This document shows, in pieces, positions 1 through 64,000 of a DNA stretch of 64,000 bases. The stretch's first letter is position 1, and each line of letters begins with the position of its first letter. The position numbers were made by a program, and so were the translations under genes. The stretch comes from Martinezella tropici. Its GTDB lineage: Bacteria; Pseudomonadota; Alphaproteobacteria; Rhizobiales; Rhizobiaceae. Under the pieces are notes generated by a model that saw nothing but the letters and a program-made list of their open reading frames with translations, made no database searches and was not told where the DNA came from. Where the stretch lies: positions 372,001-436,000 of the forward strand of contig JUHI01000001.1 of assembly GCA_000799755.1 (NCBI GenBank), read 5' to 3'.

Positions 1-103
1 AGGCGACCGACTGGCTGAAGGCGAAGAGGACGAGCAGCACGGCGGCGGCTATGAAACCCATGCCGCCGGCAATGACTGCCAGGCGTTTCTGCTTGCGGGT
101 CAT
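1..103 (-). CDS. ccmE: Cytochrome c maturation protein CcmE (N-terminal fragment)
   Basis: Only the first 34 codons are inside the window; the gene continues beyond base 1. The fragment begins [14 protein letters not shown] and runs into one hydrophobic segment, the usual N-terminal anchor of CcmE. That family is the periplasmic haem chaperone which binds haem covalently on a histidine and passes it to the CcmF/H ligation complex; the haem-binding histidine lies outside the window. The ATG (103-101) overlaps the TGA of the upstream ccmI by four bases (ATGA), so the two are probably translationally coupled in a ccmIEFH (cycHJKL) operon. The call rests on the N-terminal sequence plus the position after ccmI. 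Confidence 0.85.
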
Positions 104-1242
104 TGCTGCGTCACCTCCGTCGGCAGTCCCAATTCCTTGGCCAGCGCCAGAAGCTGCTGACCTTCTCCTCCATCGGCCGGGAAAGCCGCAAGGCCGCGCT
201 TCAGCGCGTCCACGGCACGATCCCGGTCGTTCAAGACGGCGTAGGAGCGGATCAGCCGCATCCAGCCTTCGAAATTCTTCGGGTCTTCCTTGAGCTTGGC
301 ATCAAGGCTATCGACCATGCCCCGGATCATCTGCTGGCGATCGCCGCTGCTCAGCGCATTCGCCGCGGCGACATCCTCCGCGGTTGGATTGCCGGGAGCG
401 TTGGCATTCGCGGATGCCACGGCCTGGCCCCCATTCTTGACGATATGCTCGTTAACGGCGGCGAGCCAGGGCGCACTCGGCGGCGACTGTTTCGCCAGAG
501 CCTCGAAGGCCGTCTTCGCGTCCGCTGCCTTACCCTCCTGTTCCAGCGCCAGTGCCAGATAGAAAAGCGTACGGGGATTTGCGGCATCGAGCGCCAGCGA
601 CTGCTGCAGCACACCCCGCGCCTCCGCCGTCACGACCCCGTTGGCCTTCACCACGAGAACTTCACCCAGATCGCCGAGACGCGCAGCATTCGGCCCCAAC
701 AGGCGGATGACGTTGCGATAGGCAAGCTCGGCATCGCCGATACGGTTTGTCTTGAAGTAGATCGGCGCGAGAACCTCCCAGCCCTTGGCGTCATCCGGGT
801 TCCTGGCCAGATGCTGCTCGATCTTGACGATCGAAATGGCGAGATCGTTTCCGGGCTTTTCAAGCCGCGCTTCCAGCGGTTGCGCCGGCAAGCCGGGATC
901 GCCATTGGCGAGATAGAGACAGAGGCCTACGGCCGGAAGAATGACAATGATGAAGGCCTGGGCGAGACGATAGCCACCATGAACAGGCGATTTCGCCTCC
1001 GTCTTCTCGTCCTTGGCGGCCGCAATGAGACGCCGGCCGATCTCGGCGCGGGCATAGCCGGCCTCTTGCACCGAGATGAGACCACCAGCCAGATCGCGGT
1101 CCAGCTCGCGAAGCTGATCCCGGTAGACCTCGGCCTCTCCGGAACGACAGTCCTCCGCCTCTTTCGCACCACGCAGAAGAGGGTAGAGCAGCACAGCGCC
1201 GACAACAGCCGTCAGAACGGCCACGAGAATCCAGAACAGCAT
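100..1242 (-). CDS. ccmI: Cytochrome c maturation protein CcmI (CycH)
   Basis: A 380-residue inner-membrane protein of the cytochrome c ligation machinery; the family holds apocytochrome c for haem attachment. An N-terminal hydrophobic segment (residues about 2-22) is followed by a charged region containing [17 protein letters not shown], which is characteristic of CcmI, then a second membrane segment near residues 93-112. A long periplasmic part carries TPR-like helical repeats with alanine- and leucine-rich pairs. Length is typical for the rhizobial protein. It overlaps ccmE by four bases. Linkage to feuPQ just upstream matches the cycHJKL-feuPQ arrangement known from Rhizobium leguminosarum, where both affect iron acquisition. 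Confidence 0.93.
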
Positions 1243-1460
1243 AAACGCCCAATACTTTAACGGCGCGCTTATTCCAACCGGGAAAGGCTATCTGACGAAG
1301 ATTTGAGGCGTTTGGCCGCGCTTGGCGTATGTTTTTCCAGGCAGGTGCACAGTGCCCAAAGATCGAATGAAACGACGATTGACCCAATATCCGAGAGCAG
1401 TTCGACAGCGCAACGGCCTCGTTGCAGCGCTGCCGCACTCTCTCCCGCAAAGATGAGATC

Positions 1461-1892
1461 TCAGTTCAGCGGCGTCCAGGTACCGTCATCATTGCGACAG
1501 GCCGCACCGCGTGCCATGGTCGGCTTGCCTTCGACCGTAACCGTATGGGTATATTGCCGGCAATTCTGCGAACCCACCTGATAGGGTGCGGCTGCGATGA
1601 CTTCACCGCTGGCGTCCCTACCCTTCCAAGCCACGGGCTGACCGAGCGGCGAGGTCTCAAGCGCCCGATATTCCGCTTCCAGCGCTCGCTGCTTGTCGTT
1701 GTCGTTGAGCTTGATGCCGGTGCGTTCGACGATGCCACCATCAAGAGCATTGATGAAGGTTGCCGAGGCCGGAGGCTTCGCAGACGAAAACAAGCTCTTG
1801 CCGCTCCCCGTGCCGCTCGTCGTCGAGCAACCGGAAAGCGCAATCGCGGCGAAAAGAGAGGGGACGACCAGAAAAAAGGTACGAAGCTTCAT
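1461..1892 (-). CDS. Outer-membrane lipoprotein, 17-kDa surface-antigen-like
   Basis: A 143-residue predicted lipoprotein. A hydrophobic signal peptide ends in the lipobox LSGC (Cys about residue 22), followed by a Ser/Gly/Thr-rich linker. The mature domain contains LEAEYRALETSPLGQPVAWKG and a C-terminal QNCRQYTHTVTVEGK...ACRNDDGTW pattern with two cysteines, resembling the RT0821/Lpp0805 or 17-kDa surface-antigen family in alphaproteobacteria. The family has no well-defined function; an envelope structural role is inference. It stands between ccmI and feuQ on the same strand but with over 200 bases before ccmI, so it is probably its own unit. The Shine-Dalgarno sequence is weak. Confidence 0.75.
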   Translation of the reverse strand: MKLRTFFLVVPSLFAAIALSGCSTTSGTGSGKSLFSSAKPPASATFINALDGGIVERTGIKLNDNDKQRALEAEYRALETSPLGQPVAWKGRDASGEVIAAAPYQVGSQNCRQYTHTVTVEGKPTMARGAACRNDDGTWTPLN

Positions 1893-1983
1893 ACAACCGA
1901 ACCAGTATCAAAAAGCAAAACCATAGGTACTGCGCTGCGGCATCATCATGACCCACAACGTCTTTTTGGCATCATGCCGTGCC

Positions 1984-3381
1984 TCACGCAACATCCTTCG
2001 TCAGGCCTGGCAAAATTAGGCTCGCCCGAAGCCCGCCCCAGGTGCCCCTGGAGAGCTCGAAACGGCCCTGATATTCATTGGTGATCTCGCTCACGATCGA
2101 TAGCCCAAGCCCCGTGCCCGGCTTACTCTCATCCAGCCTGCGCCCGCGCTTCATGGCTTCGCGGATCTCATCCGGCTCCAGACCGGGGCCGTCGTCTTCA
2201 ACCACCAGTTCCACCCAATGACGCCGCGCCGGATCGATACCCTTGACCTCGGCCGGCGCCTCGTTTGCAACCACGCGCACCTTATGCTCGGCAAAGCGGG
2301 CAGCATTTTCGAGGAGGTTGCCGACCGTCTCCTCCAGATCCTGCTGCTCCATGGCAAGCGAAAGATTGGGCGAGACGGCAAGCTCAAACTCCTTATCCGC
2401 ATTAAGCCGCCGCATGACACGGACGAGGCGCTCCAGCGCCGGTTCGGCATCGGTACGGGCCAGGACGGATTCACGCTGCGCGGCGATACGGGCGCGATTG
2501 AGATAGGATTGCACCTGTCCCTGCATGGCTTCGGCCTGGTTCTTCACCAAATCGCCGTGCGAGCGCTCCAAGACGCGGGATTCATTCAGCAGCACGGCGA
2601 TCGGCGTTTTCAACGAGTGCGCGAGATTGCCGACCTGCATGCGGGCGCGCTCGACGATACGCCGGTTGCTGTCGATCAGCGCATTGATCTCGTTGGCAAG
2701 CGGCAGAATCTCACGCGGGAAATTGCCTTGCAGCCGTTCGCTTTCGCCGGCACGGATTCGTTCCAGCGCGGCGCGTGCCTTATCGAGCGGCTTCAACCCG
2801 TAGAGAATCGCAAGCGCATTGACGATCAGACTGCCAACACCGAAGCCGACGAGCGCGAGATAGAGGCTATGGGAGAAATTGCGGACGTCATCCTCGACCA
2901 CGGCGACATTGCCAGTGACGCGAAACCGGGCCGCGTGGCCATCCCCATCGAGCACGACTTCGGTTTCAGCCACCTGCACACGGTTTCCGAAGGCATCGTT
3001 GACGACGTAATAGCGCTCGTAACGCTTGTCGAAGGGCGCCTCCAGCACCGACAGTACCGGCAGGTTCGACGCGCCCAGCGACGACGATACCAGCGGTGTC
3101 GCGGTATAGGTGCCGAGCGGCTCGACTATCCAATACCAGCCGGTCTTCGGCTGGGCGAAACGCAGGTCGCCAAGCTGTGGATTGCCTGATAGCCCACCCT
3201 GATCGCTGATCGTGACAGAGTTGACTACACTGGAGAGCTGTGCCCGCAGCAGGTCCTGAAAACCACGCTCGGCGCTCTTGCGGTAGATGTTGGAAATGAC
3301 GAGGCCGATCACCACCAGCGCCATGGCGGACCAGAGTGTGGTCAATAGCAGGACGCGAGCGGTGAGCGACTTAATTCGCAT
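1984..3381 (-). CDS. feuQ: Sensor histidine kinase FeuQ
   Basis: A 465-residue membrane histidine kinase, partner of FeuP. The start chosen is the ATG at 3381 (MRIKSLTARVLLLTTLWSAM), which overlaps the feuP stop by 11 bases; a longer upstream reading adds 15 residues lying wholly inside feuP. There are two transmembrane segments, one at the N-terminus and one near residues 175-195, flanking a periplasmic sensor region. Then come a HAMP-like linker, an H box (GNLAHSLKTPIAVLLNE), and N, G1 and G2 boxes (NLLENAARFAEH, VEDDGPGL, GTGLGLSIV). FeuQ/FeuP controls iron acquisition in R. leguminosarum and cyclic glucan export and osmoadaptation in Sinorhizobium. The PhoQ-like architecture and gene order support the name. 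Confidence 0.88.
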   Translation of the reverse strand: MRIKSLTARVLLLTTLWSAMALVVIGLVISNIYRKSAERGFQDLLRAQLSSVVNSVTISDQGGLSGNPQLGDLRFAQPKTGWYWIVEPLGTYTATPLVSSSLGASNLPVLSVLEAPFDKRYERYYVVNDAFGNRVQVAETEVVLDGDGHAARFRVTGNVAVVEDDVRNFSHSLYLALVGFGVGSLIVNALAILYGLKPLDKARAALERIRAGESERLQGNFPREILPLANEINALIDSNRRIVERARMQVGNLAHSLKTPIAVLLNESRVLERSHGDLVKNQAEAMQGQVQSYLNRARIAAQRESVLARTDAEPALERLVRVMRRLNADKEFELAVSPNLSLAMEQQDLEETVGNLLENAARFAEHKVRVVANEAPAEVKGIDPARRHWVELVVEDDGPGLEPDEIREAMKRGRRLDESKPGTGLGLSIVSEITNEYQGRFELSRGTWGGLRASLILPGLTKDVA

Positions 3382-4054
3382 TGGTTGGAGCTTGGATTCT
3401 GTAACCAAGGCCGCGGACCGTTTCAATCAAGTCGACGCCCATCTTCTTGCGCAGGCGGCCGACGAAAACCTCGATCGTGTTGGAATCACGGTCGAAATCC
3501 TGATCGTACATATGTTCGACCAGCTCGGTGCGCGAGACGACCTCGCCCTTGTGATGCATGAGATAGGCAAGCAGGCGGTATTCGTGCGAGGTGAGCTTGA
3601 GCGGCTTGCCGTCGACGGTCGCCTTCGAGCTCTTGGTATCGAGCCGCACCGGGCCGCAGACGATTTCCGAAGAGGCGTGGCCGGCGGCGCGGCGGATGAG
3701 CGCGCGGATGCGCGCCAGCACTTCCTCGACATGGAAGGGCTTGGCGACGTAATCATCCGCTCCCGCATCGATGCCGGCCACCTTGTCGCTCCAGCGGTCG
3801 CGGGCGGTCAGGATCAGCACCGGCACGGCGCGCCCTGCCCCGCGCCATTTCTCCAGCACGGTGATGCCGTCCATTTCGGGCAAGCCGATATCCAGGATGA
3901 TGGCGTCGTAGGGCTCGGTATCGCCGAGAAAATGGCCCTCCTCGCCGTCAAAGGCCGTATCGACCACATAGCCCGCCTCCTTCAAGGCTTCGGCAAGCTG
4001 GCGGTTCAAGTTGATATCGTCTTCGACTATCAGAATGCGCATGTCTGAATCCAA
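3371..4054 (-). CDS. feuP: Response regulator FeuP (OmpR/PhoB type)
   Basis: A 227-residue OmpR-family response regulator. The receiver domain (about 1-115) has the acidic pair near the N-terminus (VEDD), the phosphoacceptor aspartate in DAIILDIGLPEMDG, the switch threonine in LILTARD, and the conserved lysine in DDYVAKPF. A winged-helix Trans_reg_C domain follows with LTSHEYRLLAYLMHHKGEV and SNTIEVFVGRLRKKMG. The gene sits between feuN upstream and feuQ downstream and overlaps feuQ by 11 bases. In S. meliloti the orthologous pair is needed for cyclic glucan export and symbiosis. The name rests on family features together with the neighbouring feuN-like gene and the ccm genes. Confidence 0.9.
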   Translation of the reverse strand: MDSDMRILIVEDDINLNRQLAEALKEAGYVVDTAFDGEEGHFLGDTEPYDAIILDIGLPEMDGITVLEKWRGAGRAVPVLILTARDRWSDKVAGIDAGADDYVAKPFHVEEVLARIRALIRRAAGHASSEIVCGPVRLDTKSSKATVDGKPLKLTSHEYRLLAYLMHHKGEVVSRTELVEHMYDQDFDRDSNTIEVFVGRLRKKMGVDLIETVRGLGYRIQAPTNAN

Positions 4055-4076
4055 TTTCCCCGGTTCGAGAAACAGT

Positions 4077-4096
4077 ACTGTAAATCGCGCTACAGT
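4077..4096. promoter_or_regulatory. Inverted repeat upstream of feuP, possible operator
   Basis: The six-base arms actgta and tacagt are separated by eight bases, centred about 33 bases upstream of the feuP start. This is a plausible binding site for a dimeric regulator, possibly FeuP itself. No FeuP consensus was available for comparison, so the assignment is speculative. Confidence 0.25.
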
Positions 4097-4166
4097 GGAA
4101 TCACGGAAACAATAAGATTTTGTGTGAGATTCAAGGCTTTAGGCTGGCGTCACAAATGCCCTGTCG

Positions 4167-4421
4167 TCACATCGGCACTTTCATCGTTACCTTGCGCGGC
4201 CGCTGCCCGTTGCCCTGAACGAGAACGGTGATGATGCAGCTGTCGCCGGACGGCTGTGCGGAGAGAAGCTGGCCACCGGTCTTGGCGACGACCTCCTCGG
4301 CTGCCTCGCTGCAATCGCCGTTGGCCCGCGCGACCAGGGTCGACGTCGGCGCTGGCGCCGGCAGAACAGACGAGCCGGCCAAAACGAGGGCCGCTGCTGC
4401 TATGCTTGAAAATGAGGCCAT
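4167..4421 (-). CDS. feuN: Small periplasmic protein, probable FeuN
   Basis: An 84-residue secreted protein when started at MASFSSIAAAALVLAG; the next upstream ATG adds eight residues before the signal peptide and is less natural. A signal peptide ends near an Ala-Pro-rich stretch. The mature part has two cysteines (DCSEAAEEVVAKTGG and GDSCIITVLV) and ends KVTMKVPM, with a PepSY-like alternation. It lies directly upstream of feuP on the same strand. In Sinorhizobium meliloti a similarly small periplasmic protein, FeuN, is encoded beside feuPQ and restrains FeuQ signalling. Identity here is inferred from size, export signal and position; I could not compare sequences. Confidence 0.65.
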   Translation of the reverse strand: MASFSSIAAAALVLAGSSVLPAPAPTSTLVARANGDCSEAAEEVVAKTGGQLLSAQPSGDSCIITVLVQGNGQRPRKVTMKVPM

Positions 4422-4987
4422 GCTTCGGACTTCCCACAGGGACATTAACTAGGCCGATTATTTACCCAAACACGCCTGAATGGCAAATGAATGGGCTGTA
4501 ATTTTCGGCCAACGGGGCAGATGGATGGCGCGAACGATACTTTAAGTCTTTGAAATTACTGAGTACGAAACCGAGGCATCGTCAAAAGGGCAACCGCTTG
4601 GCGCTCCAGCATCCGCCAACGATACAATCTATCAGCGATATGCCAGAATCAACGCATATCCGGGTTCGTGCGCGCCAGGCTCGCCCGCACGGACTTAGTC
4701 ATTTTTAATCATTCCTGCTTATCATCGGCCTATGGACGCGACATGAGCCGTCGCCGCGCCATGGCCAATGCAACCGGCCTTCGGACGCCTTATCGACATA
4801 AGGCGCGAGGATTTCCCTGAGTCCTTTGAATCGCTTGCGGCAATTTCCTCTCAACATGAGTCCGGCGCTTCACAAGTTGATTCAAGAAGCTCAGACGAAG
4901 AATCCGGCTGCCGACAAACCGATTCCGTTCGAATGCTCAATCCATTGAAATCGCTGGCGGAGGCTTGCCCTTTCCTGTGCCTTGCTT
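4422..4987. other. Non-coding stretch upstream of feuN
   Basis: About 560 bases. The end near 4421 should hold the feuN-feuPQ promoter, and it is AT-rich around 4450-4560. Short open frames here have no recognisable product or Shine-Dalgarno sequence. I see no tRNA or strong hairpin. Confidence 0.4.
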
Positions 4988-5296
4988 TCAGAACGGCTCA
5001 TGGACGGCCGTCGCCGTCTCGTAGTCTGCGGCAATACGCATTTCGCGCAGCGGGCGAACTCGTTCGATGGAGCGCTGATAATTCGGATGAGCCTTGTAAG
5101 CCGCGAGCGCCGCCTCGTCATCGAACTCGCCATAGACCACCAGATCGACGTCGGTCCCGAGCTGATCGGTCTTCACATTCGTGCCGATCTCCAACAACCG
5201 CGCATGCGGAATGGCCGTGAGGATCGAGAGGCCGGAACGAACCTCTTCAAGCCTGGCGCGATCGGGAACGGTGAAGAAGACGATATGGCGGATCAC
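4988..5296 (-). CDS. Dabb-family (stress-responsive alpha/beta barrel) protein
   Basis: A 102-residue single-domain protein beginning MIRHIVFFTVPD from a GTG codon at 5296. That start is preferred because AAGGAG lies seven bases upstream; a longer open frame continues past it without family resemblance. Features of the Dabb (ferredoxin-like dimeric barrel) family are the RHIVFF opening, the central VDLVVYGEFDDEAALAAYKAHPNY stretch and a C-terminal basic segment. The family binds small hydrophobic molecules or has no assigned activity. It faces away from the YjbR gene that starts at 5452, so the 155-base gap probably contains divergent promoters. Confidence 0.82.
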   Translation of the reverse strand: MIRHIVFFTVPDRARLEEVRSGLSILTAIPHARLLEIGTNVKTDQLGTDVDLVVYGEFDDEAALAAYKAHPNYQRSIERVRPLREMRIAADYETATAVHEPF

Positions 5297-5451
5297 GCAG
5301 CGGCTCCTTGTGCATATGCGGGGCATGGCGCGATACCACGCGCATGGGTTCAATTCAATGAACCGGCTATTCCGGCCGAGGGACCGTTTGCTCGCAGCCT
5401 GCAAGCACCATCATTTACCTCTCGGGAGCAGAACATGATATTGTCACGACC

Positions 5452-5781
5452 ATGACCGACGAGGAACTCGTATCCCTTGCCCTCGACCTGCCGGATACGG
5501 CGGAGGGCTCGCATTTCGGCACCCGCGACTTTCGCGTGCGAGGCAAGATCTTCATGACCCTTCCCGGGCCGGATTTCTGCGTCGTCAAATTGACGCCGGA
5601 CCAGCAGCAGATGGCACTCGCAACCATGCCGGAACATGTCGCCGCCGTGCCGGGCGGCTGGGGCCTGAAAGGCTCGACGCGGCTCTTTCACCGCGATGCC
5701 GACGATGAAGAGGTCAGGACGCTGGTTCGACGGGCGTGGCGAAACGTGGCGCCGAAAACTATGGCTTTGCCGGAGGATTAG
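5452..5781 (+). CDS. MmcQ/YjbR family protein
   Basis: A 109-residue protein of the MmcQ/YjbR fold (double-wing, CyaY-like). Diagnostic pieces are the acidic N-terminus with [26 protein letters not shown] and the later [13 protein letters not shown], ending with [11 protein letters not shown]. Members are suggested to bind DNA or act as small adaptors; the function is unproven. The 3' end overlaps the convergent UPF0260 gene by 23 bases. Confidence 0.8.
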
Positions 5782-6247
5782 GCATCATATCGTCCTCGAC
5801 GGTCAGTGGCCAGTCGACGACATAATCCTCGAAGTCGTCGAGATCGACGTCATTTTCGCTGACGGTGCGTCCGCGGGCGGACACGCCGGCAATATGCACC
5901 GTTTCCGGATCGCCGGAGATCAGCGGATGCCACCAGTAGAGATCGCGGCCTTCATTGACGAGACGATAGGCGCAGGTAGGCGGCAGCCATTCCAGCTCCG
6001 GCACTTTTTCCGGCGTCAGCTGCACGCAATCGGGCACGAAATCCCAGCGGTTCGGATAACTCGTGCAACGACAGCTCTCGCCATCCATCAGCTTGCAGCG
6101 GATCGAGGTGAAATAGACGTCGCCGCTATCCCATTCCTCGAGCTTGTTGAGACAACAGAGGCCGCAGCCGTCGCAAAGGCTTTCCCATTCCGACGGGCTC
6201 ATCTCCGTCAGGCTCTTGCTTTTCCAGAAGGGTATCTCGTCTGTCAT
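5759..6247 (-). CDS. YcgN family cysteine-cluster protein (UPF0260)
   Basis: A 162-residue cytosolic protein with many cysteines: [11 protein letters not shown] near the N-terminus, then [25 protein letters not shown] and a PTCAYRL motif, followed by [14 protein letters not shown]. This layout defines UPF0260, a putative zinc- or iron-sulfur-cluster-binding family (YkgJ-like) without known reaction. The ATG at 6247 ([13 protein letters not shown]) is chosen because homologues begin this way and GAGGA lies about ten bases upstream; an upstream ATG at 6295 would add 16 residues of poor resemblance. It converges on and overlaps the YjbR gene by 23 bases. Confidence 0.85.
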
Positions 6248-6415
6248 CATCGTCGTCCTCGCCACCCGATAGAGGGGGAATTCGGGCTGCGGCATGCATG
6301 TCTCTTGTTCTTTTCTCTAAATCAACCAATTATTCAATTAGCCGTTCTATGAGATAATGGGCTTTGCGTGTCCCACAAGGAGACGCGCGGCTGTAATGTG
6401 GTCGGGAAGTAGAGC

Positions 6416-8611
6416 GTGGAAGACCCATCCAATCCAGAAAACGGGCCGAACAACGCGCCCGAGACGCCTAGGGATAGCGGGGCTGAAAAGCCGCGGCGGA
6501 GGAAGCGCTATTTCTTCCTGCGCCTCGATTCATGGATCGACTCCACCCTCTGGAATGCCGGTTTCCGCCTTACCGAAGCCTGGGAAGACATTACCATCTT
6601 CTTCCGTCGTTTCCGCGCTCGCGGCTGGAAGCGCATTCTTTTCGAACTGCTCGGCGAAGGCATGACACTCGGCACAGCCGGCTCCGTCGTGATGCTGATG
6701 CTTGCCATGCCGGCCTTCGAAGCCACACAGGGCGACTGGCGCAATCGCGGCAACTTCGCGGTGACCTTCCTCGATCGCTACGGCAATGTCATCGGCCACC
6801 GCGGCATCATTCACGAGAATTCCGTGCCGGTCGACCAGCTGCCAGATTATTTCATCAAGGCGGTGCTGGCGACCGAGGACCGGCGCTTCTTCGACCATTT
6901 CGGCATCGACGTCATCGGCCTGTTCCGCGCCGTCACCGTCAATGCACAGGCCGGCGGCGTCGTCCAGGGCGGCTCGACGCTGACGCAACAGCTCGCCAAG
7001 AACCTGTTCCTCAGCAACGAGCGCTCCATCGACCGCAAGATCAAGGAGGCCTTCCTGGCGATTTGGCTCGAGGCAAATCTCTCTAAGAAAGAGATCCTCA
7101 GCCTCTATCTCGACCGAACCTACATGGGCGGAGGCACTTTCGGCGCAGCGGCCGCGGCGCAATTCTATTTCGGCAAGAGCATTACGGACGTCAACCTGGC
7201 GGAAGCCGCGATGCTCGCCGGTCTCTTCAAAGCGCCGGCGAAGTATGCGCCGCACGTCAATCTGCCGGCGGCACGCGCCCGCGCCAACGACGTGCTCTCC
7301 AATCTCGTCCAGAGCGGGCTGATGACGGAAGGACAGGTCATCGCGGCACGGCGCAACCCTGCTTCGGTGGTCGACCGCGCCCAGATCGAATCCCCGGATT
7401 ATTTCCTCGACTGGGCTTTCGACGAGGTGCAGCGGCTTTCGAACCGGTTCCCGGAGCGCTCGCTGATCGTACGCACCACTATCGATATGGGGCTGCAGAA
7501 GGCGGCGGAGGATTCGGTCCAATCCAGCCTGATGGAGTTCGGCGAACGCTATAAGGCGAAACAGGGCGCTTCCGTCGTCATCGAAAGCGGCGGCGCCGTG
7601 CGCGCCATGGTCGGCGGCAGCGACTACGGCGAAAGCCAGTTCAACCGTGCCACCAAGGCGCTGCGGCAGCCGGGTTCGTCGTTCAAGATCTACACCTATT
7701 CGGTGGCGATGGAGAACGGCATGACGCCGACGTCGACCATCGTCGATGCGCCGATCACCTGGGGCAACTGGAGCCCGCACAATTACGAGAACCGCTACGA
7801 GGGCAAGGTCACGCTGACCCAGGCGCTCACGCAGTCGATCAACACGATCCCCGTCCGGCTTGCCAAGGAAAAGTTCGGTATCCAGCCGATCCGCGATATG
7901 GCCAAGGCCATGGGCGTGGAGACGCCGATCCGCAACGACAAGACCATTCCGATCGGCACGTCTGAAGTCACCGTGCTCGACCAGGCGACGGCCTATGCAG
8001 TCTTCCCGGCGGACGGTATGCAGTCGCGCCGCCACGGCATTGAGCAGATCACCGGCTATGACGGAAAGGTGCTTTACGACTTCAGCCGTGACGAACCACC
8101 TGCCAAGCGGATTTTGACTGAAAAAGCTACCTCCTACATGAACCAGATGCTGACGCAGGTTCCGGTGATCGGTACCGGCCGCAAGGCGGCTCTGGACAAC
8201 GGCATCGTCGTCGGTGGCAAGACCGGCACAACCCAGGCCTACCGCGACGCCTGGTTCATCGGCTTTACCGGCAACTACACCTGCGCCGTCTGGTTCGGCA
8301 ACGACGACTACACATCAACGAACAACATGACAGGCGGCACCCTGCCGGCCATGACCTTCAAGAAGATCATGGACTACGCCAATCAGGGTATCGTGCTCAA
8401 ACCGATCCCCGGCATCAGCAACCCGTTCCCCGTGCAGAAGCCGCAAACCGTGGCCGCCAAGAAACCCGCCGACCCCGCCGCTAGCGGCCTGCCGCCGCTG
8501 GTGCGCCCGCGCTCGCTCTCGGTCGACTCCACGAATATCCTGCGCGACATCGGCGAAAGGCTGAAAGCGGCTGCACCGCTTGGCGCGCAAAAGGTGGCGA
8601 CGGCGGAGTAG
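6416..8611 (+). CDS. Class A penicillin-binding protein (transglycosylase/transpeptidase)
   Basis: A 731-residue bifunctional peptidoglycan synthase. The N-terminus is cytoplasmic and charged; a membrane anchor lies near residues 82-102. The GT51 glycosyltransferase domain has EDRRFFDHFGID (catalytic Glu about 155) and GGSTLTQQLAKNLFL. The transpeptidase domain has the nucleophile motif SSFK (about 421), SIN and the KTG triad GGKTGTTQAYRDAWF (about 602). A proline-rich tail follows. Translation begins at GTG 6416 with only a weak Shine-Dalgarno sequence. It resembles the PBP1A-family proteins that drive polar growth in Rhizobiales, but which paralogue this is cannot be settled from the window. 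It appears monocistronic. Confidence 0.93.
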   Translation: MEDPSNPENGPNNAPETPRDSGAEKPRRRKRYFFLRLDSWIDSTLWNAGFRLTEAWEDITIFFRRFRARGWKRILFELLGEGMTLGTAGSVVMLMLAMPAFEATQGDWRNRGNFAVTFLDRYGNVIGHRGIIHENSVPVDQLPDYFIKAVLATEDRRFFDHFGIDVIGLFRAVTVNAQAGGVVQGGSTLTQQLAKNLFLSNERSIDRKIKEAFLAIWLEANLSKKEILSLYLDRTYMGGGTFGAAAAAQFYFGKSITDVNLAEAAMLAGLFKAPAKYAPHVNLPAARARANDVLSNLVQSGLMTEGQVIAARRNPASVVDRAQIESPDYFLDWAFDEVQRLSNRFPERSLIVRTTIDMGLQKAAEDSVQSSLMEFGERYKAKQGASVVIESGGAVRAMVGGSDYGESQFNRATKALRQPGSSFKIYTYSVAMENGMTPTSTIVDAPITWGNWSPHNYENRYEGKVTLTQALTQSINTIPVRLAKEKFGIQPIRDMAKAMGVETPIRNDKTIPIGTSEVTVLDQATAYAVFPADGMQSRRHGIEQITGYDGKVLYDFSRDEPPAKRILTEKATSYMNQMLTQVPVIGTGRKAALDNGIVVGGKTGTTQAYRDAWFIGFTGNYTCAVWFGNDDYTSTNNMTGGTLPAMTFKKIMDYANQGIVLKPIPGISNPFPVQKPQTVAAKKPADPAASGLPPLVRPRSLSVDSTNILRDIGERLKAAAPLGAQKVATAE

Positions 8612-8865
8612 AGGTCTTTCCGCAGCGGCTGCGCCGCGCGTGGTGGCCTCGACTTCGTTCATCTCGACCGGACTGTAATGCGACGCCTGTAACAGCGGCA
8701 ATTCGCGGCAGAACGATCCGGCGGAAGCCGTCGATTCGCATGAACGCTGCCGTCCCCGATCCCTGCTATTGTTCGCATAATGCCCTCAAACGACGGCCTG
8801 CCCTTCCCCCTGTCGCCAGAATCAGGGATAAATCGACACCGATTTGTCACGAGGACGATCCCAGG

Positions 8866-9453
8866 GTGTTCCGAGTTCCCCTTCTTGTTGCGCTTTCGCT
8901 TGTTATCGCTTTTGGCGGCGGTATCGTGTTCACGCTTCTGGCGCTGAATGCGACCTCGGGTTTCGGGGCGATCAAGCTCGGTGCCTGGCAGGCTTTTCCG
9001 GAAATGCAGACGGCGGATGCCGACCCTTATGCGAAATCTCACAGGGCGCGCGGCGGGCGGCTGCTTTACGGCACGGCCGAGGGGCTGGTCTTTACCGCTT
9101 CCGACGACGATGGCGGCGCGCGCCTGACGGCGAGCTGCAGCTATCGCATCAGCGGCCAGACGCCGCCGGCGCGGCTATGGACCCTCTTCATCGCCGGCAA
9201 TGACGGCCAGCCGATCGAAGACGCGGCCGGCCGCCCTTCCACCATCAACTCCTGGGTCGTGCTGCGCAAGCCGGATTCGACGTTCAACATCGTGGTCTCA
9301 CCCAATGCGCAGGCGGGCAACTGGCTCGCCCTGCCACCGTCCGGCAATTTCCGCCTGGTATGGACATTGCTGGATTCGCCGGCCGCCAGCAATTCCGGGC
9401 TGATCGATCTCGGCATGCCGAAACTCGAGAAGATCGGGTGCGGCAATGTTTAG
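8866..9453 (+). CDS. Membrane-anchored DUF1214 protein
   Basis: A 195-residue protein from the GTG at 8866 (MFRVPLLVALSLVIAFGGG), with GAGGA about ten bases upstream; an open frame extends further 5' but without coding character. One N-terminal membrane segment is followed by the DUF1214 domain (HRARGGRLLYGTAEGLVF, NSWVVLRKPDSTFNIVVSPN, GNFRLVWTLLDSP). It overlaps the DUF1254 gene by eight bases. DUF1254 and DUF1214 often occur together in one larger bacterial protein of unknown biochemical role; here they are separate coupled genes, so a complex is likely. Confidence 0.8.
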   Translation: MFRVPLLVALSLVIAFGGGIVFTLLALNATSGFGAIKLGAWQAFPEMQTADADPYAKSHRARGGRLLYGTAEGLVFTASDDDGGARLTASCSYRISGQTPPARLWTLFIAGNDGQPIEDAAGRPSTINSWVVLRKPDSTFNIVVSPNAQAGNWLALPPSGNFRLVWTLLDSPAASNSGLIDLGMPKLEKIGCGNV

Positions 9454-9994
9454 ATTCGTCTTCGCGATCCTGACCGGCCTGTTCGGTGCCGCACTGCTGC
9501 ACATCATCATCATCCTGTCGCTGCCGCATTTCTCCGACCGTGATGCTTATACGCGCGTCTCCGATGAGGGCGACGAGAACCATTTCTACATGCTCGACAA
9601 CAAGGATGACGAAGCGGGGCTTTCCAACACCGATCCGTATATCCGCACCGCCGTCTGTGCCTTCGACATCGAGGACACACCCGTTCACCTGACTGCAAAG
9701 GGCAAGGTGCCGTTCTGGTCGCTGGCCATTTATGACGCGGCATCCAATGAGGTGTTCAGCATGAGCGACCGTACGTCGGTCGGCGGCACGCTCGATCTGC
9801 TGCTGGCATCGCCCGTGCAACTGACCGGCATCCGCAAGGCGCTGCCACCCGCCCTCGCCCAGTCGATCCTGGTGGAAGTGCCTAGAGCACAGGGATATGC
9901 CGTGCTGCACACGATGGCGCCCCAGGCAAGCTTCGACGACGCGGCCAGAGAATTTCTCTCGGAGGCGGGCTGCGACGAATTCGACAATGGCTGA
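9446..9994 (+). CDS. Membrane-anchored DUF1254 protein
   Basis: A 182-residue protein with one N-terminal membrane helix (MFRFVFAILTGLFGAALLHI). The body has DUF1254-like features: DPYIRTAVCAFDIEDTPVHL, VPFWSLAIYDAASNEVFSM, and a C-terminal DDAAREFLSEAGCDEF. Its ATG lies eight bases inside the end of the DUF1214 gene, implying translational coupling. The function is not established; the domain pair appears to work in the periplasm or at the membrane surface. Confidence 0.8.
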   Translation: MFRFVFAILTGLFGAALLHIIIILSLPHFSDRDAYTRVSDEGDENHFYMLDNKDDEAGLSNTDPYIRTAVCAFDIEDTPVHLTAKGKVPFWSLAIYDAASNEVFSMSDRTSVGGTLDLLLASPVQLTGIRKALPPALAQSILVEVPRAQGYAVLHTMAPQASFDDAAREFLSEAGCDEFDNG

Positions 9995-10850
9995 ATGTGC
10001 CGGCTGAGTACGGGGACTGAAATACGGAATTGAGTCTGGGACGACGGCGCCAGCGCTACTCCACGGAGGGAGCCGTAACAAGCGGTGTCCGACCGGATTG
10101 CGGTGGCGACCGAGGGGCGCGCACAGGCACACGTCCCGATACGCATCTTCAAGGCGACGTTACTTTCCCTTTGCCCGCTTCGATCCCGTCCCGGGACGAT
10201 GTGTGGGCGTATCGAGATGCTCGTACCGCACGCCGGTAAACAGAAGTATCTTCGCCTCTACTGGCTCTTTCTGAGCGCGGGGCGGCTGGCGTAATCGCCA
10301 ATCCGAAAAAGATATGATCTTTGCCATTCTCGTCTCCATTTACGTCTCGAGACGGATGAACCTGCGACTTGATTTCACCCTGCCCGCCGCTGAAGCGGGC
10401 TAGCGCTTCCCTCCATTCCAGCCTTGTCCTGCTGGCTTCAATGGAGGCATCCGCGCCTTCTCACGGCCTTTCCCTTACACCGTGGCATGGGCACCGATTT
10501 CGGCTTCCATGCTGTCATTACACTTGATCACATTCTGCCAATGGCTGCTTTCAACCGGAATTCAGACATATCGCAGTTAACAGAATGCTAATTCTTGTCG
10601 CTCGTCGTCCCTGGCATCGCTCGTCATACTCTATTAACGCTGCGACGAGGGCTTTGGTTTCATAGGCCGAGGAAAAATTGCGGGAGCCGTTTTGACCGCG
10701 AAGTCGAATAATATCATATTCTTAGATAAACGGATGGTATCGCAGGCAAATGGAAGGAACACCGGCTGCGTTGCAGAAAAGCGTCACGCAAATATTATTT
10801 GCGCTCATCAAAAATTAACGTAATGTAGGGCCGAAATTCGAGGGCGATCA
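9995..10850. other. Long intergenic region with hairpins
   Basis: About 850 bases without a convincing gene. Short open frames at 10030-10294 have no family resemblance or ribosome site. The notable content is a pair of hairpins at 10382-10447 (listed separately) and AT-rich sequence from 10560 to 10850 that should carry the promoter of the next gene. No tRNA fold was recognised. Confidence 0.4.
10382..10447. repeat. Tandem hairpins, possible RIME-like intergenic element or small RNA part
   Basis: The first hairpin pairs gcccgc with gcgggc (10382-10400). The second pairs cctccatt (10410-10417) with aatggagg (10440-10447) and ccagc with gctgg inside, enclosing an eight-base loop with cttgtcct. 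The nested stem and cttgtc loop recall, from memory, the RIME-type palindromic elements of rhizobial intergenic regions. No T-run follows, so a simple terminator is unlikely. Confidence 0.35.
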
Positions 10851-11057
10851 ATGTTTGCGACGGGCAGTTCCGTCTTTTCTCCGGAGGATGTCATCGTCCT
10901 GCGCAATGCGCTGGATGGATGGTGTCTGGAAAAGCGGATCGATATAAAAAGTACGGAAGCCCAGTTCGCCGCCACGGCGGCAATCGGCCTTTTTCAATCC
11001 GGCTACAATACCTCGGAAAAGCTGCTTGAAGCCCTGCGCGAGCATAAGGGCATCTGA
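10851..11057 (+). CDS. Small hypothetical protein (68 aa)
   Basis: A 68-residue soluble protein beginning MFATGSSVFSPEDVIVLRNALDGW. A GAGGGC ribosome site precedes the ATG by about seven bases. The sequence looks like a folded helical domain: VLRNALDGWCLEKRID, then STEAQFAATAAIGLFQSGYNT, then KLLEALREHKGI. It carries no recognised catalytic motif. I believe similar short proteins occur across Rhizobium but cannot name a family. It is preceded by a long AT-rich control region and followed by a 300-base gap, so it is probably monocistronic. Confidence 0.65.
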   Translation: MFATGSSVFSPEDVIVLRNALDGWCLEKRIDIKSTEAQFAATAAIGLFQSGYNTSEKLLEALREHKGI

Positions 11058-11363
11058 AGACATCCCCCATTCACGCTAAAGGACTGACTGAAGCCCGGTT
11101 GCCGTCCGACAACAGGGTGATTGAACGTCCCGATACCTTTCCAGCACAAACACCAATAAGTTGAGTGCAATTTCCGGTGCGCGTGTCGGAAAAGGTTTTC
11201 CACAGGCTGCGATGCGCGCCGAACTGCCGTTGACACGGTCAAAATCCCGATGCCGCCCAAGCGCAAGCTTAACGCGCAATTTTTATTCGGATTTTAATAA
11301 AGTTTTCACCAACCATTAACCTTGGCGGCCTTAGTCTTTCGCGAAAGCCAGATAAGGACGACC
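11058..11363. other. Intergenic region upstream of the small membrane gene
   Basis: About 300 bases. The 3' third is AT-rich (around 11275-11325) and likely carries the promoter for the downstream pair. No gene or hairpin terminator was recognised. Confidence 0.35.
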
Positions 11364-11576
11364 GTGTCCAAACCCGTTTCGACAATTGCTGCCGAACACA
11401 CTTTCTTCATCGAAAGGGTTGTCCGGCACGACTGGAGCGAGGCGAGACGAAACGCTTGGTCGACCATCGGGCTCCCTGCTTTTTTGTTCAGCGTATCAGT
11501 ATGGGTGTTGGCGTGCGTGATCGGTTTCGAGACCTGGAAGAGCCTGCGACTGTCCGTAAGAAGGACGTGGTTCTGA
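11364..11576 (+). CDS. Small single-span membrane protein coupled to the DUF2336 gene
   Basis: A 70-residue open frame starting at GTG 11364, with AAGGA nine bases before the start codon. The N-terminal half is charged and amphipathic (EHTFFIERVVRHDWSEARRN); residues about 36-56 form one hydrophobic span (LPAFLFSVSVWVLACVIGF); the C-terminus is basic. Its TGA overlaps the ATG of the DUF2336 gene by one base (TGATG), a classic coupling arrangement. No family was recognised. The good ribosome site and exact junction argue for a real gene, but the short length leaves doubt. Confidence 0.5.
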   Translation: MSKPVSTIAAEHTFFIERVVRHDWSEARRNAWSTIGLPAFLFSVSVWVLACVIGFETWKSLRLSVRRTWF

Positions 11577-12526
11577 TGGCGACGATCACCAGTTTCGAGG
11601 GCATGGGCCATCCGTCCAAATCGGAGCTCCGCCAGTTCGCCGAACTCTTTACCCCGGTTTTCCAGGCGTCGTCGGATGAAGCGAAGCGGCAGGCGGTCGC
11701 TGCCCTCTCCCAATGTGAAACCGTGCCCCAAGCAGTCGCCCTGTTCATCGGCTGTCAGCCGATCGCCATCGCCGCTCCCTTCCTGACGAGCTCTCCGGCA
11801 ATCGATGACGATACGCTCATCACCATCGCCCGCACGCAGGGAGCCGCCCATGCCCGGGCAATCGTGCGCAGGCCATCTCTCTCGCCGAAGGTTATCGATG
11901 CCCTCGTCGGCTTGCATCAGGCCGAGCCGGAACGCGGCATGACCATGATCGAGCAGCCGACCAATGTCGCATCATCCGGAGCGGAGGTGGCGGAAACCGA
12001 GCGGCAGTCGCGCGAAGAGATCTTGCGCCAGCAGATCAAACAGGCCGCCCGTCATCTGGCTCGCGACGATAACGACCGGCTCGGCCTACGCAGTCTCAAC
12101 GAGACACAGGAAGCACTGCTGGTCCGCTTTGCCAGGGAACGCGATGCGCTGCAATTTGCAACGACGCTCGCCGACGCCCTTTCCTCCAGCTACTGGCTCG
12201 CGGAACGCATTCTGCTCGACACATCGGGCCAGCAGCTCGCCGTTACCCTCACCAGCCTCGGCATGGGCATTGCCGACGCCGTATACTCGCTCGAGCGCTT
12301 CTATCCGCATCTGGCCGAACGGCATGGCAGCGTCAGCCGCGCGTGGCTGGTGCTCGACGACATCGACTCGGAAGAAAGCCAGGCGCGCGTCGAGGCATGG
12401 CGCCGCGCCGACAGCTATACCTATCTGCCGCGGGAAAAGCCCGCACCCGCGCAGCGTCCTGCAGCACCCCTGTTCGGCGCAAAATCCGGTACGATCCGCG
12501 AATTGCGCGTGGCAAACCGGCGCTAG
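11576..12526 (+). CDS. DUF2336 domain protein
   Basis: A 316-residue protein starting at the ATG at 11576 (MATITSFEGMGHPSKSELRQFAELFTPVFQ). It is built from HEAT-like alpha-helical repeats: SDEAKRQAVAALSQCETVPQAVALFIG, then DDTLITIARTQGAAHARAIVRRPSLSPKVIDALV. A second helical part covers residues about 140-290. This is the DUF2336 pattern found in alphaproteobacteria, for which no biochemical role is established; the scaffold suggests protein-protein interactions. The start overlaps the stop of the small membrane protein gene, suggesting a membrane-tethered pair. The convergent DUF1491 gene ends eight bases after its stop. Confidence 0.78.
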   Translation: MATITSFEGMGHPSKSELRQFAELFTPVFQASSDEAKRQAVAALSQCETVPQAVALFIGCQPIAIAAPFLTSSPAIDDDTLITIARTQGAAHARAIVRRPSLSPKVIDALVGLHQAEPERGMTMIEQPTNVASSGAEVAETERQSREEILRQQIKQAARHLARDDNDRLGLRSLNETQEALLVRFARERDALQFATTLADALSSSYWLAERILLDTSGQQLAVTLTSLGMGIADAVYSLERFYPHLAERHGSVSRAWLVLDDIDSEESQARVEAWRRADSYTYLPREKPAPAQRPAAPLFGAKSGTIRELRVANRR

Positions 12527-12533
12527 AGACGGG

Positions 12534-12893
12534 TCAATCCAGCGGATTGGCGCGCAAACCGGCCAAAGGGACGATATCCGCAATATCGTCCGTCTCCAGC
12601 TCGACCACCCACAGATCAGGATCAAACTTCAGCTCGCGATCGAGGGTCTCGCGGATTTCCTGCGGCTCCTTGCGGTCGATGCGGATTTCGAAGAGCCGCG
12701 TTCCGCTCTCCTCCTCATCGAACAGGCTTTGCGGAGCGGGCGCATAGAGGGTTTCCGATCCGTCGCGGAAACGCTGTCGGATGAAGATCGCGCCCGCATG
12801 CTCCTCCCCCTTGCGCTCGACGGCGGCAAAATCGCCGCGAGCGAACAGGCGGCGGACAAGAGCGGAAACAAATATGTCGCTGCGCAATCTCAT
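12534..12893 (-). CDS. DUF1491 family protein
   Basis: A 119-residue cytosolic protein beginning MRLRSDIFVSALVRRLFARGDFAAVERKG at 12893. The hallmarks HAGAIFIRQRF, LYAPAPQSLFDEE and RLFEIRI, with the C-terminal DPDLWVVELE, match DUF1491, a conserved alphaproteobacterial family without assigned function. The open frame extends upstream, but that part lacks similarity. It lies just before (in transcription order, after) the peptidoglycan-binding protein gene on the same strand with an 82-base gap, so co-transcription is possible. Confidence 0.82.
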   Translation of the reverse strand: MRLRSDIFVSALVRRLFARGDFAAVERKGEEHAGAIFIRQRFRDGSETLYAPAPQSLFDEEESGTRLFEIRIDRKEPQEIRETLDRELKFDPDLWVVELETDDIADIVPLAGLRANPLD

Positions 12894-12975
12894 GGGCGAG
12901 CTATAGCGGGAGAGACCCGCCAAGGCAATTGAAGCCGCCCTCGGGTATAATTCACCATCGTTTACACGGCAGGCT

Positions 12976-14013
12976 TCAAAGCGCGCCGATATCCTGCAGC
13001 TTCTTGAGAACAGCCATGTTCGGCTCCCCGGTTTCCGGCAGGCGATAATGTTTCTGGAAACGGCGGATCGCGGCCTTCGTCTGCTCTCCGGCAACGCCGT
13101 CGATGCTGACATTGCTGTAGGCGATGTTGCTCAGACCCTTCTGGATCTGCATGACCATATTGACCTTGTTGACCGCATCGCCCGGCGTCGCCTTGGCAAC
13201 GACGGCGCCGGTCTTCATGTTTGTCTCGGCATTCTGGATGGCGGCGGCGACCGGGTCGATCGCAGCCGCCGTCGCGGAAACATTGATGGGGCGCTGGGCA
13301 GGCACAGCCGCCGCAGCAATCGTCCCGCCGCCTGCTGGCGGCGTATTGGCGGCATTGCTGGCCTTGAGAGCGGCCAGAAGCTCCGGCGTCGGCGCGCCTG
13401 TCTGCGCCAGGCCGGACGCTTCCTGGAAGAAGAGAATGGCCGACGTCGTGCGCGACCCCGGCTTTCCATCGGCAGCGCCGTCATAGAGGCCGTGACGGAT
13501 CAGTTCGGCCTGGATGTTAGCAATCAGCTTCGACGGTGCGGAGGACGGCTGAGCCGTGGCAGAGCTTGCCGCCTGCCCGTTTGGCGATGACGCGGCGGGA
13601 TCGGAAACCGAATCCTGCCGTTCGATCCGGAACGTCGTGACATTGCCGGCATCGGCCTGCTGCGCGTGCAGGAAGGACTTGCGGCCGGGGATCTGATAGG
13701 GAGAAGCCGGATCACGGGTGCGCAATATGGGAGACGGATGTGCGCCCGTCTGATACCAGAGCGCGTTGGCGGTGACGAAACCGAAAACTCCGAAGAAGAG
13801 CGCGACACCACCGGCAATCGCCGGATGACGGCCAACCGCACTACCGATCAGAGAACCGAGCGCACCCGCGCCGCGAAGACCAAGGCCGCCCAGCGCGGTG
13901 CTGCCGCGCAGGCTCAGGCTGCCAAGGGCAACCGCCCCACGGGAAGCGAGACCGGGCTGCTTGCGCTTGCCCTTTCCTCTTCCCTTAGGCGATTTTCGCT
14001 TTTGCGGGGCCAT
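12976..14013 (-). CDS. Membrane protein with two peptidoglycan-binding domains
   Basis: A 345-residue protein. A very basic N-terminus (MAPQKRKSPKGRGKGKRKQ) precedes a Gly/Leu repeat (residues 22-60) with recurring GLGS/GLSLRG units, then a membrane helix near 70-88. The periplasmic part holds two PG_binding_1-like domains: IANIQAELIRHGLYDGAADGKPGSRT...ILFFQEASG and VMQIQKGLSNIAYSNVSIDG...AAIRRFQKHYRLPETG. A proline/alanine-rich linker joins them. AAGGAA lies eight bases before the ATG. The start lies inside the end of the histidine kinase gene (29-base overlap), suggesting coupled synthesis and a link between signalling and the cell wall. No hydrolase domain is present. Confidence 0.8.
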   Translation of the reverse strand: MAPQKRKSPKGRGKGKRKQPGLASRGAVALGSLSLRGSTALGGLGLRGAGALGSLIGSAVGRHPAIAGGVALFFGVFGFVTANALWYQTGAHPSPILRTRDPASPYQIPGRKSFLHAQQADAGNVTTFRIERQDSVSDPAASSPNGQAASSATAQPSSAPSKLIANIQAELIRHGLYDGAADGKPGSRTTSAILFFQEASGLAQTGAPTPELLAALKASNAANTPPAGGGTIAAAAVPAQRPINVSATAAAIDPVAAAIQNAETNMKTGAVVAKATPGDAVNKVNMVMQIQKGLSNIAYSNVSIDGVAGEQTKAAIRRFQKHYRLPETGEPNMAVLKKLQDIGAL

Positions 14014-15562
14014 TCATCAGTTCCTTGTTTCGCCCTTCATCTATCTCCACAGTATGTTTCAGGCGCGGCGGAAAATCGACCGGGCGATTGACATCCACAG
14101 GCAGTTGCATCGTCACGGCGCCCGAGCCGTCAAACGGAATGAGGATGGTGATGACCGTGCCCTCACCCGGCGCGCTCGCAATCGAGAAGCTTCCGCCGTG
14201 CAGGCCGACAAGGCCCTTGACCAGCGACAGGCCGAGGCCGGTCCCGGCATAACGGCGTGTGTAATCGTTCTGGATCTGGACGAAAGGTTGGCCGAGCGAC
14301 GCCAGCCGCTCGCTGGCAATGCCGATACCCGTATCGCCGATCGACAGCTTCAGCATCCCATCCGTCAGGGCCGCGTCGATGGTGATCGCGCCGCCCGCAT
14401 CGGTGAATTTGATGGCATTGCCGACGAGGTTGATGAGAATCTGCTGGATCGCACGCTGGTCGGCGACGATCTCGCCGAGACCGCGCTGAATGCGGCTCGT
14501 AAGCGTCAGCCCCTTTTCCTTCGCCTGCAGCCCGAGCATTGCCTCACATGTCGCAATCGTGTCTTCGATCGCGAAGGATTCGAGCAGCAATTCATAGCGG
14601 CCGGCCTCGATCTTGCTCATGTCGAGCATTGTATTGACCACCGACAGCAGATGCGCGCCCGACTGGCGGATCAGGCCAACATATTCGCGCTGACGGTCGT
14701 TTTCCAGCTTGCCGAAATATTCGCCGCTGAGAATATCCGAAAAGCCGAGAATGGCGTTGAGCGGCGTGCGCAGCTCATGGCTGACGGCGGCCAGAAATCG
14801 CGACTTGGCGTCATTTGCCGATTCCGCCTCGGCGGTCTTGCGCGCCGCATCCTCGCGAAGCTGCTGATCCTGGGAGATATCGCGCAGCTGGCTGACAATC
14901 GCGGTCAGGCGGCCGTCCACGTCACGGCGCGCTGTCAGTTCCATGCGCACGTAAACGAACTGCTCGTCACCGCCGGCAACCGCGGAGCGCTCCAGACGCA
15001 GATCCGCACCATGCGCATCCCTGCCCTGGCGAAGGACATCGATCGCCTGCAGGAAGACGATCCGATCGGAAACATGGATCTGCTCGATGAAGCCGCGCCC
15101 GGTGGGGTCGCGCATCCAGCTGAGGAATTCCGTTCGATCGCGGCCACCGACCGTGGTGACATTACCCTGCGGGTCGAGCAGCAGGATGAGACCGAACGCC
15201 GACTCCAGCATCAGATCGCGGTGCTCGACGACGACAGCCTCTGCCGGAAGGATGGCAGGCCGCTGGCGTGAGAGCGCGATGCTGCCGACGGCAGAAAAGA
15301 GGAAGGCGGCGCAGACCGTGGCCACACCGGCGGGCAGAGCCACGGCCGGGCTGGTGACGAAGGACAGGCCCGCCGGAACGGCAAGGAGCGCGACGGAAGA
15401 AGCAAGCGCAAGCCGGCGCAGGATCGCCAGCTCCTGCCCACGGACTTCACCACTCCCGCTCGTCCGGGACAGCCAGCTTCGGCCTACCCGGTCCACGAGA
15501 GCTACAGCCCCGACAGAAATGTCACTCAATACGCGCACACTACAACCCGTCAAAACGGTCAC
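13985..15562 (-). CDS. PAS-containing sensor histidine kinase, DivJ/PleC-like
   Basis: A 525-residue kinase. Two close hydrophobic segments (about residues 55-72 and 78-98) anchor it, with little periplasmic sequence. A PAS-like region (about 120-245: LILLLDPQGNVTTVGGRDRTEFLSWM) leads to the kinase core: H box FLAAVSHELRTPLNAILGF, N box INLVGNAIKFTDAGG, G1 IGDTGIGI, and G2 GTGLGLSLVKGLVGLHGG. The H-box wording is that of the DivJ/PleC/PdhS group which phosphorylates DivK in cell-cycle control; the exact paralogue is uncertain, so no symbol is given. No response regulator is adjacent. It overlaps the downstream peptidoglycan-binding gene by 29 bases. Confidence 0.85.
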   Translation of the reverse strand: MTVLTGCSVRVLSDISVGAVALVDRVGRSWLSRTSGSGEVRGQELAILRRLALASSVALLAVPAGLSFVTSPAVALPAGVATVCAAFLFSAVGSIALSRQRPAILPAEAVVVEHRDLMLESAFGLILLLDPQGNVTTVGGRDRTEFLSWMRDPTGRGFIEQIHVSDRIVFLQAIDVLRQGRDAHGADLRLERSAVAGGDEQFVYVRMELTARRDVDGRLTAIVSQLRDISQDQQLREDAARKTAEAESANDAKSRFLAAVSHELRTPLNAILGFSDILSGEYFGKLENDRQREYVGLIRQSGAHLLSVVNTMLDMSKIEAGRYELLLESFAIEDTIATCEAMLGLQAKEKGLTLTSRIQRGLGEIVADQRAIQQILINLVGNAIKFTDAGGAITIDAALTDGMLKLSIGDTGIGIASERLASLGQPFVQIQNDYTRRYAGTGLGLSLVKGLVGLHGGSFSIASAPGEGTVITILIPFDGSGAVTMQLPVDVNRPVDFPPRLKHTVEIDEGRNKELMNGPAKAKIA

Positions 15563-15990
15563 TTATTGGACTGCACAATAGGCCTCGCCGACTTAAAGAA
15601 AGAATAAAGAAGGAACGCGCCGAGCGGCCGAAAGAGGCTCAAGATCCCGTTTTGGCGCAGAATGCGGGACCTTTATTCTTTGTGGTTAACAGCGGGTAAG
15701 CAACGGATTTTATTCGTATTTCCGCTGCGCGTTAACTTTTGTAACAAGCAGCATATGCGCAAAGCCCTGCATATCAACAGCATCCGGCGAGACATGCTTA
15801 ACATCAATCGCTACAATTTGAACCAAATGCTGCTCAAAGCTGGAAAGCTAAAATTTGAATCAAAATTGCAGAAAATGCTGCCGAGTTTTGAAAAGCACTG
15901 TTGTCCTCTGCCGGATAGGGTTCGAACCAGATCGGACGGGTCAGTCCGAATCGGCGCTCGAACCGAGCGACAGAGAGGATGGGCTAGGCT
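15563..15990. other. Intergenic region between the histidine kinase and DUF5330 genes
   Basis: About 430 bases between divergent genes. It includes AT-rich promoter-like stretches near 15670-15750 and 15790-15890. The ggttcgaacc palindrome near 15920 recalls a tRNA T-arm, but no cloverleaf can be built around it. The longest open frame here lacks coding character. Confidence 0.4.
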
Positions 15991-16461
15991 ATGTGGTTTC
16001 TGATTAGAGCAGGGTTCTGGTTTTCGCTGGTCCTTATGTTCCTGCCGATCTTTGCAAAACCCGAGGGTGCCCCCCGGCCGGGCGGCGAACCGACGGTGCA
16101 GGTCTCCGATGCGATTTCGGCTGCGTCGGGTGTCGTCCAATATGTCGGCGCCATGTGCACCGAGAAGCCGGATGTCTGCCTCAAGGGCGGCGAAACGCTG
16201 ACGGCCCTCGGTTATCAGGTCGGTGACGGCGCCCGCGTCGCCTACGATATGCTCGGCCGCCATTTCAAGGATCAGGCGTCAACCGCCCAGGCTCAGGCCG
16301 GCACCGCGACCGTACACGCAAACGCCGATCAGCTTGCCGCCATTGCCCAGCCAATGCCGGCCAAGCGCATCTCCGGCACCGAAACGGCCGACGTCGTCGT
16401 TACCGGCACCGTCAAGCTGCCGTCTTCCATTCCACTGCCGATGCCGCGCCCGCGCATCTGA
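15991..16461 (+). CDS. DUF5330 domain protein
   Basis: A 156-residue protein with an N-terminal membrane or signal segment (MWFLIRAGFWFSLVLMFLPIF). The conserved core is VSDAISAASGVVQYVGAMCTEKPDVCLKGGETL, with two cysteines that could form a disulfide in the periplasm. The tail is low-complexity (alanine/threonine then PLPMPRPRI). It resembles DUF5330, a Rhizobiales-restricted family without known function. It stands upstream of sufE on the same strand with a 130-base gap, probably independent. Confidence 0.78.
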   Translation: MWFLIRAGFWFSLVLMFLPIFAKPEGAPRPGGEPTVQVSDAISAASGVVQYVGAMCTEKPDVCLKGGETLTALGYQVGDGARVAYDMLGRHFKDQASTAQAQAGTATVHANADQLAAIAQPMPAKRISGTETADVVVTGTVKLPSSIPLPMPRPRI

Positions 16462-16591
16462 CGTATCTTACATTGGCCCCAACTCCAGCGCCGCTGACCT
16501 TCGATGGTCGGCGGCGTTCTTTATTGTCCTGGGTTCAAATCATCGGCTGTTTCGCCTATATCCAAGACATCGGACAATATGGACTGCTGCA

Positions 16592-17014
16592 ATGACACCG
16601 CTCGACAAGATCATCGAAGACTTTTCCTTCCTGGACGAATGGGAGGATCGCTATCGCTTTGTGATCGAGCTCGGCAAGGCACTGCCCGATCTGCCGGAGG
16701 AAAAGCGGACGCTGGAGAACAAGGTGCAGGGCTGCGCAAGTCAGGTCTGGCTCGTCACGCACGCCTCGGGCGATCCGGACAACCCCATATTGACCTTTGA
16801 AGGCGATTCAGACGCGCATATCGTACGCGGGCTGGTGGCGATCGTACTCGCCACCTATTCCGGCAAGCCGGCCTCGGAGATTGCGGCTCTCGACGCGCTC
16901 GACGTCTTCGGCAAGATCGGGCTGGTGGAGCATCTTTCTTCGCAGCGCGCTAACGGCTTGCGCTCCATGATCAAGCGCATTCGCGAAGAGGCCCGGCTCA
17001 GGGCCGCGGCATAG
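16592..17014 (+). CDS. sufE: Cysteine desulfuration protein SufE
   Basis: A 140-residue SufE family protein, started at the ATG at 16592 (MTPLDKIIEDFSFLDEWEDRY). SufE accepts persulfide sulfur from a cysteine desulfurase (SufS) and hands it to the iron-sulfur assembly scaffold. The acceptor cysteine is in KVQGCASQVWLV (about residue 50). Other family marks are YRFVIELGKALPDLPEE and the C-terminal GLRSMIKRIREEA. Length matches the family. A strong hairpin terminator follows at 17042. Confidence 0.93.
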   Translation: MTPLDKIIEDFSFLDEWEDRYRFVIELGKALPDLPEEKRTLENKVQGCASQVWLVTHASGDPDNPILTFEGDSDAHIVRGLVAIVLATYSGKPASEIAALDALDVFGKIGLVEHLSSQRANGLRSMIKRIREEARLRAAA

Positions 17015-17041
17015 GCCGGTTTCACGGCAGATATCGAGAAA

Positions 17042-17066
17042 ACCCGGCCCCAGGCCGGGTCTTCTT
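17042..17066. terminator. Hairpin terminator between sufE and mucR
   Basis: acccggcc (17042-17049) pairs with ggccgggt (17053-17060) around a three-base loop, followed by cttctt. It lies between the convergent ends of sufE and mucR and may serve both. Confidence 0.7.
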
Positions 17067-17084
17067 CAGTTCACCATGGAATCT

Positions 17085-17516
17085 TCAGCGGGAGCCGCGC
17101 TTGCGACGCTGACCGAGACCCATTTCCTTTGCAAGGCGCGAACGTGCTTCCGCATAGGCGGGCGCCACCATCGGATAATCGGCTGCCAGATCCCACTTCT
17201 CGCGGTATTCTTCCGGCGAGAGGCCATGATGGGTCATGAGGTGACGCTTCAGCGATTTGAAGCTGCCACCACATTCCAGGCAAGTGATCTGATCATCCTG
17301 CACGGATTTACGAACGGATACGGCCGGCTTCTGCTTTTCGACCACGGTTACGGCAGGTGCCGGAGCCGAGGTGTTGCTCAAGGCGGAATGTACGTCGGAA
17401 ATCAAATTCGGAAGGTCGCTGACCGGTACGACATGGTTGCTGACATAAGCCGCGACGATGTCGGCAGTCAGTTCAACCAGTAACTCCTGCCCGTTGCCAA
17501 GGGCCGCATCTGTCAT
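17085..17516 (-). CDS. mucR: MucR/Ros family zinc-finger transcriptional regulator
   Basis: A 143-residue regulator, the standard length of the family, starting at [21 protein letters not shown] with AGGAG seven bases upstream. The C-terminal Ros-type zinc finger is [19 protein letters not shown] (C-x2-C-x9-H-x3/4-H), followed by the conserved [29 protein letters not shown]. MucR/RosR binds AT-rich DNA, silences and tunes exopolysaccharide, motility and symbiosis genes, and usually represses its own promoter. The long AT-rich upstream region fits such autoregulation. Which MucR paralogue this is cannot be told here. Confidence 0.92.
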
Positions 17517-18047
17517 TGTGTTCTCCTGTTCATCGGCTTGCCTGCTGCACCCACGCCTCCAAAGAGTCCGCAAGGCACAACGTTGCTATATGATTTGCGC
17601 TTGGCTACGGAAATCTGTTGATTTCGCTATGTCCCAGCGCCGAACAATCCGCGCGAACGCATTGCTCGTATTCGTAGCAGTCACCAGCAAGAAAACGGTG
17701 GATAAAGCCAAATTTCGTACCGCATGAAATCCACCCCTAGACCTCATGCGAGAGAAAACCGCCCCTTGCCGCCTGATATCGTAATTAGCGACCGCGATAG
17801 CGATCTTTAATCGCTTACCGGAAGAAAGTTTTGCTCAGCTTTTCATCAAAGAAAGATAAAAGCATTGAGAGCTTAAACCCGGTCGAGACTAACTCAACAT
17901 CAGAACTCTACTTGAATCTGAATTAGCACTCTTTACCCAAATGTCCAGTTTTTAATCCCGACATTTCTTCGCAAAAAATTCATCTACTAAAAAATAGATA
18001 ACTAATAACGCGAACAGCTATTCCTTCATGAACAATCTCCGCGTTTG
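17517..18047. other. Long AT-rich leader upstream of mucR
   Basis: About 530 bases without a gene. The segment from about 17790 to 18020 is markedly AT-rich with runs of A and T, the kind of sequence MucR/Ros proteins prefer. Small open frames look accidental. Confidence 0.45.
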
Positions 18048-18413
18048 TTAGCCCTTCTTTCTATACGCGCGTTTCGTGATCTGCTCCTGTGTTAACAGTT
18101 CATCCCGTACTGAAGGCGGTGTCAGCCGATAGCCGGCTTTGTGTGACGCGCGCGCGAGAAGATGTGCTGCAATCGGCGCCGTCAGCACGAAGAAAACGAA
18201 CCCGGCCAGCGCTCGAGCCAGGATCGACATGTCCTGAGAGTGGATACCGACTGCAAGTAGCAACAGACCGGAGCCAACCGTGCCCGCCTTCGACGCGGCG
18301 TGCATCCGGCTGTAGAGATCGGGGAAACGCACGATGCCGATGGCGGCTATGAGCGAGAACAGCGCGCCTGAAAGTAGAAGTGCCGTTACTATAATGGCCC
18401 AAAGCAGATCCAC
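18048..18413 (-). CDS. phaG: Na+(K+)/H+ antiporter subunit PhaG (MrpG)
   Basis: A 121-residue membrane protein, last gene of the pha operon. Three hydrophobic spans include [31 protein letters not shown], the signature of MnhG/MrpG/PhaG. It is a small essential subunit of the multi-subunit cation/proton antiporter; its individual task is unclear. The start codon abuts the phaF stop at 18413. The hydrophilic C-terminus is slightly extended. Confidence 0.92.
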
Positions 18414-18790
18414 TACCGCCCTCCCTTCTTGCGCCGGTCGTGCTTGGACGTCTTGCGGCCCCCGGCAGCGACGCCGTCATTCCGTCGAGGATCGCTCCGT
18501 TCCGCAGCATTCGATTGTGCCTGCGTCAGAATGAAACGAGCGAAGGCGACAGTGGCGAGAAAGCCGACGAGACCAAGCGAAATGGCGATATCGATATAGA
18601 GCGTGAAGCCCGTCTTGATGGCGATGACGGCAATGAAGCCGATGGCGATCGCGACCAGCATATCGAGCGCCAGAACCCGGTCCGGCAAGGTCGGGCCGGC
18701 CACCACGCGATAGACGGTAAAGAGGAAGGCTATACTTAAGATGCCGAGCGCCACCATGGCGGCGGCCGAAACGATGGATGCCGCGATCAT
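18413..18790 (-). CDS. phaF: Na+(K+)/H+ antiporter subunit PhaF (MrpF)
   Basis: A 125-residue membrane protein with three spans and the MrpF motif [25 protein letters not shown]. It overlaps phaE by four bases and phaG by one, so translation is coupled through the operon. MrpF is needed for complex assembly and, in some bacteria, contributes to efflux of bile salts. The C-terminal tail after TQAQ is charged and longer than usual (about 25 residues). Confidence 0.92.
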
Positions 18791-19260
18791 CGGAAAGCCT
18801 CCATGATGCGTCGCTCGAAACCCTCGGCAATACCGCGTCTGAGGATATCCGGATCGGAGCAGTCGAGCGCGTGAACATAGAGCGTCTTGCGATCATCGGA
18901 GACGTCGACGGACAGTGTTCCCGGCGTCAGGGTAATGAGATTGGCAAGCAGCGTGATTTCGAAATCGCGGTCGACGGTCAGCGGAAAGGCGAAGATCCCC
19001 GGCTTCACATCCATCCTCGGGCTCATGACAGCGACGGCAACCGCCCAGACTGACTTGGTGAGTTCGCATATGAACACCAGCAGAAGCACGAGGATTCGCC
19101 TGACACGGCTGAGATAAAGCACGCCGCCATAGGAAGATCGAACGATCGCAAGCGCTATCGCCGCCAGCACGAAACCGAACACGAGATTGATGAAGGAGGC
19201 GCTGCCTGTAATGGCAACCCAGACGATGGCGAGCACCAGATTGAAGACGAACAGGATCAT
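18787..19260 (-). CDS. phaE: Na+(K+)/H+ antiporter subunit PhaE (MrpE)
   Basis: A 157-residue MrpE subunit starting at the ATG at 19260 ([19 protein letters not shown]). A longer upstream frame lies inside phaD and is discarded. Marks are the N-terminal pair of helices, [20 protein letters not shown], and the cytosolic [20 protein letters not shown] stretch conserved in MrpE. It overlaps phaD by four bases (ATGA) and phaF by four. Confidence 0.92.
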
Positions 19261-20831
19261 TCGGCGCCTCCCGCTACGGGGAAGACGGACTGCAGGTAGG
19301 CCGATGGCTGTTCGAGGCCGAGGGCGGCGGCCCGCGTCAAGTGGAGAAGCCCTTCCGGAAACAGGCCGAAGCCGACGACGAGCAGCGAAAGAGCCAGAAG
19401 CGGCACCGCTGCCCGCCAGCCGATCGGTTCCGCCATCGCGGCAGCGGCAGCGGCATCGGCTGGCGCCGGGCGCCAATAGGCGAGCAGGAACAACCGCCCG
19501 AAAACAATCGTCGTCAGGAAACCGGCCAAAAGGATTGTTGCGGCGAGCCACCACGCGCCCGTTGCCAGCGCCGCCTTGACCAGTACCACCTTGGGCCAGA
19601 AGCCGGAAAAGGGCGGTAAGCCGCTGATGGCGAAGAACAGCACCAGCGAAAGTACGGCAAACCAGCCGCTGCGGCGATAAAGCCCGCCAAGGGCGGCAAG
19701 CGAAAAGCTGCCGCCAAGGCGAGCCGCCTGCCCGGCGATCAGATAGAGCGCGGTCATCAGCACCATCGAATGCAGCGCATAGAAGATCGCGCCGCTGAGG
19801 CCATCGGCGCTGCCGAGCGCCACGCCGGCGAGCATCGTGCCGATACCCGATATGACGATATAGCCGAGCATGCGGCGTATATCGCTTGCGCCCAGCGCCC
19901 CCACCACGCCGACAAGCATGGTTGCGATAGCAATGACGGTGATGAGCGGGCCAAGCCCCGCCCGCTCGACCGGCAACAGCATGACCAGAATCCGGATAAG
20001 CGCGTAGACGCCGACCTTGGTCAGCAGGCCGGCAAAGAGGGCCGAAACGGTAATGCGCGGCGTATGATAGGAGGCCGGGAGCCAGAAATTGACCGGGAAG
20101 GCCGCCGCCTTCATGCCGAAGGCGAGCAGGAACAAGCCGGCCAGCGTCATCAACGGCGCATGGCCGTCGCCCGCCTTCGCCTTCATGGCGATATCGGCCA
20201 TGTTGAGCGTGCCGAAGACGGCATAGAGATAGCCGACGGAGACGAGAAAGAGCGTGGTGGCGATCAGGTTCAACACGGCATATTTCAGCGCGCCATCGAT
20301 CTGTTCCGGCTCCGAACCAAGGATCAGCAGACCGAAGGACGAAATCAGTAGCACCTCGAACCAGACATAGAGGTTGAAGACATCGCCCGTCAGGAAGGCA
20401 CCGCTGACACCGGCCAACAGCAACAACAGGAAGGGGAAGAAGCCGTATCGCCGACCGCTCGCGGTGATTTCACCGAGCGAATAGACACTTGCCGCAAGTG
20501 CTGCGATCGCCGCCGTCAAGGCCATGAGCGCGCCGAAAATATCGACGCTGAAGGCGATGCCGAAGGGCGGCAGCCATCGTCCCATGACCATGGTCACGGC
20601 TCCCTCGCTTGCGACCCGATAGAGCAAGGCCGCATCGATCAGCACCAGCAGCGCCAAGCCTGGAATGGCGATCGCGGCGTGCCACTCCGTCCGGTTGCGC
20701 AGCATCAGAAGGATCGCGCCGAGCCCGATGCACAAGGCGACCGGCAAGACGACCAGCCAATGCCCCATCGGTATCGGCGCGGCAACGAGCGCATGGGAGA
20801 GGTCGACTGCGGTGTCCGTGGGTCCAGCCAT
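19257..20831 (-). CDS. phaD: Na+(K+)/H+ antiporter subunit PhaD (MrpD)
   Basis: A 524-residue polytopic subunit homologous to the proton-pumping NuoL/M/N subunits of complex I. Start is the ATG at 20831 (MAGPTDTAVDLSHALVAAPIPMG), two bases after the phaC stop; the longer frame is rejected. About 14 helices are visible, with the conserved NuoL/M core LIATTLFLVSVGYLYAVFG, key lysine region GMKAAAFPVNFWLPASYH, and DIRRMLGYIVISGIGTMLAG. MrpD forms one of the proton/cation channels together with MrpA. Confidence 0.94.
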   Translation of the reverse strand: MAGPTDTAVDLSHALVAAPIPMGHWLVVLPVALCIGLGAILLMLRNRTEWHAAIAIPGLALLVLIDAALLYRVASEGAVTMVMGRWLPPFGIAFSVDIFGALMALTAAIAALAASVYSLGEITASGRRYGFFPFLLLLLAGVSGAFLTGDVFNLYVWFEVLLISSFGLLILGSEPEQIDGALKYAVLNLIATTLFLVSVGYLYAVFGTLNMADIAMKAKAGDGHAPLMTLAGLFLLAFGMKAAAFPVNFWLPASYHTPRITVSALFAGLLTKVGVYALIRILVMLLPVERAGLGPLITVIAIATMLVGVVGALGASDIRRMLGYIVISGIGTMLAGVALGSADGLSGAIFYALHSMVLMTALYLIAGQAARLGGSFSLAALGGLYRRSGWFAVLSLVLFFAISGLPPFSGFWPKVVLVKAALATGAWWLAATILLAGFLTTIVFGRLFLLAYWRPAPADAAAAAAMAEPIGWRAAVPLLALSLLVVGFGLFPEGLLHLTRAAALGLEQPSAYLQSVFPVAGGAE

Positions 20832-20835
20832 TGCG

Positions 20836-21213
20836 TCAGTACCCCAAGGGCGGCAGCGGCCGCTCGTCCGGTTCGGCAAGCTGCATCTCGCCGGTGTTAT
20901 CGGTCTTGAGGTCCTGATAGGCCCGATAGGTCAGGACAAGCAGAAATGCGAGGAACGAGAAGGAGATGACGATCGCCGTCAGGATCAGCGCCTGCGGCAG
21001 CGGATTGGCGGCCGCATTATCGAGCGTGCTCGCCCCCTTCTGGATGATGGCCGGCACATCCGGAGTCACACGGCCGGTGGTGAACAGGAGAAGATTCACG
21101 GCATTGCCGAGGATGGCGATGCCAAGCATGATGCGGATCGAGTATCGCGACAGCATCAGATAGATGGCGGCGGAGAAGAACAGGCCGACGACGACGGCAA
21201 ACACAGCCTCCAT
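20836..21213 (-). CDS. phaC: Na+(K+)/H+ antiporter subunit PhaC (MrpC)
   Basis: A 125-residue NuoK-like membrane subunit starting at the ATG at 21213 ([21 protein letters not shown]). Three helices carry SRYSIRIMLGIAILGNAVNLLLFTTG and ALILTAIVISFSFLAFLL, the classic MrpC/NuoK pattern with the buried acidic residue replaced. The start codon overlaps the phaB stop by one base (TGATG). The C-terminal tail is hydrophilic. Confidence 0.94.
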   Translation of the reverse strand: MEAVFAVVVGLFFSAAIYLMLSRYSIRIMLGIAILGNAVNLLLFTTGRVTPDVPAIIQKGASTLDNAAANPLPQALILTAIVISFSFLAFLLVLTYRAYQDLKTDNTGEMQLAEPDERPLPPLGY

Positions 21214-21632
21214 CAATCCACCTCCCGCTCTTCGAGCGCAAGCGCGATCGAGGTGAAAGCTCCAAGGACGACGAAATAGACACCGATATCGAAGAGCGTG
21301 ACGGTGGAAAGCGGCACTTCGATGCCGAAGAGATGCGGGTAGATCCACAGCCCGGTCATGAATGGAACGCCTGCAAAGATGGAAATGAACCCTGCAAGTG
21401 TCGAGGCAAGCAGGCCGAAACCCGCAATCGCCAGCGGATGAAAGATGATTGCGCGCCGGACCGCCGTGACGCCACAGGCGATCCCGTAGATCGCAAAGGC
21501 CGAGGCAGCGATCAGGCCGCCGATGAAGCCGCCACCCGGCTCATTGTGGCCACGCAGCAGCACGAAAACGGAGAAGAGCAGCATCAAAGCCGTCAGAAAC
21601 GGCGCGGCGGTGCGGAAGATCAGCGTATTCAT
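21213..21632 (-). CDS. phaB: Na+(K+)/H+ antiporter subunit PhaB (MnhB domain)
   Basis: A 139-residue MnhB-domain subunit with four helices. The signature [30 protein letters not shown] is intact. It overlaps phaA by four bases and phaC by one. In Mrp nomenclature it corresponds to MrpB; it works with the C-terminal part of PhaA. Confidence 0.94.
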
Positions 21633-24025
21633 GAGCGCTCGGCCTTCATTCTGTCGCCAAGATCCGGCTTCTCCTCAAGATCAGGATCGTTGGCCGCAAG
21701 CTTGCGCTCGCCGCCGGCGCGAATGCGGATCAGCGCCAGGATCGCAAGGCCGGTCATGGCAACGACGGCGATCTCGCCGAGCGTATCCGTGCCGCGGAAG
21801 TCGACGATGATGACGTTGACCACATTGTCGCCATGCGCAATCAGCTTCGAATATTGATTGAAAAAGGCGGTCAGCGTCAGGTCGAACGGCGCCTGAGTTG
21901 CCTTGAGCAGAAGAAGCGCGAAACCGGTGCCGCAGGCAACGGAGAGCGCGGCGTGGCCGATCCTTGCGAGCGGCGGGCGGCGATCCGAAGGCGAAAGCCG
22001 CAGCCGCGTCATTACAAGCGCCAGGATCACGACCGAAAGCGTCTCGACCATGAATTGGGTAAAGGACAGATCCGGGGCGCCGAACAGCAGGAAAATGACC
22101 GCGACGGCAAAACCCTGGATGCCGAGCGACACGATGGCCGTCAGCCGGTCTCGCGCAAAGACGACCGCGGCAACGCCGATGACGGCGATCAGGAAGATGG
22201 TCGCCTCATGCCATTGCAGGTCCGGCCAGGCTGGCATGACCGGCAGTTCGCCATGAACAACGAGAGGGATCAGCAGCATCGCCGCCAGGCAGAGAAAGGT
22301 GACGGTCACGTAGATTTCCAGCCGGCCAGGCTGCAGCAGACGCGAGATCCCATGCGATAGCCGCACCAGGCCAGACATGAAGCCGTCAAAGCCGCGATCC
22401 GGCCCGGGCCCGAGGGCACGCAGGATAACGGACATCGCGAAACGGGCTCGATCGAGCTGCCAGTAAACGGCGACACCGATCAGCACGGTGATAACCGACA
22501 GCGCCAGGGGCACGCCGATATGCGGGACAAGTGAAACCGATATTTCTAGCGTCTTCCCCCCGACGGCGCTTGCCATCGGCGAGGAAAGGTAATCATGCCA
22601 CGGACCTGAGAACAAAGCCGCCAGCAGGCCCAGCAGAGCAAGCAGCACCGGCCCGAGCCAGAGCAGCGGCGGCGCTTCGTGCGGATGGCGTGGCGTCTCG
22701 ACAAGCGGCCCGATGAAGGGCTTCAAAGCGACGGCAAAGGCGATGGCGAACATCAGCGCATTGCCAGCGATAGCGATGACCGTCAGGGCGATCGCGGCCG
22801 GCGATGCCTGCGCGAGCGCGGCGTAGATCTCTTCCTTGGCCAGGAACCCAAAGGCGGGCGGCAGGCCGCCCATCGACACGGCAGCGACCAGAGCGGCGGC
22901 AAAGGTCAGCGGCATGGCGGAGCGCAAACCGCCGAGCCGGGTGATATCGCGCGTCCCCGTCTCGTGGTCGACGATGCCGGCCACCATGAACAGGGCGCCC
23001 TTGAACAGCGAATGCGCCACCAGATAGAGGACGGCGGCCTCGATGGCATAATCCGTGCCGAAGCCGGTCAGCATCACCAGCAGGCCAAGCGAGGAAACCG
23101 TCGTATAGGCAAGCTTCAACTTCAGGTCGGTCTGGCGGATCGCGAGCAGAGTTCCGACAAGCAAAGTCGCCGCGCCGAAGATCGGCAGGATCGTCTGCCA
23201 GGCCATAGTACCGCCCATCACCGGATTGAGCCGCATCAGCAGGTAAACCCCGGCCTTCACCATCGTCGCCGAGTGGAGGTAGGCGGAAACGGGCGTCGGC
23301 GCCTCCATGGCGTTCGGCAGCCAGAAATGAAACGGGAACTGCGCCGATTTGGTGAAGGCCCCGCCCAGTACAAGAATGAGGGCGGCAAGATAAAGCGGGC
23401 TCCCACGCAGGACGTCGCCGGCCTTCAGGAGATCGGACATCGAGCCGATGCCGGTCACCTGCCAGATCAGCAGCAGGCCCGCCAGCAACAGCAATCCGCC
23501 ACCGCCTGTCACGACCAACGCCTGCAGCGCCGCCCGGCGCGACGCTTCCCGGCGATGGTCGAAACCGATCAGCAGGAAGGAGGTGATCGAGGTCAGCTCC
23601 CAGAAGACGAATAGCGTCAGGAAGCTGTCCGAGACGACGAGGCCGAGCATCGAGCCCATGAACAGGAAGATGAAAGAGAAGAAACGTCCGAGATCGACAT
23701 GCCCCTTCAAATAACCACCAGCATAGAGGACAATCAGCGTGCCGATGCCGGTGATCAGCAGGGCGAAAGTCAGCGACAGGCCGTCGATCAGCCAGGAAAA
23801 CCTGAGATCAAGGCTCGGCACCCAATCGAATCCGCCGAGTTCGGTACGCCCATCCGCCACGGCCGGAAGGAAGCCCGAAAAATGCAGAAAGGCGAGAGCG
23901 GGAAGCAGCGCCAGGGGCCACGCCGCATTATGGCCCAACCGCCAAACAACAACGGGCGCGATCAGCGCACCGATAAAGGGCAGGCAAAGAGCCAGGAATG
24001 TCAGGCCCGCAGCGGCAGCGGCCAT
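21629..24025 (-). CDS. phaA: Na+(K+)/H+ antiporter subunit PhaA (MrpA)
   Basis: A 798-residue polytopic protein, first gene of the phaABCDEFG operon. The N-terminal two thirds is NuoL-like ([79 protein letters not shown] in successive segments). The C-terminal third contains the MrpA-specific [18 protein letters not shown] stretch and the [19 protein letters not shown] stretch (NuoJ-like). AAGGGGGG lies just before the ATG. In Sinorhizobium the pha system is a K+/H+ antiporter needed for growth at high potassium and for infection of roots. Confidence 0.95.
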
Positions 24026-24384
24026 GTCCCCCCCTTACTGAACGTTCATGCGGAATCCGGCAAAGCCGGAGCGTGTCGAAGGGATAGGCGAAAGAGCACA
24101 CCGCCTCAAGCCCTGGGGAGGGAAAACCGGGCATAAACCACCGAAATCGTTATCCATGCGGGTCTTCGCAAGGGTTGCAGGATGGCCCGGCCTGCTCGGA
24201 AACTCATGATATCCGCCTGCGTGTCACCTGATGTGTAGACCACATTGCCAATTCTGCATGGCTCGCAATGAAGCTGTAATGAATTGACGCTAAATTACGC
24301 GCATTTATTGAATCGCTATGGAAGTTGCGCTGGAAAATGCGCTAATCTTGATCGGTTTGCAGATCCTGCCCCTCGGAAACCGCA
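24026..24384. other. Divergent promoter region between phaA and the secreted protein gene
   Basis: About 360 bases between divergent genes. AT-rich sequence around 24265-24330 is suitable for promoters in either direction. No gene or structured RNA was recognised. Confidence 0.4.
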
Positions 24385-24900
24385 ATGCTCGCCCGCCTGA
24401 TCATCCTCTTGCTTCTTTCTCCCGCCTCAGCCCTTGCCGCGGACTGGTGGTCCTATGACAATGCAGGTTTCGGCTACGCAATCGAGCTGCCATCGGAATT
24501 CCATCTCTCGATCACCCCCGAGGATAGCGACCGGTTATCGCTATCGCCCGCGGACCGCTCCGCCTCGCTGCAGGTCTTCGGCACGATGATCGCCAACGGT
24601 GATTTTGCCACGGAAGCGAATGGGCGCGTGGCGCTTGCCAGGGACGAAGGCTGGAAGATTTCCTACGCCAAATCGAACTCGCGCGGCATCAGCTTTTCGG
24701 GCACCAGGCAGGGGCGCATCGTCTACGTGCGCGGGGTCGCGCTCTGCAATGGGGCCGCAGCCTTCTTCCAGATGGACTATTCCAAGACGGACATGCAGCG
24801 CTACGACGCCGTCGTCATGCGTCTGGTGCGCAGCCTGCGCTCGACCAAAAAGTGTACGCCGACGGCCGAGATCGTCAAAAGTTTTCCGGCGACAGGCTGA
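24385..24900 (+). CDS. Secreted hypothetical protein
   Basis: A 171-residue protein with a clear signal peptide (MLARLIILLLLSPASALAADWW, cleavage probably after ALA). The mature part begins SYDNAGFGYAIELPSEFHLS and has two cysteines (VALCNGAAAFFQMDYS and STKKCTPT), suggesting a periplasmic beta-rich fold resembling domains of PsbP/MOG1-like secreted proteins. No catalytic motif is visible. Its 3' end overlaps the convergent hemolysin III gene by 26 bases. Confidence 0.72.
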   Translation: MLARLIILLLLSPASALAADWWSYDNAGFGYAIELPSEFHLSITPEDSDRLSLSPADRSASLQVFGTMIANGDFATEANGRVALARDEGWKISYAKSNSRGISFSGTRQGRIVYVRGVALCNGAAAFFQMDYSKTDMQRYDAVVMRLVRSLRSTKKCTPTAEIVKSFPATG

Positions 24901-25543
24901 AACAGGTCAGGACAGCCGAATAATGCACGGCGGCGGCGGCCACGACGAAGCCGTGCCAGATGGCGTTCTGGAAGCGCAGCTTTTCCCAGACGTGAAAGAT
25001 GACGCCGAGCGAGTAGATCACTCCGCCAATGACGATCAGCAGCAGCGAGGCAAACGGGATATAATCCGAAATCGGCCTGGCGACGAGGATGCCGCTCCAG
25101 CCCATCGCCAGATAGAGCAGGATGGCGAGTCGATCGAAACGGCCTGGGAAGAGACATTTCAGGACGATGCCGAATGCGGCGAAAACCCAGACGGCAATCA
25201 GCACGCCAAGCAGCAACGGATCTTCCGCCCCTCGCTGGAGAAAGGGTGTGTAGGTGGCGGCGATCAAAACGTAAATGAAGGAATGATCGAAGCGTCGAAG
25301 AAACCATTTCGTTCGGGAGACAGGCCACAGATTGTAGGTGAAGGACATTCCGAGCGTCAGCACCAGACCAACGCCATAGATCCAGGCGGCGGCAATTGCG
25401 CCATAGGAACTCCAGACAGTCGCATAAAAAATCAGGACGGTGGCGCCAATCAGCGCGAAAACCACGCCGACACCGTTGACGATGCCGTCCGCGATGATCT
25501 CATAACGATCATAGGCCCAACGGATGCCTCTATATTCTGTCAT
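24875..25543 (-). CDS. Hemolysin III / YqfA family membrane protein
   Basis: A 222-residue protein with seven hydrophobic segments, starting at the ATG at 25543 (MTEYRGIRWAYDRYEIIADG). Family residues include SFTYNLWPVSRTKWFLRRFDHSFIYVLIAATYTPF, with the conserved Asp-His that in the PAQR/hemolysin III superfamily contributes to a metal site, plus the C-terminal histidines in GVIFHVWEKLRFQNAIWHGFVVAAAAVHY. The upstream extension of the open frame has no similarity. Cytolytic activity is not implied; the bacterial members are of uncertain function in membrane lipid or stress biology. Confidence 0.88.
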   Translation of the reverse strand: MTEYRGIRWAYDRYEIIADGIVNGVGVVFALIGATVLIFYATVWSSYGAIAAAWIYGVGLVLTLGMSFTYNLWPVSRTKWFLRRFDHSFIYVLIAATYTPFLQRGAEDPLLLGVLIAVWVFAAFGIVLKCLFPGRFDRLAILLYLAMGWSGILVARPISDYIPFASLLLIVIGGVIYSLGVIFHVWEKLRFQNAIWHGFVVAAAAVHYSAVLTCFSLSPENF

Positions 25544-25864
25544 CGCATGCGGTTCCGTTTCCGTCCGGGGCGATCCTTGCACCTGAGAGACGAGGAAGCA
25601 ACCGCGCCAGACGAGCACATCGATAAATCTTCGTGAATGCCCCTCGCTCTCCGCGTCGACGGCCGTCAACGGAAAGCGAACGCTTAATCCGCAATTTCTG
25701 GCCTTCTGTGAACAATCAGAATCCGCCATATGGATGTATAAGTACAGCGGGCCAGGGGACCGAAGAGGCATATCAACCGGCGAAACCCTCCTGCCCGCCG
25801 CTGGCGGCCATTGCCGCCGACGCCGGTTGCCCTTTCAAAGACCATCGAGGTTGGAACTGATCCC

Positions 25865-26731
25865 ATGACCGAAACCGCCCCCTCCTACGCCCTGACCCGC
25901 CCCGCCTATGTCGGCGCATCCCATCTCGTCGTGACAGACCTGCCGCTGGTATCGCGCTTCTATCAGGACATGCTGGGGCTGAAGGTGATCGAGAAGACCG
26001 CGAGCGGCGAAGTCCTAGGCGTTGCCGGCCGCCCTCTTCTGACGCTGACGACGGATCGGGCCGCAACGCGAGCGCCGAGAACGGCCGCCGGCCTGTTTCA
26101 TACGGCATTCCTGCTGCCGAGCCGCGTTGAGCTTGCGCGCTGGCTCCGCCATGCAGCGCAAAACAATGTCGTGCTGGAAGGCGCGTCCGATCACATCGTC
26201 AGCGAAGCGATCTACCTCTCCGATCCGGAAGGCAACGGCATCGAGATCTATGCCGACCGTCCGCATGAGGAATGGACCTTTCACAACGACGGAACAGTCG
26301 AGATGGCCACGCTCCGGCTCGATCTGCAGAAGCTTTACGAAAGCGCCCCGCAGGATCGCTGGGACGGCATGGCCGAGGGATCGGCTATCGGCCATATCCA
26401 CCTGCAGGTCGGCGATGTCGCCGAAGCCAATGCCTTCTATCGCGACGTGCTCGGCATGAACGTCATGGCGGCGCGCTATCCCGGCGCCACGTTCCTGGCC
26501 ACCGGCGGCTACCACCATCATCTCGGCGCCAATACCTGGAACAGCCGTGGCGCCGGCGTGCGCACCGAGCATATGACCGGCCTTTCCGACTATACGCTGC
26601 GCTTCAATGACAAGGCTGCCCTCGACAAGGCCGTCGCTGCCCTGGAGCAGCACGAAATCAAGACTGAAAAGCGCGACGGCGGCGTATCGCTGCGCGACCC
26701 ATGGGGCATCGGCCTCAATCTCGTCGCCTGA
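25865..26731 (+). CDS. VOC family protein with two glyoxalase/dioxygenase domains (CatE-like)
   Basis: A 288-residue protein starting at the ATG at 25865 (MTETAPSYALTRPAYVGA). It has two vicinal-oxygen-chelate domains: the first with SHLVVTDLPLVSRFYQDMLGLKV and YLSDPEGNGIEIYADRP, the second with IGHIHLQVGDVAEANAFYRDVLGMNV and YHHHLGANTW. Candidate metal ligands are the histidines in GHIHLQV and HHHLG and the glutamate in GIEIYAD. The layout matches bacterial catechol-2,3-dioxygenase-like (CatE) proteins of about 285 residues. The substrate is unknown. A strong terminator follows. Confidence 0.85.
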   Translation: MTETAPSYALTRPAYVGASHLVVTDLPLVSRFYQDMLGLKVIEKTASGEVLGVAGRPLLTLTTDRAATRAPRTAAGLFHTAFLLPSRVELARWLRHAAQNNVVLEGASDHIVSEAIYLSDPEGNGIEIYADRPHEEWTFHNDGTVEMATLRLDLQKLYESAPQDRWDGMAEGSAIGHIHLQVGDVAEANAFYRDVLGMNVMAARYPGATFLATGGYHHHLGANTWNSRGAGVRTEHMTGLSDYTLRFNDKAALDKAVAALEQHEIKTEKRDGGVSLRDPWGIGLNLVA

Positions 26732-26760
26732 CGCCGGCCCGGAATATCCTTCCGAAAAAA

Positions 26761-26788
26761 GCCCGTTGCGGAACCGCAGCGGGCTTTT
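26761..26788 (+). terminator. Rho-independent terminator after the VOC gene
   Basis: gcccgttgcgg pairs with ccgcagcgggc (one G-T wobble) around a very tight loop, followed by tttt. A run of A residues precedes it, giving possible bidirectional use. Confidence 0.85.
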
Positions 26789-26834
26789 CGCGTTTGGGTG
26801 GTGAGGCGATCCTGCCTTCGGGAATTTTCGGCGC

Positions 26835-28004
26835 ATGGAATTCGACAAAGTGGCCGCCGGCCGATCGGATGCGACAGCAGCGCAGGGCGCTGGTTCGAGC
26901 GCCCGCAGCGACACATCGCGCGGACAGAGTGGTGACGCGGAAATTGCCCACCTTGCCGACGAGCAAGGACGAGACAAGCTCGAAAGCGCGGCCTCCTGGG
27001 CCACGATCGGCATTTTCCTCCTGCTGGCCCTCGCCGCCGTCTATACGATGTCGTTGATCCTCATTCCGGTGACGCTTGCCGTCGTCGTCGGCATGATCCT
27101 TGGTCTGGCGGCGGAGAAGCTCAGCAAGCTCGGCGTTCCCCGCGTCCTGAATGCCGTCATTCTCTCATCCGGCGTTGCGCTGGTGATCTTCCTCATCATC
27201 AATGCGCTCGCCGGGCCCGTGGCAAAACTGGCGCAGCAGGCGCCCGACTTCTTCCAGCGGACCTCCGACCGGCTGATGCCCTATCTCGATCGGTTCAAAT
27301 GGCTGCACATTTCTTCCGAGACCTTTCAGGGCAGCCCGATCTCGATCAGCACGCTGCTCGAAAACAGCGGCAATGTGCTGCATGTCGTATCCACCAGCCT
27401 GACGCCGGCCATCGTGCAGATCCTGATCTTCTTTGCGGCCTTGCTGCTCTTTCTTGCCGGCAGAATGAGCCTGCGCAAGACGATCATCATGGCTTTTTCC
27501 AGCAGGCCATCCCGACTGACCGCGATCCGCATCATCAATGCGGTGGAGCGAGTGCTCGGCTTCTATTTTGCCACGGCTTCGCTGATCTATGCCGGAATCG
27601 GTGTCGCGATGACCGTGATCGCCTATGTCGGCGGCATGAGCGTGCCGGTGCTTTGGGGCGTCTTCGCCTTCGTATCCAGCTTCATTCCGTTCCTCGGCGT
27701 GGCGATGATGACGATCGCGCTGGCGATCGCCGGCATCATCACCCATTCGGACATCATTTTCGGGCTCGCACCCGCCGTCGCCTTCTTCGCGGTACATATG
27801 ACCGTGGAAAACCTCGTCTTTCCGGCGGTCATGGGCCGCCAATGGGAGCTCAATCCCTTTGTGGTCTTCCTTGCCATCATCTTCTGGACATGGATGTGGG
27901 GCGCGGTCGGCGCCATGCTCGCCCTGCCGCTGTCGCTGATCGTCATGACCGTCATCGACGAGCTTTTCATCGAAGAAAAAGCCCAGCCGCAATTGCCGGG
28001 CTAG
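26835..28004 (+). CDS. AI-2E (PerM/TqsA) family membrane protein
   Basis: A 389-residue membrane protein. A charged N-terminus of about 50 residues precedes paired helices (ASWATIGIFLLLALAAVYTMSLILIPVTL), a central soluble part (about 130-215), and a C-terminal cluster of helices with GVFAFVSSFIPFLGVAMMT and HMTVENLVFPAVMGRQWELNPFVVF, the diagnostic AI-2E transporter block. Family members are linked to autoinducer-2 export or cation/proton antiport; the substrate here is unknown. It follows the VOC gene beyond a terminator, so it likely has its own promoter. Confidence 0.9.
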   Translation: MEFDKVAAGRSDATAAQGAGSSARSDTSRGQSGDAEIAHLADEQGRDKLESAASWATIGIFLLLALAAVYTMSLILIPVTLAVVVGMILGLAAEKLSKLGVPRVLNAVILSSGVALVIFLIINALAGPVAKLAQQAPDFFQRTSDRLMPYLDRFKWLHISSETFQGSPISISTLLENSGNVLHVVSTSLTPAIVQILIFFAALLLFLAGRMSLRKTIIMAFSSRPSRLTAIRIINAVERVLGFYFATASLIYAGIGVAMTVIAYVGGMSVPVLWGVFAFVSSFIPFLGVAMMTIALAIAGIITHSDIIFGLAPAVAFFAVHMTVENLVFPAVMGRQWELNPFVVFLAIIFWTWMWGAVGAMLALPLSLIVMTVIDELFIEEKAQPQLPG

Positions 28005-28080
28005 ATCGGTTTGTCCTCACGCATTCGGAATGGGAAGCCGCTGCGCATTTTTCCTGAAAATGCTGCAGCTGGCCCGTCGT

Positions 28081-28872
28081 TCAGTTCGTGGTGTCGTCGT
28101 CGCCCTTTTCGGCGATATCCTGCAGGCGAACGAAGTTGACGCCCTTTGCCTTCAGCGCGAGGATGCTGGCCGCGACCCCCTCGCCTGCCGCGTGCGTCGG
28201 CTGATTGATGTGGGAGATGATGACGTCGCCGTCCTTGGCGGAGGCATATTGCTTTTCCACCATCTTGGCCGGCAAAAGCGAGCCGCTGTCGCCATTCACC
28301 GAATAGCCGGCGATCCGGTAGCCCATGCCGCGGATCTGCATGATGGCGGCGGGCGTGTATTTCGCGGTCGCGCCGCGGAACCAGCGCGGCTGCGGAATGC
28401 CGGCCGCAACCATAGCATCGGCACCGCCCTTGACTTCCTGGGCGACCGCCTGCGGCGAACCGGCTGCAGCGATACCGTAAACCTTGGTCGGGACATCGAC
28501 GGCGGGGATATGATTTTGGCCGTGATTTTCCAGCTCGAAAAGATCGGGATGGGCGAGGAAGACCTTCAGCGCATCGGGATTGGTGCGCAGCCAGCGCGCG
28601 GTGACGAAGATCGTCGCGGGAATACGCTGATCGACCAGGGTGCTTAGGATGCGCGGATCGGTTTTGCCCATGCACGCATCGAAGGTGAGCGCGATGCGGG
28701 GCGCGCCCTTGCCTGCGCGGTCGACATGCAGATGCGGCTCGACAAGCTTTATCTTCGAAACCGGCGCCTTCGGCGGCAGTTGCGGCCAACCCGCGGGCGG
28801 CTGTTCCGGCTGGGCGGCAAAGGCAACGCTTGCAGCGAGCAGGATCATGGATGTCAGCAACAGGCGTTTCAT
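28081..28872 (-). CDS. Secreted polysaccharide deacetylase family protein
   Basis: A 263-residue protein with a signal peptide (MKRLLLTSMILLAASVAFAAQ). The NodB-homology region begins with APRIALTFDACMGKTDPRI, which has the catalytic TFD motif but a cysteine and methionine where many relatives have Asp/Gly. The metal histidine pair is in LENHGQNHIPAVD, and WFRGATAKYTPAAI and DVIISHINQPTHAAGEG complete motifs 3 to 5. It probably removes acetyl groups from an envelope or exported polysaccharide. It faces the AI-2E gene convergently. Confidence 0.88.
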   Translation of the reverse strand: MKRLLLTSMILLAASVAFAAQPEQPPAGWPQLPPKAPVSKIKLVEPHLHVDRAGKGAPRIALTFDACMGKTDPRILSTLVDQRIPATIFVTARWLRTNPDALKVFLAHPDLFELENHGQNHIPAVDVPTKVYGIAAAGSPQAVAQEVKGGADAMVAAGIPQPRWFRGATAKYTPAAIMQIRGMGYRIAGYSVNGDSGSLLPAKMVEKQYASAKDGDVIISHINQPTHAAGEGVAASILALKAKGVNFVRLQDIAEKGDDDTTN

Positions 28873-29397
28873 CGGGCAGCCACCGGTTCAATCAAACAAA
28901 CGAAAACTCGTGGGCAAGGATCGTCATCCCTGCCGCAACGCTCGCCTTTATCCGGCAACACGCCGGAAATATGGCAAACCTGCGGCGGCGTACCCTTTTC
29001 ACGTCACAAATGCACCAGGCATGAAAGCTGTAAAGTGCGGGCTTCAACCTGACCGCGTCTATGATCCGGGTCGCCCACAATGGCCGTACGAACCTCCGAA
29101 AGGGTTCTATTGCACCTGAAACGATGGCCCGGAATCGAAGGAAAAATATCACCTGCGCCCTAAGTGTATGATTGTGTTTAATTATATTCATTGCCGGAAG
29201 TTAGCCTTCCAGTATTGTACCCGTTTGAGAGGTTTCCTCGCTGTGAGTGACCGGTGCTGGTTATTTGCTACAGCAAAAGCATTCCGACATGCACTCGCGC
29301 CGCAGTAAAAAGGATGGTTACAACCCGAACGGCGTAGGTGGATTTCATTAATCTAGTAGCATTATCCCGGCCCCGAATTTTTGTTATCGGGGGCACA
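28873..29397. other. Intergenic boundary before the accessory region
   Basis: About 525 bases without a convincing gene. It separates backbone genes on the left from patchy accessory genes on the right. I looked for a tRNA or direct repeat that could mark an integration site and found none by eye. The stretch 29165-29215 is AT-rich. Confidence 0.4.
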
Positions 29398-30306
29398 ATG
29401 CGCAGCAGACCGACAGAAGATGAAATACTGGCTGAGATCGTCTCTGCCTCAGAGAGACAGCATATTGGTGGCGTTGCAGGCGGAAAAGGCTACCACTTCC
29501 AAGATATGGTTGCCGTAATTAGGATACTCGAGAGCGCTTCGACCTGCCTTGGCCCATCCGATGATCCATTTATCACTCAAGAGAAACGTGGATCAAAAAC
29601 AGATGATTTACACATGGATTGGCCGGAGAACTCCCATTCACGCCGGCACCAAATCAAAGCAGTAGAGAATCTTGGTTGGGACACCGATTTGCAACTGCAG
29701 TTCATCGTCGAGCACAGAAAGAATCCACGTGCTGACTTGCGATTAACAGTTCACCGGTCGAACCTCGCAGAAAAACTCGAGATTGAGCGACACAATTACG
29801 AGCTCTCTTTCGTAACCGTTGAGCACGTTGACATGTCGCTTCGCCGGCGGCCTCATCACGACCGTGAAATATGTCGGCATATCGACGCGTTGAGCTTGGT
29901 GCCACCCTACGCAACGTTCTTCGCCGCAATCTGGCATCACATATACTCGGTCTGGATTCATGATTGGGAGCGGACGGGCACACTACATGAGCTGTTCGAG
30001 GACCTCAGTCGTTCATCTGGCCATATTATAAGTTCGCTCACGCCGTCCACACAGGAGACCAATGAGCTCGTATGGTCCCTTAACGAGGCGCTAGGTGCGA
30101 GTTTGTATTTTGCCGCCGACGGTCAGACCCTGGTCATTACCGGGAGAAGAGGAAGGACTTACCTCCCGCTTGCCATACTCCTATCGTCGGTTGAAGACGA
30201 TTTTTGGGACGACTTTCCACGTGATCCATATGAATTTTGGAACAAGATCAGTGGCTTCGGAAGTGAGACGGAACTCGAAGATGAATACTATGACGGAGTC
30301 GATTGA
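29398..30306 (+). CDS. Predicted Cap4/DUF4297-like PD-(D/E)XK nuclease
   Basis: A 302-residue protein from the ATG at 29398, behind a G-rich ribosome site; a GTG at 29338 would add 20 poor residues. The N-terminus has GGKGYHFQDMVAVIRIL (29-44), the Gly-Phe-x-Phe-Gln-Asp-type opening seen in DUF4297/Cap4 effectors. It is followed by an acidic pair D69-D70 and Q85-I-K87 in HQIKAVE, the D...QxK arrangement of PD-(D/E)XK nucleases. The rest is helical and acidic at the C-terminus (ELEDEYYDGVD). It overlaps the next gene by 26 bases. The nuclease call is by motif only; a defence role is inferred from the family. Confidence 0.55.
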   Translation: MRSRPTEDEILAEIVSASERQHIGGVAGGKGYHFQDMVAVIRILESASTCLGPSDDPFITQEKRGSKTDDLHMDWPENSHSRRHQIKAVENLGWDTDLQLQFIVEHRKNPRADLRLTVHRSNLAEKLEIERHNYELSFVTVEHVDMSLRRRPHHDREICRHIDALSLVPPYATFFAAIWHHIYSVWIHDWERTGTLHELFEDLSRSSGHIISSLTPSTQETNELVWSLNEALGASLYFAADGQTLVITGRRGRTYLPLAILLSSVEDDFWDDFPRDPYEFWNKISGFGSETELEDEYYDGVD

Positions 30307-30967
30307 TCGTTTGTTTGCCTTGACCGATCGAAAAAGCGCTGCGCTTGAGCTAAAGATGCATGCGGAACTCGCGGCGAACGAACTCATCGCAAGGCTGGAC
30401 GGGCAGCCAGCATACGTGGTTGGTTCCGGCCCCGACCTGGATCAGTTCGGTGCAAAGGTGGCCGATAAACTTGGAGCCCAACTGATCGGCGCCGCAGGTA
30501 TATGGACGCACATCTTCCCTCATCGTGTTGCGAATGAGTTCCGAAACTTTTGCGTAACGCAAGAGGTGATTGAGCCCCTTCCGCTCAGGCCGACCATTGC
30601 GTTCTGCCAATCAGTAATAGCGGATGAATTCGAAGTGCAGACTATTATCTCGCGCTTACAGATGGAAGTGCAAATTCACCGCCTTATTATCTGTGCTGCG
30701 GCTTTGACGACCGGCTTGCGAGCCCGGCTTATGAGGTATTTCGAAAGGGCGGATATCCTGGTCGAATTCGTGGTGGCAATTGACCTCGAGGCGAACGCCG
30801 AATTGTTGCGCGACCATGTCTATTCTGTGCTCGACGACCGCCCAATAAAGGCGGTTCCCATCATGTCTCGTTGGATGATGAAGCGCATGTTCGGCCCCCG
30901 GCCATCCTATCATGACGACAATGAGCATCGGGAAACGCGTCGTAGACGTCTAGGACCGAGCGGCTGA
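30281..30967 (+). CDS. Degenerate phosphoribosyltransferase-like protein, partner of the nuclease
   Basis: A 228-residue soluble protein. Two in-frame ATGs (30281, 30290) both lie inside the preceding gene; 30281 is taken. The pattern resembles a type I phosphoribosyltransferase fold: ELAANELIARLDGQPAYVVGSGPDLDQFGAKVADKLGAQLIG, then a strand-loop PTIAFCQSVIADEFEVQTIISRL with an acidic pair (115-116) where PRPP binders have Asp-Asp, but without the usual TGGT loop, then VQIHRLIICAAALTTGLRARL. The tail is basic (HRETRRRRLG). PRTase-like proteins are known as accessory effectors in some retron defence systems. The fold assignment is tentative; the tight overlap makes a two-component unit likely. 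Confidence 0.4.
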   Translation: MNTMTESIDRLFALTDRKSAALELKMHAELAANELIARLDGQPAYVVGSGPDLDQFGAKVADKLGAQLIGAAGIWTHIFPHRVANEFRNFCVTQEVIEPLPLRPTIAFCQSVIADEFEVQTIISRLQMEVQIHRLIICAAALTTGLRARLMRYFERADILVEFVVAIDLEANAELLRDHVYSVLDDRPIKAVPIMSRWMMKRMFGPRPSYHDDNEHRETRRRRLGPSG

Positions 30968-31092
30968 CAAGGGGCGTCACCCGACGTCGATGAACCCCCA
31001 AAAAAAGGTAGCGGTTCGCTTGTCATTTTTTATTGCTGAGCGATCGCGCTGCCCTAAAATTACGCTCCGAAAACTGAAGATCGGAGGAGAAA

Positions 31093-31356
31093 ATGAGCGA
31101 GCGTGAAGATCATTTTTCGGAAGTCATACTGTGGGAGACGCCCGTGTTCGTACGGATCGGGCGAGGTATGACCGAGCCGATCGATGGTCCTAAGGAGGCC
31201 CTGGACTATCTTTGGAATCGATGGCCGGCTGAGCGCGGCCCAAAATTCGAGATCGCCAAAGTGTCCTGCAGGCTGGCAGTCGAGCATTACGGTTCACTTG
31301 CGGAGGCGCGTCAAGCCTTCCAGGACGCTGCCGTTGAAGTTAATATCTTGGCTTAG
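31093..31356 (+). CDS. DUF982 domain protein
   Basis: An 87-residue protein starting MSEREDHFSEVILWETPVFVRIG behind a strong GGAGGAG site. GMTEPIDGPKEALDYLWNRWP and AVEHYGSLAEARQAFQDAA are the standard DUF982 blocks. The family is abundant in rhizobia, often in many copies on plasmids and genomic islands, and has no known function. It lies just after the nuclease/PRTase-like pair but with a 125-base gap. Confidence 0.85.
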   Translation: MSEREDHFSEVILWETPVFVRIGRGMTEPIDGPKEALDYLWNRWPAERGPKFEIAKVSCRLAVEHYGSLAEARQAFQDAAVEVNILA

Positions 31357-31879
31357 GCCTTAGCTCTACGAAGATTGAGGGAGCTGCGGATGCGGGTTTG
31401 GAGGTCGGATTTGACTAATCTGCGGCAGCGAAACCTCTAACGACCTACGGGTTGCCCGATCCCATGTGGCGGTGACGCTTTGATGATCGCGCGCTCAAAA
31501 TCGTTCGCATGGTGTCTGAGTGGCTTTTGCGCGGCACTTCGGTCCACCCCCAGACCCAAAGTCAAGGTTGAGCTATTTCCGGTTACAGGAGCCCTACAGC
31601 GCTTATAACAGTATGATTTCATTCGGTTGTAACGTTTTCGCGAAAACGTTACAACCGAACATACTGCCTGCCGCAACGCTCAAAAGCGGCCCGTCCTGCA
31701 AGAAGTTTCAATCTTCGATCACGTCACGGCCCTATCTCGCCAAACGCCTCCGAAACCGACCTTCACGTGACACAATCTCACGATCTGTCAAAAGCCGTTG
31801 ATCTTCACAAGTTCGAATTCACAATCACGGCCTATAGAGATCACTGACACTAAAGTTGATTTCTGAAGAGGACATTGTT
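31357..31879. other. Intergenic region with a large palindrome
   Basis: About 520 bases without a supported gene; short frames have no resemblance to known products. The main feature is the palindrome at 31622-31659, listed separately. The patchwork character suggests decayed mobile DNA, though no transposase remnant could be recognised. Confidence 0.4.
31609..31666. repeat. Perfect 38-bp palindrome with flanking extension
   Basis: The left arm ttcggttgtaacgttttcg (31622-31640) is the exact reverse complement of 31641-31659, with no spacer. Outside it, cagtatg (31609-31615) and catactg (31660-31666) also pair, with six extra bases on the left. It could form a cruciform or a very stable RNA hairpin. 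It is not followed by a T-run. Possible roles are a recombination site, a regulator-binding site, or the remnant of an element end. Confidence 0.8.
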
Positions 31880-32350
31880 GTGACAGGCATCGGAATGAGG
31901 GCCAGCAGGATTCACGGCAGCGACGCCATTAAGATCTTCTATTTCACTCGTACAACCGAGAAATGGCTCGAAGCGGAGGGCGACAGCGGACTGGCGACGA
32001 TAGTCTCTAGCATCCCGGTGGAAGAGTTCCGATCGGCCTGGCAACTTGAGGTCATCAAGGCACGAGACGTGATGCTCGAGTCATTCGGTGACCTACGAAG
32101 CGCTGTCGTCGACGTTCTGTTCGATATACGTAAAGGATTCCATTTCGCCGCAAGTTGCTCCCGTCTCCCCTTCGAAAAAGAGCATATGGAAACCTTGTTC
32201 GAGCTTCGCACATATCTTGTCATAGGCAAAAAACTCCGATCGCCACTCGACAACGATGACGAGACCTGGGAGGCCGTAGGAGACTATCTTGGCATGAGTG
32301 GACAGTCTATGAAGGAGACTACTCTGAAGATATTCAGCGAAACGCCATGA
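31880..32350 (+). CDS. Hypothetical protein (156 aa)
   Basis: Not recognised. The start is taken as GTG 31880 because AGAGGA lies six bases upstream; an ATG at 31895 is an alternative. The protein is soluble, mixed alpha/beta: SRIHGSDAIKIFYFTRTTEKWLEAEGDSG, then SIPVEEFRSAWQLEVIKARDVMLESFGDL, then a helical RKGFHFAASCSRLPFEKEHMETLFELRTY. The C-terminal part ends GDYLGMSGQSMKETTLKIFSETP. No cofactor or catalytic motif is visible. It stands alone between the palindrome and the end of the biotin operon. Confidence 0.55.
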   Translation: MTGIGMRASRIHGSDAIKIFYFTRTTEKWLEAEGDSGLATIVSSIPVEEFRSAWQLEVIKARDVMLESFGDLRSAVVDVLFDIRKGFHFAASCSRLPFEKEHMETLFELRTYLVIGKKLRSPLDNDDETWEAVGDYLGMSGQSMKETTLKIFSETP

Positions 32351-32557
32351 CGGTGGTGTTCGGCATCGAAAGCGGTCGGCCGTCGTCCTGAACAATTGCG
32401 AAACGCTCACGTCGGAGTGTAAAATCTCCCGACGCATCATGGGTTGCGCCCGCCCATCATCACTGTCCATTTCGATATGCGGCCATAAAATGCGCTTCGG
32501 CGTCAACAGTGGCCATAGGAACTCAACCAGTGAACGGCGCGGACCAGCCGTCGTAGA

Positions 32558-33547
32558 CTATGTAACCCATACACAAGCTCCGCCAATCATTCCTGCACCG
32601 GCTGAAGCAAGCAGCAATCGTTCACCGAGTACAAATGGGGCGGTCGCATTGGCGACGGAAAGAGAGAGCGGGATCGTCGCAGCAGACGAATTCCCAAACG
32701 CCTCGATCGTTCGCGCTGTCCTGGAGGGCTCGATGCCGAGTTCTCCACAGACGGCATCGAAAATCCGCGTGTTAGCCTGGTGCGGAATAAACCGATCTAG
32801 TTGAGATGCCAAAATTCCAGAGCTCACAAGCGCCCGCCGCGAACAGTTAGACATCATTTCGACGGCACGTGAAAACACCTCTCGCCCGTCCTTCATGGAC
32901 ATCAGAAATTCTTCGCCGGCCAACTCGGCGGTAAAGGGCCTATTGCTACCGCCAGCCGGAATGGTGATGAAGTCGTATCCACTGCCATCGGAGGCGAGTT
33001 CGACCGCCATCAAGCCGACGTTTGACTCGTCGGATGGAGCGAGCAGCACGGCGCCCGCTGCGTCGGCAAACAGCACGGCGGTGGCGCGTTCATTGGGGTT
33101 GATACGACGTGATAAGATATTCGCCGCCACCACCAGTACCGGGCGTCCGTGCAGGCGGACGAAGGCGTCCGCCAAAGCGAGTGCATAGAGAAAGCCCGAG
33201 CATGCGCCTGCGAGATCGATCGCGCCTGATCGGACAAGGCCCAGGTGATGGGCGAGCAGCGGCGCCGACGGCGGAAGCAGATGATCTGGAGTCGACGTAG
33301 CGAGCAAGGTCAACGCTACGTCGTCAGGCGCTACACCCGAATTGTCGATTGCCATCCGGCCCGCTTCTGCCGCAAGCGCGCTGAGAGTATCGCCGTCGCC
33401 TGCCCAATAGCGGCTTAGAATACCTGTCCTGCGTTCTATCCACCCAGATTCGAGACCTAACGAGCTCTCGATCTCACCATTGTACACACGGCGACCGGGC
33501 ACGGCATGCCCGAACCCGACCATGCGCGAGGAAGCGGCTTGTTTCAT
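32558..33547 (-). CDS. bioZ: BioZ, KAS III-like enzyme of pimeloyl-ACP formation
   Basis: A 329-residue beta-ketoacyl-ACP synthase III family protein, last gene of the biotin operon. The catalytic triad is visible: Cys116 in [11 protein letters not shown], His256 in PHQANTRIF, Asn286 in [10 protein letters not shown]. Its ATG overlaps the bioA stop by four bases. In Agrobacterium and relatives, BioZ condenses glutaryl-CoA (from lysine breakdown) with malonyl-ACP to begin the pimeloyl chain, replacing the BioC/BioH route. That role is established for the family; here it follows from the operon position. Confidence 0.93.
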
Positions 33548-34812
33548 CGCGATCTCCCGAGAACAATGGAGGAAACCTCGTCGATGGCATCATAGGCATG
33601 AGCGAGCTCGGAGGCGCTGACGCAATAAGGCGGCATGAGGTAAATCACATTGCCGAGCGGGCGGATGAGCAAGCCACGTTCACGAAATAGCTTGCGCATA
33701 CGCGGACCGACATCGGCCAGATAACCGCTTGCGGTCACGTTCAGATCGAGCGCTGCGATGGTTCCCATCTGCCTGACATTGGAAAACCGGTCGTCATCCT
33801 CAAATTCTCGCAAGTGCTCGCAATGGAGCGTGCCCAAGCTCCTGATCCGTGCGTTTACGTCTTCATGCTTCCACACCGCCAGGTTCGCAACGCCCGCGGC
33901 GCACGCAATGGGGTTCGCTGTGTATGAGCTGGAATGGAAGAACGTCTTGCTCCGTTCTCTCGACAGGTGCGCGTCGAATATGTCGGACGTGCAAAGTGTT
34001 GCCGCTAGGGGGAGTGCGCCCCCCGTAAGGCCCTTCGATGTGCATAGGATATCTGGCGAGACCCCCGCCTGCTCGCACGCGAACATGGTTCCTGTCCGGC
34101 CCCATCCGGTCATCACCTCGTCGGCTATGACAAGGCACCCGTAACGGTCCGCGATTGTCCGAACTGACCTGAGGACGTCAGCGGAGTAAATCTTCATACC
34201 ACCTGCACCCAGAACAAGCGGCTCCACCAAGATGGCCGCGACCCGACCTGTCCGGCAGTAGACTTCGAAGGCGTCCAGCGTCTGCTGCTCGCGACCTTGT
34301 TCGGGAAAGGGAATACGGTCGACACCGAAGAGCATTGGAGCGTATGCGGCATTGAACACGCCACGTTCACCGGCGGACATGGTGCCGATGGTGTCTCCAT
34401 GGTAGCCGTGCTCCATCACGACGATGCGATCACGCATTTCGCCAACGTTGTGGAAATAGCCGAGTGCCATCTTCAAGCCGACTTCGACGCAGGTCGAGCC
34501 GCTGTCCGAGAAGAAGACATGCCTCAACCCTGCTGGAGCGACATGAAGCAGTCCTTCTGCCAGACGTTCTGCCGGTTCGTGCGAATACTCTGCAAAGATG
34601 ATCTGGTCGTAGGATTCCGTCGCCGAGCGTATGGCCTCCATGATGACTGGATGGCGATGGCCGTGGGTGATGACCCACCATGACGATATTGCGTCGAGAA
34701 TTCGATTTCCTTCCTCATCGACGAGGTAGGCGCCGTCCGTAGAGGCGATCCGCTTCATTGGTGGTTCCAACGCATGTTGGGTGAATGGATGCCAAATGAT
34801 CGAATTTGTCAT
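33544..34812 (-). CDS. bioA: Adenosylmethionine-8-amino-7-oxononanoate aminotransferase BioA
   Basis: A 422-residue class III PLP-dependent aminotransferase that converts 7-keto-8-aminopelargonate to 7,8-diaminopelargonate using S-adenosylmethionine. Features are [26 protein letters not shown] at the N-terminus, the [15 protein letters not shown] block, the aspartate in [14 protein letters not shown] and the Schiff-base lysine in [17 protein letters not shown]. Length is typical. Its start overlaps bioD by four bases and its end overlaps bioZ by four. Confidence 0.96.
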
Positions 34813-35447
34813 GGGCGGGCGTCCGCGAAACTATTGAGATCGAAATTCTCATGAAAAGCCTTGCTCACGGTCGACGCCTTCAGGCTTGCAAGGATTGGCA
34901 GTCGACCGAGCGGCCGTACGCCGCTCAAGCGGGCGATGACGGTCTCGGTTTCTGGATTCGCCTCCCCGATGAATGCGATGCCAAAAATCGGGATCGCGCG
35001 ATGATGCATGGCCTCAATAGAAAGCAGAGTGTGATTGATCGTGCCGAGGGTAGTTCTTGCGCAAAGGATGACAGGGATCTGCCATTGAGCAAACACATCG
35101 GCAAATACAAGGTTCTCTGCCAGCGGAACCATCAGCCCCCCTGCGCCTTCGATGACGAGCGGCCCATCGACTTGCGGCGGGACCAGCCTTTGCGCGTCAA
35201 TCGAGGTGCCGTCAATTCGGGCCGAGAGATGCGGCGAAACAGGGGTAGCGAGCCTGTAGGCCTCAGACACAATGCGCTCCTCTGGCACATCGCCCAACCG
35301 TCGCACTGTTTGCGTGTCCGTTTCCTCATCAAGGCCGGATTGCACAGGTTTCCAATAGTAGCCGCACAGAGCGTTGGCGAGGGCCGCCGAGAAGACTGTC
35401 TTGCCAATTCCAGTGTCGGTACCGCTGACAACAAAGCGAGCCATCAT
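34809..35447 (-). CDS. bioD: Dethiobiotin synthetase BioD
   Basis: A 212-residue ATP-dependent ligase that closes the ureido ring of dethiobiotin from diaminopelargonate and CO2. The P-loop is GTDTGIGKTVFSAALAN near the N-terminus; further motifs are YYWKPVQSG and IEGAGGLMVPLAENL, with CARTTLGTINHTLLSIEA. The annotated start [13 protein letters not shown] gives four-base overlap with bioF; the second methionine is equally possible. Confidence 0.95.
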   Translation of the reverse strand: MMARFVVSGTDTGIGKTVFSAALANALCGYYWKPVQSGLDEETDTQTVRRLGDVPEERIVSEAYRLATPVSPHLSARIDGTSIDAQRLVPPQVDGPLVIEGAGGLMVPLAENLVFADVFAQWQIPVILCARTTLGTINHTLLSIEAMHHRAIPIFGIAFIGEANPETETVIARLSGVRPLGRLPILASLKASTVSKAFHENFDLNSFADARP

Positions 35448-36589
35448 GGTGTAGATTCCATAAGTGCTAATGAAAGCCGTTCGAACATCGCTGAAATCTT
35501 TTCCTCATCGACGTTCAGCGTAACGGAGACCCGCAACCGCGCAGTTCCCTCGGGAACGGTCGGAGGGCGGATTGCACGGACGTCGAATCCTTCGGCCTGC
35601 ATCCGGCGGGCGATTGAAACCGCGCGACCGTTGTCGCCGATCAACACGGGAAGAATTTGTGACCCGCTCGGCGTCTTGGCCAACTGCAATTGTAGTCGGT
35701 CGCCTGCATGAGCCATCAGCCTCTCCAGATGGTCCCGCCTCTCCGGCTCGTCGGCCAGAATGTGGAGCGCCTCGCGCACCGCAGCGGCCATCAATGGCGA
35801 CGGTGCCGTTGAGTAAATGAAGTTGCGGGCGCGGTTGACGAGGTAATTGATGATGATGGCTGGGCCGCCCAGCAACGCACCGCTGGCCCCGAGCGCCTTG
35901 CCGCAGGTATGCAGTGTAAGGATGTTATTTCTCGTCGGGAGGTCGGCGGCGAGCCCGCGACCATCTTTGCCAAAGACACCGGTCGCATGCGCTTCATCAA
36001 TGACAAGGAAGCCGTCATGTCGTTCGGCGATTTCGGCCAGTCCGACGAGAGGCGCCTTATCGCCGTCCATCGAATAGAGGCTTTCGACCCCGATCCATGG
36101 CACGCCCTTTCCTCCCTGGCGGCGCCATTTCCGGACCGCGAGCTCGCAGGCGTCGACATCGTTGTGTGGCACGGCTGTCGCCGTTGCCTTGCTGGCCAGG
36201 ATCCCCTCCAATGCGCTCGCATGGATCAGCGCATCGTAGACGATCAGGTCCTCGCGCTGTGGTAGGGTCGAGAAGAGCGCAGAGTTCGCGGCATATCCGT
36301 TTGCGAAGTAGAGCACCCTCTCCGCCCCGAAGAATTGCGCTGCCTCGTTTTCGAGCATTTCATGCTCGATATGGTGACCGCGCAGGAGCCGCGAGCCGCC
36401 CGCCCCGACGGGCACGCCTCGTTTGATCGCGGTGTTGATCGCTGTCTTGAGACGCGGCGAGCTAGCGAGGCCAAGATAATCATTGGAGGCGAAATCGATG
36501 CCCGATCCCAAGGCCACGGAACGGAAACGAGACTTTCGCTCAAGGCCGGCGAGCGTCTTCTCTACACGGGCAAGCGCGACCACGCTCAA
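35444..36589 (-). CDS. bioF: 8-amino-7-oxononanoate synthase BioF
   Basis: A 381-residue PLP enzyme of the alpha-oxoamine synthase family that condenses pimeloyl thioester with alanine. Visible motifs are [35 protein letters not shown], the cofactor aspartate in [19 protein letters not shown] and the Schiff-base lysine in [17 protein letters not shown]. It overlaps bioB and bioD by four bases each. It is of typical length and complete. Confidence 0.96.
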
Positions 36590-37560
36590 AGCTGGCGCTC
36601 CAACGCCATAGGCTCAAGGCCAAGGCGTCGAAACAGCATAGCATCTTTGTCCTCGCCGGGATTGTCAGCCGTGAGTAGTGTGTCGCCCACGAAGATAGAA
36701 TTGGCGCCAGCAAAGAAACAGAGCGCCTGCATCTCGTCGCTCATGTCGGTGCGCCCGGCTGACAAGCGGACATGCGACTTTGGCATCAGGATGCGGGCCA
36801 GCGCCACGGTTCGGACGAACTCGATCGGATCGATCGGCTCGGCATCGGCGAGCTTCGATCCGGGGATCGGGATCAGCATGTTAATTGGTACGCTCTCTGG
36901 CGGCTCTGGCAGGTTGGCCAATGTCACCAGCATGGATATCCTGTCGCCGACGGTCTCCCCCATTCCAAGAATGCCGCCCGCACAGACCTTGATTCCGGCG
37001 CTGCGGACGTTGGCGAGGGTTTCCAGACGCTCCCCAAAAGTGCGGGTAGTGATTATCTCTGGATAATAGCGTTCAGAGGTATCGATGTTGTGATTGTAGT
37101 AGTCCAAACCCGCATCGGCGAGACGCTCGGAGTGCTTTGGTGTCAGCATTCCCAGCGTCATGCAGGTTTCCATGCCAAGCGCCTTGACGCCCTCAACCAT
37201 TGCGACAAGCGTATCCATGTCGCGGTCCTTGGGGCTACGCCATGCAGCACCCATGCAGTAGCGCGTCGCGCCACCGTCGCGCGCGTGGCGAGCCTCGGCG
37301 ACGACTCGTTCGATCTCTGTCAACTTCGAAGCTTTGAGACCGGTCGGATAGTGAGCGGACTGGCTGCAATAGCCACAATCCTCTGCGCAGCCGCCAGTCT
37401 TGATCGACAAGAGGCGGCTCATCTGAACAACGTTCGGATCGAAAGTCTCGCGGTGGACCTGCTGGGCCCGATACAGAAGATCATTGAACGGAAGATTATA
37501 GATAATTGTCGCATCACTATCGCTCATCCGGGCTTCCATCACCTCAGGCGCCTGCATCAT
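36586..37560 (-). CDS. bioB: Biotin synthase BioB
   Basis: A 324-residue radical SAM enzyme inserting sulfur into dethiobiotin. The [4Fe-4S] ligands are Cys58, Cys62 and Cys65 in [13 protein letters not shown]; downstream blocks are [37 protein letters not shown] and the [2Fe-2S]-site arginine region [17 protein letters not shown] lies six to seven bases before the ATG. It is the first gene of bioBFDAZ, preceded by a promoter containing BioR boxes. Confidence 0.97.
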
Positions 37561-37590
37561 GTCTTGCCTCCAGTCATTTATGATAGATAG

Positions 37591-37618
37591 AATCTATAAT
37601 TATCTATAAAATTGACAA
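37591..37618 (-). promoter_or_regulatory. bioB promoter with BioR operator
   Basis: Read on the minus strand, TTGTCA (37618-37613) and TAGATT (37596-37591) form a -35/-10 pair with 16-base spacing. The perfect BioR box ttatctataa occupies 37600-37609, inside the spacer, matching the consensus TTATMKATAA. A second, imperfect copy (ttatagattc/tatctatcataa on the minus strand) lies just downstream. Binding would block RNA polymerase. Confidence 0.8.
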
Positions 37619-37753
37619 CGGGGCAGTTGTGCAACAAACCTGCCGGGGAATTACCGAGGCAGGAAATCAATCATGAGGCGAAACAAGGGATAAGATTTGT
37701 GCAAGTGCGGCGGGAGTCAGCGCGACCGCAGCTTGCGCTTACGGAAACGCCGA

Positions 37754-38377
37754 TCAGCGCTGGATCGGACCGATCCGCTGCACATGTCGTTCAAGAGCCA
37801 CCACGGCGTGGTTGACCTCACCTCGCCGCAGATGATCAAGAATAGAGTGATGGTCAAAGTCTATCCGCGGGGTCCAGTCAGCACCATAGGCTGCGAACAC
37901 GTAACGCGAGCCGACCATCTGCAGATCATCGATCGTCGTGAGCAGTCGCGGCATTTTGCATGGTGCGAGCAACAGTTGATGAAAGCGACGGTTCGCCTCA
38001 TCCCATGCTCGCGCGTCCGGCGCCGTGTCGCCGGCGACCACCGCCGACATTGCCTCGTCGAGCATGGACGCCGTCAGATGCGGCGCGGCTTGCCGCAATG
38101 CCAGCCCTTCGAGAACCGAGCGCATGAGCGCGACCTCTTCGACAGAGGCCCTCGAAAAGCTGGAAACACGAACCCCCCTTCGACTTTCGCTGATCGCCAG
38201 ACCCTGAGCCTCCAGGCGACGGAATGCTTCCCGCACCGGTACGTGGCTGGTGTCGAACTCGTCGGCGATGTGGTCCTGCCTCAGCTTGCTGCCCGCCTCG
38301 AGCGCGCCGGTGACGATACGCTCCGCGAGAACGCGGCTGATGCGGTTGGCGAGCGTGTCTTCGGTGGCAGCGGTCAT
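37754..38377 (-). CDS. bioR: GntR-family biotin regulator BioR
   Basis: A 207-residue FadR-subfamily GntR regulator. The N-terminal winged helix has LANRISRVLAERIVTGALEAGSKLRQDHIADEF and VPVREAFRRLEAQGLAISESRRGVRVS. The C-terminal FCD domain has AWDEANRRFHQLLLAPCKMPRL and ends FDHHSILDHLRRGEVNHAVVALERHV, with histidines that usually bind metal. In alphaproteobacteria lacking a DNA-binding BirA, BioR represses bio genes at TTATMKATAA boxes. Such a box precedes bioB, and a near match lies beside bioR's own start. It is transcribed toward bioB from about 190 bases upstream. Confidence 0.92.
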   Translation of the reverse strand: MTAATEDTLANRISRVLAERIVTGALEAGSKLRQDHIADEFDTSHVPVREAFRRLEAQGLAISESRRGVRVSSFSRASVEEVALMRSVLEGLALRQAAPHLTASMLDEAMSAVVAGDTAPDARAWDEANRRFHQLLLAPCKMPRLLTTIDDLQMVGSRYVFAAYGADWTPRIDFDHHSILDHLRRGEVNHAVVALERHVQRIGPIQR

Positions 38378-38380
38378 TAT

Positions 38381-38390
38381 TCATAGATAA
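38381..38390. promoter_or_regulatory. Near-match BioR box at the bioR start
   Basis: tcatagataa differs from the reverse-complement BioR box ttatagataa at one base and lies four bases upstream of the bioR ATG. It suggests autorepression, as reported for some relatives such as Brucella. Confidence 0.55.
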
Positions 38391-38800
38391 ATGCTGCCGA
38401 CCCTTCTGTCGAGGATGCAAGCCGGCCACACACCGAAATTAAGAGCTACGGCGTGCATACGGATTTGAGCGGTCCATTCCCTGACCACCGCAAGGTTCCC
38501 TGCAGTTGGATAACTCGTTTGCGGCTCCTCCAAATCGGTTGGCGTTGATGCCTGCGGCACAGCTATTCCCTTGGCGCGACAAGCTCCTTTGAACTAGGGA
38601 CTGGGGGCGCTCGAATGTTCTAGCGAAGCCATCAGACTGGGTCGACGCGGCTCGCGCGCCACCAGCCTGGATCAATTTTCGTCGGGGACTCGACATCAGG
38701 AGCGGCACAGGCGTGTTGGAGTAACGGGCTGGCGCGGGCGTGAATTGAAAAAGATGGCAGGAGCCGACACAACGGGGATTGCCAAAGGGGAGCGAGTGGA
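38391..38800. other. Intergenic region between bioR and the GAPDH gene
   Basis: About 410 bases between divergent genes. The end before 38801 carries the GGGGAG ribosome site of the GAPDH gene. A short minus-strand frame here has no recognisable product. No structured RNA was recognised. Confidence 0.4.
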
Positions 38801-39793
38801 ATGACAAAGCCTATTAGGATTGCGATCAACGGTTTCGGCCGAATAGGCCGCACCATTCTTCGCATACTGCTGAATTCAAGAACCGAGTTTCAGCTTGTGA
38901 TGATAAACGACGTCGCGCCGCTGGAGAGTTGCGCCTACCTGTTTCAGTACGACAGCGTCTTCGGACCGTGGCCGCAACCGGTTGGCAGCTTCGAAGGCGC
39001 ATTGACGATCGGGTCCCGCCTCATACCCTTCCACCGAGAACTCGACGTCCGGGGCTTGGACCTAACCGACGTCGACATTTTCCTTGAATGTACGGGGCAA
39101 CCTTCTAGCCGGGATTTTGTATCTCGTGCGCTTCAGGCGGGTGCATCCAGGGTTCTCATTGCCGGGCCCGCCGAAGCCGCAGACGTTACGGTTGTCCTGG
39201 GAGCCAACGAGGAAGCTATCGGTGACCACAAGATCGTCTCGAATGCTTCATGCACGACTAACGCACTTGCGCCACTGTTAAAGATCATCGACGACGCCTA
39301 CGGAATTGCAGGAGGACAGATGACGACCGTTCACTGCTACACCGGCAGTCAGCCGACAGTTGACCAGCCACGCGATGATTTTGCGAGAAGTCGCGCCGCA
39401 GCGCTGTCGATGGTGCCGACAAGCACGAGTGCTCACAAGCTCTTGGGAAAAGTTTTGCCCCGGTTGGCGGGCAAGATCGAGGCACGAGCGATCAGAGTGC
39501 CAACGGCGAGCGTATCTGCAATCGATCTAACCGTATCAACTCGAATTGGGCCGAGCCTCGATCAGGTTCGGATGGAGTTGTGTCAGGCAGCGGAAGCTTC
39601 TTCGGTGTTGGGCTGGACCGACCGCCCGCTAGTATCGGTAGATTTGCGGGCCCGCCCGGAATCTTTGGTTATCTGTGGGCCCGAGATTTCGGTGGCACCC
39701 GGTGGTCTGTTACGTGTCTTCGGATGGTATGACAACGAATTCGGATTTTCGACGAGGATGCTGGACGTCGCGGCGTTGATGGGCGCCCGCTAA
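38801..39793 (+). CDS. Glyceraldehyde-3-phosphate dehydrogenase, probable second copy
   Basis: A 330-residue type I GAPDH. The Rossmann start is IRIAINGFGRIGRTILRILL; the catalytic cysteine is Cys151 in SNASCTTNALAPLL; the phosphate-site block reads SRAAALSMVPTSTSAHKLLGKVLP and the C-terminus WYDNEFGFSTRMLDV. Several usually conserved positions differ (for example VHCYTGSQPTVDQPRDD instead of the common HAYTNDQ...D-P/H), so this looks like a diverged paralogue rather than the glycolytic housekeeping copy. No pgk or tkt gene is adjacent. Its exact substrate (glyceraldehyde or erythrose phosphate) is open. Confidence 0.85.
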   Translation: MTKPIRIAINGFGRIGRTILRILLNSRTEFQLVMINDVAPLESCAYLFQYDSVFGPWPQPVGSFEGALTIGSRLIPFHRELDVRGLDLTDVDIFLECTGQPSSRDFVSRALQAGASRVLIAGPAEAADVTVVLGANEEAIGDHKIVSNASCTTNALAPLLKIIDDAYGIAGGQMTTVHCYTGSQPTVDQPRDDFARSRAAALSMVPTSTSAHKLLGKVLPRLAGKIEARAIRVPTASVSAIDLTVSTRIGPSLDQVRMELCQAAEASSVLGWTDRPLVSVDLRARPESLVICGPEISVAPGGLLRVFGWYDNEFGFSTRMLDVAALMGAR

Positions 39794-39922
39794 AAGGCCA
39801 ACCAACAGCCGACGTGGCAGTACGAATCTAAAACACCGACAGCACTTTAACGGGTCGGCAAAGCAGCAGATCCGGCGGACGCCGCGAAAGAAGCTGCAAC
39901 CACGCTGAGCACTCTCGAGGCT

Positions 39923-40381
39923 TTAAGTATTTTCCATCGCCGTTGATGAATCGTCGAGCCGCGTATATTTTGCCAAGCTACGATAATTTTTGCGTGGCCC
40001 GCTGACGGACCAGGCCTCGACCCAGGCCGTTGGCGCAGGGAAAAAGAACCTGCCGAGATAGGTATCTTCGCCGCACTCGTGCCGAACATACTGCGCCGGC
40101 TGGCCACCGATTTCAACAAACTCGCGTCCATCGGGAAACGAGACAACGAGCTTGGCTCCAGAGAGCAGTAGACGGTAATGCCGACTGCTTTGTGAGCGAT
40201 AACCGCCACCGAGCAACGTCTCGCCGCGCTCCTCGAAGTCATCGGTTGCGATCGTCGCCAACCCAGTGAACATGACACGCCCCATGCCAAGCCTGTCCAG
40301 AATGACGCGCCTGACCGACCACGTGCCGACGAAAACGTCGAACAGAATCCTCTTAAGATCGAGCTTGTCGTCGTTATCCAT
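39923..40381 (-). CDS. DUF6314 family protein
   Basis: A 152-residue protein starting at the ATG at 40381 (MDNDDKLDLKRILFDVFVGTWSVRRVI). The FVGTWSVRRVI opening, a central GGYRSQSSRHYRLLLSGAKLVVSFPDGREF and a cysteine/glutamate-containing HECGEDTYLGRFFF suggest a lipocalin-like beta-barrel of the DUF6314 type. A hydrophobic ligand is possible, but nothing is established. The upstream extension of the frame is not similar to anything. It is convergent with the GAPDH gene. Confidence 0.65.
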   Translation of the reverse strand: MDNDDKLDLKRILFDVFVGTWSVRRVILDRLGMGRVMFTGLATIATDDFEERGETLLGGGYRSQSSRHYRLLLSGAKLVVSFPDGREFVEIGGQPAQYVRHECGEDTYLGRFFFPAPTAWVEAWSVSGPRKNYRSLAKYTRLDDSSTAMENT

Positions 40382-40665
40382 AATCAACTTCTTTCGAGCA
40401 GAGCCGCAAGCGCAGCGCCGGACCCGATCATACACATCGCTGAGACGCCCGATATCGGCCGAGCACGCTTCGCGATATTCACGATGGCGCCGTCGACTGG
40501 AGTTTCGCGATTTCAATTGGCGCGGCCGCCCAGACCGCCGGAAAAGCTGAAAGATTTTTCGCCATCGCCTTGGTGGGGCCGCAAATCAACCCCACCAGAC
40601 TCTGTACGCGCCTCCCCCGCAAAATCGACCGCTGAATCGTCAACCTAGCAACGAAGGGGAACTCA

Positions 40666-41553
40666 ATGAAAATAGTTAAACTATTGTCTGTTCTTATCGG
40701 TCTGGCACTCGCACCGACAATGTCTTCCGCTCAACAACTTCCCATCCCAACCCAGAGCGAATGGGCTGGAGCAAAAAAGACCATCGCACTGCCAAACGGT
40801 GTTATGATGGCCTACAACGAGATCGGGGATACGACTGGGAAACCGCTCTTGTTGATCCACGGATTTACTGACAACGCGCGCACCTGGTCGCTTATGATTC
40901 CTTATCTGAAAGGCGACTATCACATCTACGCGATCGATCTTCGAGGCCATGGAAAGACCAGTGCACCTGAATGCTGCTATTCCTTTATCGATTTCGCGAC
41001 GGACGCGAAATTATTTCTGGATGCCGTCCACATAGACAAAGCAGACGTTGTGGGCCATTCGCTCGGCTCGTTCACCACGCAGGCCCTCGCTGAGCGCTAT
41101 CCGGAAAAGGTCAACAAAGCCGTGCTTGTTTCCTCGACGTTTGACATCGCGGGCGGCCCTGGAACCTGGCTGTGGGACAACGTGATGCCTGTGAAAGAGC
41201 CATTCGATCCTGACAGTAAATTCATGCTCGACTGGTACTGGAGCCCGCATCCGGTCGATGAGGAATTTCTGAAGCACATGCGCGCTGAGAGCACTGCGGT
41301 TCCACTCAGAGTGTGGAAGGAAACTCTCTGGGATGTCTCCGTGGGCAACATGCGGAGCACCGCCTCTCTACTTAAAGCGCCCTTGATGATATTTTGGGGC
41401 GACCAGGATCCCATGTTCGACGGACCTCACCAAGAGAGGCTCAAGGCCGCTTTCCCAGAAGCTAAATTCGAGACGTTCAAGTCAAACGGCCACAACATGT
41501 TTTGGGAAGAGCCCAAGCGTGCCGCTGAACTCATCGACGCATTCCTGAAGTAG
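40666..41553 (+). CDS. Secreted alpha/beta hydrolase
   Basis: A 295-residue hydrolase with a signal peptide (MKIVKLLSVLIGLALAPTMSSAQQ). The fold is complete: LLLIHGFTDNARTWSLM (oxyanion HG), YAIDLRGHGKTS, nucleophile serine in VVGHSLGSF, acid aspartate in IFWGDQDPMFDG and base histidine in KSNGHNMFWEEP. It resembles haloperoxidase/lactonase/esterase-type members; the substrate cannot be predicted. Export to the periplasm is unusual for this group, which is mostly cytosolic. A strong terminator follows. Confidence 0.85.
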   Translation: MKIVKLLSVLIGLALAPTMSSAQQLPIPTQSEWAGAKKTIALPNGVMMAYNEIGDTTGKPLLLIHGFTDNARTWSLMIPYLKGDYHIYAIDLRGHGKTSAPECCYSFIDFATDAKLFLDAVHIDKADVVGHSLGSFTTQALAERYPEKVNKAVLVSSTFDIAGGPGTWLWDNVMPVKEPFDPDSKFMLDWYWSPHPVDEEFLKHMRAESTAVPLRVWKETLWDVSVGNMRSTASLLKAPLMIFWGDQDPMFDGPHQERLKAAFPEAKFETFKSNGHNMFWEEPKRAAELIDAFLK

Positions 41554-41562
41554 TAGGACTAC

Positions 41563-41593
41563 AAGAAGCTCCGCTTTAAAGGCGGAGCTTCTT
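41563..41593. terminator. Hairpin terminator, probably bidirectional
   Basis: aagaagctccgc (41563-41574) pairs perfectly with gcggagcttctt (41582-41593), loop tttaaag. It sits between the hydrolase gene and the end of the small membrane genes that converge on it, so it may terminate both. Confidence 0.85.
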
Positions 41594-41737
41594 CGCCGAT
41601 GCTCACACCGACGACGATAGGCTGGCCTAACGTTCGCTCTTGCTGGGATTGACATCTTCCAGAACGGCGAAGAGCGCGACTAAGCCCGCGGTGGAAAGTA
41701 TGAGCTTATTCGATGTGAGGATCGATGCAAGAACGCT

Positions 41738-41944
41738 TCAAGAAACGACCGACAAAGCAAGCATGAACAAAGGAAATATACTGACGCCATTGAGGACGTC
41801 GAAGCCTGTTGTCCTCGAGACCAGGTTGTAAGCCCCGCTACATTTCGTCCAACGAAGAACGGCGTACACGATCGCCACGACAAGTGACACTATGTCGAAC
41901 CAGCTTCCGTCCGCAAAACGGTTGACGGCGTCAAGTAAAGGCAT
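41738..41944 (-). CDS. Small membrane protein (68 aa)
   Basis: A 68-residue frame starting MPLLDAVNRFADGSWFDIVSLVVAIVY. Two hydrophobic segments are visible (about 17-31 and 50-66), separated by a polar loop with RTTGFDVLNG. No family was recognised. It follows a second small membrane gene on the same strand by 30 bases, and the ribosome site is weak. The pair could be a holin-like or stress-related set, but this is only suggested by size and topology. Confidence 0.45.
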   Translation of the reverse strand: MPLLDAVNRFADGSWFDIVSLVVAIVYAVLRWTKCSGAYNLVSRTTGFDVLNGVSIFPLFMLALSVVS

Positions 41945-41974
41945 ATCCGACCGCGACCCGTCCCCGATGCAAAC

Positions 41975-42145
41975 TCAGCGACTAAACCGAACGATCAATG
42001 CGAGGGCGGCACCTATAAACGCGCCGCCATACTTCAACATATCCTGAAAGTGTCCATCGTCGGCACCGCTCAAAACCGCCCCGACCAAAACAGCGCCGAG
42101 GAGAGCGGCGGACGCCACGATACGCATGTTGTGAACGAATGTCAT
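41975..42145 (-). CDS. Small membrane protein (56 aa)
   Basis: A 56-residue protein from the ATG at 42145 (MTFVHNMRIVASAALLGAVLVG) behind an excellent AAGGAG site at six bases. Two hydrophobic spans (about 8-26 and 39-53) are joined by a short acidic loop (SGADDGHFQDMLKYGG). No family was recognised. It is upstream of the 68-residue membrane protein gene and probably in the same transcript. The strong ribosome site is the main reason to accept it. Confidence 0.55.
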   Translation of the reverse strand: MTFVHNMRIVASAALLGAVLVGAVLSGADDGHFQDMLKYGGAFIGAALALIVRFSR

Positions 42146-42541
42146 GGTCGACTCCTTCCGCTTCATTGACCAACTCCTAGAAACTACCACCACAAGTGTC
42201 AACGCTTGATTGACGTATCGCGGTTACGTTCAAGCTTTAATATAGGTTTTCCTCATTTCGGTGCAATTCCTTCAAACGACTAATGAAATCTTGTCAATTA
42301 CAGTTGCGGGGGGAACGCCGAACCGTTTCCCTGAGTTCCCGCTTTTGGAGATTTCAGGCCGGATATGCAGATCAATATTTTACACATCCTTGGCCGGCGC
42401 AACAGAACCTCGTCCAGTATCGGGTAGGCCCTGCAGATGTCAGAGGCCGCAGACGCCGATCGCAGAGGTCAACTTCGCTGGGGACAATGGCGGGGTCATG
42501 TTTTCCACCGCTCGCGAGGAACAAAGATCAACGCACGCGCA
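42146..42541. other. Intergenic region without supported gene
   Basis: About 400 bases between the small membrane gene (42145) and the end of the methyltransferase gene. Plus-strand frames here run antisense into the methyltransferase gene and lack resemblance to known products. The region near 42146-42260 is AT-rich and likely promotes the membrane gene pair. Confidence 0.35.
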
Positions 42542-43174
42542 CTATAACTTTTGGAGGACCATGACATTCACGGCAATGTCTGGGTTCGATGTCGTGAACG
42601 ATCTGAACGGCGGGCTTTTCTCGACAAGACTCGCCCGCCGTTGGTGGAGCATCGCTTTTAAAGCACCATCGAACTCGTGAGTTTCCAGTGTGATGTCTCG
42701 GATTGTGAACGTAAGATAGCCGCCCGGTTTCAAAATCCGAAGAAGTTCGTCGAAGCTGCTTGCCGGCGCATGCCCCTGTGTGAAAACGCCAGCAGAAAGG
42801 ATCAGATCGAACGTGGCATCTTGCCAGTCGAGCGCCTTTCCAAGCTCCCCTCTTGTGAGTGATCGATACACTCCCCGGCGACCCGCGCGCTCAAGCATCT
42901 CAGGAGAAAAATCCAGACCATGCAAGTCGCCGTAGCCCAGCGCCGCAAGATATGGGCCAGTCAGTCCGGTACCGCAGCCAGCATCGAGAATCTTGCTTTC
43001 GAGGCTTTCAGCATATCGGGCAACCCATGCCGTTATGACAAACGGCAGACAGTAGCCGAGCCTCATCGCCTCGTCATCGTAGGTGCTGGACCAATTGGCA
43101 TAGGTGTTCACGAGATCGGCTGCAGCTCGCGCGGCAAATGCGCCGGAAAGGTTATCCTGAGAGTGGTCATGCAT
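42542..43174 (-). CDS. Class I SAM-dependent methyltransferase
   Basis: A 210-residue methyltransferase. Motif I is ILDAGCGTGLTGPYLAALG; motif II acid is in LHGLDFSPEMLERA; motif III/IV is FDLILSAGVFTQGHAP; and LRILKPGGYLTFTIRD is the usual post-motif. The N-terminal NTYANWSSTYDDEAM resembles UbiE/Mg-protoporphyrin-type methyltransferases. The substrate is unknown. The start overlaps the ribH2 stop by eight bases, and GAGG lies six bases before it, so expression is coupled with lumazine synthase. Confidence 0.85.
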   Translation of the reverse strand: MHDHSQDNLSGAFAARAAADLVNTYANWSSTYDDEAMRLGYCLPFVITAWVARYAESLESKILDAGCGTGLTGPYLAALGYGDLHGLDFSPEMLERAGRRGVYRSLTRGELGKALDWQDATFDLILSAGVFTQGHAPASSFDELLRILKPGGYLTFTIRDITLETHEFDGALKAMLHQRRASLVEKSPPFRSFTTSNPDIAVNVMVLQKL

Positions 43175-43643
43175 ATCGGACCTCGTCTTTTTTGCCCGTC
43201 GAAGCGGGCGGAAGCCCGCATTCGGCTCGAAGCCTTGTTATTTTCAGCGCCGCCTCGGCGGCCTCTCGCCCCTTAGTGACGAAATGCTCTCTATAGATCG
43301 CCGTGTGAAACTCCGTCTCTTGGTAGTTGTGAGGGGTGAGCGATACCGACAGCACCGGTACGCCCGTCTCAAGGCCGGCACGCACGAGCCCATCGATCAC
43401 CGCCTGCGCGACGAAGTCGTGACGATATATTCCTCCATCGACAACGAACGCAGTTGCGACCACTGCGTCGAAGCGCTTCGTTGCAGCAAGGTCGCGCGCG
43501 AGAAGCGGAAGTTCCAATGCACCGGGAACGGTGAACACTTCCACCTGCCTCTCGCTCACCACCTCGAGAAAACCATCCAGCGCACGATCGACGACTTCGG
43601 AATGCCAGGCCGCTTTGATGAAGGCGAAATTGGAGTGTCTCAC
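43167..43643 (-). CDS. ribH2: 6,7-dimethyl-8-ribityllumazine synthase, RibH2 type
   Basis: A 158-residue lumazine synthase, starting from GTG at 43643 with GAGGGG seven bases upstream. It catalyses the penultimate step of riboflavin synthesis. Diagnostic stretches are NFAFIKAAWHSEVVDRAL, VFTVPGALELPLLARDLA and GVPVLSVSLTPHNYQETEFH, the last carrying the His-Asn-Tyr typical of the decameric RibH2 proteins of Brucella and Mesorhizobium rather than RibH1. Length equals Brucella RibH2. It is downstream of the HAD phosphatase gene and overlaps the methyltransferase gene. Confidence 0.9.
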   Translation of the reverse strand: MRHSNFAFIKAAWHSEVVDRALDGFLEVVSERQVEVFTVPGALELPLLARDLAATKRFDAVVATAFVVDGGIYRHDFVAQAVIDGLVRAGLETGVPVLSVSLTPHNYQETEFHTAIYREHFVTKGREAAEAALKITRLRAECGLPPASTGKKDEVRYA

Positions 43644-43697
43644 AGTATGCCCCTCACTTTCAGGTCATATGCCGATTTCGAGTTGTGGTTCGAGTTG

Positions 43698-44390
43698 TCA
43701 AATCAAGAGTGAATTCCTGCTGACGGCGCCCTCCACCGCGCGTACCGCGGCGTCAATGCTGGTAAAATCATCGAGGACCGGGAAATCGCCCCCTTGGCAG
43801 CCCAGGCCCGAGCCGATCCCCACGAACGGGATGTCGAGAAGTCGGGCCGTTTTCAGGTCCCACGCACCGTCGCCAATCGACACCGCGCGCCATTCGCGTT
43901 TTCCGAACAGCCTATCCGCGGTCTTGATTGCCTCCCTGACCAGATCAGTCCTGGAATAGAACTCCGACGCTGTCACCAGCGCGTCGGAGTCAAACGGAAT
44001 GTTTGCTTTGGAGAGCTTGTCAATCGCCAACGGACGTATGCTGCCCGTGGCGAACACTACCGCCCACCCGTTGCGAGCGAGAGCGTCCACGAATGCGCTG
44101 GCTCCGGCTATCTCTTCGATACCTGCTTCAGCCAACCGTCTAAAGCAGGCCACGTGAGTATCGAAGAAGACGCTGCTGTCTTCAGCGGAGGGAGGCGAGG
44201 CCGTACCGTCCCTCCAAGCATCATAGAAAATGGCACTGTCGGTATGATGACGGTAAGATCCCCAATCGGTATTCAATTCGCTGAAATTGTACGCTGATAA
44301 TGTCTCCAGCAACGACGCCTGGTGAACCGCTACAGTGTCTGTAAGGGTGCCATCGATGTCGAAAATTGCCAACTTGCAATCGTCGTACAC
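43698..44390 (-). CDS. HAD-family phosphatase
   Basis: A 230-residue HAD hydrolase translated from GTG 44390, with AGGAGAG about six bases upstream. Motif I is LAIFDIDGTLTDT (nucleophile Asp), motif II the threonine in VVFATGSIRPLA, motif III lysine region SKANIPFD, and motif IV SIGDGAWDLKTARLLDIPFVGIGSG. The cap is alpha-helical (C1). It is preceded by the GlxA-type regulator 14 bases away and followed by ribH2. A HAD phosphatase is needed for dephosphorylation before the lumazine step, so that role is a reasonable guess; it is not proven. Confidence 0.8.
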   Translation of the reverse strand: MYDDCKLAIFDIDGTLTDTVAVHQASLLETLSAYNFSELNTDWGSYRHHTDSAIFYDAWRDGTASPPSAEDSSVFFDTHVACFRRLAEAGIEEIAGASAFVDALARNGWAVVFATGSIRPLAIDKLSKANIPFDSDALVTASEFYSRTDLVREAIKTADRLFGKREWRAVSIGDGAWDLKTARLLDIPFVGIGSGLGCQGGDFPVLDDFTSIDAAVRAVEGAVSRNSLLI

Positions 44391-44404
44391 TTTTCTCTCC
44401 TGTC

Positions 44405-45529
44405 CTAAGATGCTTGAGCCAGCATCCGCTCTTGGGGTTCGGGAATTTCGTCGGGTGCCGCGCCAATCGGCCGTTGAAGGCCCAGTTTGGACTGAGTTGT
44501 CTCGCTGACGGACGCGGCGCCGCGCGCTAACTGACGCGTCTGTTGTGGCGGCACGCCATAAATCCCTTTGTAGGTCTTGGAAAAGTGCGGCGGGGAACCA
44601 AAGCCGCAGCTCGCTGCGATTTCCAAGACCGAAAGATTCGACCTGCTCAGCAAAAGATGTGCCCGCTCCATTCTAAGAACCATATGGTATCGAGATGGGG
44701 ACAACCCGAACTCCGCCCTGAACAGGCGCTCCAATTGTCTTCGCGAGACGTGGACGGCGTCTGCAATGTCATCGATGACGACGAGGCGGTCTAGGCTTTT
44801 CATCATGCATTCTATTGCGTGAACCAGCCGGTCGTTAGCAATTCCAAGTTTGATTTGGAGTGGGACGCGTTGTGGTTCGTTGCACGCCCGGACACGGTCG
44901 ACCAGCGCTGCCTCCGAAACGCGCGTTGCAACGAGCTCTCCATGGTCACGGGCGATGAGATGAAGGACGTAGTCGATGGCTGACGCCTGACCGGCGCATG
45001 TGGTAATCATGCCGCTCTCGACGATGACGTCGCGACTGACTTCAACGTGCATGCCGAAACGCTCCTCGAAAATCGGGATGGACTCCCAGTGCAGCGTGCA
45101 GACTTTCCCGGTTAGCAGTCCGGCGCTTGCGATCCAGAACGCTGCGGTGTCGAAGCCTACGATTCTTCCGCCTCGACGTACGAGTTCTCGCAGCCAAGCG
45201 CTCACCTGCCTACGGTCGGTGCTATCGACGATCGCTCCGGCGAAAAGGTAGATAATATCAGGCTGTCGCCGTCTCGGCTCCACTCTCAGGTCGCTCAAAG
45301 AATAGTCCGCCCTGACCACTACGCCACTGTCGCTCGTTACCTCGAGCGTATCCGATCCGACGATGTCAAACTCGTAGGCCTTTCTGCCCAGCACATCGTT
45401 TGCAGTCTTCAGAACCTGCGTAGCAGCCGAAAAACTCAGGATTGAGAAGCGGTCGGTAATCAGGAAAGAGATGGAGGTTACCGCCCCGGCGTCGATCGAG
45501 GGACTTTGCCCGAGAAAAAAACGGTCCAT
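44405..45529 (-). CDS. GlxA-family AraC-type transcriptional regulator
   Basis: A 374-residue regulator with an N-terminal DJ-1/PfpI-like domain (ISFLITDRFSILSFSAATQVLKTAN; SGMITTCAGQASAIDYVLHLI) and a C-terminal AraC pair of helix-turn-helices (IDDIADAVHVSRRQLERLFRAEFGLSPSRYHM; SVLEIAASCGFGSPPHFSKTYKGIYG). This is the GbdR/CdhR/GlxA type that senses glycine betaine, dimethylglycine or carnitine. It is divergent from the ProX-like gene, supporting control of betaine uptake and demethylation. GGGAGG precedes its start. The short gap to the HAD gene suggests they share a transcript. Confidence 0.9.
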   Translation of the reverse strand: MDRFFLGQSPSIDAGAVTSISFLITDRFSILSFSAATQVLKTANDVLGRKAYEFDIVGSDTLEVTSDSGVVVRADYSLSDLRVEPRRRQPDIIYLFAGAIVDSTDRRQVSAWLRELVRRGGRIVGFDTAAFWIASAGLLTGKVCTLHWESIPIFEERFGMHVEVSRDVIVESGMITTCAGQASAIDYVLHLIARDHGELVATRVSEAALVDRVRACNEPQRVPLQIKLGIANDRLVHAIECMMKSLDRLVVIDDIADAVHVSRRQLERLFRAEFGLSPSRYHMVLRMERAHLLLSRSNLSVLEIAASCGFGSPPHFSKTYKGIYGVPPQQTRQLARGAASVSETTQSKLGLQRPIGAAPDEIPEPQERMLAQAS

Positions 45530-45655
45530 TTGAATCCTCCCAGTGCACTAATTGCGGCTGCGACATTTCATTACCTCAGAATGCGTCGAGATGCCAACAC
45601 AAAACCACATATATCAAAGTTTTTTGAGGTTTTATAGCGGGATGTCGCACAAAAA

Positions 45656-45682
45656 TGCCTATATATTTAGGCATATGTGCCT
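45656..45682. promoter_or_regulatory. Nested palindromes between the regulator and transporter genes
   Basis: tgccta (45656) pairs with taggca (45668) across six bases, and the same aggca then pairs with tgcct (45678) across four bases. Two overlapping dyads in the divergent promoter region are a plausible operator for the neighbouring GlxA-type regulator. No consensus was available for comparison. Confidence 0.45.
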
Positions 45683-45767
45683 CCCGCATGTTGACGCCTA
45701 GCCTCCCCGCTACGCTCTGAACCCATGGGAACCCAGGGCGGCGCCAAACTCAAAAAAGGGGAGCAAC

Positions 45768-46706
45768 ATGACAACATTGGTAAAAGCAGGCCTTATTGCG
45801 GTTTCGCTAGTGATGACAGCCGCTAGCCTCGTTCGGGCAGATGAACCTATCAAAATCTCCATGAATAACTGGACCAGCCAGAATGTGCTGTCCCATGTCG
45901 CAGGCATTCTTCTTGAGAAGAAGGGTTTCGAGGTCGAATACATCCCGTCAGACGGTCAGCTTCAGTTTCAGGCCATTGCCGACGGCGACCTCGACTTCCA
46001 GATTGAGGTGTGGGAAGGCTCGCATCTGACCGCATTCAACAATGCCCTGGCCACCGGCAATCTGGTGGACTACGGGACCCACGCTGCGACCACCCGAGAA
46101 GACTGGTGGTATCCGGAATACGTCAAGGGCGTTTGCCCCGGCCTTCCGAGCTGGGAGGCGTTGAACAAATGCGCAAAACTGTTCGCCACGGCAGAAACCG
46201 GCGATAGGGGCCGTTTTGTCGGACCCCCTGCCGATTGGGGCAAGCACTATGCGGAACGAATTGCGGCCTTGAAGATGAATTTCGAGGAAGTGCCTGTAGG
46301 ACAAGCAGCGACGCTTTGGGCGGAATTACAGGCGGCTTACGATCGCAAAGAGCCTATCGTCCTTTTCAACTGGACGCCGAACTTCATTGAAGCTCGCTTC
46401 AAAGGCGAATTCGTAGAATTCCCGCAATACTCTGCCGAATGCCTCTCTGACCCCAAATGGGGAAGCAACCCTGACGCCGTGTATGACTGCGGCGCGCCAG
46501 CCAACGGCTACCTCAAAAAGGCCGCGTGGAAAGGTCTGGAGACGAAATGGCCAGCCGCTTCTCAGGTGCTGAAGCAGATCAACTTCACGAACGAGCAAAT
46601 CGCAGCCGCTTCGGCGATGGTCGATGTCAGTGGGCTTACCTCGGAGGACGCGGCCGCCAAATGGGTCGCTGAGAACGAGTCCGTATGGACTGCCTGGATG
46701 AAATGA
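45768..46706 (+). CDS. Quaternary-amine ABC transporter substrate-binding protein (ProX/OpuAC-like)
   Basis: A 312-residue periplasmic binding protein with signal peptide (MTTLVKAGLIAVSLVMTAASLVRA). The OpuAC fold is recognisable from IKISMNNWTSQNVLSHVAGILLEKKGFEVEYI, IEVWEGSHL, WWYPEYVKGVCPGLPSWEAL and IVLFNWTPNFIEARF. Several aromatic residues (W in NNWTS, W in VWEG, WW, W in NWTP) are suited to caging a quaternary ammonium group. Two disulfide-capable cysteine pairs are present. It is first in an operon with the ATPase and permease, divergent from the GlxA-type regulator. Glycine betaine, choline or a related compound is the likely ligand. Confidence 0.9.
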   Translation: MTTLVKAGLIAVSLVMTAASLVRADEPIKISMNNWTSQNVLSHVAGILLEKKGFEVEYIPSDGQLQFQAIADGDLDFQIEVWEGSHLTAFNNALATGNLVDYGTHAATTREDWWYPEYVKGVCPGLPSWEALNKCAKLFATAETGDRGRFVGPPADWGKHYAERIAALKMNFEEVPVGQAATLWAELQAAYDRKEPIVLFNWTPNFIEARFKGEFVEFPQYSAECLSDPKWGSNPDAVYDCGAPANGYLKKAAWKGLETKWPAASQVLKQINFTNEQIAAASAMVDVSGLTSEDAAAKWVAENESVWTAWMK

Positions 46707-46710
46707 AGCT

Positions 46711-46736
46711 GTGGGGTCCCGAACGAGGGACCCCAC
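46711..46736 (+). terminator. Intercistronic hairpin after the binding-protein gene
   Basis: gtggggtccc (46711-46720) pairs with gggaccccac (46727-46736) around gaacga. It stands between the binding-protein and ATPase genes without a T-run. It probably stabilises or partly terminates the upstream message, giving an excess of binding protein. Confidence 0.65.
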
Positions 46737-46757
46737 TCCTAATCTCAGGAGACAACG

Positions 46758-47780
46758 ATGACGCCCAAACTGTCATGCGAAAATATCTGGAAGATCTATG
46801 GGGCCGATCCCAAGGAATTCCTGCGCCGTCATGAAAACAATCCGTCCGAGGCCGATTTTGCGGGCGAAGGATATGTTGGAGCGTGCCGCGACGTGTCCTT
46901 CACTGTCGAACAGGGGGAAATCCTGGTGATCATGGGCCTTTCCGGCTCGGGAAAATCAACGCTCATAAGGTGTCTGTCCAGATTGATTGACCCGACGGCG
47001 GGGGCCGTCAAATTCAATGGCGAAGACATCACCGAGGCTAACGAGTCGCGTCTCATAGACATGCGTCGCCGGCAGCTTGGAATGGTGTTCCAAAATTTTG
47101 GGCTTCTACCCCACCGAACCGCGGCACGTAACGTTTCGTTCCCACTGGAAATACGAGGTCTTTCAATTGAGGAGGCAATGACCAAGGCGCATAACCTTCT
47201 CAAGCTCGTCGGGCTCAATGGGCGAGAAAGCTATTTTCCCCATGAACTGTCGGGAGGCCAGCAACAACGCGTCGGCATCGCTCGTTCGCTGGCCGGCGAC
47301 CCGGAGCTTTGGTTTCTTGACGAGCCGTTCTCTGCTCTCGATCCGCTGATCAGACGTGAGATGCAAGACGAGTTTTTGCGATTGCAGCGCCTCCTCAAGA
47401 AGACGATCGTGTTCATTACTCATGACTTCGACGAAGCGGTGAGAGTGGCAAGCCGGATCGGGATAATGAAAGACGGCGTCCTCGTCCAGTTGGACACGCC
47501 GGAGGAGTTGATCACGAACCCGGCGACCGACTACGTCAGAGCGTTTACCAAGACGGCGCCTCGACAAAAGCTGGTGACTGTCGGGAAGATCATGCTGCCG
47601 GGCGTCGGCGTACCGCATGGTTTATCGATTTCGGCGTCCACTTCTATCGAGGAAGCCGCACCGCGTGTTTTGCGATCGGAGTTCGACGTCACCGTCGTGG
47701 ACGACCGAAACCAGCCGGTCGGCCGCATCACGCGCCAGGGCATGATCGCTGCCCTCTTCCCAGAGGAGATGGCGCAATGA
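46758..47780 (+). CDS. Quaternary-amine ABC transporter ATPase (ProV/OpuAA-like)
   Basis: A 340-residue ABC ATPase. The ProV-type N-terminus (LSCENIWKIYGADPKEFLRRH) precedes Walker A (GLSGSGKST), the Q-loop region, signature LSGGQQQR, Walker B LWFLDEPFSALDP and the switch histidine in VFITHDFDEA. The C-terminus has a single CBS-like stretch (SISASTSIEEAAPRVLRSEF), shorter than the tandem CBS of osmoregulated ProV. AGGAGA precedes the ATG. It overlaps the permease gene by four bases. Confidence 0.92.
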   Translation: MTPKLSCENIWKIYGADPKEFLRRHENNPSEADFAGEGYVGACRDVSFTVEQGEILVIMGLSGSGKSTLIRCLSRLIDPTAGAVKFNGEDITEANESRLIDMRRRQLGMVFQNFGLLPHRTAARNVSFPLEIRGLSIEEAMTKAHNLLKLVGLNGRESYFPHELSGGQQQRVGIARSLAGDPELWFLDEPFSALDPLIRREMQDEFLRLQRLLKKTIVFITHDFDEAVRVASRIGIMKDGVLVQLDTPEELITNPATDYVRAFTKTAPRQKLVTVGKIMLPGVGVPHGLSISASTSIEEAAPRVLRSEFDVTVVDDRNQPVGRITRQGMIAALFPEEMAQ

Positions 47781-49765
47781 AGATGCTTCAACCAGATTTG
47801 AGCCTGCAGCTTTCTCCGGGAATGCGACTGCCGTATTGGATCCCGGCAGTGGTTGTTTCGCTGCTACTCCTCCTCGCCTCGCGATTTTCGCAGTCACTCG
47901 CGGCATGGCCGGAGATCATGACATTTCCACTAGGCCGTTACGTGACGCAGGGCGTGAATTGGGTCGCGCGCGACATCAGCGTTTACGGCGTGACCGTGCG
48001 AGATGTGACCCGCCTTGTGGCTGCGGGAATTTCTGCGCCTCTGGGGCTGCTCGAAGGACTTCTATATCGCGGCTTCCGTCCCTATTCCATCCCGCCTCTG
48101 CCATGGGCGTTCGTAGCTATAGCTGTCGCGGTGATCGGTCACAAGCTAGGCGGAAGAGCGTTAGCGCTGCTTGGTGGCTCGAGCGTCCTATACTTAGCGG
48201 TTTTCGGCCTGTGGGAAGATGCCATGCGGACCTTTTCACTCATTCTTATGGCAGTTCCAAGTTCGGCATTCTTTGGCCTGATGCTCGGCATTGCGATGTT
48301 CGGCAACAAGCGCGTGGAACGAGGTGCGAGCGTGGTCATGGACGCGATGCAGGCGACGCCTCATCTCGCATACCTAGCGCCCATCGCGGTCTTCTTCGGC
48401 TTCGGCCCTGTGCCTGCGATGATCGCAAGCTCGATTTTCGCCTTCCCGCCGATGGCGCGCTGCGCGCTGCTTGGGATGCGCGGCGTTCCGGAGAGTGCCA
48501 TCGAAGCCGCCCGCGTCGCAGGTTGTCGAGAGTGGCAACTGCTCTGGCGTGTCCGAGTGCCAAGCTCCCTGCCTGAGATCCTTGTGGGCCTCAACCAGGT
48601 GGTTATGCAGACGTTGGCTATGACCGTGATCTCGGCACTCGTTGGCGCGACGGGCTTGGGCCATCGCCTCTTGGTGGCACTGCAGCAACTTCAAATTGGC
48701 CGAGCCTTGGAAAGTGGGGTCGCAATCGTAATAATCGCGATCACTCTGGATAGATTGACCCGCGCCTGGGCACGAAAAGCCGCGGACTACCACGTGAAGC
48801 CAACGAACCTTTTCGTGCGACACGGGCACCTGCTCATTGTTATGTGCGCGCTGATCGTGGCGGTAACCCTCGCTCAATTCTTCCCCGCGGTCCAAGTTCT
48901 CCCCAGGACAATGACGGTAACCACCGCTCCCGTTTGGGACACGTTCGTTCGGTGGCTTTCGATCACGCTTGCCAACCCGTTGGGCGAGTTTCGCGACCTT
49001 GCGACGATTTATGTGCTCATTCCGGTTCGAAAGGCATTTGTCGCCGCACCATGGCCGGCGACCTTGTTTCTGCTTGGCTGGTTGTCGTATCGTATGGGCG
49101 GGCTGAACTTCGCGCTGCCGAACATCGCCATGGTGGCCGTCGTCGGCGTCGCCGGGTTATGGGTGCCCGCGATGTTGACGCTGTATCTCACGACCATCTC
49201 CGTGATCATCTGCATCGTGATCGGCGTACCGATCGGCGTCGCCGCGGCGCACAGTCCGCGCTTAGCACGCGGCGTGCTGGCCATCTGCGATACCCTCCAG
49301 ACCTTTCCGTCGTTCATCTACCTCATCCCGGTAGTGATGTTGTTCCGTGTGGGAGACCTGGCATCGATCATCGCGATTATAGGGTACGCAACAGTTCCAA
49401 TTGTAAGACTGACGTATCTAGGCATTTCCGGGGTTTCCCCCACCATCATCGAAGCGGCGATCTCCAGTGGGACAACCCGAAGACAGCGCTTCAGATACGT
49501 TGAACTGCCCTTGGCGATGCCAGCAATCCTGCTTGGCCTGAACCAGACGATCCTTATGGCTCTCGCCATGACCTCCATCACCGCGCTCATTGGATCCCGA
49601 GATCTTGGACAGGAAATCCTCAAGGCGCTCCCCGAGGTCGACACTGGTCGGGGACTCCTTGCTGGGCTGTCGATCGCGATCATCGGAATAGTCGCTAACA
49701 GGGTAATCGGTCTGGCTGCAGGGAAAATGCGCAGCGTCACCGGAAGGGAGACGCGAACCGCCTAA
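47777..49765 (+). CDS. Fused double-domain ABC permease (ProW-ProW)
   Basis: A 662-residue permease with two BPD-type transmembrane units in one chain. The two coupling (EAA) loops are EAARVAGCREWQLLWRVRVP near residue 240 and EAAISSGTTRRQRFRYVELP near 565, each followed by a ...GLNQ motif. Typical ProW subunits have one such unit and dimerise; here the pair is covalent. About 14-16 helices are visible. It completes the ProX-V-W set begun at 45768 and overlaps the ATPase gene by four bases. The second fused permease at 61519-63507 is a paralogue. Confidence 0.9.
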   Translation: MKMLQPDLSLQLSPGMRLPYWIPAVVVSLLLLLASRFSQSLAAWPEIMTFPLGRYVTQGVNWVARDISVYGVTVRDVTRLVAAGISAPLGLLEGLLYRGFRPYSIPPLPWAFVAIAVAVIGHKLGGRALALLGGSSVLYLAVFGLWEDAMRTFSLILMAVPSSAFFGLMLGIAMFGNKRVERGASVVMDAMQATPHLAYLAPIAVFFGFGPVPAMIASSIFAFPPMARCALLGMRGVPESAIEAARVAGCREWQLLWRVRVPSSLPEILVGLNQVVMQTLAMTVISALVGATGLGHRLLVALQQLQIGRALESGVAIVIIAITLDRLTRAWARKAADYHVKPTNLFVRHGHLLIVMCALIVAVTLAQFFPAVQVLPRTMTVTTAPVWDTFVRWLSITLANPLGEFRDLATIYVLIPVRKAFVAAPWPATLFLLGWLSYRMGGLNFALPNIAMVAVVGVAGLWVPAMLTLYLTTISVIICIVIGVPIGVAAAHSPRLARGVLAICDTLQTFPSFIYLIPVVMLFRVGDLASIIAIIGYATVPIVRLTYLGISGVSPTIIEAAISSGTTRRQRFRYVELPLAMPAILLGLNQTILMALAMTSITALIGSRDLGQEILKALPEVDTGRGLLAGLSIAIIGIVANRVIGLAAGKMRSVTGRETRTA

Positions 49766-49976
49766 ACTGTCGCTGAATCATTCGAAGCACTCGCAGCGGG
49801 AGACGATGTCTCGATCAGCGCCTCCCAATGCGAAGTCACAGCTTTCAAACATCGCTTCGAATCCTTGCCTCCGCTTTTCAGTGAACAACACCATGTCGAT
49901 GAGATGCAATTCACGGAAAGATCTTGCATCTATAGCGTGAATATACTCCAAGTTTATCGACATGGGCGGGGGTGAC

Positions 49977-51332
49977 ATGGCATATCGTACTATCGCACTT
50001 AGCGAGCTACTTGTTAATCGTTCGAACGATCGTCACGGTGAATTAGAGAACGAGACTGCAGCCATAGGCTGGCTTTTCTCCAATCATCTTGGGCAGATGC
50101 GAAAACTTGCCGAAGACATCGTGAAGTCCAAAGGGCTCTTCGAGCCGCCTCTGGTCTATCAGGAAGGGCGTCAGTTCATCGTATTCGATGGGAACCGCCG
50201 GACGACTTGCCTCAAGGTGTTGGCGGATCCAAAGCGTGCGCCGAACGCCGAGCTTCGAGAGTATTTTGAAAAACTTCGATCCCAGTGGGTCGGACATTTT
50301 CCCGATCGAATCCTTTGCCGGGTTGAACCCGATAGGGACGTGATCGATGAAATCCTCTACCGCCGTCATACGGGAAGCCAGTCCGGCGTCGGACAGAGCA
50401 CGTGGACAGGCCGGATGAAGACGACGTTCGTCAACCGGACGGGTAAGGGCGGTAAGTTCAACATCGCGGACGAAATTGAAACCAGATTGAGGGCTGCAGA
50501 CCTGCTTCCGAAATCAGGTCAGATACCGCGCAGCAATCTCAGTCGCCTTCTTTCCGCAGAAGCATTCCGGAACCGCGTAGGCATTTCGATGGCGAGAGGC
50601 CGCTTCGAATTTATTCGCAACGAAGAGGCTTCGCTGAAGGCTTTATCGCGGATCGCGGAAGATCTCGTATCCAAGCGCAAAACCCTGGACGACGTTTGGG
50701 ACGTTGACCGAAAGCTCGCCTATCTCGACGCGTTGGAACGGGAGGGAGTGCTCCCGACCGCAGCAGACGCTTTGCCTTCTCCTGGGTCCAGAGGGACAAA
50801 GCCGGCCAAACCAGTGACCGGCGCCTCGCCAAGTGCGGCCACAAATAGTGGCGTCGCTACCGTCGTTTCGATCACCACCGCACCTCGGCCGACCAAGCGT
50901 ACGGCGCTGATCCTTCAACATGATTCCGGGGTCGCGTGGACGGGCCGCCTGCAACGACAGCGAGCAATATGGGAGGAGCTTCAGTTCAAGCTCGACCTTG
51001 AAGAGCACCCCAATGCAATCGCCGTCCTATGCCGCGTGTTGATCGAGTTGTCGGTCGACAATTACCTCAAGCAAACCACGCTCGCTACGGCGGTGGAAAA
51101 CGACCCGCTCGTCAAAAAGATCGTTGCCGTTGCGGAAGACCTTCGTTCGCGGGAGAAGGTCGACAAGCGGTATCTCGAGGTCGTGCGTAAGGCTCGGACC
51201 ATGGACGCCATCATATCCGTCGACACCCTCAACAAGTATGTGCACTCGTCAAACCTTGCTCCAACATCGGAGCATCTCGCGGCGCTGTGGGACACGTTCG
51301 CGGAACTGGTGGTCCATTGCCTCAATGAATGA
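49977..51332 (+). CDS. ParB/Srx-like N-terminal protein of a two-gene cassette
   Basis: A 451-residue protein; the ATG at 49977 (MAYRTIALSELLVNRSNDRHGE) has GGGGG close upstream, while an ATG at 49962 would add five residues. The N-terminal 85 residues look like a ParB/sulfiredoxin-type domain: IALSELLVN, then LAEDIVKSKGLFEPPLVY, then FIVFDGNRRTTCLKVL with the diagnostic GNRR (about 72-75). A helical middle, a Ser/Thr/Pro-rich linker (270-310), and a C-terminal helical domain (DTLNKYVHSSNLAPTSEHL) follow. The ATP/nucleotide function of such domains is variable. It overlaps the HEPN-like gene by eight bases. No named defence family was recognised. Confidence 0.55.
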   Translation: MAYRTIALSELLVNRSNDRHGELENETAAIGWLFSNHLGQMRKLAEDIVKSKGLFEPPLVYQEGRQFIVFDGNRRTTCLKVLADPKRAPNAELREYFEKLRSQWVGHFPDRILCRVEPDRDVIDEILYRRHTGSQSGVGQSTWTGRMKTTFVNRTGKGGKFNIADEIETRLRAADLLPKSGQIPRSNLSRLLSAEAFRNRVGISMARGRFEFIRNEEASLKALSRIAEDLVSKRKTLDDVWDVDRKLAYLDALEREGVLPTAADALPSPGSRGTKPAKPVTGASPSAATNSGVATVVSITTAPRPTKRTALILQHDSGVAWTGRLQRQRAIWEELQFKLDLEEHPNAIAVLCRVLIELSVDNYLKQTTLATAVENDPLVKKIVAVAEDLRSREKVDKRYLEVVRKARTMDAIISVDTLNKYVHSSNLAPTSEHLAALWDTFAELVVHCLNE

Positions 51333-52158
51333 TCGGGCCTCACCTGCCGTTCGCAGTAGACCTCCGCGTCGCCAAACACGCTTTCTGAAACGTCATATCG
51401 CGACCTCCGACCATCATAGTTTCATCACGCGTCTGTCGGAGCTGGGCATCGTTGCCTACCACTTCGACAGCTACGAGGAGCTCTGCCGCCATCCTGACTG
51501 CAAATATGCCTATGACACTGGGCGGTGGATGAAGACACTAACCCGGCGCGTGGAATCCCTGAACATCGTTGGCGACATGTTGTGGCTCGACCCAGTGCCA
51601 CCAAACTTCAGAAAAATGCCTCTCACAAGATACCAGTGGCTTCAGATCACCAAGGATGTTTTCCTTGTCAGGTATGTATCCGTCGTCGACTGCGCGCTGC
51701 TTTTGATCAACGAGGTTTTCGAGATGGGGCTCCCGCAACGCGCCTGCACGATCGAACGAGTTGCCAAGGCGGACATCCCGACCGAACTACGGCGGCAACT
51801 CAAGGCGATCGCAGATAGCCAGGAACTGGTTCGTTCTGAGCGAAATAGTCGCGTTCACCGCGGTGTCGAACTAGAGCTCACCGACGACGATGCGACGTTC
51901 GAGACCGCCTCACTTTTCATAGATCGCTACAACGGAACGCGCGGCCGCGACCGACACGGCCGCAAACTTGATCTCGACATTGCTTTCCGCGCCGGTCTCG
52001 TAACCATGCAGCGCGAGTTCAATACGCAGGTACGCTCGCTGGAACGGCAGCTTGATGGCGTGTACGACCTACTATGGGAGGCGTTCGAAGCGAGGTTCGG
52101 CCCATTGATCGCCGCAGCGACACATGGCCTTAACGTCGGTTCGCGGCATCGCCCATGA
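51325..52158 (+). CDS. HEPN-like protein, predicted RNase partner
   Basis: A 277-residue protein starting at the ATG at 51325, inside the end of the ParB-like gene. After a basic N-terminus, a helical region carries QITKDVFLVRYVSVVDCALLLINEVFEM and then SERNSRVHRGVELE, where R173-x4-H178 matches the Rx4-6H active-site signature of HEPN ribonucleases. A C-terminal helical part follows (MQREFNTQVRSLERQLDGVYDLLWEAFEARF). Resemblance to Cthe_2314-type HEPN proteins is suggested but unchecked. HEPN enzymes commonly act as toxins or abortive-infection effectors. It converges on the DUF1989-GcvT gene with only 13 bases between. Confidence 0.5.
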   Translation: MNDRASPAVRSRPPRRQTRFLKRHIATSDHHSFITRLSELGIVAYHFDSYEELCRHPDCKYAYDTGRWMKTLTRRVESLNIVGDMLWLDPVPPNFRKMPLTRYQWLQITKDVFLVRYVSVVDCALLLINEVFEMGLPQRACTIERVAKADIPTELRRQLKAIADSQELVRSERNSRVHRGVELELTDDDATFETASLFIDRYNGTRGRDRHGRKLDLDIAFRAGLVTMQREFNTQVRSLERQLDGVYDLLWEAFEARFGPLIAAATHGLNVGSRHRP

Positions 52159-52171
52159 AGTTTGTTACCGC

Positions 52172-54424
52172 TCACGAGCGGGGCCGCAGTTTCTCAGGAT
52201 CGTAGTGCGCGAATCTTGCTACCGTCGCAGGCAGCCGCTTCGCGTGCCCATCGAGCTTGCCGATCTCGACTTGAGTACCTATCGCCGACGAGAGTGCGTC
52301 GATGCGTGCAAGAGCGATGTTTTTGCGAAGGATTGGCGACCGAGTACTGCTCGTCACAACGCCGACCTGGGCTTTTCCGATAAAGACGGCATCGCCGTGG
52401 CCAACCTCGTCGTTTGAATCTAAGTCGAGCCCGACGAGCTTGTAACGAGGATGCTCCTTACGTTGAAGAAGTGCCTCCCGACCAATGAAGTCGTCAGCCT
52501 TAGACTTCAGAGGAACGGTAAATCCAATACCCGCCTCGAACGGATCGGTCTCGGACGTGAACTCATGGTCGGCGAAAATCAATCCGGCCTCGATGCGAAG
52601 CATGTCGAGCGCTTCCAGCCCCATTGGCTTCAGACCAAAGTTCTTTCCGACCTCCCAAACAGCGTCGAACACCTCAAGTGCGTGTTTGGGGTGACAGAAT
52701 ATCTCGTAGCCGATTTCACCAGAGTAACCTGTGCGCGAGACCACCACGGGCACGCCCTCGAAATGACCGATCCTTCCAACACTGAAGCGAAACCACTCCA
52801 ACTCTCCTAGTGCCGGCTGGCCGGGTGCGGTCCAGATGACCTCCTTCAGCAAATCGCGGCTTTTTGGTCCCTGGACAGCGATGTTGTGCATCTGATCTGT
52901 CGAGGATCTGACCCAGACTTCGTATCCGATCTTCTGCGCCTGCTCGCGAAGCCAGACGCCGCTGTAATCGTCACCGCAGATCCAACGAAAGTTGTTGGGA
53001 CCGAGCTTGAAGACTGTTCCGTCGTCGATCATCCCGCCATTCGGGTAGCACATCGCCGTGTAGACCACATGGCCCACAGCCAGCTTGCGGATGTCCCTGG
53101 TCAGGCAGTACTGAAGCAAGGCCTCGGCGTCCGGCCCCGTTACCTCAAATTTCCGCAACGCCGAGAGATCTATCACGGCACATTGCTCACGGCATGCCCA
53201 GTACTCGGCCGTCGGACCCTCGTTGTTGAAGCGAGTTGGAAGCCAGAATCCGCGATACTCCGTATGATGGCGGGTAAGCGCGGAGAGGCGCGGATGAAAA
53301 GCCGTTTCTTTAGTCATCTGTGGTTCCGCATCTGGGGTCGGGCGATAGGCGATCGCGCGTGAAAACTTGTTGTCGGCAGCATAAGTGCGGACGAGAATGT
53401 CAGTGGGATTCCATCCATTTCCTGAATCGATGTCGTCCGGGCACGAGGAGCTGACACACACGATGTCGGTCAACGCCTTCATCAGCACGTAGTCGCCGGG
53501 ACGAGACCAAGCTTCGTCCGAAATGATCTGATCGTGCGCGTCGATTCTCGAGTTGTAAAAGAAGTTCAAAGCCTCCCACCCCTTGCGCGCGGCGATGCCG
53601 TAGGGATCGAGAGCGCCGTTGAAATTGTCCGTGCAATTGATATGGCCTGGATAGCCCATGTCGTCATACTGGCGAGAGTTGCAGGCCGTCGCGAAGGCGT
53701 CGTGTCTACCGACTGTGTCCCGAACGATCTCAACGAGTGGCTCGAAATCGAACGCAAATGCCTTGGACGGCAAGCCCGGAATGGGCATCGCACGATGGGT
53801 AAGCGTGCGCGTGACGGTCGCGTCGAGCGCGTGTTCGATCCCTGCATCTAACTTGCGGGCAGAGAAACACTGAAAGTCGGTCATCTGACGACCATCGATG
53901 TCAAGCACCTGGATGTACTCGCCCGCCTTGACAAGAAAAGCCTGAGCAGACGCCGCGCGAATGCGTATTTCCTGCAGCGGATCGCGAAGCGGATTCGGAA
54001 GCGGCGCCCCGCCCGCCTTCACGGCAGTTGGGTTTGCGCGTTGGATAAACACCTCCAGATCGGTCGCCGTGTTTTGTCCTGTCACCTCCATCTGGTCCGC
54101 CGGGGCTGAGATATGCAGGGTTGCGTCGCGCTGCACGATAAATTCGGCGCTTTCCCCGGCTCGACCAGATCCGAAAATGCAAAACGTTCCTTCGCCGCCT
54201 GAAAGGCCAAGAATGGAAATGTCATCACGCCCCTCGAAGTCGGTCGGCCTGACCTCCGCGCGCTGCAGCCCTTCTCTATCAATGATCTTGACGGCGTCGC
54301 CAGCTTTCACGGTGACCGCAAGGGAGCCGCCACCCTTCGCCAGGTAGCGCTCCGTCCCGATCGGAAGCGCACGGTGCGCGGGGCGGAGTACCCGACTGGG
54401 TCTTGGGGGGAGCAGAGAGGTCAT
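52172..54424 (-). CDS. DUF1989-GcvT fusion (aminomethyltransferase family)
   Basis: A 750-residue cytosolic protein; the ATG at 54424 (MTSLLPPRPSRVLRPAHRALPIG) has AAAGGAA six bases upstream. The N-terminal half contains DUF1989 (urea-carboxylase-associated) features, including a preceding related region: LVKAGEYIQVLDIDGRQMTDFQCF, ATACNSRQYDDMGYPGHINC, WEALNFFYNSRID and VCVSSSCPDDI. The C-terminal half is a folate-binding GcvT domain: CAVIDLSALRKFEVTGPDAEALLQ, VVVSRTGYSGEIGYEIF, EALDMLRIEAGL. GcvT transfers one-carbon units from amines to tetrahydrofolate. In this locus it probably acts on a methylated amine. The fusion partner may bind metal or add specificity. Confidence 0.85.
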   Translation of the reverse strand: MTSLLPPRPSRVLRPAHRALPIGTERYLAKGGGSLAVTVKAGDAVKIIDREGLQRAEVRPTDFEGRDDISILGLSGGEGTFCIFGSGRAGESAEFIVQRDATLHISAPADQMEVTGQNTATDLEVFIQRANPTAVKAGGAPLPNPLRDPLQEIRIRAASAQAFLVKAGEYIQVLDIDGRQMTDFQCFSARKLDAGIEHALDATVTRTLTHRAMPIPGLPSKAFAFDFEPLVEIVRDTVGRHDAFATACNSRQYDDMGYPGHINCTDNFNGALDPYGIAARKGWEALNFFYNSRIDAHDQIISDEAWSRPGDYVLMKALTDIVCVSSSCPDDIDSGNGWNPTDILVRTYAADNKFSRAIAYRPTPDAEPQMTKETAFHPRLSALTRHHTEYRGFWLPTRFNNEGPTAEYWACREQCAVIDLSALRKFEVTGPDAEALLQYCLTRDIRKLAVGHVVYTAMCYPNGGMIDDGTVFKLGPNNFRWICGDDYSGVWLREQAQKIGYEVWVRSSTDQMHNIAVQGPKSRDLLKEVIWTAPGQPALGELEWFRFSVGRIGHFEGVPVVVSRTGYSGEIGYEIFCHPKHALEVFDAVWEVGKNFGLKPMGLEALDMLRIEAGLIFADHEFTSETDPFEAGIGFTVPLKSKADDFIGREALLQRKEHPRYKLVGLDLDSNDEVGHGDAVFIGKAQVGVVTSSTRSPILRKNIALARIDALSSAIGTQVEIGKLDGHAKRLPATVARFAHYDPEKLRPRS

Positions 54425-54534
54425 GTGTTTCCTTTCGCTCGGACGGCCAACCACTTGCCGGCGAAGTCCGTGATAAGGAAACTAGCTATCGGGCGGATGG
54501 CCGGTCTATATCACCAAGGTAATACGAGGCGCTG

Positions 54535-57036
54535 TCAGCGGCGGCCGCGCGACCAGTGCTTGTTGGAGCGCTGTGCCGAGTTGCGCTTGGCGCTTTTCGC
54601 TACGACGCGCTTTTCTTCCTCGAACGATTTCCGCAAGGTATGTGTGAACATGTCTTCTTCCTTCATCCCAAGCGAATAAAGCTCTCGCTCCCTCATTTCC
54701 TCTTCCGCAAGGTACTCGATGAATTTCTCAACGCGATCGAGCCTGATTTTGACGCGCTCGAGACGCTCTCCCTTCGAAAACAGATCGAATTCCTGTCTGG
54801 CGGCGTCGACCAGATAGTTGCTAACCTGCTCGCTGAAGATGCCGCAATCGGTGCACACGAGATCGAGATATGAAAAGAAGTATGCGAGTTCGCGGACCAT
54901 GTAGAGCCCGTAGGTCGTGATCTTAACGCTGTCGACCTGGTCTGAGTACTGGTCCAATCGATTGTTGGATTCGACAAAGCCGTGCTTCAGGAGAACGTCG
55001 AGATTCGCTGTGAAGTCGTCACCCATGTTGAAGGTGTTCACGAAATAAGATTTGAGCTCCGCGACTGAGACGTAGGAAGGAGTCGTGCGCTCTATGCTCT
55101 TGGCCAGTTTCCGCATGATCCGAAGCGCGGTGAAATGCGAGCCATGCCGGGAATTCCTAACCTGATAGGCGTTCGGGATGTCCGACAGAGCCTCATCGTA
55201 AAAGTAGCGGTTTGGGATCATCACCGGCTTGATGATCTGGTGGATCTTGAAGACCCAATTTCCCGAACTCAACATTTCGTCGACGTTGGTGTAGCCGGAT
55301 AGCAGAAAGCTTCTGAAGAGGTCGAGAGACAACCGGGTGTCGCCATGGGCGCACGCTGTCAAGAAAGCGTTCAACGGCGACTGCTCGCTGTTGAAGTCCC
55401 TAAAAATGATCGACAGATAGTTCATCGAATCATCGATGATCTTCCCATTTGTATCCTCGAGGCCGATCTTGTGACGGCGCTGCGGTTCGTTAAGCAGCGA
55501 ATTCACGTAGCTTATTCGCTTCTTGAACACAGTCGAGGGCTTGGGGGAGCTGATGTGAAACCCCGAATTCTGGAATGCGTCCAGAAGTCCGTGAATCTTT
55601 GAGTTGTAGAAGCGTTCCTCGCGCATCGAGATCAGAGTGACGCAATTCAGCAGGTTGCTGATCTCCTGGGCTGATGTGAAGCAAAAGTCCTGAAGTTCCG
55701 GGGAATACTGGTCGGTGTTGTCGACAACGACGATCACGCCTTTTCCCTTCGACGCCCAATAAGACGCGAGCCTGGCGGCACAGTACGGCTTGTCCTGCTT
55801 CCATTCGGCGGCGAGTGCGTTCAGACGGGAATTGTAAATTTCGGACTTTCTGTCGAATCCTTCCAGATCCTGCTTTCGTGCAATCTCGAAGCGGTCGGCG
55901 AACAGCTCCTTCAACAGATTATCACGTGCCGACTGAAGCAATCCGTCGACATCTAAGGATTCGACCAAGCTCGACCATATCGTTTCACGGATAACGCTTT
56001 GGTCTTCCGGAACTTTGAGGAGATCTACGATAGCGATGACCGAATGCTCGCGAAGCCACCTTGGCGGATTGTGCCGTAGGACCCGCTTCACGAAAGTCGA
56101 TTTGCCGGCGCCCTTGCCGCCGAAAAGTACGAGGACCTCGCCCCTCCTGCCACGCTTGATGTTCTTGGTGAGACGACCTCCAAGCTGCCCGCCCCTTCCG
56201 GTGTTCTCTAACTGATTGACGCCGTAGCCCTTGAAATAGGGGCTCAAGGAATCCTCGATGAGAACGTTGATCCCCTCGGACATTTGCGTGTAGTCGCTCT
56301 GCGAGACGTAGCAACGCTCCATGAACTCCGTGTCGTCGTCCCCGATCACGCCGAAGTAATGATTAACGATCGGCCGGAGCGTACCGGCAAGCCTGTTCGA
56401 ATTGATCTTGTGGCCGTACGAAGGGATTTTCTCCTTCGGAAAGAAGATATGTCTGTCCTTGGGAGGCGAGCTTGAAAGGGCTTCGTTGAGCGAAGCGCGA
56501 TCGAAGATCGCCCCGAAGGAAAACATGTTTTGGCTTTTTGTGAAATCCTTGTCGAAGAACGCCAGGCTCCGAATGACGAAGGCCTGCAGGTTTTCAAAGC
56601 GTTTCCCCTTTTCGAACGTCTTAAAGAAGATCCATTCGTGACCATTGGTGATGCAGGCGTATTCACAGCCGGTGTCGAAGCAATAGCCTTTGACCTGGTT
56701 GATCGCCGCTTTGATGTTTTCGTTCGACATCAGCTTCGACATCGACATGTAGCAGTGCGTCTCGCTGTCGACATATGGGAAAGGCAGGTCGAAATAGACG
56801 CCAGCTTTTTTGGCTTCGATGAACAGAAGATGATCGCCATTTGCCTTCTTCAGCACATAGTCGGCAAATCCCGGCGCGATATACTCTTCGACTGAGACAC
56901 GATTGCGTGGCCAAGATAGGCAGTCATGAATGATGCCATCGATAATTTTGTGTCTCGTCTCCGCTTCGTTGCGGTCTCTGGATTTGTTGGCGTCTACGAT
57001 TTCTCGGACGCAGGCAAGCTTATCCGTTACTGACAT
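54535..57036 (-). CDS. Nuclease-NTPase fusion, predicted defence protein
   Basis: An 833-residue protein. Residues 1-160 resemble a type I restriction R-subunit N-terminal nuclease: VSVEEYIAPGFADYVLKK with D59 and LLFIEAKKAG with E74-x-K76, then INQVKGYCFDTGCEYACITNG. Residues about 295-560 form a P-loop NTPase: Walker A GGKGAGKS (306-313), Walker B VIVVVDNTDQ (434-443), and SMREERFYNSK after it. The remaining 270 residues are helical, with a very basic end (SAKRNSAQRSNKHWSRGRR). The layout resembles STAND/AVAST-type antiviral effectors but is shorter. It is monocistronic, inserted between betaine-catabolism genes. I recognise no exact named family. Confidence 0.6.
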   Translation of the reverse strand: MSVTDKLACVREIVDANKSRDRNEAETRHKIIDGIIHDCLSWPRNRVSVEEYIAPGFADYVLKKANGDHLLFIEAKKAGVYFDLPFPYVDSETHCYMSMSKLMSNENIKAAINQVKGYCFDTGCEYACITNGHEWIFFKTFEKGKRFENLQAFVIRSLAFFDKDFTKSQNMFSFGAIFDRASLNEALSSSPPKDRHIFFPKEKIPSYGHKINSNRLAGTLRPIVNHYFGVIGDDDTEFMERCYVSQSDYTQMSEGINVLIEDSLSPYFKGYGVNQLENTGRGGQLGGRLTKNIKRGRRGEVLVLFGGKGAGKSTFVKRVLRHNPPRWLREHSVIAIVDLLKVPEDQSVIRETIWSSLVESLDVDGLLQSARDNLLKELFADRFEIARKQDLEGFDRKSEIYNSRLNALAAEWKQDKPYCAARLASYWASKGKGVIVVVDNTDQYSPELQDFCFTSAQEISNLLNCVTLISMREERFYNSKIHGLLDAFQNSGFHISSPKPSTVFKKRISYVNSLLNEPQRRHKIGLEDTNGKIIDDSMNYLSIIFRDFNSEQSPLNAFLTACAHGDTRLSLDLFRSFLLSGYTNVDEMLSSGNWVFKIHQIIKPVMIPNRYFYDEALSDIPNAYQVRNSRHGSHFTALRIMRKLAKSIERTTPSYVSVAELKSYFVNTFNMGDDFTANLDVLLKHGFVESNNRLDQYSDQVDSVKITTYGLYMVRELAYFFSYLDLVCTDCGIFSEQVSNYLVDAARQEFDLFSKGERLERVKIRLDRVEKFIEYLAEEEMRERELYSLGMKEEDMFTHTLRKSFEEEKRVVAKSAKRNSAQRSNKHWSRGRR

Positions 57037-57180
57037 TCAGCGCACTTCCCAAACTGCGAATCACATCTCGAAAATATCCTGTAAGTTGTGTGTTCAGGGC
57101 GACGCAGTCAACCACGGTGAGCGATACAGCGCGTGCTTTTCCCTGCTTTCCCCCGACCGAAAACAGACCCCGCCGGTCCT

Positions 57181-57933
57181 TCATGGCCTCAGCATTCTGT
57201 CTATGTACATTTTGAAAAGTTCAGCTTGACTGCTGATGGAGAGCCTTCGGTAGATGTTCGCACGATGGACTTTCACCGTGCCTTCCGACACCCCCAGATG
57301 CAACGCGATCGATGCACTGCCGTGACCTCGCAAGATGAGTCGAACGATACCTCGTTGTGCAGGCGTAAGGCTGTCGGCGAAGAGGTCATCAAAACTGCCT
57401 TCCGTCTGATCGAAATCCACGGATCGGACTTGATCGGGTTTGGACATTTCGAGCTTTTCGAGATGCGATCGCACAGCCTCGCCCACGATTGGCGCGCAGG
57501 CAAGGCAAGCCTCGATCCCGACGAGACTTTCGTCCAAACCTAAAATGAGGGTCGCCGTCGACTGCGCTGACAGCGACATCGTATAGGCAATATATTCCGG
57601 AGGGGGGTCGGAGGGTTTGAACCGGACGACGGTGCACTGAGGCGACGTTTCCAAAATAAGGATTCCGCTGTCTGGGCGCGAAATGACTCGATCTCCCTCA
57701 CCCCTGGTGCGAGCGAGATCAAGCAATTCATTCAGGTCGCCCGAGGACACGCCGGGCGTACCCTCCGGGCCGCGATAGAGAACCGTCAGATCGCCGATGA
57801 AGGATGAGGTCACAAGCAGGCAGTGACCAACATCTACTCTGCTGGCGATAAGCTCTCGTAAAGATGTGCCGAATCCTTCAGCGCCAAGCGACGCGAAAAG
57901 CTTCGCGATCTCATGTATGCCGAATAGGATCAT
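57181..57933 (-). CDS. LuxR-family transcriptional regulator
   Basis: A 250-residue protein. The C-terminal 65 residues form a LuxR/GerE helix-turn-helix: DSLTPAQRGIVRLILRGHGSASIALHLGVSEGTVKVHRANIYRRLSISS (in two parts), with the characteristic GTVKVHRANIYRRL recognition helix. The N-terminal part is a ligand or signal domain without clear family (FKPSDPPPEYIAYTMSLSAQS). No autoinducer synthase is nearby, so it is an orphan LuxR. Its place beside the choline-kinase-like gene on the same strand suggests control of this locus, separated by a terminator-like hairpin. Confidence 0.85.
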   Translation of the reverse strand: MILFGIHEIAKLFASLGAEGFGTSLRELIASRVDVGHCLLVTSSFIGDLTVLYRGPEGTPGVSSGDLNELLDLARTRGEGDRVISRPDSGILILETSPQCTVVRFKPSDPPPEYIAYTMSLSAQSTATLILGLDESLVGIEACLACAPIVGEAVRSHLEKLEMSKPDQVRSVDFDQTEGSFDDLFADSLTPAQRGIVRLILRGHGSASIALHLGVSEGTVKVHRANIYRRLSISSQAELFKMYIDRMLRP

Positions 57934-58062
57934 CGACGGCTTTCAATGACACGCGCACGCGTCCCACAACTGATGCCCGCGCGGACGCATTCCCGCCGTC
58001 GCGCGTGCGGGCAACGGTCCAAGGTTGGTAGGAAGCAACGCCGGCGAATAAATTAAAGCTCT

Positions 58063-58092
58063 CGCCCCGATCGCCTTTCGCTGATCGGGGCG
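58063..58092 (-). terminator. Hairpin after the choline-kinase-like gene
   Basis: cgccccgatc (58063-58072) pairs with gatcggggcg (58083-58092) around a ten-base loop. On the minus strand, a short mixed T-rich tail follows. It likely ends the transcript of the choline-kinase-like gene. Confidence 0.65.
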
Positions 58093-58103
58093 CCGTCTGA
58101 GCA

Positions 58104-59036
58104 TCAAGCCTGGGCCACCGCCGCGACTGCGGAGCTATAGTTGGCGGTGGCCATCAACGCGGTGCATCGTTGGAAGCGATGCATCGCGTAGGCCCAGAAG
58201 TCCTCCGCCGGGTTGTCGTTTGCATGCTGGATGAGGCCCCATAAGGTCCAGACCAAGTCACACAAGGCCTTGTAGATGACTATCCGTCCATACTCCGCGT
58301 CGGTTGGGAGACGGCCGAAATAGGCGTTGAGCAGCTCGCCTTCCTTCTCCTCCGAGAGGCTGGCCTCGACTATGAAATCTCCCAGGTCCCACAAGGGATC
58401 GTTCATGCCCGAGTATTCCCAGTCGACGATCCACATCCGATCACCGACGTCGAGGAAGTTTTCACTGAGAGGGTCGCAGTGGCAGGGCGCCAGCGGCAGT
58501 GGCTTAGCGTTGAGGGCTGAACGTGCCTGCTCGGCCGAGGCCAGGGCCTCGCGATATCCGTCGGGCACAGTGGAATCCTTGGTCGCAAGGTAGGCCATGT
58601 ACTCGTCAATGAGCGTAAAGACGTCGAATCGATTTTCAAACGTGGCGTCGCTGCTATGCAGGCGTTTGAATGCCTCGCCCGCCCGAAACGCCGAACCCTC
58701 GCGACTGGCGAACTCTTCCGGCGACATCGTCACAGCACCCTTTATGAAGGCCGTGACGCTCTCACCGCTTACTTCGTTGAAGAAGAGCACCGGGGCGCTA
58801 ACCCCTACTCGCGCGGACTCCCTTGCCGCGCGAGCCTCGTAACGTCGATTGATGTAGGCCTCGGTGCCGACCCCCGGTATTCTCACGCATAGTTCGTCCT
58901 TGTCGGTCTCGACGTGGTAGACGACATTGGTCATGCCTCCCAAGCGGGTGACCGTCTGTACGCGAAACTTTTCCGGAAGGCCTTCGACGATTTTTTGCAC
59001 TCGTTCCATGTCCGGTTGTTCCCCTTTCATTTTCAT
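58104..59036 (-). CDS. Choline/ethanolamine-kinase-like phosphotransferase
   Basis: A 310-residue APH-fold kinase. Family motifs are TRLGGMTNVVYHVETDKDELCVRIPG (glycine-rich loop and lysine replacement typical of choline kinases), the catalytic aspartate in LAPCHCDPLSENFLD and the metal aspartate in MWIVDWEYSGMNDPLWDLGDF. GGAGG precedes the ATG. It is 20 bases downstream of the FAD-GcvT oxidoreductase gene on the same strand, giving a likely operon. Probable substrate is choline or a related amino-alcohol, consistent with the surrounding transporters. Confidence 0.88.
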   Translation of the reverse strand: MKMKGEQPDMERVQKIVEGLPEKFRVQTVTRLGGMTNVVYHVETDKDELCVRIPGVGTEAYINRRYEARAARESARVGVSAPVLFFNEVSGESVTAFIKGAVTMSPEEFASREGSAFRAGEAFKRLHSSDATFENRFDVFTLIDEYMAYLATKDSTVPDGYREALASAEQARSALNAKPLPLAPCHCDPLSENFLDVGDRMWIVDWEYSGMNDPLWDLGDFIVEASLSEEKEGELLNAYFGRLPTDAEYGRIVIYKALCDLVWTLWGLIQHANDNPAEDFWAYAMHRFQRCTALMATANYSSAVAAVAQA

Positions 59037-59056
59037 AGAACCTCCTCCCGCGTGGC

Positions 59057-61474
59057 TTAGGCCTTGAGACGCTCCATCTTTGCATCATAAAGGCAACGAG
59101 GGCCTCGCTCTGCATCGTAGCTGTTTCCAAAAGCTTCGATTTCGAAGGACTTAGCGGAGGCATTCTCGAGATCGAGGTAGCCGAAAGCGATAGTCTTCTT
59201 CATCGAATGGCCATAGGCCGTACTTGTGGTCCGTCCCACGACTTTGCCATCGAGGATGATCGCCTCGCCTCCATGGAATGGTGCGAAGCCTTCGACGGTG
59301 AACGAGCACAGGCGCTTCGTGACACCTTCAGCCTTGATCCTTTCCAGCGCCTGCTTCCCGATGAAATCCGGCTTGTCCAACGCCACGCAGAAGCCCAAAC
59401 CCGCTTCGTAAGGGTTGTAGTCGGGCGTGATGTCGCCGGACCAGTAGAGATAGCCCTTCTCCATGCGGCAAGAGTCGATGGCGCGATAGCCGGCGTTCTG
59501 AATGCCGAACTCCTGGCCCGCCGTCCAAAGCGTGTCGTAGACATGCGCGCCGTATTCGATCGGAATGTAGAGTTCATAGCCGAGCTCGCCGACGTAGCCG
59601 ACACGGGCCGCGATAGCGCGGGTATAGCCGATTTCGATCGTGCGAACCGCGAAGAATGGCAACGCGTCGTTGGAAACGTCGTCGTCCGTGACCTTCTGAA
59701 GCACCTCGCGCGACTTCGGACCGCAGATGTTGAGAACGGCGTAGCTGCCGGTCACGTCGCGGATGGTCACGCCTTCGGGCAGATGCTGGCGCACCCAGGC
59801 GCTGTCGCGCACGCCGAACGCCGAGCCGGTCACTAGCAAGAACTTCTCGTCGTCCAGATGCATGAAGGTGACGTCGGATTCGATTCCGCCGTTTTCGTTA
59901 CAAAGCTGGGTGTAGACGGCTTTGCCCGGCGCCCCGGAAATGTCGGCTGCAGCGATGCGCTGAAGTGCTGCCTGCGCGCCCTTTCCAGTGATTTCGAACT
60001 TCGAGAACGACGACTGGTCGATCAGGACGACGCGGTTGCGAATAGCTTCGCACTCGGCTCCAACCGCATCGAACCAGTTCGGCTTTCCTTCGAAGCTCGG
60101 CTTGTCAAACTTGTCGTCGGATGGACGGGAGAACCAGTTGGCTCGCTCCCAACCAAAGCGGCTTCCGAAGATTGCACCGGACGCTTCAAGCTGAGCCTTG
60201 AACGGCGAGAGGCGCAGATTGCGCACGGCCTGGTTTTCTTCGGCCGGCCAATGGATCTTGTAGTAATTTCCGTAGGCTTCGATTGCACGTTCCTCGAGGT
60301 AGCGACCCTGGCTGTGCGGAGCGCCGAAGCGGCGCACGTCGAAGGACCACAGATCCATCCCCGGATCGCCGTCAAGTATCCAATTCGCCATTGCCTCACC
60401 GGCGCCACCGGAGGCCGCGATCCCGGCGGTGAAGCCGCATGCGACGAAGAAGTTGTCGAGTTCCGGAGCCAGGCCCATGATCGGCTCGCCGTCGGCCGAG
60501 GCCGGAATCGGGCCGTTAATGACGGTCTGGATGCCAACCTCGTTGAGGACAGGAAGACGCTCGGCGCAAGGCAGCGCGAACAGTTCCAATCGATCCATGT
60601 TTTCCGGGAAGAGTTCACGTCCAAATTCGAACGGTGGTTTGGAGCGCCAGCATCCCTTCGTGCCGTCCTCCCATCCGCCGATCGCAAAGGCGGCGACATC
60701 CGGCTTGAGGTAGAAGTTCTTGTCCGGATCGCGCAGAGTTGGAAGGTTCTTCGGTAGGTCGAGCTTTTTTTCAGTCAGGAAATACTGGTGCTCAACGACG
60801 CCGGCGGCGAGCGGAACACCGGCCATGTCGCCGATGCGTTTGGCCCACAGACCGGCGCAGTTGACGATGATGTCGCAGCCGATCGTACCATGGTCGGTCG
60901 CGACGCCGACAACGCGGCGTCCTTCCTTGATGAATTCGGTGACCGTGACACCTTCCTGGATCTTGACGCCGTTCTTACGAGCCGTGGCCGCGTAAGCGTG
61001 CGTCAACGCGTAGGGGTCGATGTAGCCGTCCGACGGAATGAAGGCGGCGCCGACCACGCCTTCCGGATCGATGTATGGGAAGAGTTCCTGGGCCTCTTTG
61101 GCAGAAAGCGAGTGGCATTCGAAATCGAAGCTCTTTGCGAGCGTCATCGAACGGCGAATTTCGCTCCAACGGGCTTCCGAGGAGGCAAGGCGGAGGGAGC
61201 CAACCTTCTTCCAGTCGATGGTCAGACCGGACTCTTCCTCAAGACGATCATAGACCGCTACAGAGTTCTGCATCAACTTGGTGAGATTCTTCTTGCCGCG
61301 GAGCTGGCCGACGAGACCTGCCGCGTGCCAGGTGCAGCCGTTGGTGATCTGCGATTTCTCAAGAACGATCACGTCCTTCTCACCGCGGCGAGAAAGATTG
61401 TACGCAAGCGAGCAACCAATAGCACCGCCGCCGATGATGACGATCCGATAGTGCTGGTCAAAGGTTTTCGACAT
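59057..61474 (-). CDS. FAD-GcvT oxidoreductase, dimethylglycine/sarcosine dehydrogenase-like
   Basis: An 805-residue enzyme joining an N-terminal DAO-type FAD domain (IVIIGGGAIGCSLAYNLSRRG) to a C-terminal folate-binding GcvT half (VVLIDQSSFSKFEITGKGAQAALQ; GYVGELGYELYIPIEYGAHVYDTLW; SCRMEKGYLYWSGDI). The CTWHAAGLVG stretch is where dimethylglycine and sarcosine dehydrogenases attach FAD to histidine. Length matches that family (800-870). The reaction would oxidatively remove an N-methyl group and pass it to tetrahydrofolate. GGAGG precedes the ATG. Which methylated amine it uses is not settled by sequence. Confidence 0.92.
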   Translation of the reverse strand: MSKTFDQHYRIVIIGGGAIGCSLAYNLSRRGEKDVIVLEKSQITNGCTWHAAGLVGQLRGKKNLTKLMQNSVAVYDRLEEESGLTIDWKKVGSLRLASSEARWSEIRRSMTLAKSFDFECHSLSAKEAQELFPYIDPEGVVGAAFIPSDGYIDPYALTHAYAATARKNGVKIQEGVTVTEFIKEGRRVVGVATDHGTIGCDIIVNCAGLWAKRIGDMAGVPLAAGVVEHQYFLTEKKLDLPKNLPTLRDPDKNFYLKPDVAAFAIGGWEDGTKGCWRSKPPFEFGRELFPENMDRLELFALPCAERLPVLNEVGIQTVINGPIPASADGEPIMGLAPELDNFFVACGFTAGIAASGGAGEAMANWILDGDPGMDLWSFDVRRFGAPHSQGRYLEERAIEAYGNYYKIHWPAEENQAVRNLRLSPFKAQLEASGAIFGSRFGWERANWFSRPSDDKFDKPSFEGKPNWFDAVGAECEAIRNRVVLIDQSSFSKFEITGKGAQAALQRIAAADISGAPGKAVYTQLCNENGGIESDVTFMHLDDEKFLLVTGSAFGVRDSAWVRQHLPEGVTIRDVTGSYAVLNICGPKSREVLQKVTDDDVSNDALPFFAVRTIEIGYTRAIAARVGYVGELGYELYIPIEYGAHVYDTLWTAGQEFGIQNAGYRAIDSCRMEKGYLYWSGDITPDYNPYEAGLGFCVALDKPDFIGKQALERIKAEGVTKRLCSFTVEGFAPFHGGEAIILDGKVVGRTTSTAYGHSMKKTIAFGYLDLENASAKSFEIEAFGNSYDAERGPRCLYDAKMERLKA

Positions 61475-61518
61475 GATTAGCCTCCAATGAGATGTCGATG
61501 GTGTTCAGGCAAGGCGGT

Positions 61519-63507
61519 TCAGGCCGCGTGCCGTTTGGAAAATTTCAGCCGCCAAGCGACTATGAGCCGCTCCGCGACGATCGCGATGAAAGCGATGGCC
61601 AGCCCCGCCACCACGCCACGTCCGGCGTCGGCCTTGGTCAGTGCGATATAGGTCTCTTGACCAAGGTCTCGGGTACCCACCAATGCAGTGATGACGAGCA
61701 TCGAAAGCGCCATGACAATCGTCTGGCTCAAACCAAGCAGCATTTCCGGCACGGCCAGAGGAATCTTGACTTTGAACAAAGTCTGGGTCGGCGTGCAGCC
61801 GCTCATGACCGCCGCTTCGACGAAATGCTCTTTCACATGCCGTATGCCGAAATCCGTATATCGAATGGCCGGCACGATAGCGAAAGCGACGATCGCCACC
61901 AGCGCGGAGAAGTCTCCGACTTTGAAGAGCATCACGACGGGTATCAGGTACACGAAGGTCGGCAGCGTCTGGAGCGTGTCACAGACGACGTTCAACACTT
62001 GATGAGCTCTCTCGTTTACAGCGGCCAGCACTCCCAGTGGGAAGCCGATAAGCAAAGAGAGGACCGTTCCTATTCCGCAGAGGTAGATTGTCATCATCGC
62101 CGGCTGCTGAAGACCAGCCATGAAAATCGCGGACATCAGAACGAACACGAGCGCGGAAAGCGTGGGTCCGGACAGGCGCCATGCGGCAACCCCGGCGAGC
62201 AGCGGAAGTGCAAACCATGGGAGCCCGAGCATGAAGATGCGCACAGGAACCATCACGTTGAGGAGTATCGCATTCTTCAACGCGTCGAGTGGTGTAGACA
62301 GGTTGAAGGTGAGCCAGCGAGCAAACTCGTTGAGTGGCTGCTTTGCGGTGAACACCCAAGACACAGGGAATGAGGTCGCGCTCGGTAGTGCGACGGCGAT
62401 GATGTAGCCGACGATTGCCACGGCAGTGACGATGACCCAGCCCCAATTGTTGACCCAAAAGGAGCGTTGATCATCGTGGTGATGTTCACGAGCTCTTGTG
62501 ACGAACGCCTGGCAAAACCGGTCGAGCAGGATGGCGAGTGCGACGATTGCAAGGCCCGCTTCCATGCCCGTACCGATATCCAGTCGGCGCAGCGAGGTAA
62601 GCACGTCGAAGCCCAGGCCGCCGGCCCCAATCATGGACGCGATGATGACCATGTTGAGCGTCATCATCACAACCTGATTTACGCCAACCATGATCGATGG
62701 CATCGCCGATGGAACAAGAACCTTGAAGATGAGCTGCCTCTCAGTGCAGCCTGCAATCGACCCAAACTCCGAGATTTCCGGTGGAACGCGCCCCAGCCCC
62801 AGAACGGTGTTTCGGATCATCGGTGGCATCGAATAGATTATGGTCGCTGCCAACGCCGACGCCGGACCAAAGCCGAGCAAGATCAGAACCGGAACCAGAT
62901 ATGCGAAGACGGGTACTGTCTGCATCAGGTCGAGCACCGGTGAAATGAGCCGCGCAAACCATTGGACACGGTAAGCGACGATACCGAGCAGGAGCCCGAA
63001 AACGACCGAAATGAACGCTGCGACGAGTACCGACGACAAAGTCACCATAGACGACGCCCAGTTTCCGGTGATCAGGATGAATCCCAGGCCAAGCGCCGTG
63101 ACGAGCGCCAGCGGGCGACCGCGGAGCCGATATGCGACTACAAGGAAAATCGTCGTGACGGCGAACCAGGGTAGAGGCGCGATGTCCGGCGCTCCGTCGC
63201 CGGGTGTAAAGCGGAAACCCGTAGCGATAATGCCCTGTACGGCATTGAGTAGGGCGTCGAGCATCGCGGCGATCGCACGTGTCATCACGCGTATCGGCGG
63301 CAAACCGGAAATCTGTGGAGCATCCTGCGTAAGCCAGGCCATTGCCGACTGGATCCATCCGGAAAACGGCACGACGTACTCGCGAGGATAGGTTTTTATC
63401 GCGGCAGGAAGAAAGAACGAGCCTGCCAACAGCAAGAACGAGATGGTCGCAAGCGGGACCCGTAGGACCCGCCCCTCCGGGGCGGATGAATTAACTGCCA
63501 TCGTCAT
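61519..63507 (-). CDS. Fused double-domain ABC permease (second copy)
   Basis: A 662-residue permease of the same double-unit ProW type as at 47777-49765, with coupling loops EFGSIAGCTERQLIFKVLVP and EAAVMSGCTPTQTLFKVKIP. Each loop is followed by a ...GVNQ or ...GLSQ motif. Its ATG overlaps the upstream ATPase stop by one base (TGATG). It lies directly upstream of the FAD-GcvT gene, with 44 bases between, so uptake and catabolism are probably co-transcribed. The matching binding protein is not in the window. Confidence 0.9.
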   Translation of the reverse strand: MTMAVNSSAPEGRVLRVPLATISFLLLAGSFFLPAAIKTYPREYVVPFSGWIQSAMAWLTQDAPQISGLPPIRVMTRAIAAMLDALLNAVQGIIATGFRFTPGDGAPDIAPLPWFAVTTIFLVVAYRLRGRPLALVTALGLGFILITGNWASSMVTLSSVLVAAFISVVFGLLLGIVAYRVQWFARLISPVLDLMQTVPVFAYLVPVLILLGFGPASALAATIIYSMPPMIRNTVLGLGRVPPEISEFGSIAGCTERQLIFKVLVPSAMPSIMVGVNQVVMMTLNMVIIASMIGAGGLGFDVLTSLRRLDIGTGMEAGLAIVALAILLDRFCQAFVTRAREHHHDDQRSFWVNNWGWVIVTAVAIVGYIIAVALPSATSFPVSWVFTAKQPLNEFARWLTFNLSTPLDALKNAILLNVMVPVRIFMLGLPWFALPLLAGVAAWRLSGPTLSALVFVLMSAIFMAGLQQPAMMTIYLCGIGTVLSLLIGFPLGVLAAVNERAHQVLNVVCDTLQTLPTFVYLIPVVMLFKVGDFSALVAIVAFAIVPAIRYTDFGIRHVKEHFVEAAVMSGCTPTQTLFKVKIPLAVPEMLLGLSQTIVMALSMLVITALVGTRDLGQETYIALTKADAGRGVVAGLAIAFIAIVAERLIVAWRLKFSKRHAA

Positions 63508-64000
63508 CAGACCGCCTCAAGCTCAATTGGCTTGCCAGTAAGGGAGGCGATTACGTCGCCCTTGGTCAGGATCCCTGTCAGCTTACCGTCAACCAGGACG
63601 CCGGCGTCCTCACGCCCCCCTAGAACCTTCGCGGCGACATCCGCGACCAGCTCGTTTCCATCGACGCTGACCGATGGTTCGAAATTCGCCCGGAGCGGTC
63701 GTGCAAGTGTCCTTGCCCTCAGCACGCTTGATCTGTCGCAATGCCGGGTGAATTCCGTGACGTAAGGGTGCTTGGAGTGGATCACGAGCTGCTCTGGCGT
63801 CCCTATCTCCAGAATTTCTCCATTGCGCATGATCGCGATGCGATCTGCCAGTCGGATCGCCTCATCGAAGTCGTGTGTGATGAAGACGATGGTCTTCTTC
63901 AACTCGTGCCTGAGGCGGATGAATTCATCTTGCAGTTCACGTCTCAGAAGCGGATCCAGCGCCGAGAACGGCTCATCCATGAAAAGGACTTCAGGTTCAG
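63507..64000 (-). CDS. ABC transporter ATPase, ProV-like (C-terminal fragment)
   Basis: The last 164 or so codons of a ProV-like ATPase; the gene runs past base 64000. The fragment begins in Walker B (EPEVLFMDEPFSALDP) and includes the switch histidine in VFITHDFDEAIRLADRIAI. A CBS-like tail follows (VSVDGNELVADVAAKVLGG). The missing N-terminal half would hold Walker A and the signature. It feeds the fused permease downstream, with a one-base stop/start overlap. Confidence 0.9.
   Translation of the reverse strand, partial: EPEVLFMDEPFSALDPLLRRELQDEFIRLRHELKKTIVFITHDFDEAIRLADRIAIMRNGEILEIGTPEQLVIHSKHPYVTEFTRHCDRSSVLRARTLARPLRANFEPSVSVDGNELVADVAAKVLGGREDAGVLVDGKLTGILTKGDVIASLTGKPIELEAV

Follow-up and report, generated by a model that had tools for sequence, protein, structure and literature searches.

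Two genes, here called A and B, lie on the forward strand of the window, the whole stretch of 64,000 nucleotides that was analysed. Their features are as follows.

49977..51332, + strand: gene A, an open frame of 451 amino acids that matches PADLOC PD-Lambda-5_A
49977..50408, + strand: ParB/Srx-fold N-terminal domain of A, residues 1-144, from the predicted structure
50190..50201, + strand: GNRR motif of A, residues 72-75, inside D-G-N-R-R
50937..51329, + strand: HEPN-like C-terminal domain of A, residues 321-451
51228..51245, + strand: degenerate HEPN motif L-N-K-Y-V-H, A residues 418-423, with Leu for Arg
51325..51332, + strand: overlap of the A stop and the B start, ATGAATGA, 8 bases, from sequence
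51325..52158, + strand: gene B, an open frame of 277 amino acids that matches PF18730, predicted RNase
51841..51858, + strand: R173-x4-H178 motif (RNSRVH) of B, predicted catalytic, from a 120-sequence alignment

A convergent gene ends at 52172, leaving a gap of 13 bases after gene B. This spacing and the 8-base overlap are as the initial annotation gave them, and so are the betaine-type flanks. Upstream of the pair, Pfam finds an OpuAC binding protein, an ABC ATPase, and a permease. The convergent gene carries DUF1989, GCV_T, and GCV_T_C domains, and beyond it lies a DAO/GCV_T protein. The GC content of the pair is about that of its surroundings. Scans for promoters, terminators, repeats, and tRNAs gave no useful or above-chance result.

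An empty site, which would show the isolated insertion of the initial annotation, was looked for within the genus without success. In 147 other genus genomes the upstream permease region has short DNA matches only, the best of 130 bases. None of the window's other tested neighbours was found within 1.5 kb of 29 same-genus relatives of the GCV_T gene, where the DMGDH matches fall inside the GCV_T gene itself. A second GCV_T/DUF1989 gene, approximately 70% identical, is present on contig C24 of the source assembly.

That assembly comprises 8.05 Mb in 74 contigs and has a listed contamination of 8.97%. A contaminant contig is unlikely, since a core gene found on it has counterparts of up to 96% identity in 25 genus genomes that were sampled.

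Two other places in the window were recorded. At 54535-57036 on the minus strand, just beyond the GCV_T gene and 80 bases from it, lies a gene for an 833 amino acid protein whose matches to AAA_16 and HSDR_N_2 fall just short of the Pfam cut-offs. It is patchy, with a match in 3 of 60 other relatives, one of them 94% identical (genome G007). Because the DNA similarity of G007 to the window is confined to 54503-57111, this has the look of a separate mobile gene of a defence type. At 29338-30967 on the plus strand are two overlapping frames of 322 and 290 amino acids, neither with a Pfam match at E up to 0.001 and the first without a PADLOC match; a Q-E-K stretch in the first suggests a nuclease by eye.

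The two proteins

Protein A matches PADLOC PD-Lambda-5_A (PDLC03998) at 2.7e-77 over residues 1-446 of 451. Its structure model has an N-terminal domain, a helical middle, a linker of low confidence, and a C-terminal domain that is predicted to be HEPN-like. The initial annotation had called the first protein ParB/Srx-type on account of a GNRR motif. The motif lies at residues 72-75, and the N-terminal domain is modelled with a ParB fold. GNRR is kept in 119 of the 120 sequences of the A alignment (A itself and 119 relatives), and the remaining sequence has a gap there. We take this motif to be the equivalent of the phosphate-binding motif of ParB. The Pfam ParB profile has no match in A at E up to 1; GmrSD_N alone gives a weak one (E 0.19). 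Pfam finds no nuclease domain in A.

A long helical C-terminus had also been noted. In the model it forms a domain of its own, one that resembles HEPN without the catalytic Arg. His423 is invariant in the 120 aligned sequences; at position 418, 118 of them have Leu and 2 have Met, and none has Arg. A check of this domain for R-x4-H, at the x4 spacing, found no such motif.

No solved relatives of A were found by sequence at E up to 1, and the A profile gave only weak matches to PII proteins among solved structures (E 0.3-0.4). A profile comparison of A with B gave no similarity. Relatives of A occur in five phage records and six plasmid records, all below 60% identity, and no stretch of the viral contigs matched the A patterns.

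Protein B matches the Pfam family HEPN_Cthe2314 (PF18730) at 5.7e-8, with 33.4 bits against a cut-off of 27.1. A bare R-x4-H is at chance level in such an Arg-rich protein, since 72% of shuffles of B hold at least one; B itself has three. The conservation of one of them is not a matter of chance, given that R173 and H178 are present in 120 of 120 sequences and that PF18730 is matched above its cut-off. The same holds in the alignment for R170, E172, R176, G180, and E182, each invariant in the 120 sequences. The initial annotation had read this motif as a HEPN signature and named a lack of conservation in homologues as a ground for refutation; the family match and the conserved motif support its reading.

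The model of B is all-helical, with a mean pLDDT of 86.9. Structure alone was rejected as proof of a HEPN protein because the best structural matches are unrelated helical proteins. Neither sequence searches (E up to 1) nor profiles found solved relatives of B.

Loci with relatives of the pair

Outside the window, relatives of B were found at 17 loci. Fourteen are on genome contigs (L023-L036), two on plasmids (L019, L022), and one in genome G414 (L118). In the scan of genome contigs the B sequence alone found no relatives, and the B alignment found the 14. The bacteria named among the relatives of the pair belong to the Alphaproteobacteria.

At 13 of the 17 loci A and B are neighbours or have one small gene between them, which bears out the coupling proposed for the two genes. 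The arrangement varies: the genes point in the same direction at L023, L024, L025, L028, and L118, are divergent at L019, L026, L027, L029, and L033, and are convergent at L031, L032, and L034. L023, L024, and L025 share the window's 8-base overlap. Of 384 other genomes in the class, 22 have a full or partial match to the A family, so this pairing is far above chance (crude binomial 2e-13, for loci that are not independent). B is rare and patchy, with none in 99 relatives and one in 384 others of the class. Relatives of A also occur without a HEPN gene.

Besides the window, both genes are whole at ten loci. At L027 A is split and B is open, and at L022 only a remnant of A stands beside an open HEPN frame. 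At L030 and L036 the HEPN frame is open and A is missing from the roughly 8 kb around it. The HEPN locus L035 lies at the edge of a contig. At L019 and L028 neither gene has a complete frame. On the Azospirillum plasmid (L019, 3284-8160), the HEPN gene and A are each interrupted by insertion sequences, of the IS1595 and IS5 types.

In known PD-λ-5 loci the second component, PADLOC PD-Lambda-5_B, is a D12 adenine methylase. The relatives of A at L020 and L039 have such a gene next to them, and at L041 a single gene intervenes. With three methylases of this type as queries, no D12 methylase was found in the 64 kb window or at any of the 17 other HEPN loci. PDLC04018 had no match in the whole source genome.

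A tree of 27 A proteins separates the methylase-paired proteins from the others. All nine lie on one side of a branch with a support of 93/90, present in 90% of 200 bootstrap trees. On the other side are 11 HEPN-paired proteins (that of the window included), one GIY-YIG-paired protein, and six without a found partner. The HEPN-paired proteins form no single clade, and five changes are needed on the tree; the HEPN partner has been gained or lost several times. The positions of single rows are unsure because some branches are long.

Left out of the tree were broken A proteins (L019, L027, L028, L040), partial or short ones (L041, L096-L098, L100, L101, L102-L108), the remnant at L022, and L038 as a near copy of L037. 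The no-partner labels of L089, L090, and L092 come from flanks of 1.5 kb and then from a search of the class; this seems to have covered an identical set of 385 genomes, of which G000 (the source assembly) and G414 alone had a HEPN relative; for G452 and G377 a span of 12 kb was covered. The label of L018 is provisional, as its stretch stops approximately 0.6 kb past A.

Further small genes accompany some loci. A small gene of one family is found at 5 of the 17 HEPN loci (L029, L032, L034, L035, L118). The copies at L035, L117, and L118 pass the Pfam cut-offs for MUG113 or T5orf172, which we take to be GIY-YIG-type domains, and the copy at L034 is below them. At L117 the GIY-YIG-like gene accompanies A with no B in 12 kb. 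Three loci (L022, L033, L036) instead have a gene of 185-195 amino acids with an R-D-x-F-I-H stretch of its own. The two kinds of gene never co-occur among the 17 HEPN loci, and the window has neither. A profile comparison of B with the third gene of L022 (6795-7379) gave no similarity.

The defence setting implied by the initial annotation is borne out in part, by the PD-Lambda-5_A match and by Gabija and CBASS genes near relatives of A. At L115 (1714-6937, genome G452), an A relative without HEPN lies approximately 75 bases before GajA and GajB of Gabija, on the same strand. At L037 (1351-15199, genome G039), A is approximately 2 kb from a CBASS cyclase and a SAVED-HNH effector, with a C5 DNA methylase also near. 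This A is the closest relative in the genus, at 75% identity, and has no HEPN gene. OLD-type ATPases are found near L033 and L036, the one at L033 being of the OLD/Gabija type and following the HEPN locus, and L024 has a HEPN_RES_NTD1-RES gene after B. By Pfam, 25 neighbour frames of HEPN loci comprise three of a defence kind, seven without a match, and 15 ordinary ones.

Proposed role of the pair

The observations thus far are two protein families, a conserved pairing, the absence of the methylase, and a split of A in the tree. The reading preferred here, with a probability of about one half, is that the pair is an anti-phage module. In this model, A has the predicted role of a sensor for invading DNA or for nucleotides. 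It would then switch on B, the predicted RNase, and growth would stop. The ParB-fold domain of A may bind the nucleotide or DNA, and its Arg-less HEPN-like domain may dock onto the active HEPN protein B. The target of B would be RNA, and the outcome abortive infection or dormancy.

If A is the common part of these loci, it probably acts as sensor, with the outcome set by the partner. Since there is no methylase, self and non-self would not be told apart by the presumed mark of PD-λ-5, so a state of the phage DNA or of the nucleotide pool is a more probable trigger than the lack of a methyl group.

The same genes could instead form a toxin-antitoxin system. The HEPN toxin would be held by A through a capping Arg-less HEPN-like domain, and a phage that disturbs A would free it. 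Known HEPN toxin-antitoxin systems usually combine the toxin with a partner domain, and the antitoxin-first order with overlapping genes, the overlap being shared by L023, L024, and L025, would fit. However, a type II system should have no intact toxin without its antitoxin, and open HEPN frames occur where A is split (L027), a remnant (L022), or absent within the roughly 8 kb covered (L030, L036). These frames argue against A as a required antitoxin, and its role as an activator is preferred. A also exists without HEPN, and on balance a toxin-antitoxin system is unlikely. Less likely again is that A is itself the main DNA-acting effector, of ParB type, with HEPN as a back-up suicide arm in the manner of a methylase-free restriction-modification and abortive infection (RM+Abi) system. 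The occurrence of A without B directly before the Gabija genes at L115 would agree with this, as would the GIY-YIG-like genes at 5 of 17 HEPN loci and the description of PD-λ-5 as a compacted RM+Abi system in the available text of PMC9519451. Yet Pfam gives A no nuclease domain, and without a methylase its means of distinguishing self from non-self is unclear.

The pair might also have no part in immunity, being a regulator or decaying mobile cargo with no present role. Broken copies of A (L019, L027, L028, L040) and the 15 ordinary genes among the 25 tested neighbours of HEPN loci point that way. This is improbable, as both frames are intact in the window, both genes are whole at the ten other loci, and the motif residues do not vary across the 120 sequences. 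Finally, the pair has betaine transport genes on one side and a GCV_T gene on the other, which could suggest a metabolic partner of the betaine genes. The initial annotation had treated the pair as an isolated insertion and would have taken a constant association with betaine genes as a sign of a metabolic role. The window's betaine neighbours are found in none of 35 other stretches with A or HEPN, and for this reason the metabolic role is rejected as very improbable. Generic ABC ATPases match the betaine neighbours in 3 of the 35 at below 30% identity. Among these stretches L085 and L086 represent a single place, L038 nearly duplicates L037, and L085-L095 have flanks of approximately 1.5 kb only.

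The anti-phage reading can be extended to the whole family, more tentatively. PD-Lambda-5_A may be a swappable immune sensor, a ParB-fold and Arg-less-HEPN adaptor that works with a methylase in one lineage and in another has lost the methylase and drives interchangeable nucleases, though this is doubtful at present. Its partners would then include the Cthe_2314 HEPN RNase, the GIY-YIG-like protein, a second R-x4-H protein, and perhaps Gabija. If true, this would be restriction-like immunity without a self mark. A natural lineage that has A and no methylase isolates the role of A itself and shows which effector A can drive.

Comparison with known systems

The closest known system is PD-λ-5 (Vassallo et al. 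2022, PMC9519451), whose first protein A matches end to end. Of ten phages tested in E. coli, only one kept its plaquing and plaque size in the presence of PD-λ-5. The available text describes it as a methylase coupled to abortive infection, a compacted prophage version of an RM+Abi system, and contains no worked-out mechanism. The window pair is not PD-λ-5 itself, since the methylase was looked for and not found: where PD-λ-5 has the D12 methylase PD-Lambda-5_B, the window has a Cthe_2314 HEPN protein in its place, and the methylase-paired and HEPN-paired A proteins lie on opposite sides of a branch of the tree. It is a variant built on the first protein of PD-λ-5. The initial annotation knew of no named system of this composition. 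As regards the HEPN partner, which is new, this stands; it fails for the first gene, a PD-Lambda-5_A relative. In the open-licence literature, which lacks most subscription papers, no paper on the pairing of a PD-λ-5 A protein with a Cthe_2314 HEPN protein was found. PADLOC models catch half of this type of locus, A and not B.

GmrSD, a DUF262 ParB-fold NTPase with an HNH nuclease, resembles the pair in its ParB/Srx fold, its D-G-x-x-R motif, and its adjoining nuclease, according to the available text of PMC10952713. Its effector is an HNH-type DNase whereas that of the pair is HEPN, and the sequence match is not significant (GmrSD_N, E 0.19).

Other combinations of HEPN and ParB are given in the 2013 HEPN survey (Anantharaman et al., PMC3710099), as far as its available parts go. 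The MAE_28990 HEPN family is found in operons with ParB and methylase genes, and Saro_3948 is a fusion of ParB and HEPN in one protein. By their description, the MAE_28990 operons are set apart from the window pair by another HEPN family and by the presence of a methylase. For the Cthe_2314 family itself, to which B belongs by its PF18730 match above the cut-off and its retained R-x4-H, the survey table lists the architecture and operon as 'None detected'. With A, this family gains a conserved partner and a testable role.
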